Below, piece after piece: positions 1-64,000 of a stretch of DNA of 64,000 bases. Location: assembly GCF_031755915.1 (NCBI RefSeq), contig NC_083382.1, forward strand, positions 6,076,001 to 6,140,000. The letters are read 5' to 3'. Position numbers and translations under genes: made by a program. Each line of letters opens with the position of its first letter. The stretch's first letter is position 1. Below the pieces are notes generated by a model that saw only the letters and a list, made by a program, of their open reading frames with translations, made no database searches and had not been told where the DNA came from. This stretch comes from Ziziphus jujuba. Taxonomy: Eukaryota; Streptophyta; Magnoliopsida; Rosales; Rhamnaceae.

Positions 1-78
1 TATCTTCATTTGTTTCTCATGGATCCTGACATCCTTTTGTTGATTTACTTTTTGCCTGACCATAACTAGTTTTTGCAG

Positions 79-3000
79 CTATTGTTATTTGGAGGCCATG
101 GGACTGGTGGCTGGTTGAGTCGTTATGACATTTATTACAATGACTGCATTGTTTTAGACAGGGGTGAGTACCTTTACGATATTTCCGTTATACTTCTTGC
201 TAACTTGTGCAGGATTACAATTTTAAATAGCCGTATATTAGGTAAATCTTTTTGCTTGATACCATTCTTCAATGTGGGTTAAATAATTCAACGTTGACTT
301 CTGATATTGAATATCTGATCTGTTGAATCTGAGATAATTTTGATGGTGAAATGGCAAAATTCAGATTGTAAACCTTCTAAGTTACTACATAGGCTTACTA
401 AGCCCTCTAGGAGAAGATCATATGGCGCACACACACACACATGCACGCATGCACACTCACGCACGCACACACATTCCATATGCTACTGATGCTATAAGGT
501 CACACATATGCTACTGATGCTATAAGGTTGGCGAACATTGCATCGCAACACACACACACTCCACATGCTACTGATGCTATAAGGTTGGCATGCATTGTAT
601 AGCAACACACACACACACACACACATATAAGGCTGGCGAACATTGCATAGCAACACACACACACACACTCCATATGCTACTGATGCTATATGGTTGGTGA
701 ACATCACACACACACACACACATACCACACACCATCCACCCCCCCTATGCTACTAATGCTATAAGATTGTCGAACATTGGACACACACACACACACACAC
801 ACTCACTCACTCATATGCTAATGATGCTATAAGGTTGGGGAACATTGCTTGAAAGAGCTTGAAGTTACTATACCAATTGGGAAAATAGCAGCCATGTTAC
901 CAAAAGTTATGGTTAATCATCTTTAAGTTGCAAGTGGAGCTTAAATCTTCATCTCCATTGTTAAAGCTATATGGAAACGAAGAAGAAGCTAATAAATTGG
1001 AAGGCAAGAATGAGTTGACACTTCCTGTGTGTGTTGGTGGCAACTTCATTGTCCATATGATTAGAGCCTATGTTTGCAGCACACACTTATACTAGATGTT
1101 GAGTAGTTTTTGGAACATTAGTTAAAATTTAGGCTGGCAATAATTTAAGCGGGTAGAAAAAATTTATGCATCATGGTACAGTTCCTGGTTGAATGTTGGT
1201 GGTTACAACTTACAATACTCTAAAATCACCCCTGTAGTTTGATGAAACATTCTAATACATGCCAATATAGATATAGTAGCATTGTTAGATGTATTGTCAT
1301 GATATTTGCGGTGGTGAAGCTTACATGACTATTTGCACAGCTCAGTCAACTGATAAAAAAGTTAATTTGTGAAGATAATTTCTTAGCGAGTCCAGCCCAA
1401 TAAAAATATGGCGTACTAGCATGTAAAATTATTCTACTTTTGTAAATTTATACTGCTAGACGAGTAAGTTCTTAATTAGAAGGTAGAAATATTGTTTCGT
1501 TTGCATTCAATACAGTTGTTATGATTCAACAACAGCCTGTAACATAATTTGATTTTGCAACATTGTAGTTCGTTATTCACCAACATTAGTTGGTGACTAA
1601 TTTGTAGCATTATTTTTTATTTTTTTATTTTTTTATTTTTTTCCCCTTACCTGGGAATTTAGTATCTGCACAGTGGAAGCGCTTGCCTACTAGCACTGAA
1701 TTGCCTCCTGCTCGAGCATACCATTCTCTGAATTGTATAGGTTCTCGTTATCTACTATTTGGGGGCTTTGATGGAAAGACAACATTTGGTGACTTGTGGT
1801 GGTTGGTTCCTGAAGGTACGGGTTTGTTTCTTGTAGTTGTCCTTTTTTTTTTTTTTTTTTTTTTGAATTTTACTTTGGATGAGTTTTTGAATCATTTCCT
1901 GCATAGACTTGATACTTTAGGCTTTACTCAGTGAATGTTCTGGATGGGTCTTAGGTTTCTAACTTGCCCAATAAAGTGAAAAATTCGCTTTTCAATTTGA
2001 TTCTTCCACAATTTTATGACCATAATCCTTTTAACTCATAGTGATGGAAAGGTTCCGTAGCATCTCTACCTTATAGATGGAGTGAAGAAATTTGAAAAAA
2101 GAGAGGGTAGGAGGTCATTTTTTGTGGGTGAAGAGAATATGTTGAAATGTCTTAGAACTGAAAGAAAAATACATGCATGCACGTATGCATATATATTGTA
2201 AGGATTATTAAGTGTGGTGCGAGGTAACTAGTCCTAGTGATGTTTTGGTTGATCATGAGGGAAAAATGCTTATCTATTTATTTATATATTTTCTTAATAA
2301 ATGTTTGGAAAATGCCCCATGAAGTCTTAAGTTACATGCTAAATTGTAAATTTCTTTTATGTTTTTATTTTCACATTTTGTGTGTTACAGATGATCCAAT
2401 TGCAAAGAGACCGACCACATTATCACCAGTCAGTCCTCCTCAAAATAAGGATATGGCATCAGAAAATGATTATTTCCAATCTGGGGTCAAGGTGCTAGAA
2501 AAATTGCTTGTTATTGAACCAAGAGGATAAAAGAACATTTCAATACAAAAATACATATTTTATGGTTTGAATGCTTCCTTGGACATTCATAGAAGTCTGC
2601 TAATTAGTTATCCATTACATGAAGTTGGATCTTGAACTTGATAGTCCATTAATTTCACTTGATTCTGTAATTATCGTTAAGTATACTTTACCGATAGAGT
2701 TCTAGATTTTTCAAGATGCTCATCCTCTTTAACAGGAAGGCCAAAGAGAAAAATCTACTGTCTCAGATTTACAGAAAAGATTAGGGATTTCAGTTTCGCT
2801 TGCTGATAAAAGGATCCCAATCGTAGATGAATCAGAAGATAAAGAATTTATGGAACTAGCATCCAGTTTGGTTGGAGAAACAGTTTCTAGTAATGGACAG
2901 CTTTCGCACAATCAGGTACCTATGCTATATTTTTTGATGGATCTGTCAGTTACTTCTAACTAAATAGTTTTCTTTATGGTGAAAAAAGGCAACTCTGTTG

Positions 3001-5161
3001 CTACGCGACCATTGGAGAAAATCTACACCAAGTTCTTTACCACTTAAAGAGCTTGGGCCCCTGCTTCGAGACTACCAGCGCTTGATTGCTCATCGGCATT
3101 TGTAAGAACAACATACTATAAAAGTTACTTGTTTATGGTTATTATTTCTCAGGATTCCAACATGGTTTTGCAATGGTTTAACTTGCAGTGAGAAAAAAAA
3201 GTGACTAAACTCCCAGTGTACATGCTTTTGTAGTAAGCAGTTATCTTAGTTTCTTACCATGCATTTCTTTAGTTTCTTACCATGCATTTCTGTAAAGGTG
3301 AATTAGGTACTGATAAAAACATTAATAATTGGTTTATATTGGCTAATTCTACCTCTTCCTGAACACAACATGAGTGAATTGACTTGATATGTTAAATCAA
3401 CCTGGAAGAACACCCCATATTTATCTAAGACTGTTATGTTGATAAGAATGGAAAACATATGCTAATAGATGTCTGAATTTGGATTTTGTGTTTCTGCTCT
3501 ATTCGTCTGAGTTAGCTTCTGAAAGAAGGATCCATATGGAACATTTTTGGCAAGAAATACAATTGCAGAAGCAGTCTTTAAATAGGATATTATTGTAGAT
3601 GCCAAAGGAAGGAATATGATGATACTATGATTGTGCAAGAGCATAAAGTCAATTGGTAGCTGTGTAGAAATGTAGCAATCTATACTTCTAGCTATATGGC
3701 AAATGGAAAATTGATTATGGAGGTGATCAACATGTTACCAGAGGTGGGCAAACCATAATAGTTTCAGGTTGAACTGAATTGTATTGCTTTGAGTTGTTTA
3801 ATATGTAGTCAAAGCAACTAGTCTGGCTGTTTTATATTACAGTCTACAGATGTGGCTGTGTGAACAATCTGTCATATTATGTACAAACCAATGTTTGTTT
3901 ATGGTTCTGGAAATATTTATTCAAGACTTTCTCTTTGGATGAAAACTATTCCAGAATTTTGATAACTTTCTTGTTATGTTTTAAAGAATCTTTTAATATC
4001 TCTAAGCAATAAAAGACCTTTATTTTTTTATGATTATCATTTTTTTTGCTATTAGTTGATGGAGTCCCTTATCATATGAGCCAACCTTAGGGGCAATACT
4101 ATTGTGTTTTTACCTCCATTTTAATAAGCTAGTGCAAAATTTCAGTTACATGGGATTACATAGGAGTTTAGATTTTGCCTTCGATCTTACGTTTCATCTT
4201 CGGTCTTCCCCAGTTATCATGGAATTTACAATGGTGATAATAGTTAAAATGTTACATTGAAACTTGACAACAAATTGGATTGCAGTACATGGTTTAATAT
4301 CTTTTTATGATTAGAACTCAACTGCCATGTGAGTTCAAGTTTGATGCTCAACCATATTTGTCTTTTTACATTTTTTTTAGACATGGACACGTTGATGCAA
4401 TTATTGAGTATAATGCCTCTTTCTACTCTTTTGGGATCTTCATAGACTAATATTTATATTCTGGTTATGACAGGGAAAATGGTGCATCTCAGAAGCAGTT
4501 CATCGAGTCTGGTTTTGCTGCAAAGGAGGCTTATCGGTTTTATCATATTAAAAATGTTCATCAGGTACAGATATTTTTATCTATGTATATTTCATATGGT
4601 GTTTTATATTTTTTTTTATTATGTTTGAATATATCACCAAGGCTTTATACCATATTAGATCACCGTCTATCCCAAAAGCTATAGTTAGTAGGAAGATGGT
4701 CCAACAATAATATATCGATCATATTTTCCAGTACTCCTAATGTCTAAAGATCATGGGCTTAGTTTATCTAAAAGTTGATTCTCCTTTTTGTATGAAAATC
4801 ACCTGAACATGTGCCTCTTCATTTGAAGGACAAATCTAAAATGCAGTATGACTTGAAAAGATTTTCTTAAAGACTTGCAATACTAGTAACGGCATGACTT
4901 GGACAAAGAGATTGAAAAACCTTACATAAAGGGAAAAAAATATACGATGCAGCATAAACATTATTGCATATGTGTTTATGCAATTAAATGCAGTGGTTTT
5001 GTGAGTTTAAGTAAATATCATGCATCAATATTTTTGCACCAGTTCTTTTTCCTCTATTTATACTCTTCTCAACTAGTTGAATCTGCTTCGATGGCTTTCA
5101 GTTGCGTTTGGATGATATCCCGCATCTGCTGGCAGAATACAAACGGCTCCTACCAGAATAA
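79..5161 (+). CDS. Kelch-repeat protein, 3' seven coding exons (5' end outside window)
   Basis: Seven exons join without a frame break: 79-163, 1663-1815, 2391-2491, 2736-2915, 2989-3101, 4474-4564 and 5102-5161 (stop TAA). Every intron has GT-AG ends and the phases agree. The first two exons encode kelch blades ([11 protein letters not shown], then [20 protein letters not shown]). The rest is a plant-specific C-terminal region with a [19 protein letters not shown] stretch, ending in [11 protein letters not shown]. Family knowledge: kelch blades form a beta-propeller used for protein interaction. The architecture recalls the Arabidopsis At1g18610/At1g74150 type, named from memory. The molecular role is not known from the sequence. 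No stop or splice defect is visible, so this is the best candidate for an intact host gene. Degraded copies of its last exons recur at 6.1, 11.4 and 51.3 kb, and of its 3' flank at 27.4 kb. Confidence 0.85.
421..850. repeat. Compound minisatellite of (CA)n tracts and a ~35-bp spacer in a kelch intron
   Basis: About six imperfect units alternate a (CA)n run with a spacer containing CATATGCTACTGATGCTATA followed by AGGTTGGCGAACATTG. The array lies in the 1.5-kb intron between the exons ending at 163 and starting at 1663. Unit length varies mainly through the CA tract. Valine/cysteine-rich reading frames over it are artefacts of the dinucleotide repeat. Confidence 0.85.
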
Positions 5162-5558
5162 AAGGAAAGGATGGATGATGTCAAACTAATCAGAAGATCT
5201 TGTAGTTCTGTATGTTGAAATCATAGTCCTGTATGTTGAAATCATACTCATATATCAACTGTCTTGAGTTATGGCGTTGTCCTTATTTTTGGTTGTCCTG
5301 GTTGCCTCATTATGCATTCTGCGGGCTCATTTGGGTGTATCATGGCATGGCATTTCCGAATTGCAGAGGACCTCTGTTTTCTGTTTTCTGTCTTCATTCA
5401 GTCAGTCTCAGAATTGGAAATTATTTTGAATTACATAGTTCGAAATGAACAAGGAAGCAACATCAAAATAACCAAATGAGAAATACTAATAAAAAAAGTT
5501 GCTATTTGGTCAGGTACCCAAATTTCAATGTACTCACAGACTAAGTATCTAGGATACC

Positions 5559-6030
5559 AAAATAACCCTTGCATTCTCTTTAACTTTTCTGCATCTGTTT
5601 CTCAAAAATCTTATCCTGTTTGTTTGGTTAGTTTAATGAAATCTTCTTTACCAACTGAAACATGAATAAAAATGAAAAGAAAATAGAAGACATAAATTAG
5701 GTAAATTATAGATGCTAGTTATATATTCTCCCTTGTTAATTATTGAAATAACCTTTAGAGTATAAAAATTTAGAAACAAAGGTAAAAGTGATTTAAAATA
5801 ACCCTTGCATTCTCTTTAACTTTTCTGCATCTGTTTCTCAAAAATCTTATCCTGTTTGTTTGGTTAGTTTAATGAAATCTTCTTTACCAACTGAAACATG
5901 AATAAAAATGAAAAGAAAATAGAAGACATAAATTAGGTAAATTATAGATGCTAGTTATATATTCTCCCTTGTTAATTATTGAAATAACCTTTAGAGTATA
6001 AAAATTTAGAAACAAAGGTAAAAGTGATTT
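5559..6030. repeat. Perfect tandem duplication, 2 x 236 bp
   Basis: Positions 5559-5794 and 5795-6030 read identically through the whole unit, starting AAAATAACCCTTGCATTC and ending AAAAGTGATTT. There is no coding content. Complete identity implies a very recent duplication or an assembly duplicate. Confidence 0.9.
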
Positions 6031-6164
6031 AAAATCTTCATGTTACCTCTATTTATAATGAGACAACGTATACATTTTAAGGGTAAATTACATCTACCTC
6101 TTTGAGCTTTGATAAAAATAAATTAAATGCCAAAGGGAACAACCGGCTGTTTCACAACTACAGA

Positions 6165-6260
6165 GGAATTTATTGAAGTAGAAACAATTTCTAGTAATGG
6201 ACAACTTTCATGCTTCTAACTAAACAGTTTCGAGTATGATTTGATGGATTTCCAGTTGCG
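6165..6260 (+). pseudogene. Degraded kelch exon fragment (fourth exon of those visible)
   Basis: The stretch matches the kelch exon at 2736-2915 and its donor side (GAAACAATTTCTAGTAATGG against the exon's GAAACAGTTTCTAGTAATGG), followed by a TTCTAACTAAACAGTTT-type intron segment. It has diverged, lacks splice context and cannot be part of a working gene. A related fragment with the same upstream context lies at 51.24-51.42 kb. Confidence 0.6.
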
Positions 6261-6557
6261 ACATCAAAATAACCATATGAAAAATCCTAATAAATTTTAT
6301 TTACTTTCATACCAACCACTTGGTATCTAAGATATAAGCAGTAGTAGAAGAAGGAGCAGAAGAAGAATTACACCTGTTTCACAAAAAAACTGTTTGTTCA
6401 GTTGAATGAAGAAGAAGAAGAAGACACAGCAAAACTTGCGCATAATACCCAAAAAAAAAAAAAAAAAAATGACAATTATATTAGGCTAAGAAAAATAAAT
6501 GAATAAATAAATAAATAAATTGTGAAGTATTTAGTAAATAAGGCTTATCCATTCATT

Positions 6558-8524
6558 CTAGCTAAATTCTCCAGCTTCTTTGTGTAAGCTCAAACCTTGC
6601 ATGTCTTGCTCATATAAACGAGTGCTGGAATTTTTCTGCCACTTTGTATGGAAGTATACATCACAAGGCAAATAAAACACCCAAAGGTGATAACTACTGC
6701 TTCTGAAAAATCCAGGACACTCAACAAGTCCGAATCCCCAATCTTGTCGGTCGACTTTTACCTTGCATTCACCACGTGAATCTGTGCCTTTAAACACAGA
6801 TAAAGCAAAACCCCTCCACTCACTGTTGCACCAATTTTTATCTAGTTCTAAACTTATCCAAGGCACAAAACTTCGATGAGTGAACCAGACTGGAATTTCA
6901 TATCCAGGAAGAACAATATCAAATCTTCTGCTTCGATTAGGCGGATTCTGTAACAATGAAAAGGAACCATCATGTTTAATTATATTAAGCATTAACAAGT
7001 AGAAACACAAAGAGAGGTAGAGAGAAAGAGAGACCTGAAGGTATCTTTTGAGTGATGCCAATGCTGTCTTTTTGCTTCCGTGGCTGCTTACCAATTTACA
7101 GCAGTCCAAACAACTTGCAGAACACGTCAAGTGGCAATGGTCGTCAGATGGATCAAGGAAAGTATCCAATGAAGTACAGTAATCAACCCATACCATTTCT
7201 AAGCTTGGTGGAATCTCTGGTCCCAATGAATTTAGAATATCGCAATTTCTCAAATCAAGATTCCTAAGCTTGGATAGTTAGGTAAGAAAAGCCATTGTAG
7301 CTCAAGTCTAACTCTTCTAAAGAAGCTAAGCAACCAAAATCTTCAGGAATTGCTCCATCCTTAAGAAAGAGATTACTTAGATTCAATTTTTTCAAAGAAT
7401 AATGACAACCTGGGATGAGACCTTTGCCAACAATGATATTCATCATATCTTCCCATTGTGATTCTGAATATATTGGCACACCCCATGGTTCTGAATCAAA
7501 AGAGTCTCGCCAACAAGAAAGCACGTCTCGTCTATGAAAGCTGCCCAGATGAAGCTCCTCCAAATTATGTAAATGCCCCAAATACTCTGGTAAGCTGCTT
7601 TCCATTATACAACGAGAAAGTTTAAGAACTTTGAGAGATTTCAAACCATTTATGCTTGTTGGAAGATTTTTTAGACAATAGCAATGATTCAGGTTCGGTG
7701 AAGTAAGCCTCCTAAAAGTGTGATGGACGGATGGGCCTCCACTAGATTTGAACATCTCTCAAGAATCAATTTATCTAGATTTGGAGCCATCCCAAAGTCT
7801 TTAAAGTCTCTAATTTTTGTTGAACCACTTAAATCAATGATTTTCAAATTATATAAAGGCGGTTATATCAAAAAAGAGAAAATTTAGTTATTTCATAAGA
7901 CAATATATATATATATATATATATTGGACGTTTGTTTTCCCCCATAACGTTTGTGTCTAACGTCAGAAAACATGTTACCTAAGGCCTGTATCCTTCATAT
8001 ATAGTTTGATATTAGGCGCCTAAACTATGGTTGGAGAAATATATTTACTGTAGCATATATGTATATTATATTTCAGATGAGTGTAGCATACTATAAGAAA
8101 TTCTAAAGTTACCTTGATAGGGTTGTTCCAAAGTTGATTGATATTGCTCGACAACAACTTCAATTCAACAAGGCCATCTGGTTGGAAACTTGAAGGCAAA
8201 CTTGTGAAAGGAACTAAAAACCAATTTAGAATTCGTAACTCATTAGAAAGATATGTTAGACCACCTCCCATTTGACGGCCAGACCCAATGAGCAATCTTA
8301 ATTTCTTCATCTTTGAGATGGCTTCCCAACAGTGTCCAAGGTGACTTTCTATGGCTTCAACTTCTTCTGTAGCCTGATAGTTGAAATCAAAACAACAAAA
8401 GTTAAACACAGTATATAACAGTTTTTCCAGCTATATATAACATACATAAATATTTTAATTTACATAAAAGTATTTTTGTAACTCTATATATGCCAATTGA
8501 AAAGGGCTTAAATGAAAAAACTCA

Positions 8525-8562
<38 letters not shown>

Positions 8563-10649
8563 AAAGAGAAAGAAAGAGAAAAAGAAAAATTAAAACAAAG
8601 AGAAGAGCTTAAATACATCTGTTTGGGCTTTATAATAAACTAAAATCATAGTCATCCAAGATTACTATTCCGGAGAAAATTAATTGGTAGGAAAAAAAAA
8701 AAAAAAAAAAAAGTTAAAACTTGATCACAAAAAATTCCACCATAACTTAATTTCCATCAAAACCAATCAAATTCGTGGAATTGATTTGATTAAAAAAAAA
8801 AAAAAAAAAAGCTTCTTAAACATGGTATACATCTTTGTAATCCCATAACCTGCTCCATCTTCCTGGTTCGTTGCGGGATTTTTCTAGACCAGTTTCTCTG
8901 CCCATTTCTTGTAGTAAGTCATGCATCCAAAGTTTGTTATGAGGATCACTGTATATAAGAGATTTATCAATATGATTTCTTATCCCAATTCTTGGATAGA
9001 AACCACAACTATCCATAATTTGGATGATATCATCTTTATCAAATCCTTTGAAGAAACATGCAATATCAATAAAAATATTCTTCTCTGTTTCCTCAAGTCC
9101 ATCGAAAGTTATTTGAAGTACTTTTACAATCTTCTTTTCTGGATTCTTCTTTAGTCTATGCAAAGCATTTTCCCATTCATTTACAGTTTTGCCACGTAAA
9201 AAAGAACCTAGTACTTCAAGAGCTAATGGAAGACCCTTCGCATATGCTATGACTTGTTTAGACACCTCTGTGTAATCCACTGAAGGATGACTACTTTTGA
9301 ATGCTTTCCAAGAAAATAGTTGAAGACCTTCATTGTCATTGAATTCCTCAGCTCTATATATTTCACAATCATTATATGTACTTATAAGTAAACTTTCATC
9401 TCTAATTGTTACCAGTATTCTACTTCCGGAGCCAAACCAATTGTCTTTCTCAGCTAGTACTTTTAATTGATCCAATTTGTCCACATCATCAAGAACAACA
9501 CGAACCTTTTTATGGCATAATCTACTTCTTATAATGTTCTTTCCTTTATAGGTATCCCTTATTTTTGTAGATTCTTCATTTAAAATGTCCGAAAGAAGAA
9601 CATTTTGCAAATATACAAGACCATTGTTCTCCTTTTCACAAACTTCTCTGACATTTGCAACAAAACTGCTACATTCAAATTCAGAAGACATTCACTCATA
9701 ATAAGCTCTGGCAAGAGTTGTTTTCCCTATACCGCCCATTCCACAAATTCCAATAAAACGAACAGCGAAAGCATCATCCAATGATGAATTACAAACACAA
9801 AAGTTCTGTTTCTCCAGTCGTGATTCCATACCAAAAACGTCCTCTAAAATGTTTAACCGTGCAACAACAAGTTTACTCGTGACCTCTACAATTAAGTCTT
9901 TTATAAATTTTGCTTCATTCCTTCAAAATTCAAACATGGAAACTATTGTAAGTGAATCCATACATAAAGTTTGTAATGATGATATAGAGTTATACTAAGT
10001 TGGGAAAAAACAAATAAGAATCCAGCAAATATATGTAAATTACGCATATGTATATGTTATGGCTTTTAGGTTCGAAACTCATACGTAGATTAGTTAAGGA
10101 AGAAAGGACAGACAAAGATAAAGGAAAGGACAAGTATGTATTTATTTACCTATCATGTAAATGCCATCCAGCTAGATTGCTTAATTCTTTTAAAGCATCC
10201 CTCCAAGTTTGCACATTTTCCAAGTTGTGACTAAATACTTGTTCATGTCTCTCGAATGCTTCTCCAAAACTTCCAATCTACTTTCGACCATGAGATGGAC
10301 CCACGTGATAGAAAATGGGCATAACAATCTGTTTGTAGGCCTCCCTGCATTGAAGAATCTCGACAAGTTCATCCAAGCACCAAGTGGAAGAAGCATAGTT
10401 TTCTGAGAGAATGATGATGGAAGAGCCTGAGTTTTCGATGGCTTTCAACAGCTCCGGAGAAATGGATTTGCCTCTCTCTAGTTTATCATCGTCTAAGGAG
10501 GTGTAAATTCCTTTCTGACAAAGAGCTTCATATAGATGACCTGTAAAACCGTAGTGGGTGTCTTCGCCTCTAAAACTCAAAAACACATCATATTGGTTTC
10601 GAGGTTTAGAAGAAGAAGTAGCAGAGATCAATGAATAAGATCTTTTCAT
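6558..10649 (-). pseudogene. TNL-a: TIR-NB-ARC-LRR-C-JID resistance-like gene with multiple disabling lesions
   Basis: TNL proteins are intracellular immune receptors. Exon 1 (10649-10150) has the TIR domain (YDVFLSFRGEDT, SENYASSTWCLDEL). Exon 2 (about 9929-8816) has NB-ARC with P-loop GMGGIGKTT, kinase-2 VRVVLDDVD, GLPLALEVLGS and MHD in LWMHDLLQEMGRE. Exon 3 is 8373-8113; LRRs lie at about 7859-7035; the C-terminal jelly-roll-like exon (C-JID) is 6947-6558. Lesions: TAG at 10278-10280 where TNL-b has CAG (Gln); TGA at 9692-9694 where TNL-b has TGG (Trp); stop at the end of exon 2; LRR intron acceptor CCG instead of CAG at 7860-7862; frameshift near 7705; about 17 nt lost near 7275, creating another stop. 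The last intron (87 nt) is in frame without stops. The gene converges on the kelch gene. It cannot encode a full receptor, and its first stop leaves only a partial TIR. Confidence 0.9.
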
Positions 10650-11408
10650 TCATGAAAGTGTGAGACAGGACAAGGGTGTACTAGCTTAGCTCAGAAGGGC
10701 CTATTTATCAGAGATTGAACTGCATGGTAACTGGATTAAGGAAAGCTTCCATGGAAATGGAAAGAAAGATTATTAATTCATTGGTCAATAACAATTAATT
10801 TGGCAGAGCAACCCAGCTGACCAAGTTATTGTTCATTTATTAGAAATTGTACAAGTTCGTCGTTTACTCAATGAGGCTCCCATAGTAATACGTTTGACCA
10901 TATAGTTGCTTGACAGGGTTTTCTTTGACTAGTTTTATGCCTTTTTTTTGGGACTTTTTTTTATTTTATTTAAATTTCATCGGCTAACTTTATCCGATGT
11001 CTTTTCTGGAAACTTTTCATTCAAAAAGAAAAAAAAAAAAAAATAAAAAAATAAAAAGAAGAAAAAATAAAAGCGTGTTTATTCATTACTGCCACAACAT
11101 ATTCTTTTCATAAAATAGAAAAACAGCTCTAGAAGGTAAGGCTTATTGAAAAGTATAATATCTTACTCCTTTATGGTCATCATTTATCAGTATTCATGCA
11201 AGGTCACCGTGGTTTAACATAAAAATGGATAAATCCCAGTCTATATGCTCTTGCGGTATGTCTTTAGGTTGTACATATCCAATGCTTACTTGTAAGCATT
11301 TGTCTTAGTTTCTTCACTAAATTAGGTACAAATAAAAACTTTAATAATTTCATCATATCTAATTCGACTGCTTCACCTAACACCACATGAGTGAATTGAT
11401 TATGACAG
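10650..11408. other. TNL-a upstream region and module flank
   Basis: No gene is seen. Just upstream of TNL-a, CTGATAAATAGGCCC aligns with the TNL-b promoter, where the same place reads TTATATAGGCCC, so the TATA-like core is shortened here. From about 10.73 to 10.93 kb the sequence resembles 50.89-51.11 kb (shared GGAAGCTTCCAT and GTTGTTCATT-type stretches), which makes it part of the duplicated module. Poly-A/poly-T runs lie at 10.94-11.07 kb. Confidence 0.5.
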
Positions 11409-11914
11409 GGAAAATGGTGCATCTCACAAGAAGTTCATCGAGTCTAATTTTCCTTTGAACTAGGCTTACCCTTTTTATCATATTAAAAATGTTCAATATT
11501 TTTCATTATGTTTTCTATATAGCGCATTATTTTTCATTCACCATTTAATAAATGGCTTCATCTTTACTTCTAAGGAATCTTATAATCCCTTTAATCTCCT
11601 AATTTTGAAGAATATATTTAAAAAAAAAAAAAATAAGAAAGTTGTACAATCTTTCTTAGAGACTTGTAATACAAGTAATAACATGACTTGGGCATATAAT
11701 ACAGAATAAACATTATCATATATGTATTCCTGCAATTTAATGCAATCGATTTTGTGATGTTAAGTAAGTATCATGCATCAATATATTTGCAGAGTTTTAT
11801 TTTCCTTTATTTTTCCTCTAGTCATCTACTTGAATTCGCTTAAATGGTTTTCAGTCGCGTATGGACGATATCCCTCATCTGCTGGCAGAATACAAACGGC
11901 TCCTACCAGACTAA
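11409..11914 (+). pseudogene. Kelch gene fragment: copies of the last two exons
   Basis: Positions 11409-11495 copy the penultimate kelch exon after the same GATTATGACAG acceptor, but an in-frame TAG follows the region of SNFPLN. Positions 11855-11914 copy the final exon and keep [17 protein letters not shown] with a TAA stop. The intervening intron resembles the parent intron. No upstream exons are present, so this is a 3' fragment carried in a segmental duplication, lying just beyond the 3' end of TNL-b as the intact kelch gene lies beyond TNL-a. Confidence 0.85.
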
Positions 11915-12179
11915 AAGGAAAGAGATGGAATATTACAAACTAATTGGAAGATCCTGTAGACCTGTATGTATGTTCAATATCATACTTACATATCAACTGT
12001 CTTCCTTAAGTTCTGGGGTTTTGCCTTTGTTTTTGGTTTCTTTGTTACCTCATTACTGCTTTTAGAGACTTGTTTTAGACATATAACTATATAATTTAAC
12101 TACATCATAACGCCTACAAATTTGACAAATATATTAAGCTAGTACAAAGCAGAAAAATGTAAGGTGTATATTATGTGAA

Positions 12180-12600
12180 GTATTCAGTAAATCCCTTCTT
12201 CGCCTCATTCTATAAAAGGTATCTACATCCCCATATTCATTGTTTAGGTTCAAATCTTGTATTTCTTGCGCATATGCCAAAAGAAACACCACATCATATC
12301 TAGCGGATTCAAAAGTAAACTCAATTTGACCGCAATTATTCTGCCACTTTGTATGGAACTATATATCATGAGGCAAATAAAACAGGCAAAGTTGATAACT
12401 GCTGCCATAGAAGAACTCAGGATCCTTGAGAAGTCGAAGTCCCAAGTCTTGACTACATATAAAATCCAATGCGTGTGTGAACATACTTCCTAAGCTTATC
12501 GACCCAAAACTGTGATGAGTGAACCAGGCTGGAATTTCAAATCTAGGAAGAACAATTATAAAGTCATTTGCTTGGACGATGGGATTCTATAAAGTGTAAA
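12180..12600 (-). pseudogene. TNL-b C-terminal (C-JID) exon remnant, detached from the gene by insertions
   Basis: On the minus strand this matches the TNL-a C-terminal exon at 6558-6947: a FEIPAWFTHHSFGS-like start, a WDLDFSRILSSSMAAV-like middle and the IVPYKVAEQL-like segment. It is full of frame breaks. Its position between the duplicated kelch tail and the retroelement block makes it the original 3' end of TNL-b, now about 11 kb from the last recognisable TNL-b LRR exon at 23.7 kb. Confidence 0.7.
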
Positions 12601-12878
12601 CATATTTAAGAAGAACGTTCCATCATGTTTAATAATATTAAGCATTAAATACAAACACATACAATTACAACTACAGAGACTAGAGGTAGGGAGACCTAAA
12701 GGTATCTTTGCTGGCTTGCCTACTTACCGAATGGATATGGCAAGTAGGTATGAGAGGCACACTGCTGGACAAGAAATTTTCTCTCATACTCTTATTCTCT
12801 ATGTCTCAGTTGAATGAAATCTGCTCTAGCCACAAAAGGAACACACACACACACACACACATACCCCAAAAAAAAAAA

Positions 12879-12919
<41 letters not shown>

Positions 12920-12984
12920 AAACAGGGCAACTCATTCGCATGCACCAAACAAATTAGATAAAAAAATGTTTATATTAAAAAAAA
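12601..12984. other. Low-complexity stretch with (CA)n and poly-A
   Basis: It holds an AGAGGTAGGGAGACC segment resembling the TNL-a last intron, a (CA)11-like tract at about 12841-12862, and a poly-A/purine run at about 12868-12915. No coding signal is visible. Confidence 0.6.
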
Positions 12985-13139
12985 AATATATATCACGAGG
13001 GATATAAATTAGCCAATTAGATCCAATAGTAAGCTCAATTTGACTACAATCGTTCTGCCACTTTGTATGGAAAAATATATCACGAGGGATATAAATTAGC
13101 CAAAGTTGATCAGACCAGTCATAGAAGAATTTAGGCCTT
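12985..13139 (-). pseudogene. Second, shorter C-JID fragment abutting the Copia remnant
   Basis: The segment around 13028-13130 repeats the CTGCCACTTTGTATGGAA and GTTGATCAGACCAGTCATAGAAGAA blocks seen at 12.34-12.42 kb and in TNL-a at 6.63-6.70 kb. A short ATATCACGAGGGATATAAAT motif occurs twice here (near 12.99 and 13.08 kb), so the copy contains a small internal duplication. It ends abruptly where Copia reverse-transcriptase sequence begins. Confidence 0.6.
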
Positions 13140-13724
13140 CCTCAATTTATAAATTTTGTGCTCTTCATCTTTCTTCACAAAACCAGGTTGTTGCTCAACA
13201 AAAATTTCTTCATCAAGATATCCATTGAAGAAGGCAGATTTAACATCCATTTGATAAACTTCCCAATTATTTTGAGCTGCAAGAGAGATTATTGGCCGCA
13301 CAGTTTCAAGTCCTGAAACTGGTGCAAAAACTTCTTCAAATGTTCACTTTCCTTTTGCTTGTACCCCTTGGCAACTAATCCTGCATTGTATTTGTTAATT
13401 GAACCATCTGGATTGATCTTTGTCTTGAACACCCACTTGACTCCAATAGCATTTTTCTTTGTTGGAAGAGAAGTGAGTTCCCATGTGTTATTTCTTTCAA
13501 TTGTGTCAATTTCTTCCTTCATAGCTAATCTCCATTTTTCTTCTTTGACAGCTTCTTCAAAAGAAATATGATCTTCTCCTGCCAAAAAGGCAAGGAAAAT
13601 ATTTTCTTGATTTGTTGGCTGAGTGGCATCATAAATCTCCTACATAGTCCTTGTCTTTCTTCAATGGGAAGAATCTTCATTTTCTGAATTTTGAGAATTT
13701 TTTTTCATCTTCAACTACAACACA
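13140..13724 (-). mobile_element. Copia element (copia-1), downstream part: linker and start of reverse transcriptase
   Basis: Minus-strand translation gives AGEDHISFEEAVKEEKWRLA, then WELTSLPTKKNAIGVKWVFK and KGYKQKE, the standard start of the Copia RT region. A frameshift follows, with YQMDVKSAFFNGYLDEEIFV in the next frame. The segment TRTM-stop-EIYDATQPTNQENIF just upstream is the usual Copia linker. It continues the copia-1 integrase that stops at 20.54 kb, so the two pieces are one element split by the Gypsy insertion. The rest of RT, RNase H and the 3' LTR are missing. Confidence 0.8.
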
Positions 13725-13828
13725 TGTCACACTCTAAGTTTATATACTTTGGATGTGGTAAAGGTCATATTTATAACACTTAATAAAACTTATAATGTGG
13801 AACATAAAACTCTCCAAACATCATCCTA
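13725..13828 (-). repeat. Gypsy-1 3' LTR remnant
   Basis: Plus-strand TGTCACACTCTAAGTTTATA onward matches the end of the long LTR at 17690-17790 (TGTCACACCCTAAGTCTATA). Only the last ~100 bp of this LTR remain, joined directly to integrase sequence, so a deletion removed the rest. Confidence 0.75.
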
Positions 13829-13849
13829 ATGCACCAGGGACCTACACTT

Positions 13850-16800
13850 TAAGTCCATAAAGTGCCTCATAAGGAGCCATTTTAATACTTTTGTGATAAC
13901 TGTTATTATATGCAAACTTTACCAAAGATAGATGCTTGTCCTAACTACCAATAAAATCCGTCACACACACTTGAAGCATGTCCTTCAAAGTTTGTATGGT
14001 TTTTTCTGATTGTCCATCTGTTTGAGGATGAAATGCAGTACTAAAATTAAGCTTTGTACCCAAAGCTTTATTTAGACTCCTTTAGAAATTTGAGGTAAAC
14101 ATTGGATCACGATCAGAAACAATCAATAAAGGGACTCCATGCAACCCCACGATCTCATTAACATACAACGGAGCATACTGATCCATAGTGAATGTGGTAC
14201 TTATAGGTAGAAAATGCGAAGATTTGGTCAAACGATCCACAATGACCCGTATAACATTATAGCCCTTTAGTGTCTTCAGCGGCCCAACAACAAAATCCAT
14301 TGAAATTTGCTTCCACTTTCATTCAGGTACCATTAAAGGTTTCAACAAACCAAATGGTCTCTGATGCTCAGCCTTAACCTGCTGAAAAACTAAACATTGC
14401 TCGACATGGTGAGCAATTTTTCATTTCATATTCACCCACCAAAATGTCATCCGTAAATCATGATATATTTTCATACTACTTAGATGAACTGGATATGGAG
14501 AATTATGTGCTTCATTGAGGATTTCATATTTCAAATCTGGGTCATTAGGCACACACAATTTGTCTCCAAAACATAGCGCTCAATCATCTGATATTCTAAA
14601 CTCATGCCTTTTTCCGGATCTTATTTCATCTTTAATCTTAAGGAAAAGAGGGTCATCAAATTGTTTCCCTTTTATCCTCTCAATTAAAATTGGTTTCACA
14701 GATAAAGCAGCTATAAATGCATGGTCTCCATTCTTCACAACCATAATCTCTAGTTCTTCAAAGTCCTTTAAAATATGCTTTTATGTAGTTAATAAAGCTG
14801 TAGTAAAACTAATAGACTTCCTACTCAAAGAATCAACCACCACATTAGTTGTACCAAGGTGATAATTAATTACACAATCATAGTCCTTCACCAACTCCAA
14901 CCAATGCCTTTGTCTTATATTTAACTCCTTTTAAGTGAAAAAATACTTAAGGCTCTTATGATCTGTATAAATTTCACACTTTTCGCCATTCAAATAATGC
15001 CTCCAATTTTTCTCATAATCCTTCAATTTTGTTAAAGCATAAGCAATGATTAGCACACATCCAAGACACATCCAAGACCCTTATGGGAAGCATCATTATA
15101 TATCACATATCCATGATAATCTATTGGAATGGTAAAAACTGGAGCAGTGATCAAACATTGTTTGATCTTTTTGAAACTCTTTTCACACTCATCCGTCCAC
15201 TAATACTTAGAATTCTTGCTTGTCAACTGAGTTAATCGCGAAGCGATCTTAGAAAAGTCTTACATAAAATGACAGTAGTAACTAGCCAATTCTAGAAAAC
15301 TCCTTACTTCACCAACTGAAGTCGATCTAGGCCAATTCATCACTGCTTCTACTTTACTAAGATCAATAGAAATTCCTTTTTGGACACCACATGACCAAGA
15401 AATAAAATTCGATCCAACCAAAATTCATATTTCTTGAATTTTGCATACAACTGGTTGGTTCTTAACACCTCTAACACCTTCCTTAAATGATCTTCGTGTT
15501 CCTCATAACTCCTTGAATAAACTAATATGTCGTCAATAAACACAATAACAAATTTATCCAAGTAGTTTTTAAAAACTTGATTCATTAGATCCATGAAAGC
15601 CGCAAGAGCATTAGTTAACCCGAAAGGCATCACTAAAAACTCATAGTGACCATACCTCATCCGAAAGGCTAATTTTGGAATATCTTTCTTTTGGATATGT
15701 AATGGATGAAAACCAGATTGCAGGTTAATTTTCAAGAATACACAAGCTCCCTGTAGTTGATCAAACAAGTCTTCAATTCTTTGCAGTGGGTACTTATTCT
15801 TTATAGTTACCTTGTTAACGTTACACTAATCGATGCATAACCTTATAGTCCCATCCTTCTTTTAAATGAATAACACTGGCACCCTTCAATGCGAAACACT
15901 TAGTCTAATGAACCGTTTGTCAAGTATTTCCTACAGTTGTCTTCAACTCCTTAAGCTCTAAAGGTGCCATTCGATAAGGTGCCTTAGATGTCAGTCTTGT
16001 GTCTGGTGCTAGATCGATCCTAAACACTACCTCTCGCTCAGGTGGAATTTTGGGCAATTCATTTGAGAAGATATTAGTGAACTCATTGACAATTTGTACA
16101 TCATGTATTGTTAAATCTTCCTTTAAAGTATGCACAACACTAGCCAAAAAGCCTCTACAACCTTTTATCAAACATCTTTGTGCTTGTAAATCTAAAATTA
16201 CTCGAGGAAAATGATGCAGTTTAACACCTACATATTTAAACTCATCCTCCCCTTCAGGTTGAAATACAACCTCCTTCTCATAGCATTTCACACTGGCATG
16301 ATAGGCTGCTAGCCATTTCATGCCTAGAATTACATCAAAGTCTTGCATATTCAAGATTATCAAATTCGCAACCAAATCTCTACCATCAATTTCAAAACTT
16401 GACTAGCACACATTATCTCCCTAGAAGGGGTAGCTACACACATCTCACAATCTAAATTCATAGGTTTCAAGTCAAGTTTACATGCAAAGTTACAAGATAC
16501 AAAAAAATGTGTCGAGCTAGAGTCCATCAATACAAAAGCTGAGTATCCAGAATTAGGAATAGTACCTGCCACCATAAAAGGTGAAGCCTCTGCATCATGT
16601 CTAGTAAGTGCATAGGCATGTCCCTAAGTCAGCTGGTCCCTCTTGACCTTTTAGTTGCATTCCCAAGGTTAGGGCAATTCTTCAAGATATGTCCATGCTT
16701 TCCACACTTAAAACATACACCAGTCTTCTTGTGACATTCACCTAGGTGTTTCTTTCTGCAAGTTTCACATGTAGGATATTCCATGATGGGCTTCTACCTC

Positions 16801-17524
16801 ATTCTTTAGATTCAGCTTTCATAGACATCTCAACATTAATTTCTAATATCTGGGCTCTCTGAAGTACCTCACCATAAGTTTGCAACCGCAGCACAGAAAT
16901 TGACCTCCTTAACCCATCCCTAAGGCCTTTCTCAAATTTCTGAGCCTTACTTTTATCAGTATCAATAAGACAAGGTGCATATTTGGAAAGTTCATCAAAC
17001 TTCCTCTCATACTAGGCTAATGTCATCTGACCTTGCTTTAACTCAACGAATTCAGCAATCGTATTATCTCACCGTGTCTATGGAAAATACTTCTCATAAA
17101 ATAACTCCTTGAATCTAACCTAAGTGATTTCCTTTCCACATTCCAAGCTCTACTAGTCATCTCCCACCAATGGTTAGCACTTTGCTTCAACATGTAAACA
17201 GCACATGTGACCTTTTGTGCATTAGTCCATGTCATAAAACTGAAAATTTTCTCCATCTCTTTGATCTAATCTTCAACTACCAACGGGTCAGTTGATCCTT
17301 CAAAAGATGGTGGTTGCAACTTCCAAAATTACTCAACAATATTTGCGTTGCCAGCATAAGGTTGTTGTTGAACCGCATTTGTCTGGCCCGCATTAAGTTC
17401 TAAAACATGGCCATAAAATCATTTGCTTGAGGTGCCTGTGCATTTCTTTGTGGTGGTGGTGCATTCTCTTAATTAATAGTCGGGACATTTCCAAGGTTGT
17501 TAATGTCTCTTCTACGAGGAGGCA
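13850..17524 (-). pseudogene. Gypsy-1 gag-pol, decayed
   Basis: The start MPPRRRDINNLGNVP is at 17524, followed at once by a TAA where Gln is expected. A CCHC knuckle (CFKCGKHGHILKNC) lies at 16.7 kb. The aspartic protease at 16.5 kb reads VLMDSSSTHFFVS, so the catalytic DSG is DSS. Further on come FDVILGMKWL, RT with FIDDILVYS (about 15.5 kb) and RTs [13 protein letters not shown], and integrase with HGVPLLIVSDRDPMFTSNF (14.1 kb), AFHPQTDGQSE and PYEALYGLK at the end. Multiple frame breaks separate these blocks. It specifies an LTR-retrotransposon replication polyprotein but cannot express one. Confidence 0.85.
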
Positions 17525-17673
17525 TACTACAAAATAAACCATATATATATCTAGAAAGATAAGCACAAATTTTCTAAGATTACACAACAAATAGATAGTC
17601 CTATGGATTTGGCATTTAACTTATTGTCTCTAAAGCTCTATCTAATTGTCTACAAAATCCTATATAAACCTTA

Positions 17674-17685
17674 GCTTTGATACTA
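17674..17685 (-). other. Gypsy-1 primer-binding site (initiator Met tRNA type)
   Basis: Minus strand TAGTATCAAAGC sits 4 nt after the LTR end GGTGTGACA. The usual plant site is TGGTATCAGAGC, so two positions carry G-to-A changes. Confidence 0.7.
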
Positions 17686-17689
17686 GAAT

Positions 17690-20249
17690 TGTCACACCCT
17701 AAGTCTATATACTTGAAATATGATAAAAGTCATACTTATAACACTTAATAGAACTTATAATGCGGAACATAATAACTCTACAAACATCATTAATAAATAA
17801 TATCCAAAAAATATCTCCACAAAAAAAAAAAAAAAAAAACTCCAACACCCAAAAAGTCCTCCAAGCTAATTGATATAAAAATAAAACACCATTATCGTAT
17901 GTCAAATATAGTTACCTTGAAACTATGGTATACTTGAAACCATAACAATGAATAATGGATATAAAACTCAGCAAGCTACTGGGTTTTGATGAATACAAAA
18001 GCAAGAAAATACTTAAAATGATAGCAAATATATATCCAATATTATCTTTAACAACATAAACAGAATTTTCTTATAAACTCTAATTGTTAATTATTTAGTA
18101 GGACTTGGCATAACATAATATTATCCATCGGTAATCCATATCAACTTGTGTGTGAGGCATGTAACAAGTGGGGAGATATCAATTTTAATAAAACAAGCAC
18201 TCATACCCGAAGGTATAAGTCATACCCCTATTGTGATCATCAATAGGTCCTCCCACATGAAACAATATATCTAAACTCGAAGGTAAAGAATCATAAATCA
18301 CTAGAAAAATACCCTAACATGATTCATCTCAACACCCGAAAACATATAATAATATATCACATAAATGCCTACTAAGTATCAATAACTAGAGCATAAATAC
18401 ATACACCAATAATCCAACAATTTATTTGTGCAATTTACTTATATATTTCATAAAACATAAAGTTATAAAAGAATATAAATAAATTAGTAATATATCATAA
18501 CTATATATTTGCTATGGTTTCAGATAAAAGTCTAGTAACTCATCTTGATCAGCAAAGTCCATATAAGGTGAACAACCTATGGATAATATCAATAGTCTTT
18601 TATAAGTATAAAGCAAAACTATCATATACCATAATTATTTTATGTATTCATCCTAAAATCAAGTTCTTAAATTCAAACTAAATGAATAAGAGTTGATATC
18701 ATAATATCATCATATCCTAACTCTCAAATCTTAAAATTATAAGCCTACAACAATATCAAATCACCAAAAACTAAACAAAAACCTATTAATCCATAACAGT
18801 CTCTAAATAAGAATTTAATTCCTTATTCAAACGATATCATCTAAGTCTGAAAAATTATAAGGGTACTCTGCACATGCATAAGTACCTTTGGTTAAAATAA
18901 TTTCACAAAAGAAATGATGAAAAACTATTGAAAACATTGAAAAGTTAACAAAGAAATACTGAAATTATTAAACTTTTAGAAACCTTCATTTAATATTCCA
19001 TCCTTTTCTTTTCATAAAATTTTGTATTCATTTGAAATTTTATAGATTAATACTAGATACTTATATACATTCCTATAAAATTTCAAAAACCAAACAAAGG
19101 TTGAAAACATGGTCAAAATTAAATTTAGTAACTAATTGACAGAAACTGAAAATCAATATTTCACAGGAAGTTCGGTCTAAATAAAAAATTCATTAAAAAT
19201 AAAATACAGGTCCAAAAGAAGTAAAATTTTACAGAGTTTTAAGAATGTTATATAAAAACTATTAGGTCAAATAAAGACATGAAAATATTTTAAATTGAAT
19301 TTTATACTTTGCCAAACAAATCAGAAAATAAATTCAGACAGCTGAATATAGGTAACTTAGAAAATCACCACTGCCAAAATAAAAGGAATTTGAAGCTAAA
19401 TTTTTTATTCTATATAATAGTATACATATGGAGGATAATGAATAAAAAGTTTCAGATTCAAATAATTTTGTTTGGATCTATTTTGAAATTTTTATATATG
19501 AACTATACTGCAATTGCACAGAAAAACGAGATAGGAAGTATAAAAACAAAATTTTGTAATAAATTGAAAAAAAATCCAAATCAACCCAAATAAACATGTC
19601 TAATTTCATATATAAAAAGTTTAGTGCCAAAAGAAACTTTTAAATATTTTAAATAAGTTTAAATTGTCATTCTATGCAGATTCCCATATAAATTCTAGAT
19701 TAGGGCTTCAACAAGAATTCTTCAATTTAGCCTTAGTCATTATTTCTATAACCACAAAACATCTCAAATAATCTCATATAACATAAAAAGATCAGAAAAA
19801 AAAAAACAACCTTGATCAACTTCAAAGATTTAGGATTTTCTTTTATATGCTCCAAAACTTGTTCAGAATTTCAAAATCTCCAAAGATACTGGATTCTAAT
19901 AATCTTAAATGAATATCAAAACCCTAAATTAAAAAATCAGAAGCCCTTAATATTAGCCCTAATAGCATTTAGGGCTACAAGAAAAAGAAGAAGAAAACTT
20001 ACGCGATACCCTAGCGACGCAAGGTCGAAAACAATGTAAAAATAAAATACACATATCTTTTCCTTCCTTTTTATATATATAAAAAAAAGTAAATACTTTT
20101 TTTTTTCAATTTCCTAATAAAATTGAAATATACTTATAACAAAACCTATTAGGATAAAAACTCTCTCCTTTTTTTTTAATTAAAAAAAATAATTATAAAA
20201 CTTTAAAAGAAAATAATATTAAATATATATATATATAGAGTATATTACA
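17690..20249 (-). repeat. Gypsy-1 long LTR, 2.56 kb
   Basis: On the minus strand it begins TGTAATATACTC directly after a polypurine tract (AAGAGGGAGGGGGTT) and ends GGTGTGACA just before the primer-binding site, giving TG...CA ends. The interior is AT-rich and non-coding. Coding reading frames inside it are chance. Confidence 0.75.
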
Positions 20250-20295
20250 AACCCCCTCCCTCTTAAAAGAATTTCGTTCTTGAAATTGATTTACA

Positions 20296-20535
20296 TTAAA
20301 TATCGAATAGATGGGGATACTTCTCGCAAATCTCATGTTCATATTCCCAAGTGGCTTTTTCTACTGTATGATTTCTCCATAGAACTTTTACTATGGCAAT
20401 TTTCTTTGTGCGTAGTTCTTTTTCCTTTTGGCCTACGATTCGGAGTGGTAACTCTTCATATGTAAGGTCCGTATTGAATTGTGGAGGATCAAAACCCACC
20501 ACATGTGAAGGATCATGAATGTACTTTCAAAGTCA
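20296..20535 (-). pseudogene. Ty3/Gypsy pol C-terminus with chromodomain
   Basis: The minus frame reads KYIHDPSHVVGFDPPQF, then LTYEELPLRIVGQKEKELR and VKVLWRNHTVEKATWE ending YPHLFDI-stop. This is the typical chromodomain tail of a plant chromovirus polyprotein, used to target integration to chromatin. It ends just before the long LTR. The upstream part of this polyprotein is absent, and copia-1 integrase sequence begins at about 20.54 kb. Confidence 0.8.
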
Positions 20536-20828
20536 TAGAAAGATGATGCTTCATCAAATTTCACATTTATAATACTACAATCTTCTTTATATGTGGATTA
20601 TACAACTTGTAAGTTTTGGATCTTTCACTATGTCCCACAAAAATACATTTTTTAGCCTTGTCATGCAACTTGTTTCTCATAGCATCAGGAATATGTGCAT
20701 ATGCAAGACTTCAAAAAATTCTCAAATGATGAACACTTGGTTTTGATCGGTGCTAGGCTTCATGAGGAGTGCAATTTTGCAAAGCTTTTGTTGGTGACCT
20801 ATTGATTAAATAGGTAGCATAACATATA

Positions 20829-20975
20829 TGTGAGATCCCACATCGATTGGAAAGGGAACGAAGCATGCCTTAAAAGAGGGTGTGGATACCTTTCCCTTGC
20901 GACGCATTTTGACAAAACCGTGCGGGCTGGGCCCAAAGCGGACAATATCGCATGCGGGTGGTCTGGGCTGTTACA
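20829..20975 (+). mobile_element. TRIM solo LTR
   Basis: It starts TGTGAGATCCCACATCG and ends GGTCTGGGCTGTTACA, the LTR of the same small element found at 21.6 and 32.8 kb, here in the opposite orientation to that at 21.6 kb relative to its plus-strand reading. It is flanked by short TATA repeats compatible with a target duplication. It sits in copia-1 integrase. Confidence 0.75.
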
Positions 20976-21629
20976 TATAGCTTCTACCTAAAAATCTAAA
21001 GGTAACCTTTTTCTTTTAAGCATATACATTGCCATTTCCATGATTGTTCTATTTTTTTATTTCACAAACACCATTTTGCTGTGGTGAATAACGGGATGTT
21101 AGCTCATGTCTTATACCAGCCTTTTTAAAAAATAATTAAAATCCATTTGAAAGATATTCTCCACCATGATTAGTTCTCAAAGTTTTAATCTGATAACCCG
21201 AAAACTTTTCAACTTGAACCTTAAAATCCTTGAAATGCTTAGGACTTTGCTTTAAGAAAGAATGTTCGATCTTTCTTAAAAACTCATCAATAAAAGAAAT
21301 AAAGAACCTATTACCTCCCATAGATGGTTCTGGCATTGGACCACATAAATCTCAATGGACAAGCTTAAGAGGTCTTCTAGCTTGTTGAAAAGATTTTGAA
21401 GGAAAAGACTCGCAATTCTGCTTTTCAACTTGGCAAGGTTCACATACTCCAATCATTTGATGAATTTCAGGTAGTCCTTCAACCATCTTTCTCTTTGATA
21501 GCAACTTTAGACTTCCAATATTTAAATGCCCAAATCTATCATGCCATAATTTTGAATTTTCTTCTTCAACACATCTAAAGCAGTCAATATTAGAGATTTC
21601 CAATGTAAGAGGGAATAAATTATTTGGAG

Positions 21630-22036
21630 TGTAACGGCCCAGTCCACCCGCATCAAGATATTGTCCTCTTTGACCTAGGGTTCACTCCCTCTCTCCCCCC
21701 TGGCCTCAAGGTTTTGTCAAAACGCGTCTTGAAGGGAGAGGTATCCACAGCCTTATAAAAACTGCTTCGTGCCCCTCTCCAACCGATGTGGGATGTTACA
21801 ATCCTCCCCCCTTGGGGCCCCGCGTCCTCGCTGGCACACCGATTTGGGTACTGACTCTGATACCACTGTAACGGCCCAGTCCACCCGCATCAAGATATTG
21901 TCCTCTTTGGCCCAGGGTTCACTCCCTCTCTCCCCCCTGGCCTCAAGGTTTTGTCAAAACGTGTCTTGAAGGGAGAGGTATCCACAGCCTTATAAAGACC
22001 GCTTCGTGTCCCTCTCCAACCGATGTGGGATGTTAC
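21630..22036 (-). mobile_element. Complete TRIM (miniature LTR retroelement), 407 bp
   Basis: LTRs at 21630-21800 and 21867-22036 flank a 66-bp interior. The LTRs differ at only a few positions. On the minus strand the interior holds TGGTATCAGAGTCAG (Met-tRNA primer site) and CCAAGGGGGGAGGAT (polypurine tract) and nothing else. A 5-bp target duplication, TGGAG, is present on both sides (21625-21629 and 22037-22041). It has no coding capacity and must rely on proteins from another element. It is inserted in the copia-1 integrase region. Confidence 0.9.
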
Positions 22037-23431
22037 ATGGAGCCACTAGAATTTTAGCAACAAGCTGACTTTTCCTCCTTAGGATGCACATATTATCATG
22101 AAAGTGAATATCCAATCCCTTTTTCAAAAGTTGTCCAGTGCTTAGCAAATTCCATTGTAATCGAGGAACATAGTAAACTTCTGACATTTTCTACAAAGCT
22201 CCAGATTTAGTTTTAAAATAATTTCTCCCATACCTTGTATTTTATAGGATTTTGCATATCTAAGTGTCACTTAACCCTGTGCAAATTCCTCTAATGATGA
22301 AAATAGATGCTTATTGCCAATCATATGCTTACTTGCTCCACCATCTAAATACTAAACATTATTTATATCATCATAGCAAGTAGGAAGCAAAGTTTCAGAA
22401 TTACCTTCCTTATTCTAGTGAATGAACCCAGCATTCTTTTTTTGATTAGCTGGATTATTCCAACAATCACGTGCTTTATGTTCAGGCTTGTGACAATAAT
22501 AGCATTCAAAATACCCATGTCCATGTAAATTAAAGCCTCTTCCTATTCCTCCTTTGAATATGCCGCCTTTTCCCCTTTGTGGTGTGTTTTCTGGCTAATT
22601 TATATTTTCTAATAAAGAATCTTCTTTGCTTGGACTCCCTCTCCCTTTTCTATGAAATTTAGAACCACTTCCTCTATTATTGTCTCCTCTGCCATGTCCT
22701 CAAAAATTAACTTGTGAGAAATTTTGCACTCTTATATTTGTAATTTGTGATTTAAGAGCTTGATCAACAGAAGTCTGATTGAATGAAGCAAGAGTTCTTT
22801 TATTTACTCAAAATTCATGAGACTTTAAAATTCCAAACAACTCCTCTATTGAAACAATAGATAACTCTTAGGATTCTTCTACTGCAACAGCAACAAAACC
22901 AAATTTTTCTGGAAGACTTCGAAGAAACTTTTCAACAACCTTTTGATCTACTAAAATTTCTCCATTAGAAGCCATTTGATTTACAATAGAAGTAATCTAA
23001 TCGAAATAATCTAAAATGCTTTCACTTTCCTTCAGTTCTAGTTTTTCAAATTCTGCTCTCAAAGTTTGCTGACGTACTCTTTTCACACTTTCTTCTCCTT
23101 TATATAGTGATTGGATCATCTACCAGGGTTGCTTGGAAGTTTTTGCTTTTGCAATCCTTTCAAATACTGATCTTTCAATGGTTTGATAAATCTAAAAGAG
23201 AGCCTTAATGTCTTTCTCTCTTTTTTCTTTCAACAAAATGCTTTCTGCTGTAGTTAGACTCTCTTTATCTTTTGGCTCTTCATATCCATCTTCAACAATA
23301 TTCCCTAACTTAAATGATTTTAGTAGTACCTTGATCTGATGGCTCCAATAATCATAATCTTCTCCATTGAAGTGGGGAATAAGAGAAGCCAAATTGTTTA
23401 TATTTTCCATGAGCTTTGATATCAATTCCTG

Positions 23432-23462
<31 letters not shown>

Positions 23463-24670
23463 AAATTTTTTAATTTTATGCAGTGCATTACACATTTTTA
23501 AGAAGGGTAGCAAAAGCAGAGAAAATATATAAGACCTTTTGTTTCTATTTTCCACACCCTTGACTCAAAAGACAAAAACAGAGATATATAAGCATTCACC
23601 TTTTTCATAGCTCATGAACCATATTTAAAATATTCTTACATTTCCCATACATGTTTATTATATCTTGTGGAGAAGGCAAATATTAAATTTTGTTTATTAT
23701 TCCAACAGGTAAGGCTTACACAACCTTCAAGGTTTAGAACTTCAAGAGATTTCAGAAGACCCATGCCTTTTGGAAGATTTTGTAGACAAATGCAACCTTT
23801 CAAGTTCAAGATGGTAAGCCTTTCAAAAAGTGTGATGGATGGGTGAATCTCCACTAGATTTACACAACCTTCAAGAATCAACTGCTCTAGATTTGGAACC
23901 ACCCTAAAGTCTTCAAACTTTCTTATATTTGTTGAATGACTTATGTCAATGGTTTTCAAATTGTTTAGAGGCTGTTTTATTGACAAGAGAAAAAAAATTT
24001 AGTTACTTCGTCTAGCAAAATATATATTTTCCAAGATAGATTAGCAAAGAACAAAGAATTATAATGGTACGTACCTTGATAGGGTTGTTCAGAAGACTTT
24101 TGCTCAACCACAACTTCAATTGGACAAGTCCACCTCGTTGGAAATTTGATGGCAAATATTCAGCAGGAAATTTATGCCACTCAAGGAATCGTAACCCTTT
24201 AGAAAGATGTTCAATATTCAATGTGTGACCATCTCTCATTTCCAAGGCAAGATTACGAATAATGAGCAATCTTAACTTCTTCATGTTTGAGAAGGCTTCA
24301 AAATCGCAAACCAATTTTTTTGGTTCTACAGGACAGCATACTATGGCTTCCACTTTTGTTCCTTAATAGTTAAGATTAAAACATACAAGTGAAAAGGCGC
24401 ATAAAAACTGTATATGGGTATATATTTAATTTATAAAAACACAACATGAAAAAGTTTCAAATGCATTTAGTTACTTCCTTGTAATTATAAGCTTCAAAGT
24501 CATCTAAATATATTGCTATTTGCCAAAAAAAAAAAAAAATTGTTAAAACGAATAAGGAGATAAAAATTTGATATCCTCAAAATTACAACATACTGAATTT
24601 ATGAAATCGAAATATTATGAAATGCAAATGCCAAAAATCATGATTTTTATTATATGAGAAAATTTCTTAC

Positions 24671-25778
24671 CGTGTTATGCTCTAAAACATGAGATAAATC
24701 ATCATAATCCCATATTCTACTGCATCTTCCAAGGTCATTGCGGGATTTTTCCCGAACAATTTCCTTTCCCATCTCTTGTAACAAGTCGTGCATCCAAACT
24801 CGATCAACAATGTCAACATGTAGGAGAGATTTATCAATAAGAACTCCTATCCCGATTTCTGGATAGAAACCACAATCACCCATAATTTGTATTACATAAT
24901 TTTTATTAAATCCTTTGAAGAAGCATGCAATATCTAGGAAAATATTTTTCACTGTTTCCTCAAGTCCATCAAAACTGATTTGAAGTACTTTCATAATCTC
25001 CTTGTTTGGATACTCCTTCAGCCTATCCAAAGCACTTTCCCATTGATTTACATTTTTTCCACATAAAAAGGAACCGAGTACTTCTAAAGCTAATGGAAGA
25101 CCGCCAGCATAAGCTATCACTTGTTCGCACAACTTCTCATATTCCTTTGAAGGATGAGTACTTTTGAATGCTCTATGAGAAAAAAGTCGAAGACCTTCAG
25201 TATAATTCAATTTCTCAACTCTATATATGCTACATTCTATATATGTATTTAAAAGCAAACTTTCATCTCTAGTAGTTACAATTATGCTACTTCCACAGCC
25301 AAACCATTTATTTTTTCCAGCTAATGCTTTTAGCTGGTCTAAGTTGTCAACATCATCAAGGACAAGAAGTATTTTTTTATGGCGTAACTTACTTCTTATC
25401 ATGTCCATTCCTTTGTGAATATCCGTTACTTTTATAGGGAAATCATTTAGAATGTCCGAAAGAAGAAGATTCTGCAAATACGCAAGACCATTTTCATTCT
25501 TTTCACACACTTCTCTAACATTTCTAAGGAAGCTGCAACCTTCGAATTGGGAAGACATCCAATCATAATAAGCTTGAGCAAGAGTCGTCTTCCCTATTCC
25601 GCCCAACCCACAAATTCCAATAAAGTGAACATTATCCAATGATCGAGCACAAACACAAACATTTAGTTTCTCTAGTCGTGAATCCATACCAAATAGGTCC
25701 TCTGAAATGTTTGACAGTGCAGCACCAAGTTTATTCGATACCTCTATGATAAAGTCTTGTATAAATTTTGCTTCATTC
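24671..25778 (-). CDS. TNL-b exon 2: NB-ARC nucleotide-binding switch domain
   Basis: The acceptor is TTTTTAAG at 25779-25780 and the donor GTAAGA at 24670. The exon is open throughout (369 full codons plus one base). Motifs in order: FIGICGLGGIGKTTLAQAYY (P-loop), RNBS-A-like FEGCSFLRNVREVCEK, kinase-2 ILLVLDDVDNLDQLKAL, RNBS-B GSSIIVTTRDESLL, GGLPLALEVLGSFL, RNBS-D FLDIACFFKGF and MHD in VWMHDLLQEMGKEIV. All canonical ATP/ADP-binding residues are kept. It closes with HVLEHNT, the usual junction to the LRR linker. Confidence 0.9.
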
Positions 25779-26331
25779 CTTAAAAATTCAGACGTGGAAA
25801 CTATGTAAGTGAAAGTATAGCATTAATTAGTTTTATAAATGTAATTTTTCTACTTAAATAAATTTGCATATATTTGCACAAAAATTTGTATATTGTTAAT
25901 TATCCCTCGTATTATAATGGAAGACATGCACGGTAACACGGAAAATGCTATCAGCCGGTTATCACTTCACCATAAAAACTTTTGATTATGTATTAAGGTA
26001 ATTAACACTGTAACACTTAGTCATCTTCTTAAAGACTTAAAACCGATTTATATGTTTATCCATGTATAAAAAATAAAAATTCCATTTACAACAATAGATA
26101 AGGCGGAATTATCAATTAGTCAAACCATGTATTTGAAGTTTAGTTGGATTAATCGACTATATATATGTGTAAATATTTTTTAGGAATTAATATTCTTATA
26201 AAAGAAAATTATAAATATAAAAAGATATATGTTTAAATTTGTTTTTTTTTTTTCAATGTTAATATACATATATATGTGTGTGTGTGTGCGTGTGTAACAA
26301 TTTCTGTTAATGCATCCCTCCCACTTTTCAT

Positions 26332-26333
26332 AG

Positions 26334-26383
<50 letters not shown>
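26332..26383. repeat. (AT)n microsatellite in TNL-b intron 1
   Basis: About 22 AT dinucleotides in a row, next to a shorter TATATGTGTGTGTG run at 26.27 kb. Repetitive isoleucine/tyrosine reading frames there are artefacts. Confidence 0.9.
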
Positions 26384-26387
<4 letters not shown>

Positions 26388-26482
26388 GTATCTGTTTTCT
26401 TGTTTCGAAACTCAATCATAGATGAGAAAGGAAAAAGGGGAAGACATAGATAAAAAGAAAAGGACAAGTATATATTGCCTAC

Positions 26483-26979
26483 CCATCATGTAAAGCCCAT
26501 CCAGCAAGACCGGCAACTTGTGATAAAGCATTCCTCCATCTCTGCACCTTTTGAGTAAAATCTTGTTCATATCTGTGGAATGGTTCTTCAAAACTTCCAA
26601 CCTGGTTCTGGACATGAGATGGATCCACATGGTAGAAAATTGGCAGAACAATCTGTTCATAGGCGTCCCTGCATTCAAGAATCTTGACAAGTTCATCCAA
26701 ACACCATCTCGAAGAAGCATAGTTTTCCGAAAGAACGATGACCGAACAGCGTGACTTTTCAATGGCTTTCAACAATTCTGGGGAGATGGATTTGCCTCTC
26801 TCAAGTTTATCATCGTCTAAGAAGGTGTAGATTCCTTTCTGACAAAGAGCTTGATAGAGATGACTTGTGAAATTGTTGCGGGTGTCTTCACCCCTAAAAC
26901 TCAAAAACACATCATATTCTGTTCTAGGAGAATAAGAACAAGAAGTAGAGGCAGAGAACACTGAGTAAGATCTTTTCAT
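26483..26979 (-). CDS. TNL-b exon 1: TIR domain with start codon
   Basis: It starts MKRSYSVFSAS, then YDVFLSFRGEDTRNNF (alpha-A/box 1), GIYTFLDDDKLERGKSI, VIVLSENYASSRWCLDEL (with the catalytic Glu context SRWCLDELVKI), LPIFYHVDPSHV and ends AGLAGWALHDG. The donor is GTAGGC at 26482. The start matches that of TNL-a (MKRSYSLIS). Exon length (497 nt) is usual for the family. No defects are visible. Confidence 0.9.
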
Positions 26980-27021
26980 AGTTGCGACTGGAAGAGATGC
27001 TAAGAATATAGCGCAAAGGGC

Positions 27022-27030
27022 CTATATAAT
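27022..27030 (-). promoter_or_regulatory. TNL-b TATA-like box
   Basis: Minus strand ATTATATAGG lies about 45 bp upstream of the TNL-b start codon, within a block (CTGATAAATTATATAGGCCC) shared with TNL-a, where the core has shrunk to TAAATAGG. A leader this short would be unusual, so the transcription start is uncertain. Confidence 0.4.
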
Positions 27031-27429
27031 TTATCAGAGAGGTCAGATTTGTGCAGTAACTGGACTGAGAAGAAGGAATGCAAATTAGTAAAACCTATAT
27101 ATAAAATTAAGCTCAGATCTACCCATAGGACTCCAATCCAGCTCTACGCGTTTTTAGGTTTATTTTTTATGAGGCCTACACATTGTGTGGGAACCTTCCC
27201 TGTTTGGTCCATTACTTTATATGAAAAAGTAAAAAATTATGTTACTAGAGGTGGTAGTTCAGCCAAAGGAAAGTTTTTAGCTTTCATTTAGGAGTTGACG
27301 TCTGAGGCTTAACAAGCTTCATTATTGACTTAAATAGTCTCATATCACAATGCTACGGCTTGATAGAAAGTATTTTTGTTTTTTTTGGCAAAAAAACAAA
27401 AAAAAAAATAAAATAAATAAGAAAGCATG

Positions 27430-27660
27430 TTTGGTCCATTACTTTCAGAAAATTTAGGTGCTCTGTTGTCCTTTTTTCTGTCTTCAATCAGTCAGCGTCA
27501 GAATTGGAAATTATGTATCTTTCTTAAAAGTTGTGCAAATTGCGTCGACCTCATGGGACCCTCGCGTTCGAACAAAGCTAGCTAGCTGCTTGGCAAGTTC
27601 TTGTTGGCTTGATTCTATATAATTATTATTAACAAAACCTATTAGCTTATACCAGCATAA
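27430..27660 (+). pseudogene. Kelch 3'-flank fragment (module relic)
   Basis: CTGTCTTCAATCAGTCAGCG and TCAGAATTGGAAATTATG match the kelch 3' flank at 5388-5424. Positions 27540-27650 match 50.99-51.11 kb (shared AAATTGCGT and CCTATAATTATTATTA-like stretches). No kelch exon survives here, but the block has the same position relative to a TNL (TNL-c) as the other copies. Confidence 0.6.
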
Positions 27661-27751
27661 TTGTACATTTTTTAAAATGCTCTGTTCTAGTTATATAATT
27701 ACCTCTCAACTATATATCAAAATGTGGAGGAAAAAAAAGAAAAAAGAAAAA

Positions 27752-27753
27752 GA

Positions 27754-27780
<27 letters not shown>
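27752..27780. repeat. (CA)n microsatellite
   Basis: About 14 CA dinucleotides follow a purine-rich run, between the kelch-flank relic and TNL-c. Confidence 0.85.
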
Positions 27781-27784
<4 letters not shown>

Positions 27785-27889
27785 AATGATATAATTTAAA
27801 ATCTCCATAATACCTAACTAATAAAACAACAATGTGGGTGCAATCAGCATAACTTCTCTTACTGAAAATATAGTTCTGTTGACGGATAA

Positions 27890-29045
27890 TGGAGGTACAA
27901 ACTGATAATTGGTATTTTCTTTTCCGTATGCGTGTCTTTTGTATGTATTTCCTCTGTGCAAGTATGTTTTCCCTATTAATTCACTATGATGATCGTCAGG
28001 CTCTAAGGAGAAAGAAACTGCTTTGAAGTCTGACTAAAAAACAGCACCTATAATCACCCCTGACATTTTCTTCAGCTTAGTTGAAGGCACGGCGAAGGTT
28101 ATGAAATCACATTCACATTTGTAGCTGAACCAGCTCGTAATGTCACATCCTGGAGTTATAAGTTGGAGTTCAGAGTCCTTCAAGAATTTCTGTCTACTTA
28201 AATTGGAACCGTTATGTTTTTGACATAAAAATCTAAAGAGAGTTAGAGAGACATAAAAAGATAAGAGCAATAAGGAAAGTTAGGGAGATACCTCATTTTT
28301 ATGATCTTGGCCATGATGTTGCCATTAATCTCGAGCAATAATTTACAATCAATCACTAACGTCCAGATGCCTTAAACTTTGTGGAAGCTCTGGAATTTCC
28401 CGAAGTAGTTCACATTTTGTCAAATTAAGGTTCGAAAGTTTTGAAAGCTGGACAAAGGATGGAAGGCTAGCAAACTTGTTTTCAGCTAGATTTAATATTT
28501 GAAGATTGTGAAAGCCATTGGGAGTCACAAGGAAATCCACTTCTGATAGATTGCAATTTTGAAGATCAAGGGACTTCAATTTGGGGAAGGGACAGTCTAA
28601 AAGGCTCTCAGGAAGCATTTGGAAGACAATGGGAAGCAAATCCTCAAACTGGAAGTGTTTATAAGTCCCAGAGGAAGCTATACTCTTAGGAAAAAGAGAG
28701 AGAGATTCGAGCAACCACCAAGACCAAGATGCTCAAGGCTAGGTAGCTTATAAATCTAAGACTTCAAGCCCAACTAGATGCTGAATTGAGGGATGCAACT
28801 CTTTCACAGAAGTGGCAGATAAGTAAAGTTTCTTTAAAATTTTCATTTCTGCAAAAATATTTGGAAAGCTTTCAAGTCTTGAGCAGTTTGCAAAATTCAG
28901 TGTTCCTAAAGATTTTGACCTAAGACTGCTTGGAAGAATGCTGAGGTTACAGCAAAACTGAAGGTTCAGCAAGTCCAGACTACTAAGAGACCCAACAGAC
29001 TCATCAATCTCAACTAAATTTGTACAATGCTCAAGATGTAAACTG
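27890..29045 (-). pseudogene. TNL-c: LRR and C-terminal domain of another TNL, 5' half lost
   Basis: The minus strand encodes LRRs: HLEHCTNLVEIDESVGSLSS, SILPSSLRSKSLGTLNFANC, LKKLYLSATSVKELHPSIQH (29.04-28.75 kb), then CPFPKLKSLDLQNCNLSEVD and NLTKCELLREIPELPQSLRH (28.71-28.35 kb). A C-JID-like block follows (LITPGCDITSWFSYKCECDF, 28.27-28.03 kb) and a further SDFKAVSFSLEPDDHHSE block after an in-frame TAG near 28.03 kb. Its LRRs differ clearly from TNL-a, -b and -d, so it belongs to a different TNL lineage. TIR, NB-ARC and the first LRRs are missing: Gypsy sequence begins at about 29.04 kb. Confidence 0.8.
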
Positions 29046-29347
29046 ATGTGATTCCGCCTGAGCCATCTCAATTGATAACCCGCTGGGGTGCTGACCCGAC
29101 ACAGATGAAGACCAGGCCAATCACAAGAGCTCAAATTGAGAGATTTAAGACCTGGGAGCATTTATACAGGGGGTAATCAATTCTCAATAGAGCTTGTCCA
29201 TACTTGAAGATACAAAGCCTATTCTAAGCATTCAAGTGGTGGAAGCCGATATGGACCCGGATAGCAGTTTTGGTGCAGATATTGACAACGGGCAGCATGA
29301 AATGGTTCCAACTCTTTATGGATTCAATACATATGTCTAAGAGGATA

Positions 29348-30174
29348 TGAAATCAATTCAAGGCAGCTTAAAAGGCATTCAAAAAGGGGTTGTACGAACA
29401 GCTTCAAATTTGGCCTGTTTTTTACTGTATTTTGTACTGGCTTTACTGTATTTTGCTGAGTTGGCTTTTTCTTCCTCTTCCAAGCATGGGCAACATGTGG
29501 GACTTCATATTCAGCTTATTTGGCATCCTACAAAGCATATTGAAGCTGATTTAGAGCTCAATTTAGTCAAAGATTGGTCAAAGTTAACTTAATCAAAAAA
29601 CTAGTATTATAGTTTCCTAATTTGATTCTACTTTTTGTTTTAGGAAATTACCATTACTTTTTAGTTTTTATTTATTTATTTTCTGGAACAATAAGTTTAG
29701 GAAAGTTATTATTTTATTATTTTCATTGTAAATTAATTAATTCCTAATTCAAAATAAAGGAATTAATTAATTCAAATTAGATTAGGAAATGAATGAGAAT
29801 TTCGGCCACCATAGGAAACTACTTTGTATGGCCGGTTTTTCCTTTGTTTTTAGGGTTTTATTTCTTGGCTTTGTAGCTTATTTAAAGGATTATTTTTCAA
29901 TAAGAATACAACTTTGATTTTATTAAGAAAATACTTGTGAGATTAATTATCTTTTTGTTCTTTGAGAACACCTAAAACGCCATTAGAGAATTGGTTGTTT
30001 TAGCTTGACTTATCAATAAGTTTTCCATCCCTTATTGTGGCGTCTACATCATACCAAGGTTTCTAACCACAGCTTGGTTAGGGGTTGAGATCAATTCCAT
30101 TAGAACTTGAACTTAATTAAGATCCGGGCTAATATAATACGGATTTAGGAGCAGGTCGTCCTAGGTTCATATCA
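29348..30174 (+). repeat. Gypsy-2 LTR, 827 bp
   Basis: It begins TGAAATCAATTC after an AAGAGGATA polypurine-like stretch, ends GTTCATATCA, and is followed 2 nt later by the primer-binding site. It aligns along its length with the palindrome LTRs at 59925-60767 and 60771-61601, with scattered differences, so it is an older copy of the same family. Confidence 0.8.
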
Positions 30175-30176
30175 TT

Positions 30177-30188
30177 TGGTATCAGAGC
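30177..30188 (+). other. Gypsy-2 primer-binding site
   Basis: TGGTATCAGAGC, the canonical initiator Met tRNA complement, lies 2 nt downstream of the LTR end. Confidence 0.9.
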
Positions 30189-31322
30189 CAAATTTTGTTC
30201 AGGTTTGATCTATCTTTATTTGCTTTATTGGTTTTTAATTTTATTCTGCAATTTTAGCATTAGGTTAAGGTTACATCCATCCCATACACGTTCTGCATCT
30301 TAAAAAAAAATAAAAAAAATTCATTCCTAATTGAATTAGGATTTCCTAGTTTTATCATATTTTTGTTTCCTAGTTTGTTGGTTGTTTTCCATCATTGTTC
30401 TTGTTAATTTTGGGTTTTGTTGATTTTTCTTTGCTGTTTAGTCTTAAATATTTGCATTCATCTATTCAAAAAAAAAAAAAAAGAGTTTGCGGCAACATTT
30501 AAAAAAAAAAAAAAAACTGCACATTTGTGTTTATTTGGAGGTCACGGGTTTGGTGTTTGTTTTGGAGTTGGAATTGCAGTTTTTTTAATTATTCTTGCTA
30601 CTGCAGTTGTTTATGTTCTGTGAGTTAAAAAAAAAAAAAAAAAAAAAAGAAAGCCGAATATTAAAAAAAATATATATATCGGTTTGTTGAAAATTGGTGT
30701 TGAAGTTTGTTGCTGGAAATTTCTTGTAACTGCTGCGGTGTTGATTATTTATTCCATATTTGGAGTTTCTGGAGAGTTTTTTTTGCTACTGGATATTTGA
30801 GTTTGAGTGCTAAATTATTTGGATTAAAATTAGTTAAAGGATTTGATACAAAACTTGAATTACAAAGAACAACAACCAACACTTTTCTATATTTTTGTTC
30901 TCTTTGATTCTTGTTCGTATTTGAACTTCTTTTCCTAGAATTTTATTCTTGAACTCATAATCTATTACCATCTGGTCCAGTTCTTCAAAATTCCAAAGTT
31001 TTCTCATTAATTTGCTTTATTTTGTCTAGAAAAACCGAAAATAGGTATTTTCATTCCGTTCGGTATTTGTTTATTTTTGCTTACTGTTTTGTTGATAAGT
31101 TTAATTAAAACATACTAGTGTTCTAATTGCTGTTTTTTGGGTGTTTTAATTAGAACTTTGAGATAATTCGTTGAATAGAAAAAGGCAAGAGTGTGTGAGC
31201 TTAAAAGAGGGTAAAAGCCGAAACTAGTGTGCAAACACGAGTGTCAAGACCTTGTTTGAGTGAAACACGTGAGGGAGTGAATATTGTGAGGATTTATTTT
31301 ATTTTTGCAGTATTTTACTAAC

Positions 31323-31427
31323 ATGGCAGATTCTAGAATAAAAAGAGGAGACACACCGCTGAGAATTAATGAAGAGGAGTCCGTAGGATTTCATAGTGAT
31401 CCACGAGCTACCGGGAGTGGTGAGTAA
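31323..31427 (+). pseudogene. Gypsy-2 gag N-terminus, truncated
   Basis: MADSRIKRGDTPLRINEEES followed by VGFHSDPRATGSGE and a TAA. The frame continues as TELKAILEQLQRVSA before another stop, then gag similarity is lost by about 31.5 kb. This is the expected position for the gag start after the leader. Confidence 0.6.
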
Positions 31428-31499
31428 ACGGAATTGAAAGCTATTTTGGAACAATTACAACGGGTGAGTGCTTAAGTTGAAGATCCAACAAACATTTTT

Positions 31500-32700
31500 A
31501 ATTTTAATTCAGTTTTGTTAACCTTTTTGAAGTCCGACTTATAGCCTTGTTTCTTCTTCTTCTTCTTCATCCTTCTTATTTTTTTTTTCAAGTTATTTTA
31601 TTTCATCTGTAAATAGATTAGACATTTATTATTACCTTTTGTTTTCCTTTCCAAACAGAATTTAGTTGTGCATCACACTGATATTTTTTGTCATTTGGTA
31701 CTTTTTACTTAGATCAATATTATTTATACTATGTTTTTATAGAATTTGTTTAAGAAATGATCTCTTCTTCATTTCTTGCTTGAATCACACATGTCCATGA
31801 CCACTTGTATGATCTATGATCTATATGATTTTCTCAACATATTAATTGTTTACAATTGACTGTCTTTCTCGATTTGTTTGCAGTGCTGCCAATAGCATCT
31901 TTGTTTCCATTCCTTTATTTCATGGGTTTGTGTGTATTTTATTTGTGAGTGTTTTTTCATTCATTATACTCATTTGTAGATAGCTTCCAACATTTATAGC
32001 ATTTTCCATGCCATTGATGGAATTTTTGCACTGTTATTTGAATTTGACATGTTTATAAGTTTGAATGTGTTACTTGACATGGAAATGTTTCTTGTGTTAC
32101 TTTTAATTATATCTTATGTTATTTGTCTTGCCTTTAAGAAATTCATAGAATGTATCTATGGACATCCTTTTAGCATATTTTTCTCACTCTTTTAGTTCCT
32201 GAAGATGTATGAAATTAGATATTATTTTTTTGAAACGAATTTGGTTGAATGCCCCTATTTTGAAAGCTTTAATGAAAAATACCCCCCTTGTGTTGATATG
32301 TACATGTTAATGAAATATACCTTCTCCCTTTCAAAATTTTTTTATCTACCCTCTTCTACCATTTTATTCTTGAAAAAAATTAAAAATGAGTTGAGTGTCT
32401 TTTTTTTATATTTATATTTTTCTAGCAGTCTGGATTAATATTTGTTGAAGGTTGGCCATCTACTCAATGTATTGATTGAAATTGGTGTTTTTTTTTGCAG
32501 TTTTAGAGATTTGGGCGTCCTTTAGCAAATCAGTCTATGAGATTGGATTTTGGTTCTATACAATTCATAGAGAGTAAGGGATATTACTGGGTATGAGCTA
32601 TTGCCTCAATTGTTAGATTTGGACCTTTATACTTCTTTATGGATACTCTAGGTATTTAATTATTTTCTTTGAAACTTGTATGCTAAATATTGTAACTAAC
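31500..32700. other. Unassigned AT-rich region
   Basis: A (TTC)n run lies at 31.55 kb. I see no supportable gene. Text such as GACCTTTATACTTC near 32.62 kb shows no codon pattern. It may be intron or intergenic sequence of the gene fragment at 32.7-33.6 kb. Confidence 0.4.
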
Positions 32701-32704
32701 TGCA

Positions 32705-33559
32705 GATATTTTGTTTGATTTCATCGAGGTATCAAATTCATCCAGGTATCAAATCGGTCTCCGTTTTAGTAAAGGTGCCCCGTATTGTGACAGTCCAGAC
32801 CACCTGCATGTAGATATTGTCCACTTTGGGCCTGGGGAATCCTCTTACAACCCAGCCTTCATGAGTTTAAAACGCATCTACAAGGGAAAGGTATCCATAC
32901 GCTTATAAGCCATTGCTTCGTTCCCCTTTCCAACCGATGTGGGATCTCACAATCCTCTCCTTTTGGGGCCCAGCGTCCTCGCTGACACATCGATCTGAGT
33001 CTGGCTCTGATAGCCTAGACCACCCGCATGTAGATATTGTCCACTTTGGGCCTGGGGAATCCTCTTACAACCTAGCCCTCATGGGTTTAAAACGCGTCTA
33101 CAAGGGAAAGGTATCCACACGCTTATAAGCCATGCTTCATTCCCCTTTCCAACTGTGGGATCTCACAATCCTCCCCCCTTGGGGCCTAGTGTCCTCGCTG
33201 ACACACCGATACGGGTCCGCTTTTGATACCATCTGTGATAGCCCAGACCACCCGCATGTAGATATTGTCCGCTTTGGGCCTGGGGAATACTATTACAACC
33301 CAGCCCTCACGGGTTTAAAACGCGTCTACAAGGGAAAGGTATCCACACGCTTATAACCTATGCTTCGTTCCCCTTTCCAACCGATGTGGGATCTCATACG
33401 TATGCTTTTAATGCTATCACTAAAGTTTGGCATTATACCAATTATGGTGCCAGTTGGTGTTCAAGATTTTGACGTAGATGGGGAACTTTGGGTCAAATTG
33501 GGATTGATACCAATAGAGCCTTTTGTAGGAGCTGTAATATTCTCTAGTTTTTATTCATA
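32705..33559 (+). pseudogene. Gene fragment resembling an SMP/C2-domain membrane protein, split by a TRIM
   Basis: After the TRIM, 33403-33559 reads MLLMLSLKFGIIPIMVPVGV then QDFDVDGELWVKLGLIPIEP, ending FVGAVIFSS and a TAA. From memory this resembles the SMP lipid-transfer region of plant NTMC2-type (synaptotagmin/tricalbin-like) proteins, where PTEPWVGA would continue into more domain. Before the TRIM, 32705-32785 could be the start of the same exon. The piece is short, isolated and ends early, so it is a fragment. The family assignment is inference. Confidence 0.45.
32786..33398 (-). mobile_element. Tandem TRIM with three LTRs and two interiors
   Basis: LTRs at 32786-32951, about 33009-33167 and 33234-33398 are separated by ~60-bp interiors carrying, on the minus strand, a degenerate primer site (TGGTATCAAAAGC in the second) and an AAGGGGGGAGGAT polypurine tract. 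The first interior/LTR junction has lost about 13 bp (CTCTGATAGCC). A 5-bp target duplication, CGTAT, flanks the whole array (32781-32785 and 33399-33403), so it behaves as one insertion. The last LTR ends TCTCATA rather than TCTCACA. Confidence 0.85.
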
Positions 33560-35150
33560 AAACACTTGTACATTTTTCTCTTGCTAATTCAGATTCAGTT
33601 TTTAGTTTTTGTACATGATTCTTGTGTCAAGATGAAGTGTAAGGACCTAATTTCATTATTAAATTCTCCATATTATTTGAGATGTGGAAAAGCAATAAAT
33701 AAGAAAGATGAGAATTTAAATGGATGGTAATTGAGTTCTCAAATATTGGCTCTCTAGTTTCTGACCATTTGAACTTGTTTGGATGGTATGCATTGAAATG
33801 TAGTTAGTTTTAGATTGTAGATTATCCCCAGCTTGAAAGCTTCTTCCAATCACTTTTAAAATGCGGCTCCATGGTAGTATGTCCAAATGAGAGTTGTCAG
33901 GAGGGAATTAATTGTGCACTTGTGGAAAATATTTAAATAAATGGATATGAAAGTGTAGAATAAATGGAACATTCTCCCATTTCTCATCTACCGTCATTTC
34001 TCATTAACTGTCAAATAAAGTGGAAAATATTTAAACAATTTTTTTTTACCATCTCCCATTTCTCATCTACCCTCATTAACTTCTATCCCTCTCTCTTACT
34101 CTCCCTGCTACCATATTCAATGAATCTTGTGTGTCCCCCTCTCTCTTTCTCTTTTGTTGGTTACGTACCTTTCAGCCTTTCTTTGCACTGACCAACCATT
34201 GCAGAAAACACAATACCACCTTCAGTTCAGTTTAGTCTCCTTGCATACCCCCAAACTTTTGTGATAACAACAAAACTGAAAATCTTCATTGTGGAGCCCA
34301 TAGACTTCAAAAGGGTGTAATTAAAGTGTACTTTTGTGCGGATCAGAGTTAAGGATTTTTTGGTATGTGTATATATATATATATATAAATATATGTACAT
34401 ATATGTATATATTTTTCCCTTATATTGGATTCATTGTTTGTCATGTTTTGACATGATATATAAGTGCAAGTTCTATGTTGGTTTGATTTTATGTAAAACA
34501 ATCCATAAATGGTTCGGAAATTTCCATTTGAAAATTACAACCTTTGTTCGTTACATACGGTCCATCGGTAATTACGAAACACTTGCTTGTTAGAAAATTT
34601 AACCGCGGTTCCATTGGAATATTTAATTTTTCCATTTTCTGAAAGCAAAACACCTCAATCGAATTTGTCCACTTTGATAATGTTATTGTATATGAATGAC
34701 ATGCTAAATGTAACTATATTTGTGATTGTTAACAAAATAATCCACACAACACCACAATGTGAACATTGCATCCATTCAAGCTAACGTTATGTTATGATTT
34801 AGAACATGTGCCACAAACTTGACATTTTATTCTACTTGATACACTATGTCTGTCAAGAGTAGCTATTCTACTAGGCATTAATATGCAACATTTAAACATA
34901 ATTGTTTGGCTTATTTTCTGTACTCATTTTCTGAAAATGCATTTGTATCTTTTCATTACTTTTGCTTCAGGATTATAATTAAACCTTGCAACAAAGATTC
35001 TACGATTGCAATTATTTTTAGTCATACGACCTCACAAATTACCACAAGCTTGTGACAAGGAGATACTTATTATGTTTTGAACTGGTAAACCCTTTGTGCT
35101 CAATGTCATAAATTTCATTTCTACTGTTCTATGATGGAACATGGAGTTTA
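33560..35150. other. Unassigned region left of the MULE transposase
   Basis: No gene is supportable. It holds a CTCTCT-rich stretch (34.08-34.16 kb), an (AT)n run (34.37-34.41 kb) and, at 34.56 kb, CATCGGTAATTACGAAAC, a near match to the core of the MULE array at 41-44 kb. That match suggests the MULE extends at least to 34.5 kb on this side. I could not find its terminal inverted repeat. Confidence 0.45.
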
Positions 35151-35159
35151 TGTTCTGAA

Positions 35160-38100
35160 GGTACTTGGAGATACCAACGTCAAAGAACGAAGATTATACG
35201 TATCAAAAGGAATTGTACATTGGCAAAACTTGAAGATGTTGTCTACAACGCTCTCAACTTAGATTCTACACAACATCAACCAATCTTCAAGTTTATATAC
35301 CATGTGTGTTTTTCATGTGAGCCGTACATTGTGGAAAATGAGGAAGACCTGCAAAGTTTTATAGAATAATATAGTTCACACAGACCTCAAGACAGATCTC
35401 CACTTATTGTTGATGTGTTATCCAGGGTTCTACAAAGTATTAATACTGCTAGATGTGTTGTGAATAGCATACCTACAAGTTCAGGATCTATGACTGTTGC
35501 CCCACTATCTGCAGTTCCAGAGATAGTAATATGTACCTCTGATGGTGACATGCAGTCCCCAGCGACCTAACTTCATAAGCCGGAAACTCAACCTGGATTC
35601 TCCAAAAATCAAATTTGTGAAAACGATGTGCAATCTGTGGAACATTGTCAGGACCTGTCTAAAATTCCTCACCGGAACTCTAGACAAGCTCTGATCCCAG
35701 GGAAACCCTACCGAACCTTCCAATGGAAAATCCGGCAGAACCTCCCCTAAGGGTTGGACTTACCACAATTTTCCTGCACTGAAAACACACTTCTAGATAC
35801 ATCCCCTTATTCCTCCCACATTACTACAATTTAATTCCACAAATTTACAGCATTCCAAAATAATAACAGGGAATTAATGCAGTATTTAATAAAATGTGTC
35901 CAATACAGTATACAGAGCATTATACAAATAAATATGAAATTAATACAATGTCAACTAAAGAAGCAATACAAGATGAAGAGGAAAAAGGGAAGAAATGCTT
36001 CTTGGACTTTTGGCAATGAACTGAGACGTCGGGCTCACCCCGGACGATCAACATCTCCCAATCCTTGTACCTATGGGAACGAAATTTAAAAATATGAGAT
36101 GTTAATCATCTCAGTGAGTGACCCTATCTACTGTACAATTATAATGGTAACGAGAATTATAGTACATTTGATTAATTAAGAATAAATAAGTAAATAAATA
36201 ATAATTAATTGAAAATAATATTTTCTCTCAAAACCCTCACAATTCACTCCGTTGGAAAGGTTCCCCTTTTAAAACATTTTCGCAAAACCCAATCTTTTAT
36301 GCCCCGAAAATCAAGGAATAATTAATTTAATAAATAATTAAATAATCCAAATACGAATAAAATGTAATGAAATATAATAAAATAAATTTAGAATACTTGC
36401 ATTAAAGGAATATAACATAAAAGAGAAATTCAATATATAATTCGTAAAATGTGATTTAATAAATCAAAATAAATAGTACCAAAAATATAATTTAAATAAT
36501 TACAAACAATCATGTAAAATAAGTGGTAGAAAAATACTATAATATTCATTTTGAAATATTCAACCAATCTATATAATATTTTTATGGCAAAATGCATTTT
36601 AAAAACATTAATTTAAAATAAATGACATAAAATATGAATAATTACATTTTAGAAAATACTAATTGGAAATAGGCGATAAAACAAATTAAATTTATTTAAT
36701 TTAAATACTGTTTTAAAACTTTAAGATTTGAAATTTATATTTGAAAAATAATACTTGACGCACCACACTATATACCAGTGATGCCCTATGATACCTAGCG
36801 TCCCGAGCACCATCTGGTGGGAGGTTAAAGAGAGAAACTTGCATACAGTCGCTTCGGCGTCTTGACAGCGCCGCTGCTTAAACTGTCATCCCGGCCATGG
36901 AGGGGGCCGGCTTATGTGCACCATATAGAACTTGCCTGCCCTCGGTCCAATGGCAACTCACTGGAGACATTATAACTTGCACGCTTATCCACATATACAG
37001 TACAGAACACCAGTACTGTATGAGTGTGTCTAAAACAAATAACCAAGTTTATTATTAAAATACCCAATTTTTCCAAAATTCACCATGGGAATTATACCAT
37101 TTTTCAAATTCACCATCCTATATTTTTCTTTAATAACACCAGCATAACTCCATCGATAAAAAATTCCATCAATTTCAAATCCATCAATGAAATCAACAAT
37201 AATTTAAAATAAATATTCCTTCAATTCCTTAAACTTCAAAACATAATTAAGTCACATGATAAACATAACAATTATAAAAGAAAATTGAAATCACAATTTC
37301 TTTTAATTCCCAAATATATTTTTGGCGCTCAAACATATATTAAAACAACATGCATTGGCAATATACTTTAGATGGAAATTCTCTTAATATCAAATACATA
37401 AAACATATTTTTCAAATATCCAATTATAAAATATTCCAATAACAAAATCCAATAATTATTAAATTAAACCTTAAATTCAAGAAAATTCTTAAAACCCAAA
37501 ATATTTATAATACACAAATAATTAATTTCCTTCAATTTTGGCATCAAAATTCCAAATATAAATTTACTAAATATTCAACATATCAAACATATTTTTCAAA
37601 TAACCAATTAACACAAAATATATATATTTTAACATCCCAAAATAATTTTGAAGGTGGGTCACTTACCTCGAGCACGCAATTAATCCAAGATCCTCCATGG
37701 GATCAATTCCACGACGCACACGTGCTTCTAAAACAACAATATTACACATTGTCAAATAAATTAATATTTTATTCGGATAAATAATACCTGATAGATGGGG
37801 GGTTTAACACAAACATTAACCAAAATTTACGAGTAATATACGAAATCGAAGCTTGTGAAACAAGGATTACAAATCTAGTCTTACTTCCCGGATATCAGAC
37901 CCGAGGTGGCCGGAATCTCGTCGGAAAGCTCACAGATTTTAGGCCTTTGATTCTCACAATCCGTTAAGAATTGAGGAAAGTGGACACCGAATTTGGGTTC
38001 AGAGAGTCGAAATGAGGGGGAAAGAATGGGCAGTGCAACTGAAAACTCGCCGGAAAGTCGATTTCCCGACGAGCAGCCGTGGTCACCAGAATCCGCCACC

Positions 38101-40950
38101 GCCGGCAGCTCGTCCGGTGGCCACTGGCCGTCATTTTTGGTGGGAAGGTAGATCTGGTGATGGATAACTCAATAGGACCGGCGGTGAGGCAAACAGAGGT
38201 CAGAATGGAGAGAAATCTGGGTTTGAAGCAATTGACGCCGCCATCGAAAAAAGTCTCGATCCGGGCGCGTCGGCGGTCGGTTGGCCGGCCAGTTTTTAGG
38301 TGGTCTTCAAGGTGGGGTGGCACGTGTATGGAAAGGGTGGCCAGAAAATGGCTAAGCGGAGGTGGCCAATTGGTTTCTCTCTCTTCTCCCCGACTCACGC
38401 GTTTTAGCCAGAATAAAAGCCACCCGGGGTGACACTGTTCACTCACGGGATTGGCTGAAAATACAACACGTGGCACACACTGTTCACATACATACAGATC
38501 CATGAATAGTAAATGTTGTCTCGGAAAAACTTCACAGTTCCGCAACTTTCAAACCACATGTCCAAATCGGACGTGCCGCTAGTCTATAAACTCGTATCGA
38601 AGAGTACTTCACAATATGAATGAGTCAAAGCTCAACTTTGCATGAACAAAAAGTCAACTCCGGCACCCCTTGGACAGTTTGGACCTCAACGTGTTTTGCT
38701 CATAACTTTCAAACCGTAGCTCCGTTTTTGATGTGCTACTAGTCTATGAACTCGTAACAACGTGTACTTTTTAACGGTACCTCGATCAATGTGAAATTCC
38801 ATCAGGAACAAAAAGTCAACATTTGATCCCTTGACGGTCAAACCCGGTCAACCTTGGTCAAATTTTAGAAATTTCCGATGTACTTCGGGACGGGGTGTTA
38901 CGAACATGATCATGATAATGAGTGCTTTGACATTAATGATATGAATGAATATCGTGGACATGATAATGATAAAGATGGACAATTTGAGGTTGAGGTCAAC
39001 ATTGATCGTAGTGAAGATGGGTTACGTGACATTTGTTGGACCTAACATTCGGGACTTTCAGCTTGTGATAGTCAACATGGTGATTCTTCTTATGGTAATA
39101 GTCCAATTGGTAATGTGAATGATGATGTGCTTGCTTCTCCTTATACCGAAAACCATTTGGACATTCGACAGGATTGTACCGCATCCATGGCTGAACATAG
39201 GGTTAATCGTCGCTTCTCATATGTCAATCCCATGAAATCATTCGAATGAATCAACTCTTTTCGAGTAAGAATGCACTATAGAAGAAGCTTAGTCTTTATG
39301 CACTAAGGAAAAATTTTAAATTCAAGGTCAAGAAGTCAGATAGGGTCTGATATGAGGTTGTATGTGTAAATGACAATTGCATGTGGCAATTGCGTGCTAC
39401 CAAGCTACATGGTGATAATACAGAGGCCTTCATGATTAGGGCCTTCAAGGATGAGCATATTTGCTTTTTAAATATCATGAAAAGGGATCATCGTCAAGCA
39501 ATAAGTTCAGTTATCGGAGACATCATCTAGCCAACGTTTGATGGGATTTCACGGTAATACAAACCCTGAGATATCATGCATGACATTCACTTTAATTACG
39601 GAGTAAACATAAGCTACAACAAAGCATGGTCCGTTAAGGAAGTTGCATTATCAAGTTTGTGGGGCACGCCAGAAGAGTCATATGCAAAACTTCCTTTATG
39701 GAGTCACGTTTTGAAGAGCAAAAATCCGGGCACGTTTACTCGAATTGAAACTGACGATCAAAACAGATTTTTATAGTTTTTCATGGCACTTGGAGCTAGC
39801 ATCAGATGGTTTCAGCATATGCAGAGAGTCGTAGCTGTCGATGGAACTACGCTGAAGAATAGATATAGAGGTTTGTTATATATTGCATCATGTTTTGATG
39901 GGAATAATCAAATTTATCCACTTGCTTATGGAATAGGCCATGGGGAGATGGATGCTGCTTACACGTGGTTTTTTGAGAGATTTAAATAAGCGTTTGGGGA
40001 TGATCCGAATATACCCTTTATATCAGATACACACAAGAGCGTTGCAAAAGCGATATGTACAGTTTTCCCTAATAATCACCATGGCCACTGCACATATCAT
40101 CTTGGTACAAATTTGAGTGCTAAGAAGTTTCAAGGTAAATTCAATGCGATTATATCAACTTTTAATGATGCAGCTAGGGCATATATTGTTGAGGATTTTG
40201 ATGAGGCCATGCAGCGTTTAGAAGGGATTAGTGTTGAAGTTGTACAATATCTCAAGGATGCAAATCCTACAAAATGGGCTAGATCACATTTTCCGGGCAA
40301 TAGATACAACATAATGATCACTAACATCGCAGAGAGCATGAACTCTGTGCTTCTTGATGCTAGGGATAAACTTGTTTTGCCATTACTAGATCACATTCGT
40401 GATGTCTTGCAAAAGTGGTGGTATGAACGTTGAACTAACGCAGCTGCAATGCAAACTCCTATTAGTAATTGGTTGGAAAATATCATGCAGGAGAGCTCAA
40501 ATAATGGTAGAGGCTTATGTGTTATTCCATTGAACTTATATGAGTTTCAAGTTGTTGGCCATGGCGTGTTCGTTGGAGTAGTCAACATAGAAAATAAGAC
40601 GTGTTTATGGAAGGAATTTGACATTGATGGATTTCCTTGTGTCCATGCAATTACAGCATGTAAGCATCGACAATTGCAGCAGTTGACTCACTCCGTGATG
40701 CATATTCGGAAACCATAAATCCACCTAGAGATAAATGTCAGTGGCATGCTCCAGATGATGTCATAAACCAGCTTGTACTTCCACCTAAGATTGGAAAACA
40801 GTCAGGAAGACCAAGAAAGAAGAGGATTCAATCTCAAAGAGAGGAGCGTCATCAATATAGATGCGGGAGGTGCAAACAGATTGGTCACAGCAGCTGATCA
40901 TGCTCGGTCGCCGTACCTCTTGAGAGCACTACCAACCAGCAGCACCATTC
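35160..40950 (+). pseudogene. MULE transposase (MURA-like), decayed and interrupted
   Basis: MURA cuts and rejoins MULE DNA. N-terminal block (35.17-35.6 kb): LAKLEDVVYNALNLDS, FIYHVCFSCEPYIVENEED. After a 3.26-kb insertion the gene resumes at 38.9 kb (HDHDNECFDINDMNEY), then the DNA-binding zinc region (NFKFKVKKSDRVRYEVVCVN, 39.3-39.5 kb). DDE catalytic core: VVAVDGTTLKNRYRG (39.8 kb), FISDTHKSVAKA (40.0 kb), the HHGHCTYHL motif and ITNIAESMNSVLLDAR (40.3 kb). SWIM zinc finger CLWKEFDIDGFPCVHAITAC lies at 40.6 kb, then GRPRKKR and a CCHC knuckle CGRCKQIGHSS with a TGA inside (40.88 kb). Several stops and frameshifts disable it. It converges on the Ulp1-like gene. Confidence 0.9.
35646..38902. 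mobile_element. Solo-LTR-like insertion of 3.26 kb with perfect 5-bp target duplication
   Basis: It begins TGTCAGGACCTGTC and ends GGGACGGGGTGTTACG, flanked by AACAT on both sides (35641-35645, 38903-38907). Removing it restores the MURA frame (VQSVE|HDHDNE). No gag or pol motif, primer site or second LTR was found, so it is most simply a solo LTR of a long-LTR Gypsy element, with its final CA changed to CG. The middle is very AT-rich; 37.88-38.45 kb is GC-rich with CCGGAA/GCCGG motifs. Reading frames on both strands of that GC-rich part are chance. Confidence 0.8.
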
Positions 40951-41309
40951 AACCACGTAACATGTGTTTTGGCATAATAGACATTGGTTTTATGTGTTCT
41001 TTTGTTGTTAAAGTCATCTGTCGTATTATGTTGATAACATATCATTATGTGTTCAGTTTTTGGTTCAGTTTTTTGTAAGTTTCTTACTGTTGCACAGATG
41101 ATATTACTGCCCACTGGTAATGACAGATGCATTGTCGGTAATTGACATTTGTACACCGTCGTAAAAGAATCATCGGTAATTACATCGGACAACTTCAATC
41201 ATGTGTGTTCCAACCAAGAACATGCTAAATGTAGTTATTAATGATAACTGCTGTCAAAGTTAGAGAAACAACGACATTAATAAGTGAAAACATTCAGTTT
41301 GTTTTTTCT

Positions 41310-43010
41310 TCAAACATTACCATAAGTTTCATCGGTAATTACCGAAACCCTTATGGTAATCACATTTTACCAATTTTATAGCCCCCGCAAGTCCTCTAAT
41401 GTGTGTTAAATGCAAAAACATGCAAAATATGGATTCTTAAATGATCATAAGGAGAAAAAATCCCAAAATTTCTAAAAAGGTTCTCAAATCGGCAAACAAA
41501 ATTTGATTACTTCGGTAATTACCGATGAAACCTACGGTAATCAATTTATACTTGCTGGAAAAATTATCGTAGGTTTCATCGGTAATTACCGAAACCCCTA
41601 TGGTAATCACATTTTACCAATTTTACGGCCCTCACAAGTCCCATAATGTTTGTTAAATGCATAAATATGTGAAATATAGATTCTTAAATGATCCTATGGA
41701 GAAAAAACCCCAAAAGTTCTGAAAAAATTCTCAAATTGGCAAAAAAATTTCATTACTGTAGGCATTCGGTAATTATCGATGAAACCTATGGTAATCAATT
41801 TATACTTGCTCGAAAACTTACTGTAGGTTTCATCTGTAATTACCGAAAACCCTATGGTAATCCCATTTTACCAATTTTATGGCCCCTGCAAGTCCCCTAA
41901 TGTGTGTTAAATGCAAAAACATGCAAAATATAGATTCTTAAATGATCCTAAGGAGAAAAAATCTCAAAAGTTCTGAAAAAGTTCTCAAATTGGCAAAAAA
42001 ATTTGATTACTATAGGCCTTCGGTGATTACCGATGAAACCTACGGTAATTAATTTATACTTGCCGGAAACATTACCGTAGGTTTCATCGGTAATTACCGA
42101 AACCCCTATGGGAATCACATTTTACCAATTTTTTGGCCCCCACAAATCCCCTAATGTGTGTTAAATGCGAAAACATGCAAAATATAGATTCTTAAGTGAT
42201 GCTAAGGAGAGAAAACTCCAAACGTTCTGAAAAGTTCTCAAATTGGCAAAAGAATTTGATTACTGTAGGCCTTTGGTAATTACCGATGAAACCTACGGTA
42301 AGCAATTTATACTTGCTGGAAAAATTACCGTAGATTTCATCGGTAATTACCGAAACCCCTATGGTAATCACATTTTACCAATTTTTTGGCCCCCACAAGT
42401 CCCCTAATGTGAGTTAAATGAAAAAACATGCAAAATATAGATTCTTAAATGATCCTAAGGAGAAAAAACCACAAACGTTATGAAAAAGTTCTCAAATTGG
42501 ACAATTTATTATTATTATTGTAGGCCTTCGGTAATTACCGATGAAACCTATGGTAATCAATTTATACTTGCTCGAAAAATTACCGTCGGTTTCATCAGTA
42601 ATTACCGAAACCCTTATGGTAATCACATTTTACCACTTTTTTGGACCCCACAAGTGCCCTAATGTGTGTTAAATTCAACAACATGCAAAATATAGATTCT
42701 TAAATGATCTAAGGAGAAAAAACCCCAAATGTTCTGAAAAAGTTCTCAAATCAAGAAAAAAAAATGATTATTGTAGGCCTTCGGTAATTACTGATGAAAC
42801 CTACGGTAATCAATTTTTACTTGCTAGAAAAATTACCGTAGGTTTCATCAGTAATTACCGAAACCCTTGTGTTAATCACATTTTACCACTTTTTTGGGCC
42901 CCATATGTCCTTTAATGTGTGTTAAATGCAACAACATGCAAAATATGGATTCTTGAATGATCCTAAGGAGAAAAAACACCAAAAGTTCAGAAAAAGTTAT
43001 CAAATTGTCA
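41310..43010 (+). repeat. MULE array, forward half: seven ~255-bp units
   Basis: Units recur at the ATTCTTAAATGATCCTAAGG mark near 41.43, 41.69, 41.93, 42.19, 42.45, 42.70 and 42.95 kb. Each unit holds a ~29-bp inverted repeat whose arms contain CGGTAATTACCG and GATGAAACCTACGGTAA, with a ~24-nt AT-rich loop. A unique-looking spacer ending in AAAAGTTCTGAAAAAGTTCT follows. CGGTAATTACCG is itself a perfect 12-bp palindrome. No reading frame is conserved between units. Confidence 0.9.
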
Positions 43011-43014
43011 AAAT

Positions 43015-44640
43015 TTTCCAAATTGTTGGGGTTTTTTCTCCTTAGGATCATTAAAGAATGTATATATTGCATGTTGTTGCACTTAACACACATTAGGGGA
43101 CTTGTGGGAGCCAAAAAGGTGGTAAAATATGATTAGCATAGGGGTTTCCTTAATTACCGATGAAACCTACGGTAATTTTTCCAGCATGTATAAATTGATT
43201 ATCGTAGGTTTCATCGGTAATTACCGAAGGCCTACAGTAATGAAATTTTTTTGCCAATTTGAGAACTTTTTCAGAATATTTGGGGTTTTTTCTCCTTAGG
43301 ATAATTTAAGAATCTATATTTTGCATATTTTTGCATTTAACACATATTAAGGGACTTGTGGGGGGCAAACAATTGGTAAAATGTGATTATCATAGGGGTT
43401 TCAGTAATTACCGATGAAACCTACGGTAATTTTTCCAGCAAATATAAATTGATTACGATAGGTTTCATCGGTAGTTACTGAAGGCCTAGAGTAATCAAAT
43501 TGTTTTGCCAATTTGAGAACTTTTTCAGAACTTTTGGGGTTTTTTTCTCCTTAGGATCATTTAAGAATCTATATTTTGCATGTTTTTGCATATAACACAC
43601 ATTAGGGGATTTGTGGGGGCCAAAAAATTGGTAAAATGTGATTACCATAGGATTTCAGTAATTACCGATGAAACCTATGGTAAGTTTTCAAGCAAGTATA
43701 AATTGATTACCGTAGGTTTCATCTTTAATTGCCGAAGGCCTACAGTAATCAAATTTTTTGCCAATTTGAGAAATTTTTAAAAACTTTTGGGGTTTTTTCT
43801 GCTTAGAATATTTTAAGAATCTATATTTTACATGTTTTTGCATTTAACACACATTAGGGGACTTGTGGGGGCCATAAAATTGGTAAAATGTGATTACCAT
43901 AGGGGTGTCGGTAATTATCGATGAAACCTACGGTAAGGTTTCCAACAAGTATAAATTGATTATCGTAGGTTTCATTGGTAATTATTGAAGGCCTACAGTA
44001 AACAAATTTTTTTGCCAATTTGAGAACTATTTCATAAATTTTGGGATTTTTTCTCTTTAGGATCATTTAAGAATCCATATTTTGCGTGTTTTTGCATTTA
44101 CCACACATAAGGGGACTTGTGGGGGTCAAAAAATTGGTAAAATGTAATTACCATAGGAGTTTCGGTAAGTACTGATGAAACCTACGATAATTTTTCCAGC
44201 AATTATAAATTGATTACCGTAGGTTTCATTGGTAATTACCGAAGGCCTACAGTAATCAAATGTTTTTGCCAGTTTGAGAACTTTTTTAGAACTTTTGGGA
44301 TTTTTTCTCCTTAGGATCATTTAAGAGTCCATATTTTTCATGTTCTTGCATTTAGCACACATTAGGGGACTTGTGAGGGCCATAAAATTGGTAAAATGTG
44401 ATTACCACAGGGGTTTCGGTAATTACCGATGAAACCTACGGTAATCAAATGTTTTTGCCAATTAGAGAAATTTTCTTGAACTTTTGGGGTTTTTTCTATT
44501 TGGGGTCATTAATGGATGTATATTTTGCATTTTGTTGATGGAAAAACCCATTAGTGGACTATTTGGAGTAAAAAAATATGTGAATTGATATTGCCGAAAG
44601 CGTGTCGGTAATTACCGATGATGCATCGGGAATTATTGAT
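43015..44640 (-). repeat. MULE array, reverse half: seven units in opposite orientation
   Basis: The same ~255-bp unit in reverse complement, with the CTCCTTAGGATCATT mark near 43.04, 43.29, 43.55, 43.80, 44.05, 44.31 and 44.49 kb. The switch of orientation lies around 43.00-43.02 kb at CAAAATTTTCC. The outermost unit fades into a diverged CGGTAATTACCGATGATGCA stretch at 44.61 kb. Together with the forward half it forms a ~3.3-kb imperfect palindrome. Confidence 0.9.
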
Positions 44641-44790
44641 GCACTATCAATAATCATCTTTGTTTGAATTTTTATCAAAACCGAGGGTCTTCTCTTCTTT
44701 TTTTTTTTGTCAACAATTATCATTACTAAATCTAGGTTCAGCATATTCAGATAACATTAGTATAAGGTGTCATAACATTAAACATACGAT

Positions 44791-47700
44791 CTACATTGAA
44801 AGTTTATTAAAGTACAAATCAACAGCATATTTTTTTCTAAAAAAGCTAATGTCTTTCGGGCCAAATGAAAGATTCTCCTCACTGCTCTTGTATTCAATAA
44901 ATTTCAAAGCGTAGACGCCATAGTCACCCCTGCAGAATAACATTAATGAAAACCAACCACATGTATTTCCACACGTAAGCACAATTAAACAGTAGCAATA
45001 GAAGTGGTTTGAAATGACAACACATTCATACCCATTATCTTGGCGGGGTGCATCTTTGGTCATGGTCATCGTGAATGGCTCTAAAGTGGGAAGCACGTCC
45101 GGATTCTTATCGTAATATCCCCCATCCCTCAATAGGTAAGGCAGCATATACATAAGGCATTCCACATTTTTCAACTCTTTATTATGGAAATATTTATTTC
45201 CCATATTTGGATCGTATAAATCAATATGTCGCACCTTCAAGTCCACACATGCTACCAACCAATGGGCGCCTCCATTGTTGATTGGGATGTACACTAGAAA
45301 ATCAGAAGATAACCTCATTATCCACAAATTGGGAAACTTAGTCAGAATTTTTTTAAATAATGTAGGGACTTACATAATCACATCTCCGCCACAGCATGCT
45401 AGGTTTGGGTGACTTCCCATGCATATAGCTACGAAGTGTCGAATCACATGAATATGTGCTTCGAGATGCCCCCCATATGGGATAACGCCCTTTGATGGAT
45501 GACTGCCAAATAATTAAATAGATACAATATAAAATGTCATCAATATAACATTAAGCAACACAATAACATCCCATCATCTTACCCAAAATAACACGTCTAA
45601 TATGGCACAGTTGTGGGTGAACATCTTCTCATTCTCAAACCGCCTTTTTCGTATGAAATAAAAAATAGTGTCAATATGCTGCAAAACCACATTAAAGGAA
45701 ATAAATAACAAGTGCGAGGTGATAAATAAAACATCATTCCAAACAAAAGAACACAATGAATTTACATGAAAATAAAGTATATAACTTACATCGGAAGTCA
45801 ACCATCCTTCAGAGGTAAGTAACTCAGCAAAAAAATTCTTCCCCATCGTCATATAAGATGTACACACGGTCGCTTCATTCGGTGCCACCCTATACCACTC
45901 ATCAAACGCCCTCTCCTTCGATGCATCAATATGTCGATTAAGATTAAATTTGACCTTCTTCTTACACAGATCGGTGTAAGGAGAGATGATGTGATGTGAT
46001 TGGTGGTAAACTTTACCAAATCAGCTTGTCTCACCAACTTTTATGTGTCCAATCCTCCACCTTAATCTCAGCTGATTGGTCATGATGTGGACTGTCAGCT
46101 GAAGCACTGATATCCCACCCCAAATGCAAAGGCCGATATGGCACCAAAGTCCAGGAATCCTTTACATAGGGTCCTCCAGGTATGATAGGCTCAAACGGTA
46201 TTGTACAATCCTCATTCTCCTTCCTACCATTAGAATCGTCTATGGGTGCATCAAACTCTTTAGCTTGCTCTCCAAATGACGGTGCCATAGGAGATGATGG
46301 TTGCACCAAAGATGACGGTGAATGGGTGTGCATATGATGTTCGGCCTCCAAAACACAATGGTTATTTTGTAGTTCCCAAACTCTAACAACAAATAATTGC
46401 CAAATTATAATATAGAATTTAATAATGCTGAAACCCTAAAGTATACTAAGTTGTCTAAATGATACCTGATGCTTTTGTTGGTCGATAACAGAACTAAGCA
46501 TCGTCCTTAAAGATGCCATCTCTTTCTTTAATTCATCAAATTTTGCCTCCAAGCAAGCAAGCTAATCAATATCAATATCCAAAACATAAGTCAATATATA
46601 TTAGTACAACATATGAAATGCAAATTTGCATGCAAGTAACAATTGCATACCCTGAAATTAGCATTTGGAGGGCCACTAGAATGCTCCTCAGCTTTGGACA
46701 CATCTTTAGTGCCAACGGTGGCTATGGGTGCTACAAGTGGTGATGCTGTATAGCGAACTTCATGTATGTTCACTACTATTGTTCGCTAGTAATCCATAGT
46801 CTTCTCCTCATCGGTAGCATCTAACCTCCAGTGCACAGCATACTACATGAAATGAAGCAAGGAAAAAAAAGTTAATTTCGAAACTGACATTGGTAATGTA
46901 ACTTGAATGTAGTCGTACCATGTAGTCTAAATAAATTTGCCTTATATTGCTATTTGAGGTGAACCAATTATGGACGAAATGGTTCAGTTGACTTGTAGCA
47001 TGCCATCCAAGGATCCTCGGACAACGGATTTCCCGCTGCTCGCCAAAATGGTTACCAAAATCAGGGATTACTTCAAACCCCCACAACTACAAAATATAAA
47101 TTACAGGTTATTAAATATAATTTTTAAGTAAACGCTATATGTATTAAATATATTACCGTACCTGAAATGCCAATGGAAAGCCTTTTAGGCCATATGACTG
47201 TGATTTATTCTTTACTGCACATCCTCTATACTTGAATGCATTGTGGAATGAGTCGATTGTCTCCTTGTAGCTTAGACTGCCCCAAGGGTAGGAATTAAAT
47301 ACCTCGATATCGGCAACCAAATCAATGAATTTTCTATTTATTTGAACCCTCGGATCCATTCTGAGTACACCATGAACTAAGAAATATAGTAATGCAATTC
47401 TTACAGCATCCCAATCATCCACAAAATTTGTACCCTTGTATATTCGTTCTAGTTTAGGCGATTTTAATTCAGGTCATCTAGCAACCTTGTGAGCAGCTCC
47501 TTTCCTTTGGAAATTTGCATATCATACATGGAAAGGTGCCTACAAAACTTTAAGCCACTAATGAGTGCAAATTCCCACTTCATAAATCGCACTCCAGATC
47601 TGCCAAAGTTAAACTCCAGTACTTCTGGATTGTTGGACGTAACTCGTCTGCCAAGCACGTGATGCACTAGATGACCAAAGAACCTGAGGTTCTTCATGTC

Positions 47701-48368
47701 AAGTAAGTGTCCAAAGCATGTTTGTCTATTCTTTTCCAGCTGCTCACTTGTGAGGACACTTGTAATTACTTTGTTCACTTCTATTGGATTCCCGAATGAA
47801 TGTGCCCTAACTTTAAATATATCGGCATCCTGCAAGATCCGTTCCTTTGGAGCGTCGATGGGTTGCAAAATGAATTACATAAATGGAACGGATGTCAACC
47901 ATTTAATCATACCCTATTTTTCTACCCTAACTTGATAATAATAATTTCCAACCAAATCTTAAGACATATGGGTTCACATTTTTGCACTAGTGGTAATTAC
48001 TGATGAAACCATCTGTAATCAACCTACAATGAACTAAAAAAAATCCCGATGGCCTATCGGCAATTAACGATGGCCATCGGGTGAAGTTTTTCTCGAGTAT
48101 TCACATTCATGAATAAATACTGACAGATGTCTTATCATTTACTGCACAAAACAATATAGATGAATATAAAGCTTACCATCTCAGATGGGGGAGAGGAGAG
48201 TGGAATGTGCCTTGGAAGTTTGATGCTTTCTATCTCAGCTTTGGATTGCTGCCTAGTAGTTCGTCGATGCTTAGAGTCGGGTGCTGATGTGCTACCACCA
48301 TGTCTCTTACTTTGTACCTTCTTACCTCCCTTCTTCGATTGAGCTCGCAAGTTCCTCTTTGGTGCCAT
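44791..48368 (-). pseudogene. MULE-borne Ulp1-like C48 protease gene with DUF1985-type region
   Basis: Exon 1 (48368-48177) starts MAPKRNLRAQSKKGGKK, a basic nuclear-type N-terminus, with donor GTAAGC. A DUF1985-like region follows (47.87-47.15 kb: FFGHLVHHVLGRRV, FGRSGVRFMKWEFALISGLK, WDAVRIALLYFLVHGVL), then a low-complexity linker (46.8-46.0 kb), RHIDASKERAFDEWYRV and TSEGWLTSD (45.97-45.79 kb), and the protease. Catalytic His is in GAHWLVACVDLK, Asp in IDLYDPN, Gln in RQDNG. The catalytic Cys position after a 102-nt intron (45031-44930) reads GDYGVYALKFIEY, so Cys is Tyr (codon 44920-44922). C48 proteases remove SUMO; such genes are known passengers of plant MULEs (Kaonashi, CUMULE). Frame breaks occur near 46.03 kb. 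Confidence 0.85.
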
Positions 48369-48399
48369 TATAAAGTACAACCTACAAATGTACATTGAC

Positions 48400-48677
48400 A
48401 ACATTAATAAATTTTTATCTACCTTTAACCACATTGTCAACTATGTATACATATATAAATATCCGCAATCCTCAATTTCATATGCTCTTTTCCTAAGGAT
48501 ATTATGTATGCCATCTGCAAAACATTTACTGAACATTTAGTGTATAGCAGTGTGTTTACTTCTAACTCTTTCTATCTTCTTCTTCTTCTTTATTGTTTTT
48601 TTTTTCTTTTTTGGGGATAAAGTGTTTGCGTGTTTGCTTCTAGCTAACCATGTACCTAAAATTTTATGCATCGATCT

Positions 48678-48720
<43 letters not shown>

Positions 48721-51220
48721 CTATATATCTATACCTTTAGAAAGTACTAACTCTGGAATTCTCAACTTCAATTCTAATTAATCATAAAGTATTTTTCTCT
48801 TATCTCCAAGTATTGATTTTTAGTAATAAATTACCCTAGCAAAAAGGACGAAGAAAAAACTTAAAAGAAAAAAAAGCTCTGAAAAGCAACTAAGATTTCT
48901 AATGCAGCTATAGTCTAAAGTGGGGTTTTAATATAGTAATCCACAATTGTGGCCAATTATGATGCTACATGCAGAAGCAGATAAAGTGAAATATTGAAAT
49001 GACTGGAGAGGAAGTAGTCAATTCACCCAAAAAAGAAAAACAAGAAAGTGAAGTATAGAGGGGGAAGACTACATAGAAGCTACGCAACAGATAGATTGTT
49101 ATAAGCCAATCAAAAGCAGCCCTTAGACTGTATATATACATATCATATTCATGTTATATTTAATTATTTCTTAACATACAATATATGTCTAAAAAATGTG
49201 CATAGAAAGTTGCAGACTATAATCTGAACATATAGGTTAAGCTGGACTGCAACATGTCCACCATTTCTATATGAGTATGTCAACTAATGTAGCTACATTT
49301 CTTTCTCATACTGCTTGTGTTTAACCTGGTTTGGTTATAAAAGCTTAGACCTACCGACACCTATATATGCTATACAAATCATTCACTTTATATTTATTTT
49401 ATCTGTATAATTAGTTTAGGGTCAAGGATTTATCTGTATACAAATCAAAAAAGAAAAAGAATTAGTTTCTTAAGGGTCAAGTACATTTTTATAAAAATTC
49501 TTCTTTTCAACCCACAAAAGTAGTTTTCTAGACAGAGTTTGAGTATCATGCACTAGTGAGATAACACCTTTAGCTTTAGGATTTAAACTTCGATCAAGGT
49601 AAAAATCCCTATATCCCTAAGTTGTAACAAATATATATATATACATATATTATGTTTATTTATTACAAACTAACATTATTCTTCATCAAATTCATTGATT
49701 TCCCTGCCTTCATCCTTTATTTATTTTCCATGCTCAGGGATGTTGATGGAACCCAAAAAAAAAAAAAATTTAAAAAAAATTAAAAAACAACGTGTCTTTT
49801 GGGTGTCATTCCTCCTAGACGACATGCCATTCGCTCCATCTTCAACCTTTAGCCCGGTTGACCCAAACTCGCCTAAACTGGTGCCGATCTGATTTTTGAC
49901 CCGGTTATTTCTCCCACCTCCGGCCACAGTTTAAGGCCAACCCGATCCCATTTTTTCTCTCTCTTCATTTCCTACTGATATCCAATATCAATCTATCCTA
50001 AAATCTAGGTTATAATCACTTCCATACAAAAACCTAAATTTCAAATAAACTTCAAAAATTCCACATTTTTAACCGGTTCTAAACACAAATCAATTGTTTC
50101 AATGTATCACATTGTACTAAATTTGTAAGTATTTAATGGTAAGGCAACAAATAAATACAAAAAAAAAAACCCACACAGGTCCAGGGCAAGGCAACAAATA
50201 AACACAAAAACAAATCCACATCGGTCACGGCAAGGCAAAAAATTAACACAAAAACAAACCCACACCGGTCCACGGCAACAAATAAACAAAAATATTAAAA
50301 CAATTACCTCAGAGATAGCCGTTCAAGGGTGCTGAGATGAGATGAAGTTTTGTTTTTTTATTTTTTCTTTGTATTTTTAAGGGTGCTGAGATGAAGCTTC
50401 CTTTGTTTTTTCCACGGCAAGTTTTGTCTTTTTGTCTTTTTGTCTTTTTGTGTATTTTGTAAAAACAATTACTTGATGTACTTTGTTTTCTTTTTCTAAA
50501 AAGTAGATTTTTGTTCTTTGTTTGTTTAAAACATAAAATGATACCGAAGTCATTTTTAATTGTTTTAAGGTTAAAATAGATATTGAAGGGTTAAAAAAAA
50601 AATAATAGCAAATGAAGGGGCAAATATCATTAGGCTCATCCCGAAAGGGATATTGGGCCAAATTCCCCTTTTATAAACCTTTACCAGTATCCAACCAAGG
50701 TTTCAATGGTCCAAACTCCTACTTTTTAGCTAGGTTGTGCCTGTTCAATTCTCACTTGTAAGCATTTATCCTAGATAAAGACATTAGTAATTAAATGATA
50801 TCTAAATTATACCTCTTCGTCTGCAAAGCACTCTATGAATGACTTGATTATTCGACTTGGTAAACTAATTTATGATAAAATACTTATGCTGCAGGAAGCT
50901 TCCATAGAAAAGAAAGATAGCTTGTTGAATCATTTGTCAATAACAGTGAGGTAGAGCGACCTCATTAAGTTGTTGTTCATTTCTTAGAACTTGCATAAAT
51001 TGCGTAGAGACCTAATGTGCCAGCCATCATAATAGATCTGACCAAAAATCTGCTTGGTTTTTTATCTTGTTTGATCACTTGATCCTATAATTATTATTAG
51101 CAAAACTTGCTGCTTACGTAATAAACTTTGAGCTATAAAATGTAGAAATATAAAAGACAAAAAATATCTCCATATTTTCTCTACAAATAAATTTCATATG
51201 CATTTTAGGAGGTAAATTTT
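48400..51220. other. Unassigned region right of the MULE, ending in module flank
   Basis: No gene is visible. It has a (CT)n(AT)n microsatellite at about 48.68-48.72 kb, an oligo-A stretch at 49.75 kb, a minisatellite at 50.14-50.29 kb, and from 50.89 kb the flank shared with 10.73-10.93 kb. I could not recognise the right end of the MULE. Confidence 0.45.
50141..50285. repeat. Minisatellite, about 3 units of ~50 bp
   Basis: Imperfect units of the form GGCAAGGCAACAAATAAACA followed by CAAAAACAAACCCACACCGGTCCAC. Short hydrophobic reading frames on the minus strand come from the repeat. Confidence 0.75.
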
Positions 51221-51239
51221 GTTTACCTCTTTGACATTT

Positions 51240-52010
51240 GATGAAAATACACTAACAAGAACAACAAAAGGAACATCATGCTGTCTCACAATTACAGAGA
51301 AGATCAGGAAAGGAACCCTCTAATTGTATTGAACATAGAATTTATTGGAGTAGCAGTCAGTTTGGTTGCAGAAACAGTTTCTAGCTAGTAATATTAATGG
51401 ACAGCTTTATTCACCTTCAGTGCGCATATATTTTTGAAATCGATTTGTTCTTACTAAATAATTAACCTTTATGATGAAAATAAATAAATAAATAAAAGAG
51501 GCAATTCTGATGCTCTGCAACAAATGTAGAAAATCTACACCAAAGTCTATACCATTTAAAGAGCTAGGTACCCTGCTTCCAGACTAATAAAGCTTAATTG
51601 CTTCTCATCATTTGCAAGAACAACATTGTACAAGCTTGCCTCTTTATGATTAACACTTACTAGTATCAAAGCAAGGTTGCAATAGTTTAACTCCTAGTTA
51701 GCTAGAGAAGAAATGACTTAATTAACAGTGTGTAATCTCTCTGCTTTTGGCTTACCTAATTTATGCCAAATGTCTTAGGATGTATTTTGATATTTTTCAA
51801 ATGAGACGCTTCTTTATTTTCCATTATGTTTTCTATATATGTTTATTTTTCAACATCTAAACCTTTGATGTCCTAATCACCTAGAAAATTCTGTCACAAA
51901 TAGTTTGTTTAAAAATTTCATTTTCCTTTTGTAAGAAAATCACTAACGAACATTGTGAACATGTGCAATTTTCTGCATTTGCTGGCAGAATACAGAAAGC
52001 TTCTATAATT
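51240..52010 (+). pseudogene. Kelch gene fragments next to TNL-d
   Basis: Three kelch exons are recognisable: AGTTTGGTTGCAGAAACAGT (51.36 kb, from the exon at 2736), TAGAAAATCTACACCAAAGT with the following KELGTLLPD-like stretch (51.50-51.62 kb, from the exon at 2989) and CATTTGCTGGCAGAATACAG (51.98 kb, the last exon). All have diverged with stops. Order and spacing follow the parent gene. This is the fourth kelch-tail relic, again convergent with a TNL. Confidence 0.75.
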
Positions 52011-52129
52011 TTTAAAAAGGAAAAGGATGGGACATATATGTTGAAATCATTTATAAGTCAGTTAATCATATATGAACTGTGATTTGAGTTATGGTCTTTT
52101 TTCATTTTAATGGCTACCTCATTGAGGCT

Positions 52130-54000
52130 TGTACAAACTTTTTGAAAGGTTTCCAAATCCTCATTTTCAATCCAGTCTGCATTAACTTCCATATCAAGCA
52201 ACCAACCTTGGGTCCTTCACCTTAAGTAGTGTCTCTGCTCAACAAGTTAGGTGGCCATCTAAATTTATCATCATATTCATCCCTGCTCAAGATAGGTGAC
52301 CATTTAAATTGACTCGAATCTTCATCTTCATCTGTTGAGAACAAATCAGGTGAGACATCTAGATCCTTGTCTTCATTGTGCAGGTACAAATCCTCACTTT
52401 CATCTACCCTGATCTACTTAGGTGGGACATGCAAATCCTCATCTTCATTGTGCAGTATCAAATTTTCTATCTCTTGCTCACATACCAAACGAACGCCACA
52501 ATCAAATCCATTGTCTGTGAAGACATGAAAAGCATTGTCGTTGAAATCAAAAGTAAACTCAATTGAAGTGCAATTGCTTTGCCAATTTGAATGGGGGTAA
52601 GTAAAATAGCCAAACATGATCATTGTTTCTACATGAGAATTTAGTATCCATGAGAAGTTTAAGTCACAAGTTTCGTCCCTCGGCTTTTACATTGCACATG
52701 CTAGTGAAACCTCCTACTATATTTTTACTGTTCTCTTTTAATTGAAGAAACCCAGAGAGAGTAAAGCCAATCCATTTACTACTGCACAACTTTGGATCTA
52801 GATGTAAACTTATAGACAGCTGATAACTTCTATGAGAAAACCAGGCTGAAACTTCATTTCCAGGAAGAACAATATAAAATCGTTTGCTTGGATTAGGGAA
52901 GTTCTGTCATATTTAAGAAGAAACATCATGTGGAAGCTAGGTGGAAGCTCTGGTCCTAATGATTTTAGATTTTCACAAAACTTCAAATCAAGAATTCCAA
53001 GCTTGTATAGTTGATTGATACTGGCAGGTAGGCAAGAAAGAGTTATGGCTGAGGTTTAAGTCTTCTAAAGAAACCAAGAAACCAAAATCTTCAGGTATTG
53101 CTCCCTCCACAATATCACAACTACTTAAGTCCAATTTTTTCAAAGACCAGAGAAAACCTGAGATTAGGCCCTTGCCAATAATGAGATTCATCGTATTTTC
53201 CAATTGTCATGATTCTAAAAATGCACCTCGAAAACATCTTAATGTTATTTAGAAATGCAATGGAAGGTGGTAGGCATTCTGTAGAAGTGCAGCCAAGATG
53301 AAGCTCCTCCAAACTATTTAAATGGTCCAAGTCCTCTTGTAAGCTGCACAAAGTTAAACAATAAGAGAGTTTAAGAACTTTGAGAGAATATGAACTGGTT
53401 AAGCTTGGTGGGAAGATTTTTTAGGCTATGGCAATGCTCCACGTTCTATAAAGCAAGCCTTGAAAGAAGTGTAACGGATGGATGAACCTACACTAGATTT
53501 AAACAATTATCAAGAATCAATTTCTCTAGATTTGGAACCACCTTGAAGTCTCCAAGCTTTTCAAAATTCTTTGAACCACTAGGTCAATGATTTTCAAATT
53601 GTATGAAGGCTATTATATATATATATATATAGAGAGAGAGAAGACATATTTATTTCATTAAATAAAATATTTAAATTGTAAGTTTTAGAAGAGATTAACA
53701 GTAAGTAAGAGCTTCTAATGCCTAGCTTGATAAAGTTGTTCAAAACTTGTTTCAAACTGCTGCACTGCAATTCCAGTTTAACAAGTCGATATGGTTGGAA
53801 ACTTGATGGAAAACTTGTGAGAGGAAATTGAAACCATTTAATTACATGTAACCCATTTGAAAGAAAAAAATTCTGAATCGGATGTTGCAACAGAAGTGAG
53901 CAATCTTAGTATTTTTCACTTTTGAGAAGGCTTCCCATATGATCTGTTTCCATATATTACCACCAACTATCCTATCTTCAACCTCTTCTGTTCCCTAATA
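52130..54000 (-). pseudogene. TNL-d: LRR and C-JID half of a TNL, 5' half absent
   Basis: Minus strand: LRR-linker exon from 54000 (GTEEVEDRIVGGNIWKQIIW, intact TTAG acceptor), which frameshifts near 53.88 kb into LTSFPSSFQPYRLVKLELQC. Its donor reads ATCAAG|CT where TNL-a and -b have GT. LRRs follow (LHLGCTSTECLPPSIAFL near 53.29 kb, KKLDLSSCDIVEGAIPEDFG near 53.13 kb). C-JID: VLPGNEVSAWFSHRSYQLSI (52.87 kb), then a TGA, then FTDNGFDCGVRLVCEQEIEN with a tail containing two LHNEDEDL/LHNEDKDL units (52.5-52.35 kb). TIR and NB-ARC exons are missing; about 0.4 kb upstream the sequence passes into the Copia element. Nonfunctional. Confidence 0.85.
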
Positions 54001-54349
54001 GTTGAGATCAAAACACTAGGAGTAAATCATTTTTCTTAAAAAAAAAAAAGAGAGAGAGTAAATCATTAAAGCATGTTTAATAGAATAAAAAGGAAATAGG
54101 AGAAAATATTAAACATGCAAATAATTATATTATTCTGTCTTGAAATTGAGGGTAAAATTTCTTTAATGAAATATGTAAAAACAATTTTTCAAGGAATCTA
54201 GAATAAACATTTTCTTTTTTTGGAAGAACCATCACCCTACTTTCCTAAGTTATGAGAATTTGACTCCCAATAGACACACAATTTCATACCCATGAAAATC
54301 ATATATAAACACAAAAAGTTATCTTTTCAAGAGAAATTTGCCACGAGAA

Positions 54350-57300
54350 GTTAAAGAATTTTTTTTTTTTAAAATTTGTCTTTCTCTTTTATATAGTTAG
54401 TCCTAATAATCTTTTTTGTTTTTTTTTGTTTTTAATTTAATCTATTTGATGGGGAAAAAAACATTGGGACTTTGAACTCTTCTTCTATATAAGATCCCAC
54501 ATTTGATGGAATTTGGTGTAGGTTTATGTTGTTGTACTCTAGAGCACAATCATTCAAGGTGTTAGTCAAGAATGATTGTTGTTGGTTCTTGGTTCTTGAT
54601 TTTTTTTTTGGGGTTTGTTAAGGTTTTGTTTATGGTTTTAATGGAGGTATAGGGTTCTTGAGAAGGTTGTTAGCTTTTGAAAAGAAGAAGAAACCAAAAT
54701 GTAGTAGTTGAGAGAGAGAGAGAGCCAAAAATGTTGTTTTTCAAAATCTGTTTTTTTGAATATTTTCTTTCTCAACGTTTTCATTACAATTTTCATACTT
54801 TTAAATACATCAAAAAGACAATAAGGCATGCTTCCATATTGATCAATAAATACAAAAGCATTAAAAGTAACCAACCAAGTCAAACTACGTCAACTAACTC
54901 TAATCAATGTGCTGGGCATGCAAGAAACCTTCTTTAATGGGCAGTTCAGCTTGTCTAAGGCATTTGAATGTGAAAACCAGCTCCATTTGACTTGAAAATT
55001 TGAGGGAAGCCTTTTTGAATATTAAAATATGTTCTAGCCAAAAATCAGATAAAACAAAGTCCATTTACCCATTCAAAAGTAATCAAACCCGAGGCAGTTT
55101 TGCCTAGTTTTCTGGGCAACAAAACTGCACAAGGGTCAGATTGTTTTGGGCTTACCTCAGCCTTTCCAGATCCAAATTGGGCCATTATTTTTGATGCTGC
55201 TTCCTCTGCATATCTAGTTTATCATATCCAAAATTCAGATCCAAATCCCAAACCTACTTCAAACGGCATCCAAGGAAGTGGACTTATGTTGCTGGAAATA
55301 CAATTCCAGCAACTAGACAAAAAGGCCTTGAGCTAGATAATGAGCTTAGGGTATTACAAAAAGGATATTGTTCTTAAACATTACAAGATAAAATAAAATG
55401 CATAAACATAAATAATTTTTGGTTTTTGATGTTGCAAAACAAAGAGTGCAAGTGTAACCGAACTACCTTGCACATTGTGGCAAGATCACCACATTTCAAC
55501 ACTCCTCCTTGGTGTTCTTGCTTGAAATATTTAGAAGCTTACTCAAGGTCTCAAATCTTGCTTTTGGAAGTGTCATGGTGAAGAAATCTGCAAGGTTATC
55601 TTCAGTCTTGATATATTCCAAGCTTACTTCTCCATTTTCTTCAAACTCCCTCAAAGAGTGATACTTCACCGGTATGTGTTTTGTCCTTCCATGTTGAACG
55701 GGGTTCTTGGCTATTGATATCGCTGAAGTGTTGTCACATTTGATGATGGTTGAACCCTCTTGAGGATAACCAAGGTCCTCCAATAATTTCCGAAGCCAAA
55801 TGCATTGATTTGTACATGAAGAGCAAGCAATGTACTCGGCTTCGGCGGTGCTTTGAGCGGTTGTTGCTTGCTTCTTTGCATTCCATGAGAATGGTCCACT
55901 ACCAAGTGAGAAAAGATACCCCGAAGTGCTCTTCATATCATCCAAGCATCCAGCCCAATCACTATCCGAGTAGGCCATTAATCTAATCACATCTTGCCTA
56001 TCATACCAAACTCCAAAGTCTTGTGTTCCTTTTAAGTATCTAAGAATTCTTTTGGCACCTACAAAATGGTTTTGGGATGGTGCTTGCATATATCTAGACA
56101 AAACACATGTGGCATGCATAATATCCAGTCTTAATGAACATACATAGAGAAAACTTCCTATCATGCTTCTATATAGGGTCGGGTTTACCTTTGGTGTGCC
56201 ATCCTCCTTCTTGTATTTGTCTCCTTGGCTCATTGGTGTTGACATTGGCTTGCATTCATCAAGGTTGAACTTTTTCAAAAGATTTTTGATGTATTTCTCT
56301 TGAGATATGAAGATACCCCTAGAGCATTGCATCACTTCCAATCCAAGGAAGTAATTCATTTCACCAAGGCTTGACATGTCAAACTCCTTTTCAAGTTCAT
56401 TTTTCAAAACTTCCACATTCTTTTCATTTTCACCCGTGAACAACAAATCATCCACATAGAGTGAGATAACAATCATGCCTTCTTCATTCCTTATGTATAG
56501 TGTTGGCTCATTTGGACTCCTTCTAAAGCCTTGGTAGGTCAAGTAACCATCAATCTTGCCATACCAAGCCCTAGGTGCTTGCTTTAACCCGTAAAGTGCC
56601 TTGTGTAGATGGTAGACTCTGTCCTCATGTCCTTGAACAATGAAGCCCTCGGGTTTCTTGACATAAACCTCCTTTTGAAGCACATCATTCAAGAAAGCCG
56701 ACTTTACATCAAGGTGGTACACCTTCCATGACATTGAGGCCGAGATGGATAGGATGAGCCTTATGGTCTCCATTCTTGCAACCAGTGCAAATGTCTCTCC
56801 ATAATCTACACCCGCTTGTTGTGCATAGCCTTTTACCACAAGCCTTGCCTTGTGCTTGCATATTGTTCCATCCGGGTTGAACTTGGTCCTAAAGATCCAC
56901 TTTATACCAATTGGTTTCTTATTTTTAGGTTTAGAAACCAAAGACCAAGTTTCATTCTTTTCTATCGTATCCATTTCGGTTTGCATGGCCTCCATCCACT
57001 CTTTCTTTTGCATAGATTCTTGAGCATTGGTAGGATCACTCAAGGCAACATTGCACCTTTCATATATTTCGGACAATGGCCTTTCTCCTTTAACACCATC
57101 TCCAATCTCCAATTCGGCTCCAATGGTCTTAAGTGCATCCTCCTCATCATCTTCATTTTCTTCATTGTCATTGTCATTGGTTTCTTCTTCTTCATCATCC
57201 AACCGAGCATTATCTTCATGGACAAGAAGCTCATCCTTTGTCCAATCCCAAACAGCATCTTCATCAATCCTCACATCCCTTGTTACCACAAGTTTCTTGG

Positions 57301-59623
57301 TTTCCAAGTTGAAAACCCTAAAACCTTTGGTAACCTCACTAAAGCCGACCAAGATGCCCACATTTGCCCTTTTGTCAAGCTTATCTCTCATGTGTGGATG
57401 AATATGGAGAAAATAAACACTTCCAAAGATTTTTATGTTGTCCAAAGATGGTTTTTCTCCATACCATATTTCATAGGGTGTCTTAGACTCATTGGATTTG
57501 GTGTATGCTCGGTTTTGGATGTAGCTAGCCGTGTATATGGCTTCGGCCCAAAACTTCTTTGGCATGTTCTTCTCATGTATCATGCACCTTGCCATCTCCA
57601 TCAAGGTCCTATTTTTCCTCTCACAAATACCATTTTGTTGTGGTGTGTATGGTGTTGTGAATTGATGCACCATTCCATTTTCTTTGCAAAAATCCTCCAT
57701 AGCCAAGCTTGTATATTCTCCACCATTTTCGGTTCTCAAGCACTTCATCTTTGCATTGCTTTGGGTTTCCACCATCTTCTTGAATTCCATGAACTTCTCA
57801 AGCACTTGTGACTTGGTTGGTAGAAAATATACCCAATACATCCTTGAGTAGTCATCAATAAAGGTTAGGAAGTACTTACAACCTCCAATTAATGACAAAC
57901 TCATCGGTCCACACACATCCGAATGGACTAGCTCAAGCTTCTCCTTAGCTCTCCATGAACCGGATTTAGGGAATGGAAGCCGTGTGGATTTCCCTAGTTG
58001 GCATACATCACATAGGTCCTCAATCTTTGGCATGTCCTTCACAATGGCATTGGTGTTTTTCATGGCACCATAGCTAGAATGCCCAAGCCTTTTATGCCAA
58101 AGTTGAGAAATGGACTCCACTTTGGTTTTTAAGGCTCGTTCATTCTTAACTAGGTCCAATCTATAGCTTTTGTCCTTCAATGCTACCTTAAACAGCTCAT
58201 TACCACAAGCATCATATATGGTACATCCATCTTTTGCAAAATTTATAGCAAAGCCTCTTTCTACCAATTGTGCTACACTAAGCAAGTTTTCACGCAAACT
58301 AGGAACATATAGCACATCTTTTATAATTCTGGTACCTTCTTTGGTGTTCAAGCACACATCTCCTTTGCCTTCTACTTTCATGAACCGGCCATCACCAATC
58401 TTCACTTTGGTTTTGTAGTTTTGGTTAAGCTCTATAAAGCCATCCTTTTGGAAACTTATGTGGTGTGAGCAACCACTATCCACAAGCCAACCGAGACCAC
58501 TACTTATGGCTTTAAGGTATGTGGCCACAAATAGGTTCTCGGCTTCTTCATTAACCACATTGGCTTGTTGTCTCCTTTGCTTGCATACTTTGGCAATGTG
58601 GCCTTTTCCTCCACATCTTTCACAAGATGCATCCGGCCTCCAAAAACACTTGGATGGTGGATGTCCAAGCTTCTTGTAATGAGGGCAAGGTGGATGCCCT
58701 CCTCGGTTTTGATGGCTTTGTTGTTGTTGTTGTTGATTCCATCCACTTTTGTTGTTGTTTGTGTTGTTGTTGGTTGTAAAACCGGTTTGGTTGGTGTTGT
58801 TGCTCTTCCTTCTTTTATTCTTCTTTTTGTTGTCGTGGCCACCATAGAATGCACTCTCTATGGTCTCCTCCTTTCTAATGGCTCTCCTTTGTTCGGTTGG
58901 TTGAAGAGCATTGATGAGCTCACTCAAGGTTATTTCACTAAGATTTCTAGATTCTTCAAGGGAGGAAATCTTAGCTTCAAACCTTTCGGGTAAGCTCACC
59001 AATACTTTCTCTACTACCCTTTGATCGGTCAATTGCTCACCAAGGACCCGAATTTGATTTACCACTTTGAGCATCCTTTCCGTGAAATCCTTGACAAGCT
59101 CATTCTCCTTCATCTTTAAGGTCTCAAACTCTCTTCTTAGGTTTAAAACTTGCATTTGCCGAGTTCTAGTATTTCCATGGAACTCCTCTTGAAGCTTTAT
59201 CCAAACCTTTCTAGCACTTGTGTATGACATTATCCTTGTAAAAATGGAATCACTCATGGAGGAGTGCAAGGCAGTGAGGGCCTTGAACCCCTTGGCAACT
59301 TCGGCCTCATGTGCATTTCTTTGTGCTTGGGTTGCATTAGCTCTTAACTCTTCCACTACATAACTTTCTTCTATGACTTACCATAAACCAAAGGCTTGAA
59401 GGAAGGCTTTCATTTTTATACTCCAAACGGAATAGTTTTGCCCTTCAAACTTAGGTGGTGTTGGGGTTGCAAAGGATTGTGAGGCCATTTGAAAAAATGG
59501 TTTTTGAAAAGTTTTGAAAAATGGACACAAGAACAAGCTCTCGGGTGGTGGTGTTTTGGTGAGTTTCAACTAGTCTTTTTGGGAGGTTTTGGTTTCGGTC
59601 GGAAGGCTTTAGGTGGGGGATCC
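54350..59623 (-). mobile_element. Copia element (copia-2), nearly intact coding region, 5' LTR missing
   Basis: The 3' LTR starts TGTTGAAATGTGG at 55501, right after an AAGGAGGAG polypurine tract, and runs to somewhere near 54.35-54.5 kb; it includes a TATA-like TCTTATATAG at about 54.49 kb. On the other side the leader before gag (59488) reaches the Gypsy palindrome at 59624 with no primer site or LTR. The element is therefore truncated at its 5' end. Its 3' end lies in or beside TNL-d intron sequence. Confidence 0.7.
55496..59488 (-). CDS. Copia gag-pol polyprotein (one in-frame stop)
   Basis: The start is MASQSFATPTPPKFEGQNYS at 59488. A TAA at 59378-59380 interrupts after LQAFGLW; the frame then stays open for about 1,290 codons. 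In order: gag (UBN2-type), CCHC knuckle CERCGGKGHIAKVC, protease WLVDSGCSHHIS, GAG-pre-integrase LWHKRLGHSSYGAMKN, integrase core (FLTFIDDYSRMYWVYF, RTENGGEYTS, QQNGICERKNRTLMEMAR), an acidic stretch DDEEEETNDNDNEENEDD, RT (LDVKSAFLNDVLQKEVYV, VISLYVDDLLFTG) and RNase H (SDSDWAGCLDDMKSTSGYLF, STAEAEYIACSS). All catalytic residues are kept, so the element was active recently. The stop probably replaced GAA (Glu), judged from the surrounding frame. Confidence 0.9.
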
Positions 59624-59927
59624 TGATGCGAATCAACCCGAGACAGCTCGACCAACAACCCGCTGGGGTGCTGACCCATTACAAATGAAGGTGGGACCGA
59701 TCACTAGGGCCCAAGCCAAGAGGTTCAAGGACAATCTTGCTGTCTTCATACAAGGAATAAGTCATAGCCAAGAGGGGTTGGCCACATCTAAAGAACCAAG
59801 GCCTGTTTTACTCATACAAGCAATAGAAGCCAAAACAGGGTCGGGTGACGTTTTTGGTGCTAATAAGGAGGCCGGGTTGTATGAATTGGAACCCCATCTT
59901 TATGGGTTCAATTCATATGGAGGATGA
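59624..59927 (+). pseudogene. Gypsy polyprotein C-terminal tail (left arm copy)
   Basis: PTTRWGADPLQMKVGPITRA to LYELEPHLYGFNSYGG-stop, the same ~100-residue tail as the end of the polyprotein at 61599. No upstream coding sequence is attached; copia-2 leader DNA abuts it. Confidence 0.85.
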
Positions 59928-60767
59928 GTCATAGAAACCAGCCAAAGCAGCTTCAAAGCTGACCAACAAGGTGGTTTGCGCACAAGGAGAAGGAAAGGGC
60001 CGGATTTGCTGTATTCTCCGCGGGTTTTACTGTATTTTACTGTATTAACCTTTTCTCATATTTCCAAGCAAGGGCAACGTGGGGAACTTCACAATAAGCT
60101 TATTTGGCATCCTACAAAGCATATTGAAGCTGGTTTGGAGCTCACTTTGGTCAAAGAATGGTCAAAGTCAAATTAGTCAAAAAGCTAGTATTTTAGTTTC
60201 CTAATTTTATTCTACTTTTTGTTTTAGGAAACTACCATTATTTTTTAGTTTCTATTTATTTATTTTCTGGACAAATAAGATTAGGAAAGTTATTATTTTA
60301 TTATTTCCATTGTAAATTAATTAATTCCTAAATTCAACATAAAGGAATTAATTAATCCAAATTAGTTTAGGAATAGGAAAGTTTCGGCCAAGGTAGAATT
60401 CTTCTTTGTGTGGCCGGTTTTTCCTAGGGTTTTTAGGGTTTATTTTGTTTCTTTCAAAGCCTATTTAAAGGCCTACTTTTCATTAATAATAAAAAACTTT
60501 AAACTTTGATTTGATTGAGAAAATACTTGTGAGATTAATTATCTCTTTGTTCTTTGAGAACACCTAAAACACCATTAGAGAATTGGTTGTTTTAGCTTGA
60601 CTTATCAATAGGTTTTCCATCCCCTATTGTGGCGTCTACATTATACCAAGGTTTCTAACCACAGGTTGGTTAGGGGTTGAGGTCCATTCCATTAGAACTT
60701 GAACTTAATTAAAGATCCGGGCTAATATAATATGGGTTTAGGAGCAGGTCGTCCTAGGTTCGTATCA
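59925..60767 (+). repeat. Gypsy-3 LTR, plus orientation (left arm)
   Basis: It starts TGAGTCATAG, overlapping the stop codon of the tail, after ATGGAGGA, and ends GGTTCGTATCA. It is 843 bp. It aligns with the gypsy-2 LTR at 29348-30174. Confidence 0.8.
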
Positions 60768-60770
60768 TTT

Positions 60771-61601
60771 ATACGAACCTAGGACGACCTGCTCCTAAAC
60801 CCGTATTATATTAGCCTGGATCTTTAATTAAGTTCAAGTTCTAATGGAATGGACCTCAACCCCTAACCAACCTGTGGTTAGAAACCTTGGTATAATGTAG
60901 ACGCCACAATAGGGGATGGAAAACCTATTGATAAGTCAAGCTAAAACAACCAATTCTCTAATGGTGTTTTAGGTGTTCTCAAAGAACAAAGAGATAATTA
61001 ATCTCACAAGTATTTTCTCAATCAAATCAAAGTTTAAAGTTTTTTATTATTAATGAAAAGTAGGCCTTTAAATAGGCTTTGAAAGAAACAAAATAAACCC
61101 TAAAAACCCTAGGAAAAACCGGCCACACAAAGAAGAATTCTACCTTGGCCGAAACTTTCCTATTCCTAAACTAATTTGGATTAATTAATTCCTTTATGTT
61201 GAATTTAGGAATTAATTAATTTACAATGGAAATAATAAAATAATAACTTTCCTAATCTTATTTGTCCAGAAAATAAATAAATAGAAACTAAAAAATAATG
61301 GTAGTTTCCTAAAACAAAAAGTAGAATAAAATTAGGAAACTAAAATACTAGTTTTTTGACTAATTTGACTTTGACCATTCTTTGACCAAAGTGAGCTCCA
61401 AACCAGCTTCAATATGCTTTGTAGGATGCCAAATAAGCTTATTGTGAAGTTCCCCACGTTGCCCTTGCTTGGAAATATGAGAAAAGGTTAATACAGTAAA
61501 ACCCGCGGAGAATACAGCAAATCCGGCCCTTTCCTTCTCCTTGTGCGCAAACCACCTTGTTGGTCAGCTTTGAAGCTGCTTTGGCTGGTTTCTATGACTC
61601 A
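60771..61601 (-). repeat. Gypsy-3 LTR, minus orientation (right arm), 3' LTR of the polyprotein below
   Basis: On the minus strand it starts TGAGTCATAG at 61601, overlapping the TGA stop of the polyprotein, and ends GGTTCGTAT at the palindrome centre, about 2 nt short of the CA end kept by the left copy. Confidence 0.8.
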
Positions 61602-64000
61602 TCCTCCATATGAATTGAACCCATAAAGATGGGGTTCCAATTCATACAACCCGGCCTCCTTATTAGCACCAAAAACGTCATCCGACCCTGTTTTGGCTTC
61701 TATTGCTTGTATGAGTAAAACAGGCCTTGGTTCTTTAGATGTGGCCAACCCCTCTTGGCTATGACTTATTCCTTGTATGAAGACAGCAAGATTGTCCTTG
61801 AACCTCTTGGCTTGGGCCCTAGTGATCGGTCCCACCTTCATTTGTAATGGGTCAGCACCCCAGCGGGTTGTTGGTCGAGCTGTCTCGGGTGGATTCGCAT
61901 CATTCCCCTCCTCTTGAAAAGGATTTGTCCTCAAATCGAAATCATCACCTGCAGCAAAAGGAGATAAATCAGCAACATTAAAGGAAGCACTAACATTATA
62001 CTCACCCGGTAAATCAAACTTGTAGGCATTCTTGTTATTCGGCTTCAAAACTTGAAAAAGTCCATCCATAGGCGGCATGAGCTTTGACTTTCTTTGCTTA
62101 GAAAACCTTTCCTTTCGTAAGTGCAACCAAACCAATTCTCCTGGGTCAAACACTATTACAACAAAATCTAGAAATACATGCTCATTATGGTAAAAATTAC
62201 ACTTTTTAAAGTTAGCAAACAATATTTCCCAAATTTTCAAATTGCCACTAAGTAAAGCTCTCAACAATGCAGATAAAGTTCTATGCAATAAAGACATCTT
62301 CAAATAAGTATCTTTAAAATTCATGGTCAGCAATGATTTCTTATTCATAATTACTTTATTAACATCACCAAAGCTAAGATAAAAATTTATATTTTTCCTT
62401 TCTTGTCTTCTTTTTCCTTTCTCACTCAATGCCATCTCACCTTCCTCACTCTCGGCTTTTGCACCAAATTTTTCACTCTTGGTTTTATTAAAATCTTTCC
62501 ACACAACCTGAGTATTAGAAGACTTACCTTGGACAGCAAGCTCACCTTTTCCCTCTTGATTGGATGGTAGTCCACTTGGAATTTCATTTTGGAAGACATC
62601 TCCAAATTCCTTCAAAAGAGAAATCATTGAACTTGGCAATTCAAGTTCTTCAAAGTTAGTTTGATCATTAAAATAATTTTCTTTATAAATGATGACCTGC
62701 AAAGGATTCTTACACTCAATAACCTTATTAATATTCCTAAAACTCAAATAAAAATTCTGGTTTTTCCTCTCTTTTCTTTCTTTTCTTTTTCTTCCCTCGG
62801 TTTGGCTCTCATTGGCGGAAATTTCCGGATTTTGTAGGCTCTCGGGTTTGTTCTCTTTTCTCACCTCTCTCTCGGCTTTTTCTTGGTCTTTCCACTCAAT
62901 ATGAACCTTAGAAACCTTACCTTGGTCAGCAACCTCAACCTTACCTTCTTGAATGGATGGTGAAGCCGTTGGTGCCATGCTTGCTTTTTCCTTTAGCTTT
63001 TCGGCTTCTCTCCTTTGTTGCATTTGTAATTGGTCCTTGTAAACCTCTTTAGGAGATAATGGTTCCAGCTTGATCTTCTTCCCTTTAAACCTGAAAACAA
63101 TACTATTTTCTCGACCAAAATGAGTAGCATCTTTATCAAATTGCCATGGTCTACCTAATAGTATATGTCCGGCAATCATAGGCACAATATCACATAAAAC
63201 TACATCCTCATATCTACCTATATTAAATTTTACTTTGGCTTGTTTGTTTACTTTCATCTCACCACTATCATTAAGCCATTGTAATCTATAAGGTTCTGGA
63301 TGTTTAATTGTTTTCAAGCCTAATTTATCAACTACAAGATTACTTATCACATTAGTACAACTCCCACTATCTATAATCATGCTACAAATTTTACCTTGTA
63401 TTTCGCAGCGAGTGTGGAAGATGTTTTCTCTTTGTATCTGCTCTTCATCTTTGTAGACAGCAAGTACTCTCCTTGAAACCAAGCTCAACTCGGCATTAGA
63501 TGTATCTACAGGTTCAGTTTCATCTTCATTACAACCCTTCTCTTGCTCGGTTTCAGCTCCACTTTCTTCATTTGCGGATTCCAGCTCACCATCACCCTTT
63601 AATACCATGATTCTTCTATTTGGGCATTGGCTGGATATGTGTCCTCTTCCTTGGCACTTAAAACAAATTATTTCTCTAGATTTTTGAGGTTTAGGATCAG
63701 ATTTTATCTCACCTCTATGTGCTTGGACAGATTCGGTCTTGACCTCTCTTCTTGGCCGGTTGGTTGATTCTTCTCCTAATTTCGGCCTCAACTTGTTTTC
63801 ATAAGTGGAATTATTCTTCCAGCCACTTGAACTTGTCCTTCCACTGCTAGAAACTCCTCCAAACCATGTACTAACACCCCTCCTCTTGAATTGGTTCTCA
63901 AGTTTAATGGCTACATGCAACATCTCCTCCAATTCCAAGTATTGTTGTAATTCAAGTTGGTTGGCAATGTCACGGTTTAACCCTCCAAGAAATCTTGCCA
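61599..64000 (-). CDS. Gypsy-3 polyprotein lacking RT, RNase H and integrase core (continues beyond window)
   Basis: Open from the window edge to the TGA at 61599. In order: gag C-terminus (RFLGGLNRDIANQLELQQY), CCHC knuckle CFKCQGRGHISSQC, retropepsin-like block with DSGSCTNVISNLVVDKLGL and MIAGHILLGRPWQFD, then DVFQNEIPSGLP, which normally leads into RT. Instead the frame runs through charged repeats into NFYHNEHVFLDFVVIVFDPG and VWLHLRKERF, the integrase C-terminal region, and the GPITRAQAKRFKDNL tail. Two modules, each ending in NFYLSF plus NKVI, show an internal duplication. RT, RNase H and the integrase DDE core are absent without loss of frame, so any movement needs enzymes from another copy. 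Confidence 0.85.
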   Translation of the reverse strand, partial: ARFLGGLNRDIANQLELQQYLELEEMLHVAIKLENQFKRRGVSTWFGGVSSSGRTSSSGWKNNSTYENKLRPKLGEESTNRPRREVKTESVQAHRGEIKSDPKPQKSREIICFKCQGRGHISSQCPNRRIMVLKGDGELESANEESGAETEQEKGCNEDETEPVDTSNAELSLVSRRVLAVYKDEEQIQRENIFHTRCEIQGKICSMIIDSGSCTNVISNLVVDKLGLKTIKHPEPYRLQWLNDSGEMKVNKQAKVKFNIGRYEDVVLCDIVPMIAGHILLGRPWQFDKDATHFGRENSIVFRFKGKKIKLEPLSPKEVYKDQLQMQQRREAEKLKEKASMAPTASPSIQEGKVEVADQGKVSKVHIEWKDQEKAEREVRKENKPESLQNPEISANESQTEGRKRKERKERKNQNFYLSFRNINKVIECKNPLQVIIYKENYFNDQTNFEELELPSSMISLLKEFGDVFQNEIPSGLPSNQEGKGELAVQGKSSNTQVVWKDFNKTKSEKFGAKAESEEGEMALSEKGKRRQERKNINFYLSFGDVNKVIMNKKSLLTMNFKDTYLKMSLLHRTLSALLRALLSGNLKIWEILFANFKKCNFYHNEHVFLDFVVIVFDPGELVWLHLRKERFSKQRKSKLMPPMDGLFQVLKPNNKNAYKFDLPGEYNVSASFNVADLSPFAAGDDFDLRTNPFQEEGNDANPPETARPTTRWGADPLQMKVGPITRAQAKRFKDNLAVFIQGISHSQEGLATSKEPRPVLLIQAIEAKTGSDDVFGANKEAGLYELEPHLYGFNSYGG

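Follow-up and report, generated by a model that had tools for sequence, protein, structure and literature searches.

A mirrored array of palindromic sites in a MULE family of Ziziphus jujuba, a putative binding platform for the family's own VANC-like protein

What does a transposon gain, if anything, from a mirror-image satellite at the meeting point of its two genes? The question is raised by a 64,000-nucleotide stretch of the Ziziphus jujuba genome (contig NC_083382.1; hereafter the window), in which a tandem array sits between the 3' ends of a plus-strand transposase gene and a minus-strand gene with DUF1985 and Peptidase_C48 (Ulp1) domains. Tandem Repeats Finder resolves the array into two halves of 254-bp units, one forward (41312–43013, plus strand, 6.7 copies) and one reverse (43026–44445, minus strand, 5.6 copies). 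Unit matching, with partial end units counted, gives seven forward and seven reverse units that turn at about 43.01 kb. Both methods bear out a sequence-only reading of this DNA, which had proposed seven ~255-bp units each way meeting near 43.01 kb. The longest inverted arms of the array measure 796 nt with 88% complementarity, and self-comparison and core search identify a divergent end unit on the minus strand (44452–44633) with an exact core at 44606–44617.

Each unit includes two inverted 29-bp arms, and each arm contains the core CGGTAATTACCG or a variant of it. The core is a 12-bp palindrome with the half-site GGTAAT. The two cores of a unit are spaced 67 bp apart, and the distance to the next pair is mostly 186–188 bp. 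In the example at 41513–41591 (plus strand), arms at 41513–41541 and 41563–41591 enclose a 21-nt loop, and the predicted RNA fold reaches -48.3 kcal/mol versus -15.7 ± 3.1 for shuffles; a 29-bp hairpin built around the palindrome in every unit had also been proposed from sequence, and these values agree with it. At up to two mismatches, the array holds 23 cores and the window 29, against 0.74 expected, a count reached by none of 100 shuffles, which excludes chance as the source of their abundance. The half-site (GGTAAT/ATTACC) occurs 57 times in the 3.3-kb array, 14 times in the 11.9-kb rest of the element (leaving out an insertion at 35654–38901, described below), and 11 times in the 45.6 kb outside. 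Core variants outside the main array are located at 34566, 41136, 41174, 44606, 47991, and 48058; those at 34566, 41136, 44606, and 47991 had been noticed earlier as sites near 34.56, 41.14, 44.61, and 47.99 kb. Core search and copy alignment place one of these plus-strand variants upstream of the transposase gene (34566–34577) and a diverged pair, 67 bp apart, next to the DUF1985 exon (47991–48069). Other copies retain some of these sites beside the two genes: the half-site at 41136 is exact in five of eight other aligned copies, and the variant before the array at 41174–41185 (plus strand) is kept in none of the eight.

The element around the array is a MULE copy that we place at 32234–50668 (plus strand), with an uncertain left end. 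The right end at 50668 is common to nine other copies (L010, L011, L012, L014, L016, L019, L022, L026, and L027; L012 over 71 bp only), and copy comparison defines a right terminal repeat at 50553–50668 (minus strand). The left end is weakly matched: the left terminal repeat (32234–32285, plus strand) and the right-end sequence of L019 share 71% identity over 49 bp, and over 98 bp the left and right terminal sequences are 66% identical. Since the flanking 9-mers TTTTTTTGA and TTTTATAAA are alike, by eye, at just six of nine places, no firm target-site duplication is established. Positions 7979–9270 of L020 align with window positions 31478–32785, about 750 bp past the supposed left end; therefore, the element may extend further to the left, or else the flanks of these two copies are related to each other. 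Within the left region, positions 32786–33396 are occupied by 2.7 copies of a 228-bp tandem repeat, which looks like an expansion of the window copy because five loci (L019, L020, L022, L027, and L028) jump from window position 32785 straight to 33399.

Pfam assigns DBD_Tnp_Mut, MULE, and SWIM domains to the transposase gene and Peptidase_C48 to the gene opposite, which upholds the earlier identification of convergent transposase and protease genes of a MULE; the DUF1985 domain in the protease gene had not been named. The Peptidase_C48 domain runs opposite to the transposase, the arrangement that characterizes Kaonashi-type ULP MULEs. On the plus strand, the first part of the transposase N-terminal exon (35181–35654, by tblastn to the L023 exon) is separated from the remainder of the gene (38896–40954, with the MULE and SWIM domains and in-frame stops, by Pfam and copy comparison) by a later 3.2-kb insertion (35654–38901) that does not belong to the system. 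This insertion is absent here in L009, L013, L017, L018, L021, and L023, and no clear terminal repeats were found for it; parts of it also occur elsewhere in L012, L013, L020, L024, L025, and L027. The protease gene, on the minus strand, includes the Ulp1 exon (44791–45369, by Pfam), a middle exon without a known domain (45808–46414, by exon comparison), and the DUF1985 exon (47153–47874, by Pfam and profile). PF09331 (DUF1985) scores 46.7 bits in the window against a cut-off of 35.1 and is also above cut-off in L015; DUF287, which is drawn in Arabidopsis VANC proteins, had no match in the exons scanned. The insertion and the in-frame stops leave the window copy broken, and one or more stops interrupt some tested exon in every copy that has more than the transposase C-terminal piece, so no living copy was identified among those sampled. 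Pooled dN/dS among copies is 0.49–0.83 by exon. Elsewhere in the window, positions 5559–6035 hold two 100% identical tandem copies of a 236-bp sequence, either a very recent duplication or an assembly duplication, and irregular ACAC-rich tandem repeats of 48–109 bp lie near the window start (508–847).

Is the mirror a real and heritable structure? We searched the 394-Mb genome with 600 bp of the array and scored the best 40 of 725 candidates (483 matches); by a hand count among the matches listed, there are at least 40 array loci, the window included. Of the 39 others, 20 were read as 9.9-kb stretches. Together with the window, this makes 21 loci read at length, 11 mirrored (forward units first, reverse units last) and 10 one-way; one of them, L010, has two mirror blocks in a row. 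Ten further loci, picked for forward-then-reverse matches and read over the turning point only, are all mirrored, and the last nine are known from the matches listed, which show a single strand. The turning point of the window (J1, 42955–43075) is common to eight other loci at 90–94% identity over ~120 bp, and so occurs in at least nine copies on seven contigs (window, L009, L015, L020, L023, L029, L030, L031, and L032). A second, hairpin-centred turning point (J3) is found at a minimum of 11 loci (L010, L011, L014, L016, L024, and L033–L038), with 85–93% identity to L014, and L013 has a turning point of its own. The sequence-only reading had allowed that the inversion could be an assembly fold-back; the recurrence of J1 and J3 in so many copies shows that it is not. 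Separate origins of J1 and J3 were considered but set aside, because J1 becomes J3 once the sequence between a forward and a reverse hairpin is deleted. By this reasoning, one inversion suffices, and the mirror layout can be inherited from a single ancestral event. Between copies, the register of the units is mostly not preserved, but the turning point is.

The array also belongs to the MULE family rather than to the genome at large. Element sequence is present at 21 of the 21 array loci read at length. Ten of these (window, L009, L013, L015, L017, L018, L020, L021, L023, and L025) have transposase and/or protease coding sequence beyond a transposase C-terminal piece. Six (L010, L011, L014, L016, L024, and L026) have the C-terminal piece only, which measures 121–133 aa in the first five, all with mirrored arrays. 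Four loci (L012, L019, L022, and L028) contain zero transposase or protease residues in 9.9 kb, yet 5–8 units, and L027 has a 44-residue coding match. The left region of the element is present in all five, and its right end in L012, L019, L022, and L027 as well; the gene-less loci were found through the array. An array-blind control started from the transposase exon instead. Its search gave 424 first-look candidates, of which the best 40 were scored; from these, we took the 16 best copies by rank, excluding the window and copies adjoining known array loci (four of the 40), and read 1.6 kb downstream of each exon. Forward units are present in 13 of the 16 and start at nearly the same place, with reverse units within the stretch in 8 of the 13; the other three copies (L049–L051) have no units within 1.6 kb downstream. 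Because element sequence accompanies every array read at length and the array accompanies most array-blind transposase copies, the unit is not an ordinary satellite unrelated to MULEs, the second doubt raised by the sequence-only reading. That some gene-less derivatives retain the array is what one would predict if it were a cis site on which a protein made by other copies acts in trans.

Which protein might that be? A profile of the family's DUF1985 exons, searched against 177,635 distinct PDB sequences, has a sole match at E ≤ 1, VANC21 (9lnj and 9lnk; E = 0.004). The relative P0001 matches VANC21 alone (E = 0.0017), and for the single L023 exon, VANC21 is the first of two matches (E = 0.31). 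Altogether, these searches suggest a weak but specific homology to VANC21. The Ulp1 exon has no match at E ≤ 0.01 among solved structures. Within Ziziphus jujuba, 62% of the L023 DUF1985 exon aligns with the protein LOC132799827 at 84% identity. Wider homologues of the exon number two proteins, then three by profile, too few for a tree, and an AlphaFold model of P0001 (five sequences) reached a pLDDT of 41.5, which makes it unusable for comparing DUF1985 with VANC21.

VANC21 is described as an Arabidopsis anti-silencing protein that binds YAGTATTAY and removes methylation there; the motif is dense in the noncoding regions of VANDAL21, in one orientation and often in tandem repeats, and VANC proteins carry DUF1985 (PMC5735166). 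A 2026 review identifies the Kaonashi ULP genes (KIU) as VANC genes that have captured a Ulp1 domain, and their elements are likewise said to recognise motifs in their own noncoding regions (PMC13317346). The Arabidopsis motifs themselves are not those of the jujube array: YAGTATTAY occurs twice in the window versus 2.5 expected, both times outside the element, and of the eight window matches to the VANC6 motif AGTTGTMC, two are in the element and none in the array. These eight (1835–63362, mostly outside the element) compare with 3.4 expected, a number reached by 2 of 100 shuffles.

We consider it moderately probable that the DUF1985-Ulp1 protein of the same MULE family binds the array, which would act in cis as its platform. 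Such a VANC-like protein would recognize the 12-bp palindrome in dimeric form, matching its dyad, and gather on the array's many palindromes and GGTAAT half-sites. Once there, it would relieve DNA methylation and silencing, in cis for the element itself and in trans for gene-less relatives, and its protease domain may aid by removing SUMO from silencing factors. Because the site is palindromic, the orientation of the array need not matter. In favor of this reading are the match to VANC21, the array in gene-less derivatives and in 13 of 16 control copies, and the excess of half-sites in the array; against it are the weakness of that homology, a motif unlike those of VANC21 and VANC6, a mirrored instead of a single orientation, the modest conservation of the arms, and the three control copies with no units. 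Three other readings, in which the array binds the transposase, feeds a small RNA pathway, or has no function, are less well supported.

The best of these, which we nevertheless regard as unlikely, is that the array is a by-product, formed when a tandem repeat grew in noncoding 3' intergenic space and was inverted once, and now carried without function. Inheritance of the mirror from one or few turning points would fit this, as would the likeness of units, which is only slightly greater within one array (0.891, 0.881) than between loci (0.874, 0.872). Sequence conservation, compared over 123 full units from 21 arrays, bears on both sides. Taken over all positions, the arms (identity 0.935 and 0.927) are about as well conserved as the rest of the unit (0.927), as a useless repeat would have it, but this is because CpGs decay: the unit consensus has six CpGs, all within the arms, and the remainder of the unit has zero, against 5.4 expected. 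At A/T positions, divergence is 0.024 in the arms versus 0.050 outside, a contrast reached by 10 of 254 circular mask shifts, the true place included. Conservation of the arms is thus modest, and both the retained CpGs and the lower A/T divergence count against a by-product and for the binding platform. So do the outlying half-sites in other noncoding parts of the element, the 5–8 units kept by gene-less loci, and the array at 13 of 16 transposase loci.

Four loci (L043, L044, L053, and L055) combine an ordinary 93% transposase exon with a strongly diverged mirror array, the first core being altered to CGGTAATTCCCG in many units. In L043, L044, and L053, the transposase exon is 93% identical to that of the window, as in other copies, and the arrays stand at 77–78% identity, versus 81–87% for ten other control arrays. 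The array therefore changes faster than the transposase, and a fast array beside a steadier transposase is the pattern described for VANC targets. The subfamily consensus is changed at 1 of 24 core positions, 8 of 58 arm positions, and 39 of 196 positions outside; the contrast with the outside is not significant for cores (Fisher p = 0.09) or arms (p = 0.34), a further point for a by-product. DUF1985 exons of the subfamily are 80–83% identical versus 80–88% elsewhere (two of three loci read; L056 yielded none). These exons show no clear excess of divergence, so the array and the DUF1985 exon of L043, L044, and L053 do not clearly diverge together, and array-DUF1985 co-evolution is not demonstrated.

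It is rather improbable, in our estimate, that the array is an internal enhancer-like transposition site to which MURA, or a complex containing this transposase, binds. The sequence-only reading had suggested a transposase-binding array; binding of a protein still explains the array best, but a protein other than the transposase is the likelier binder. MULE transposases bind terminal repeats, and by eye the core is absent from the five terminal-repeat sequences examined; in addition, the neighboring DUF1985 gene is a relative of VANC21, which has exactly the habit of binding such arrays. These two points place the transposase behind the DUF1985 protein as first-choice binder, and the array is also missing in 3 of 16 transposase-bearing copies. 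What speaks for MURA is that gene-less derivatives retain the right terminal repeat together with the array, and that there is a partial parallel in another superfamily. The subterminal repeats of CACTA (En/Spm) elements are bound by TNPA; like the jujube array, they consist of short, much-repeated sites, and they are needed in cis by an element-coded, transposase-associated protein. Those repeats are subterminal, whereas the jujube array is central, between convergent genes.

More doubtful still is a fold-back RNA, also put forward by the sequence-only reading, in which convergent read-through would produce a long double strand, then small RNAs, and then methylation of the array. The maize Mu killer locus is a precedent for such a source of small RNAs. 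The 796-nt arms with their 88% complementarity would suit this role, as would the strong unit hairpins, and excerpts of one study describe the noncoding regions of VANDALs as RdDM targets (PMC10398659). In the diverged subfamily, two adjacent arm pairs are changed on both sides, by eye, as could be expected of a retained hairpin but equally of two sites that changed jointly. However, arms pair no better within a unit (0.8786) than across units (0.8767 ± 0.0024). This lack of co-variation weakens a hairpin role, and the sites look kept as duplex sequence instead. Furthermore, 10 of the 21 arrays read at length are one-way, and a fold-back RNA explains poorly why the element hosts the array, because it would be harmful to the element rather than helpful. 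A terminator, the third suggestion of the sequence-only reading, or an insulator between two convergent transcription units is highly improbable, in spite of the array's position between the two 3' ends, since gene-less derivatives retain the array.

The binding platform for the DUF1985-Ulp1 protein has its closest relatives in VANDAL21 and VANDAL6 with VANC21 and VANC6 of Arabidopsis. These MULEs, too, encode a transposase and a DUF1985 protein and carry a short motif tandemly repeated in noncoding regions, with repeats that vary more than the transposase (PMC5735166). Their motifs, YAGTATTAY and AGTTGTMC, are given there in one orientation, whereas the jujube cores are palindromic and set in a mirrored 254-bp unit; the jujube element also differs in its Ulp1 domain and conserved right terminal repeat. 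Kaonashi (KI) MULEs share a Ulp1 domain that points against the transposase, and TIRs are reported for the ULP-bearing MULEs of melon and grapevine (PMC2528002). Arabidopsis KI-MULEs are without TIRs. KIU-type VANC genes are similar in that they are said to target motifs belonging to their own type of element (PMC13317346). In the available text on Kaonashi and ULP-bearing MULEs of melon, rice, and grapevine, we found no mirrored repeat array described, and the excerpts searched among open-licence PMC papers contain no palindromic-core mirrored array of this kind. The gene set and layout (a transposase and a reversed DUF1985-Ulp1 gene) are already known; the array is the new part, with its palindromic motif, regular 67/187-bp spacing, and inherited mirror layout.

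A more specific version, in which the array is an orientation-free anti-silencing platform, is speculative, and we think it improbable in full. Here, a VANC-like protein with a SUMO protease would read the perfect 12-bp palindrome as a dimer, at paired sites 67 bp apart every 254 bp, with about one nucleosome per 187-bp gap. The mirror would serve both convergent genes, and the fold-back could feed the small RNA pathway. If this is true, the array would be ground contested by the element and the plant, and the diverged subfamily would be a platform changing in place within the same genome.

Transposons are known to defeat host silencing by VANC-type anti-silencing, of which few cases have been sampled. 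This high-copy jujube family, with its regular palindromic array, gene-less derivatives, and diverged subfamily, makes it possible to test how DUF1985 proteins read DNA and what role the captured Ulp1 domain has, and its core motif could serve as a tool for removing methylation from chosen plant sequences.
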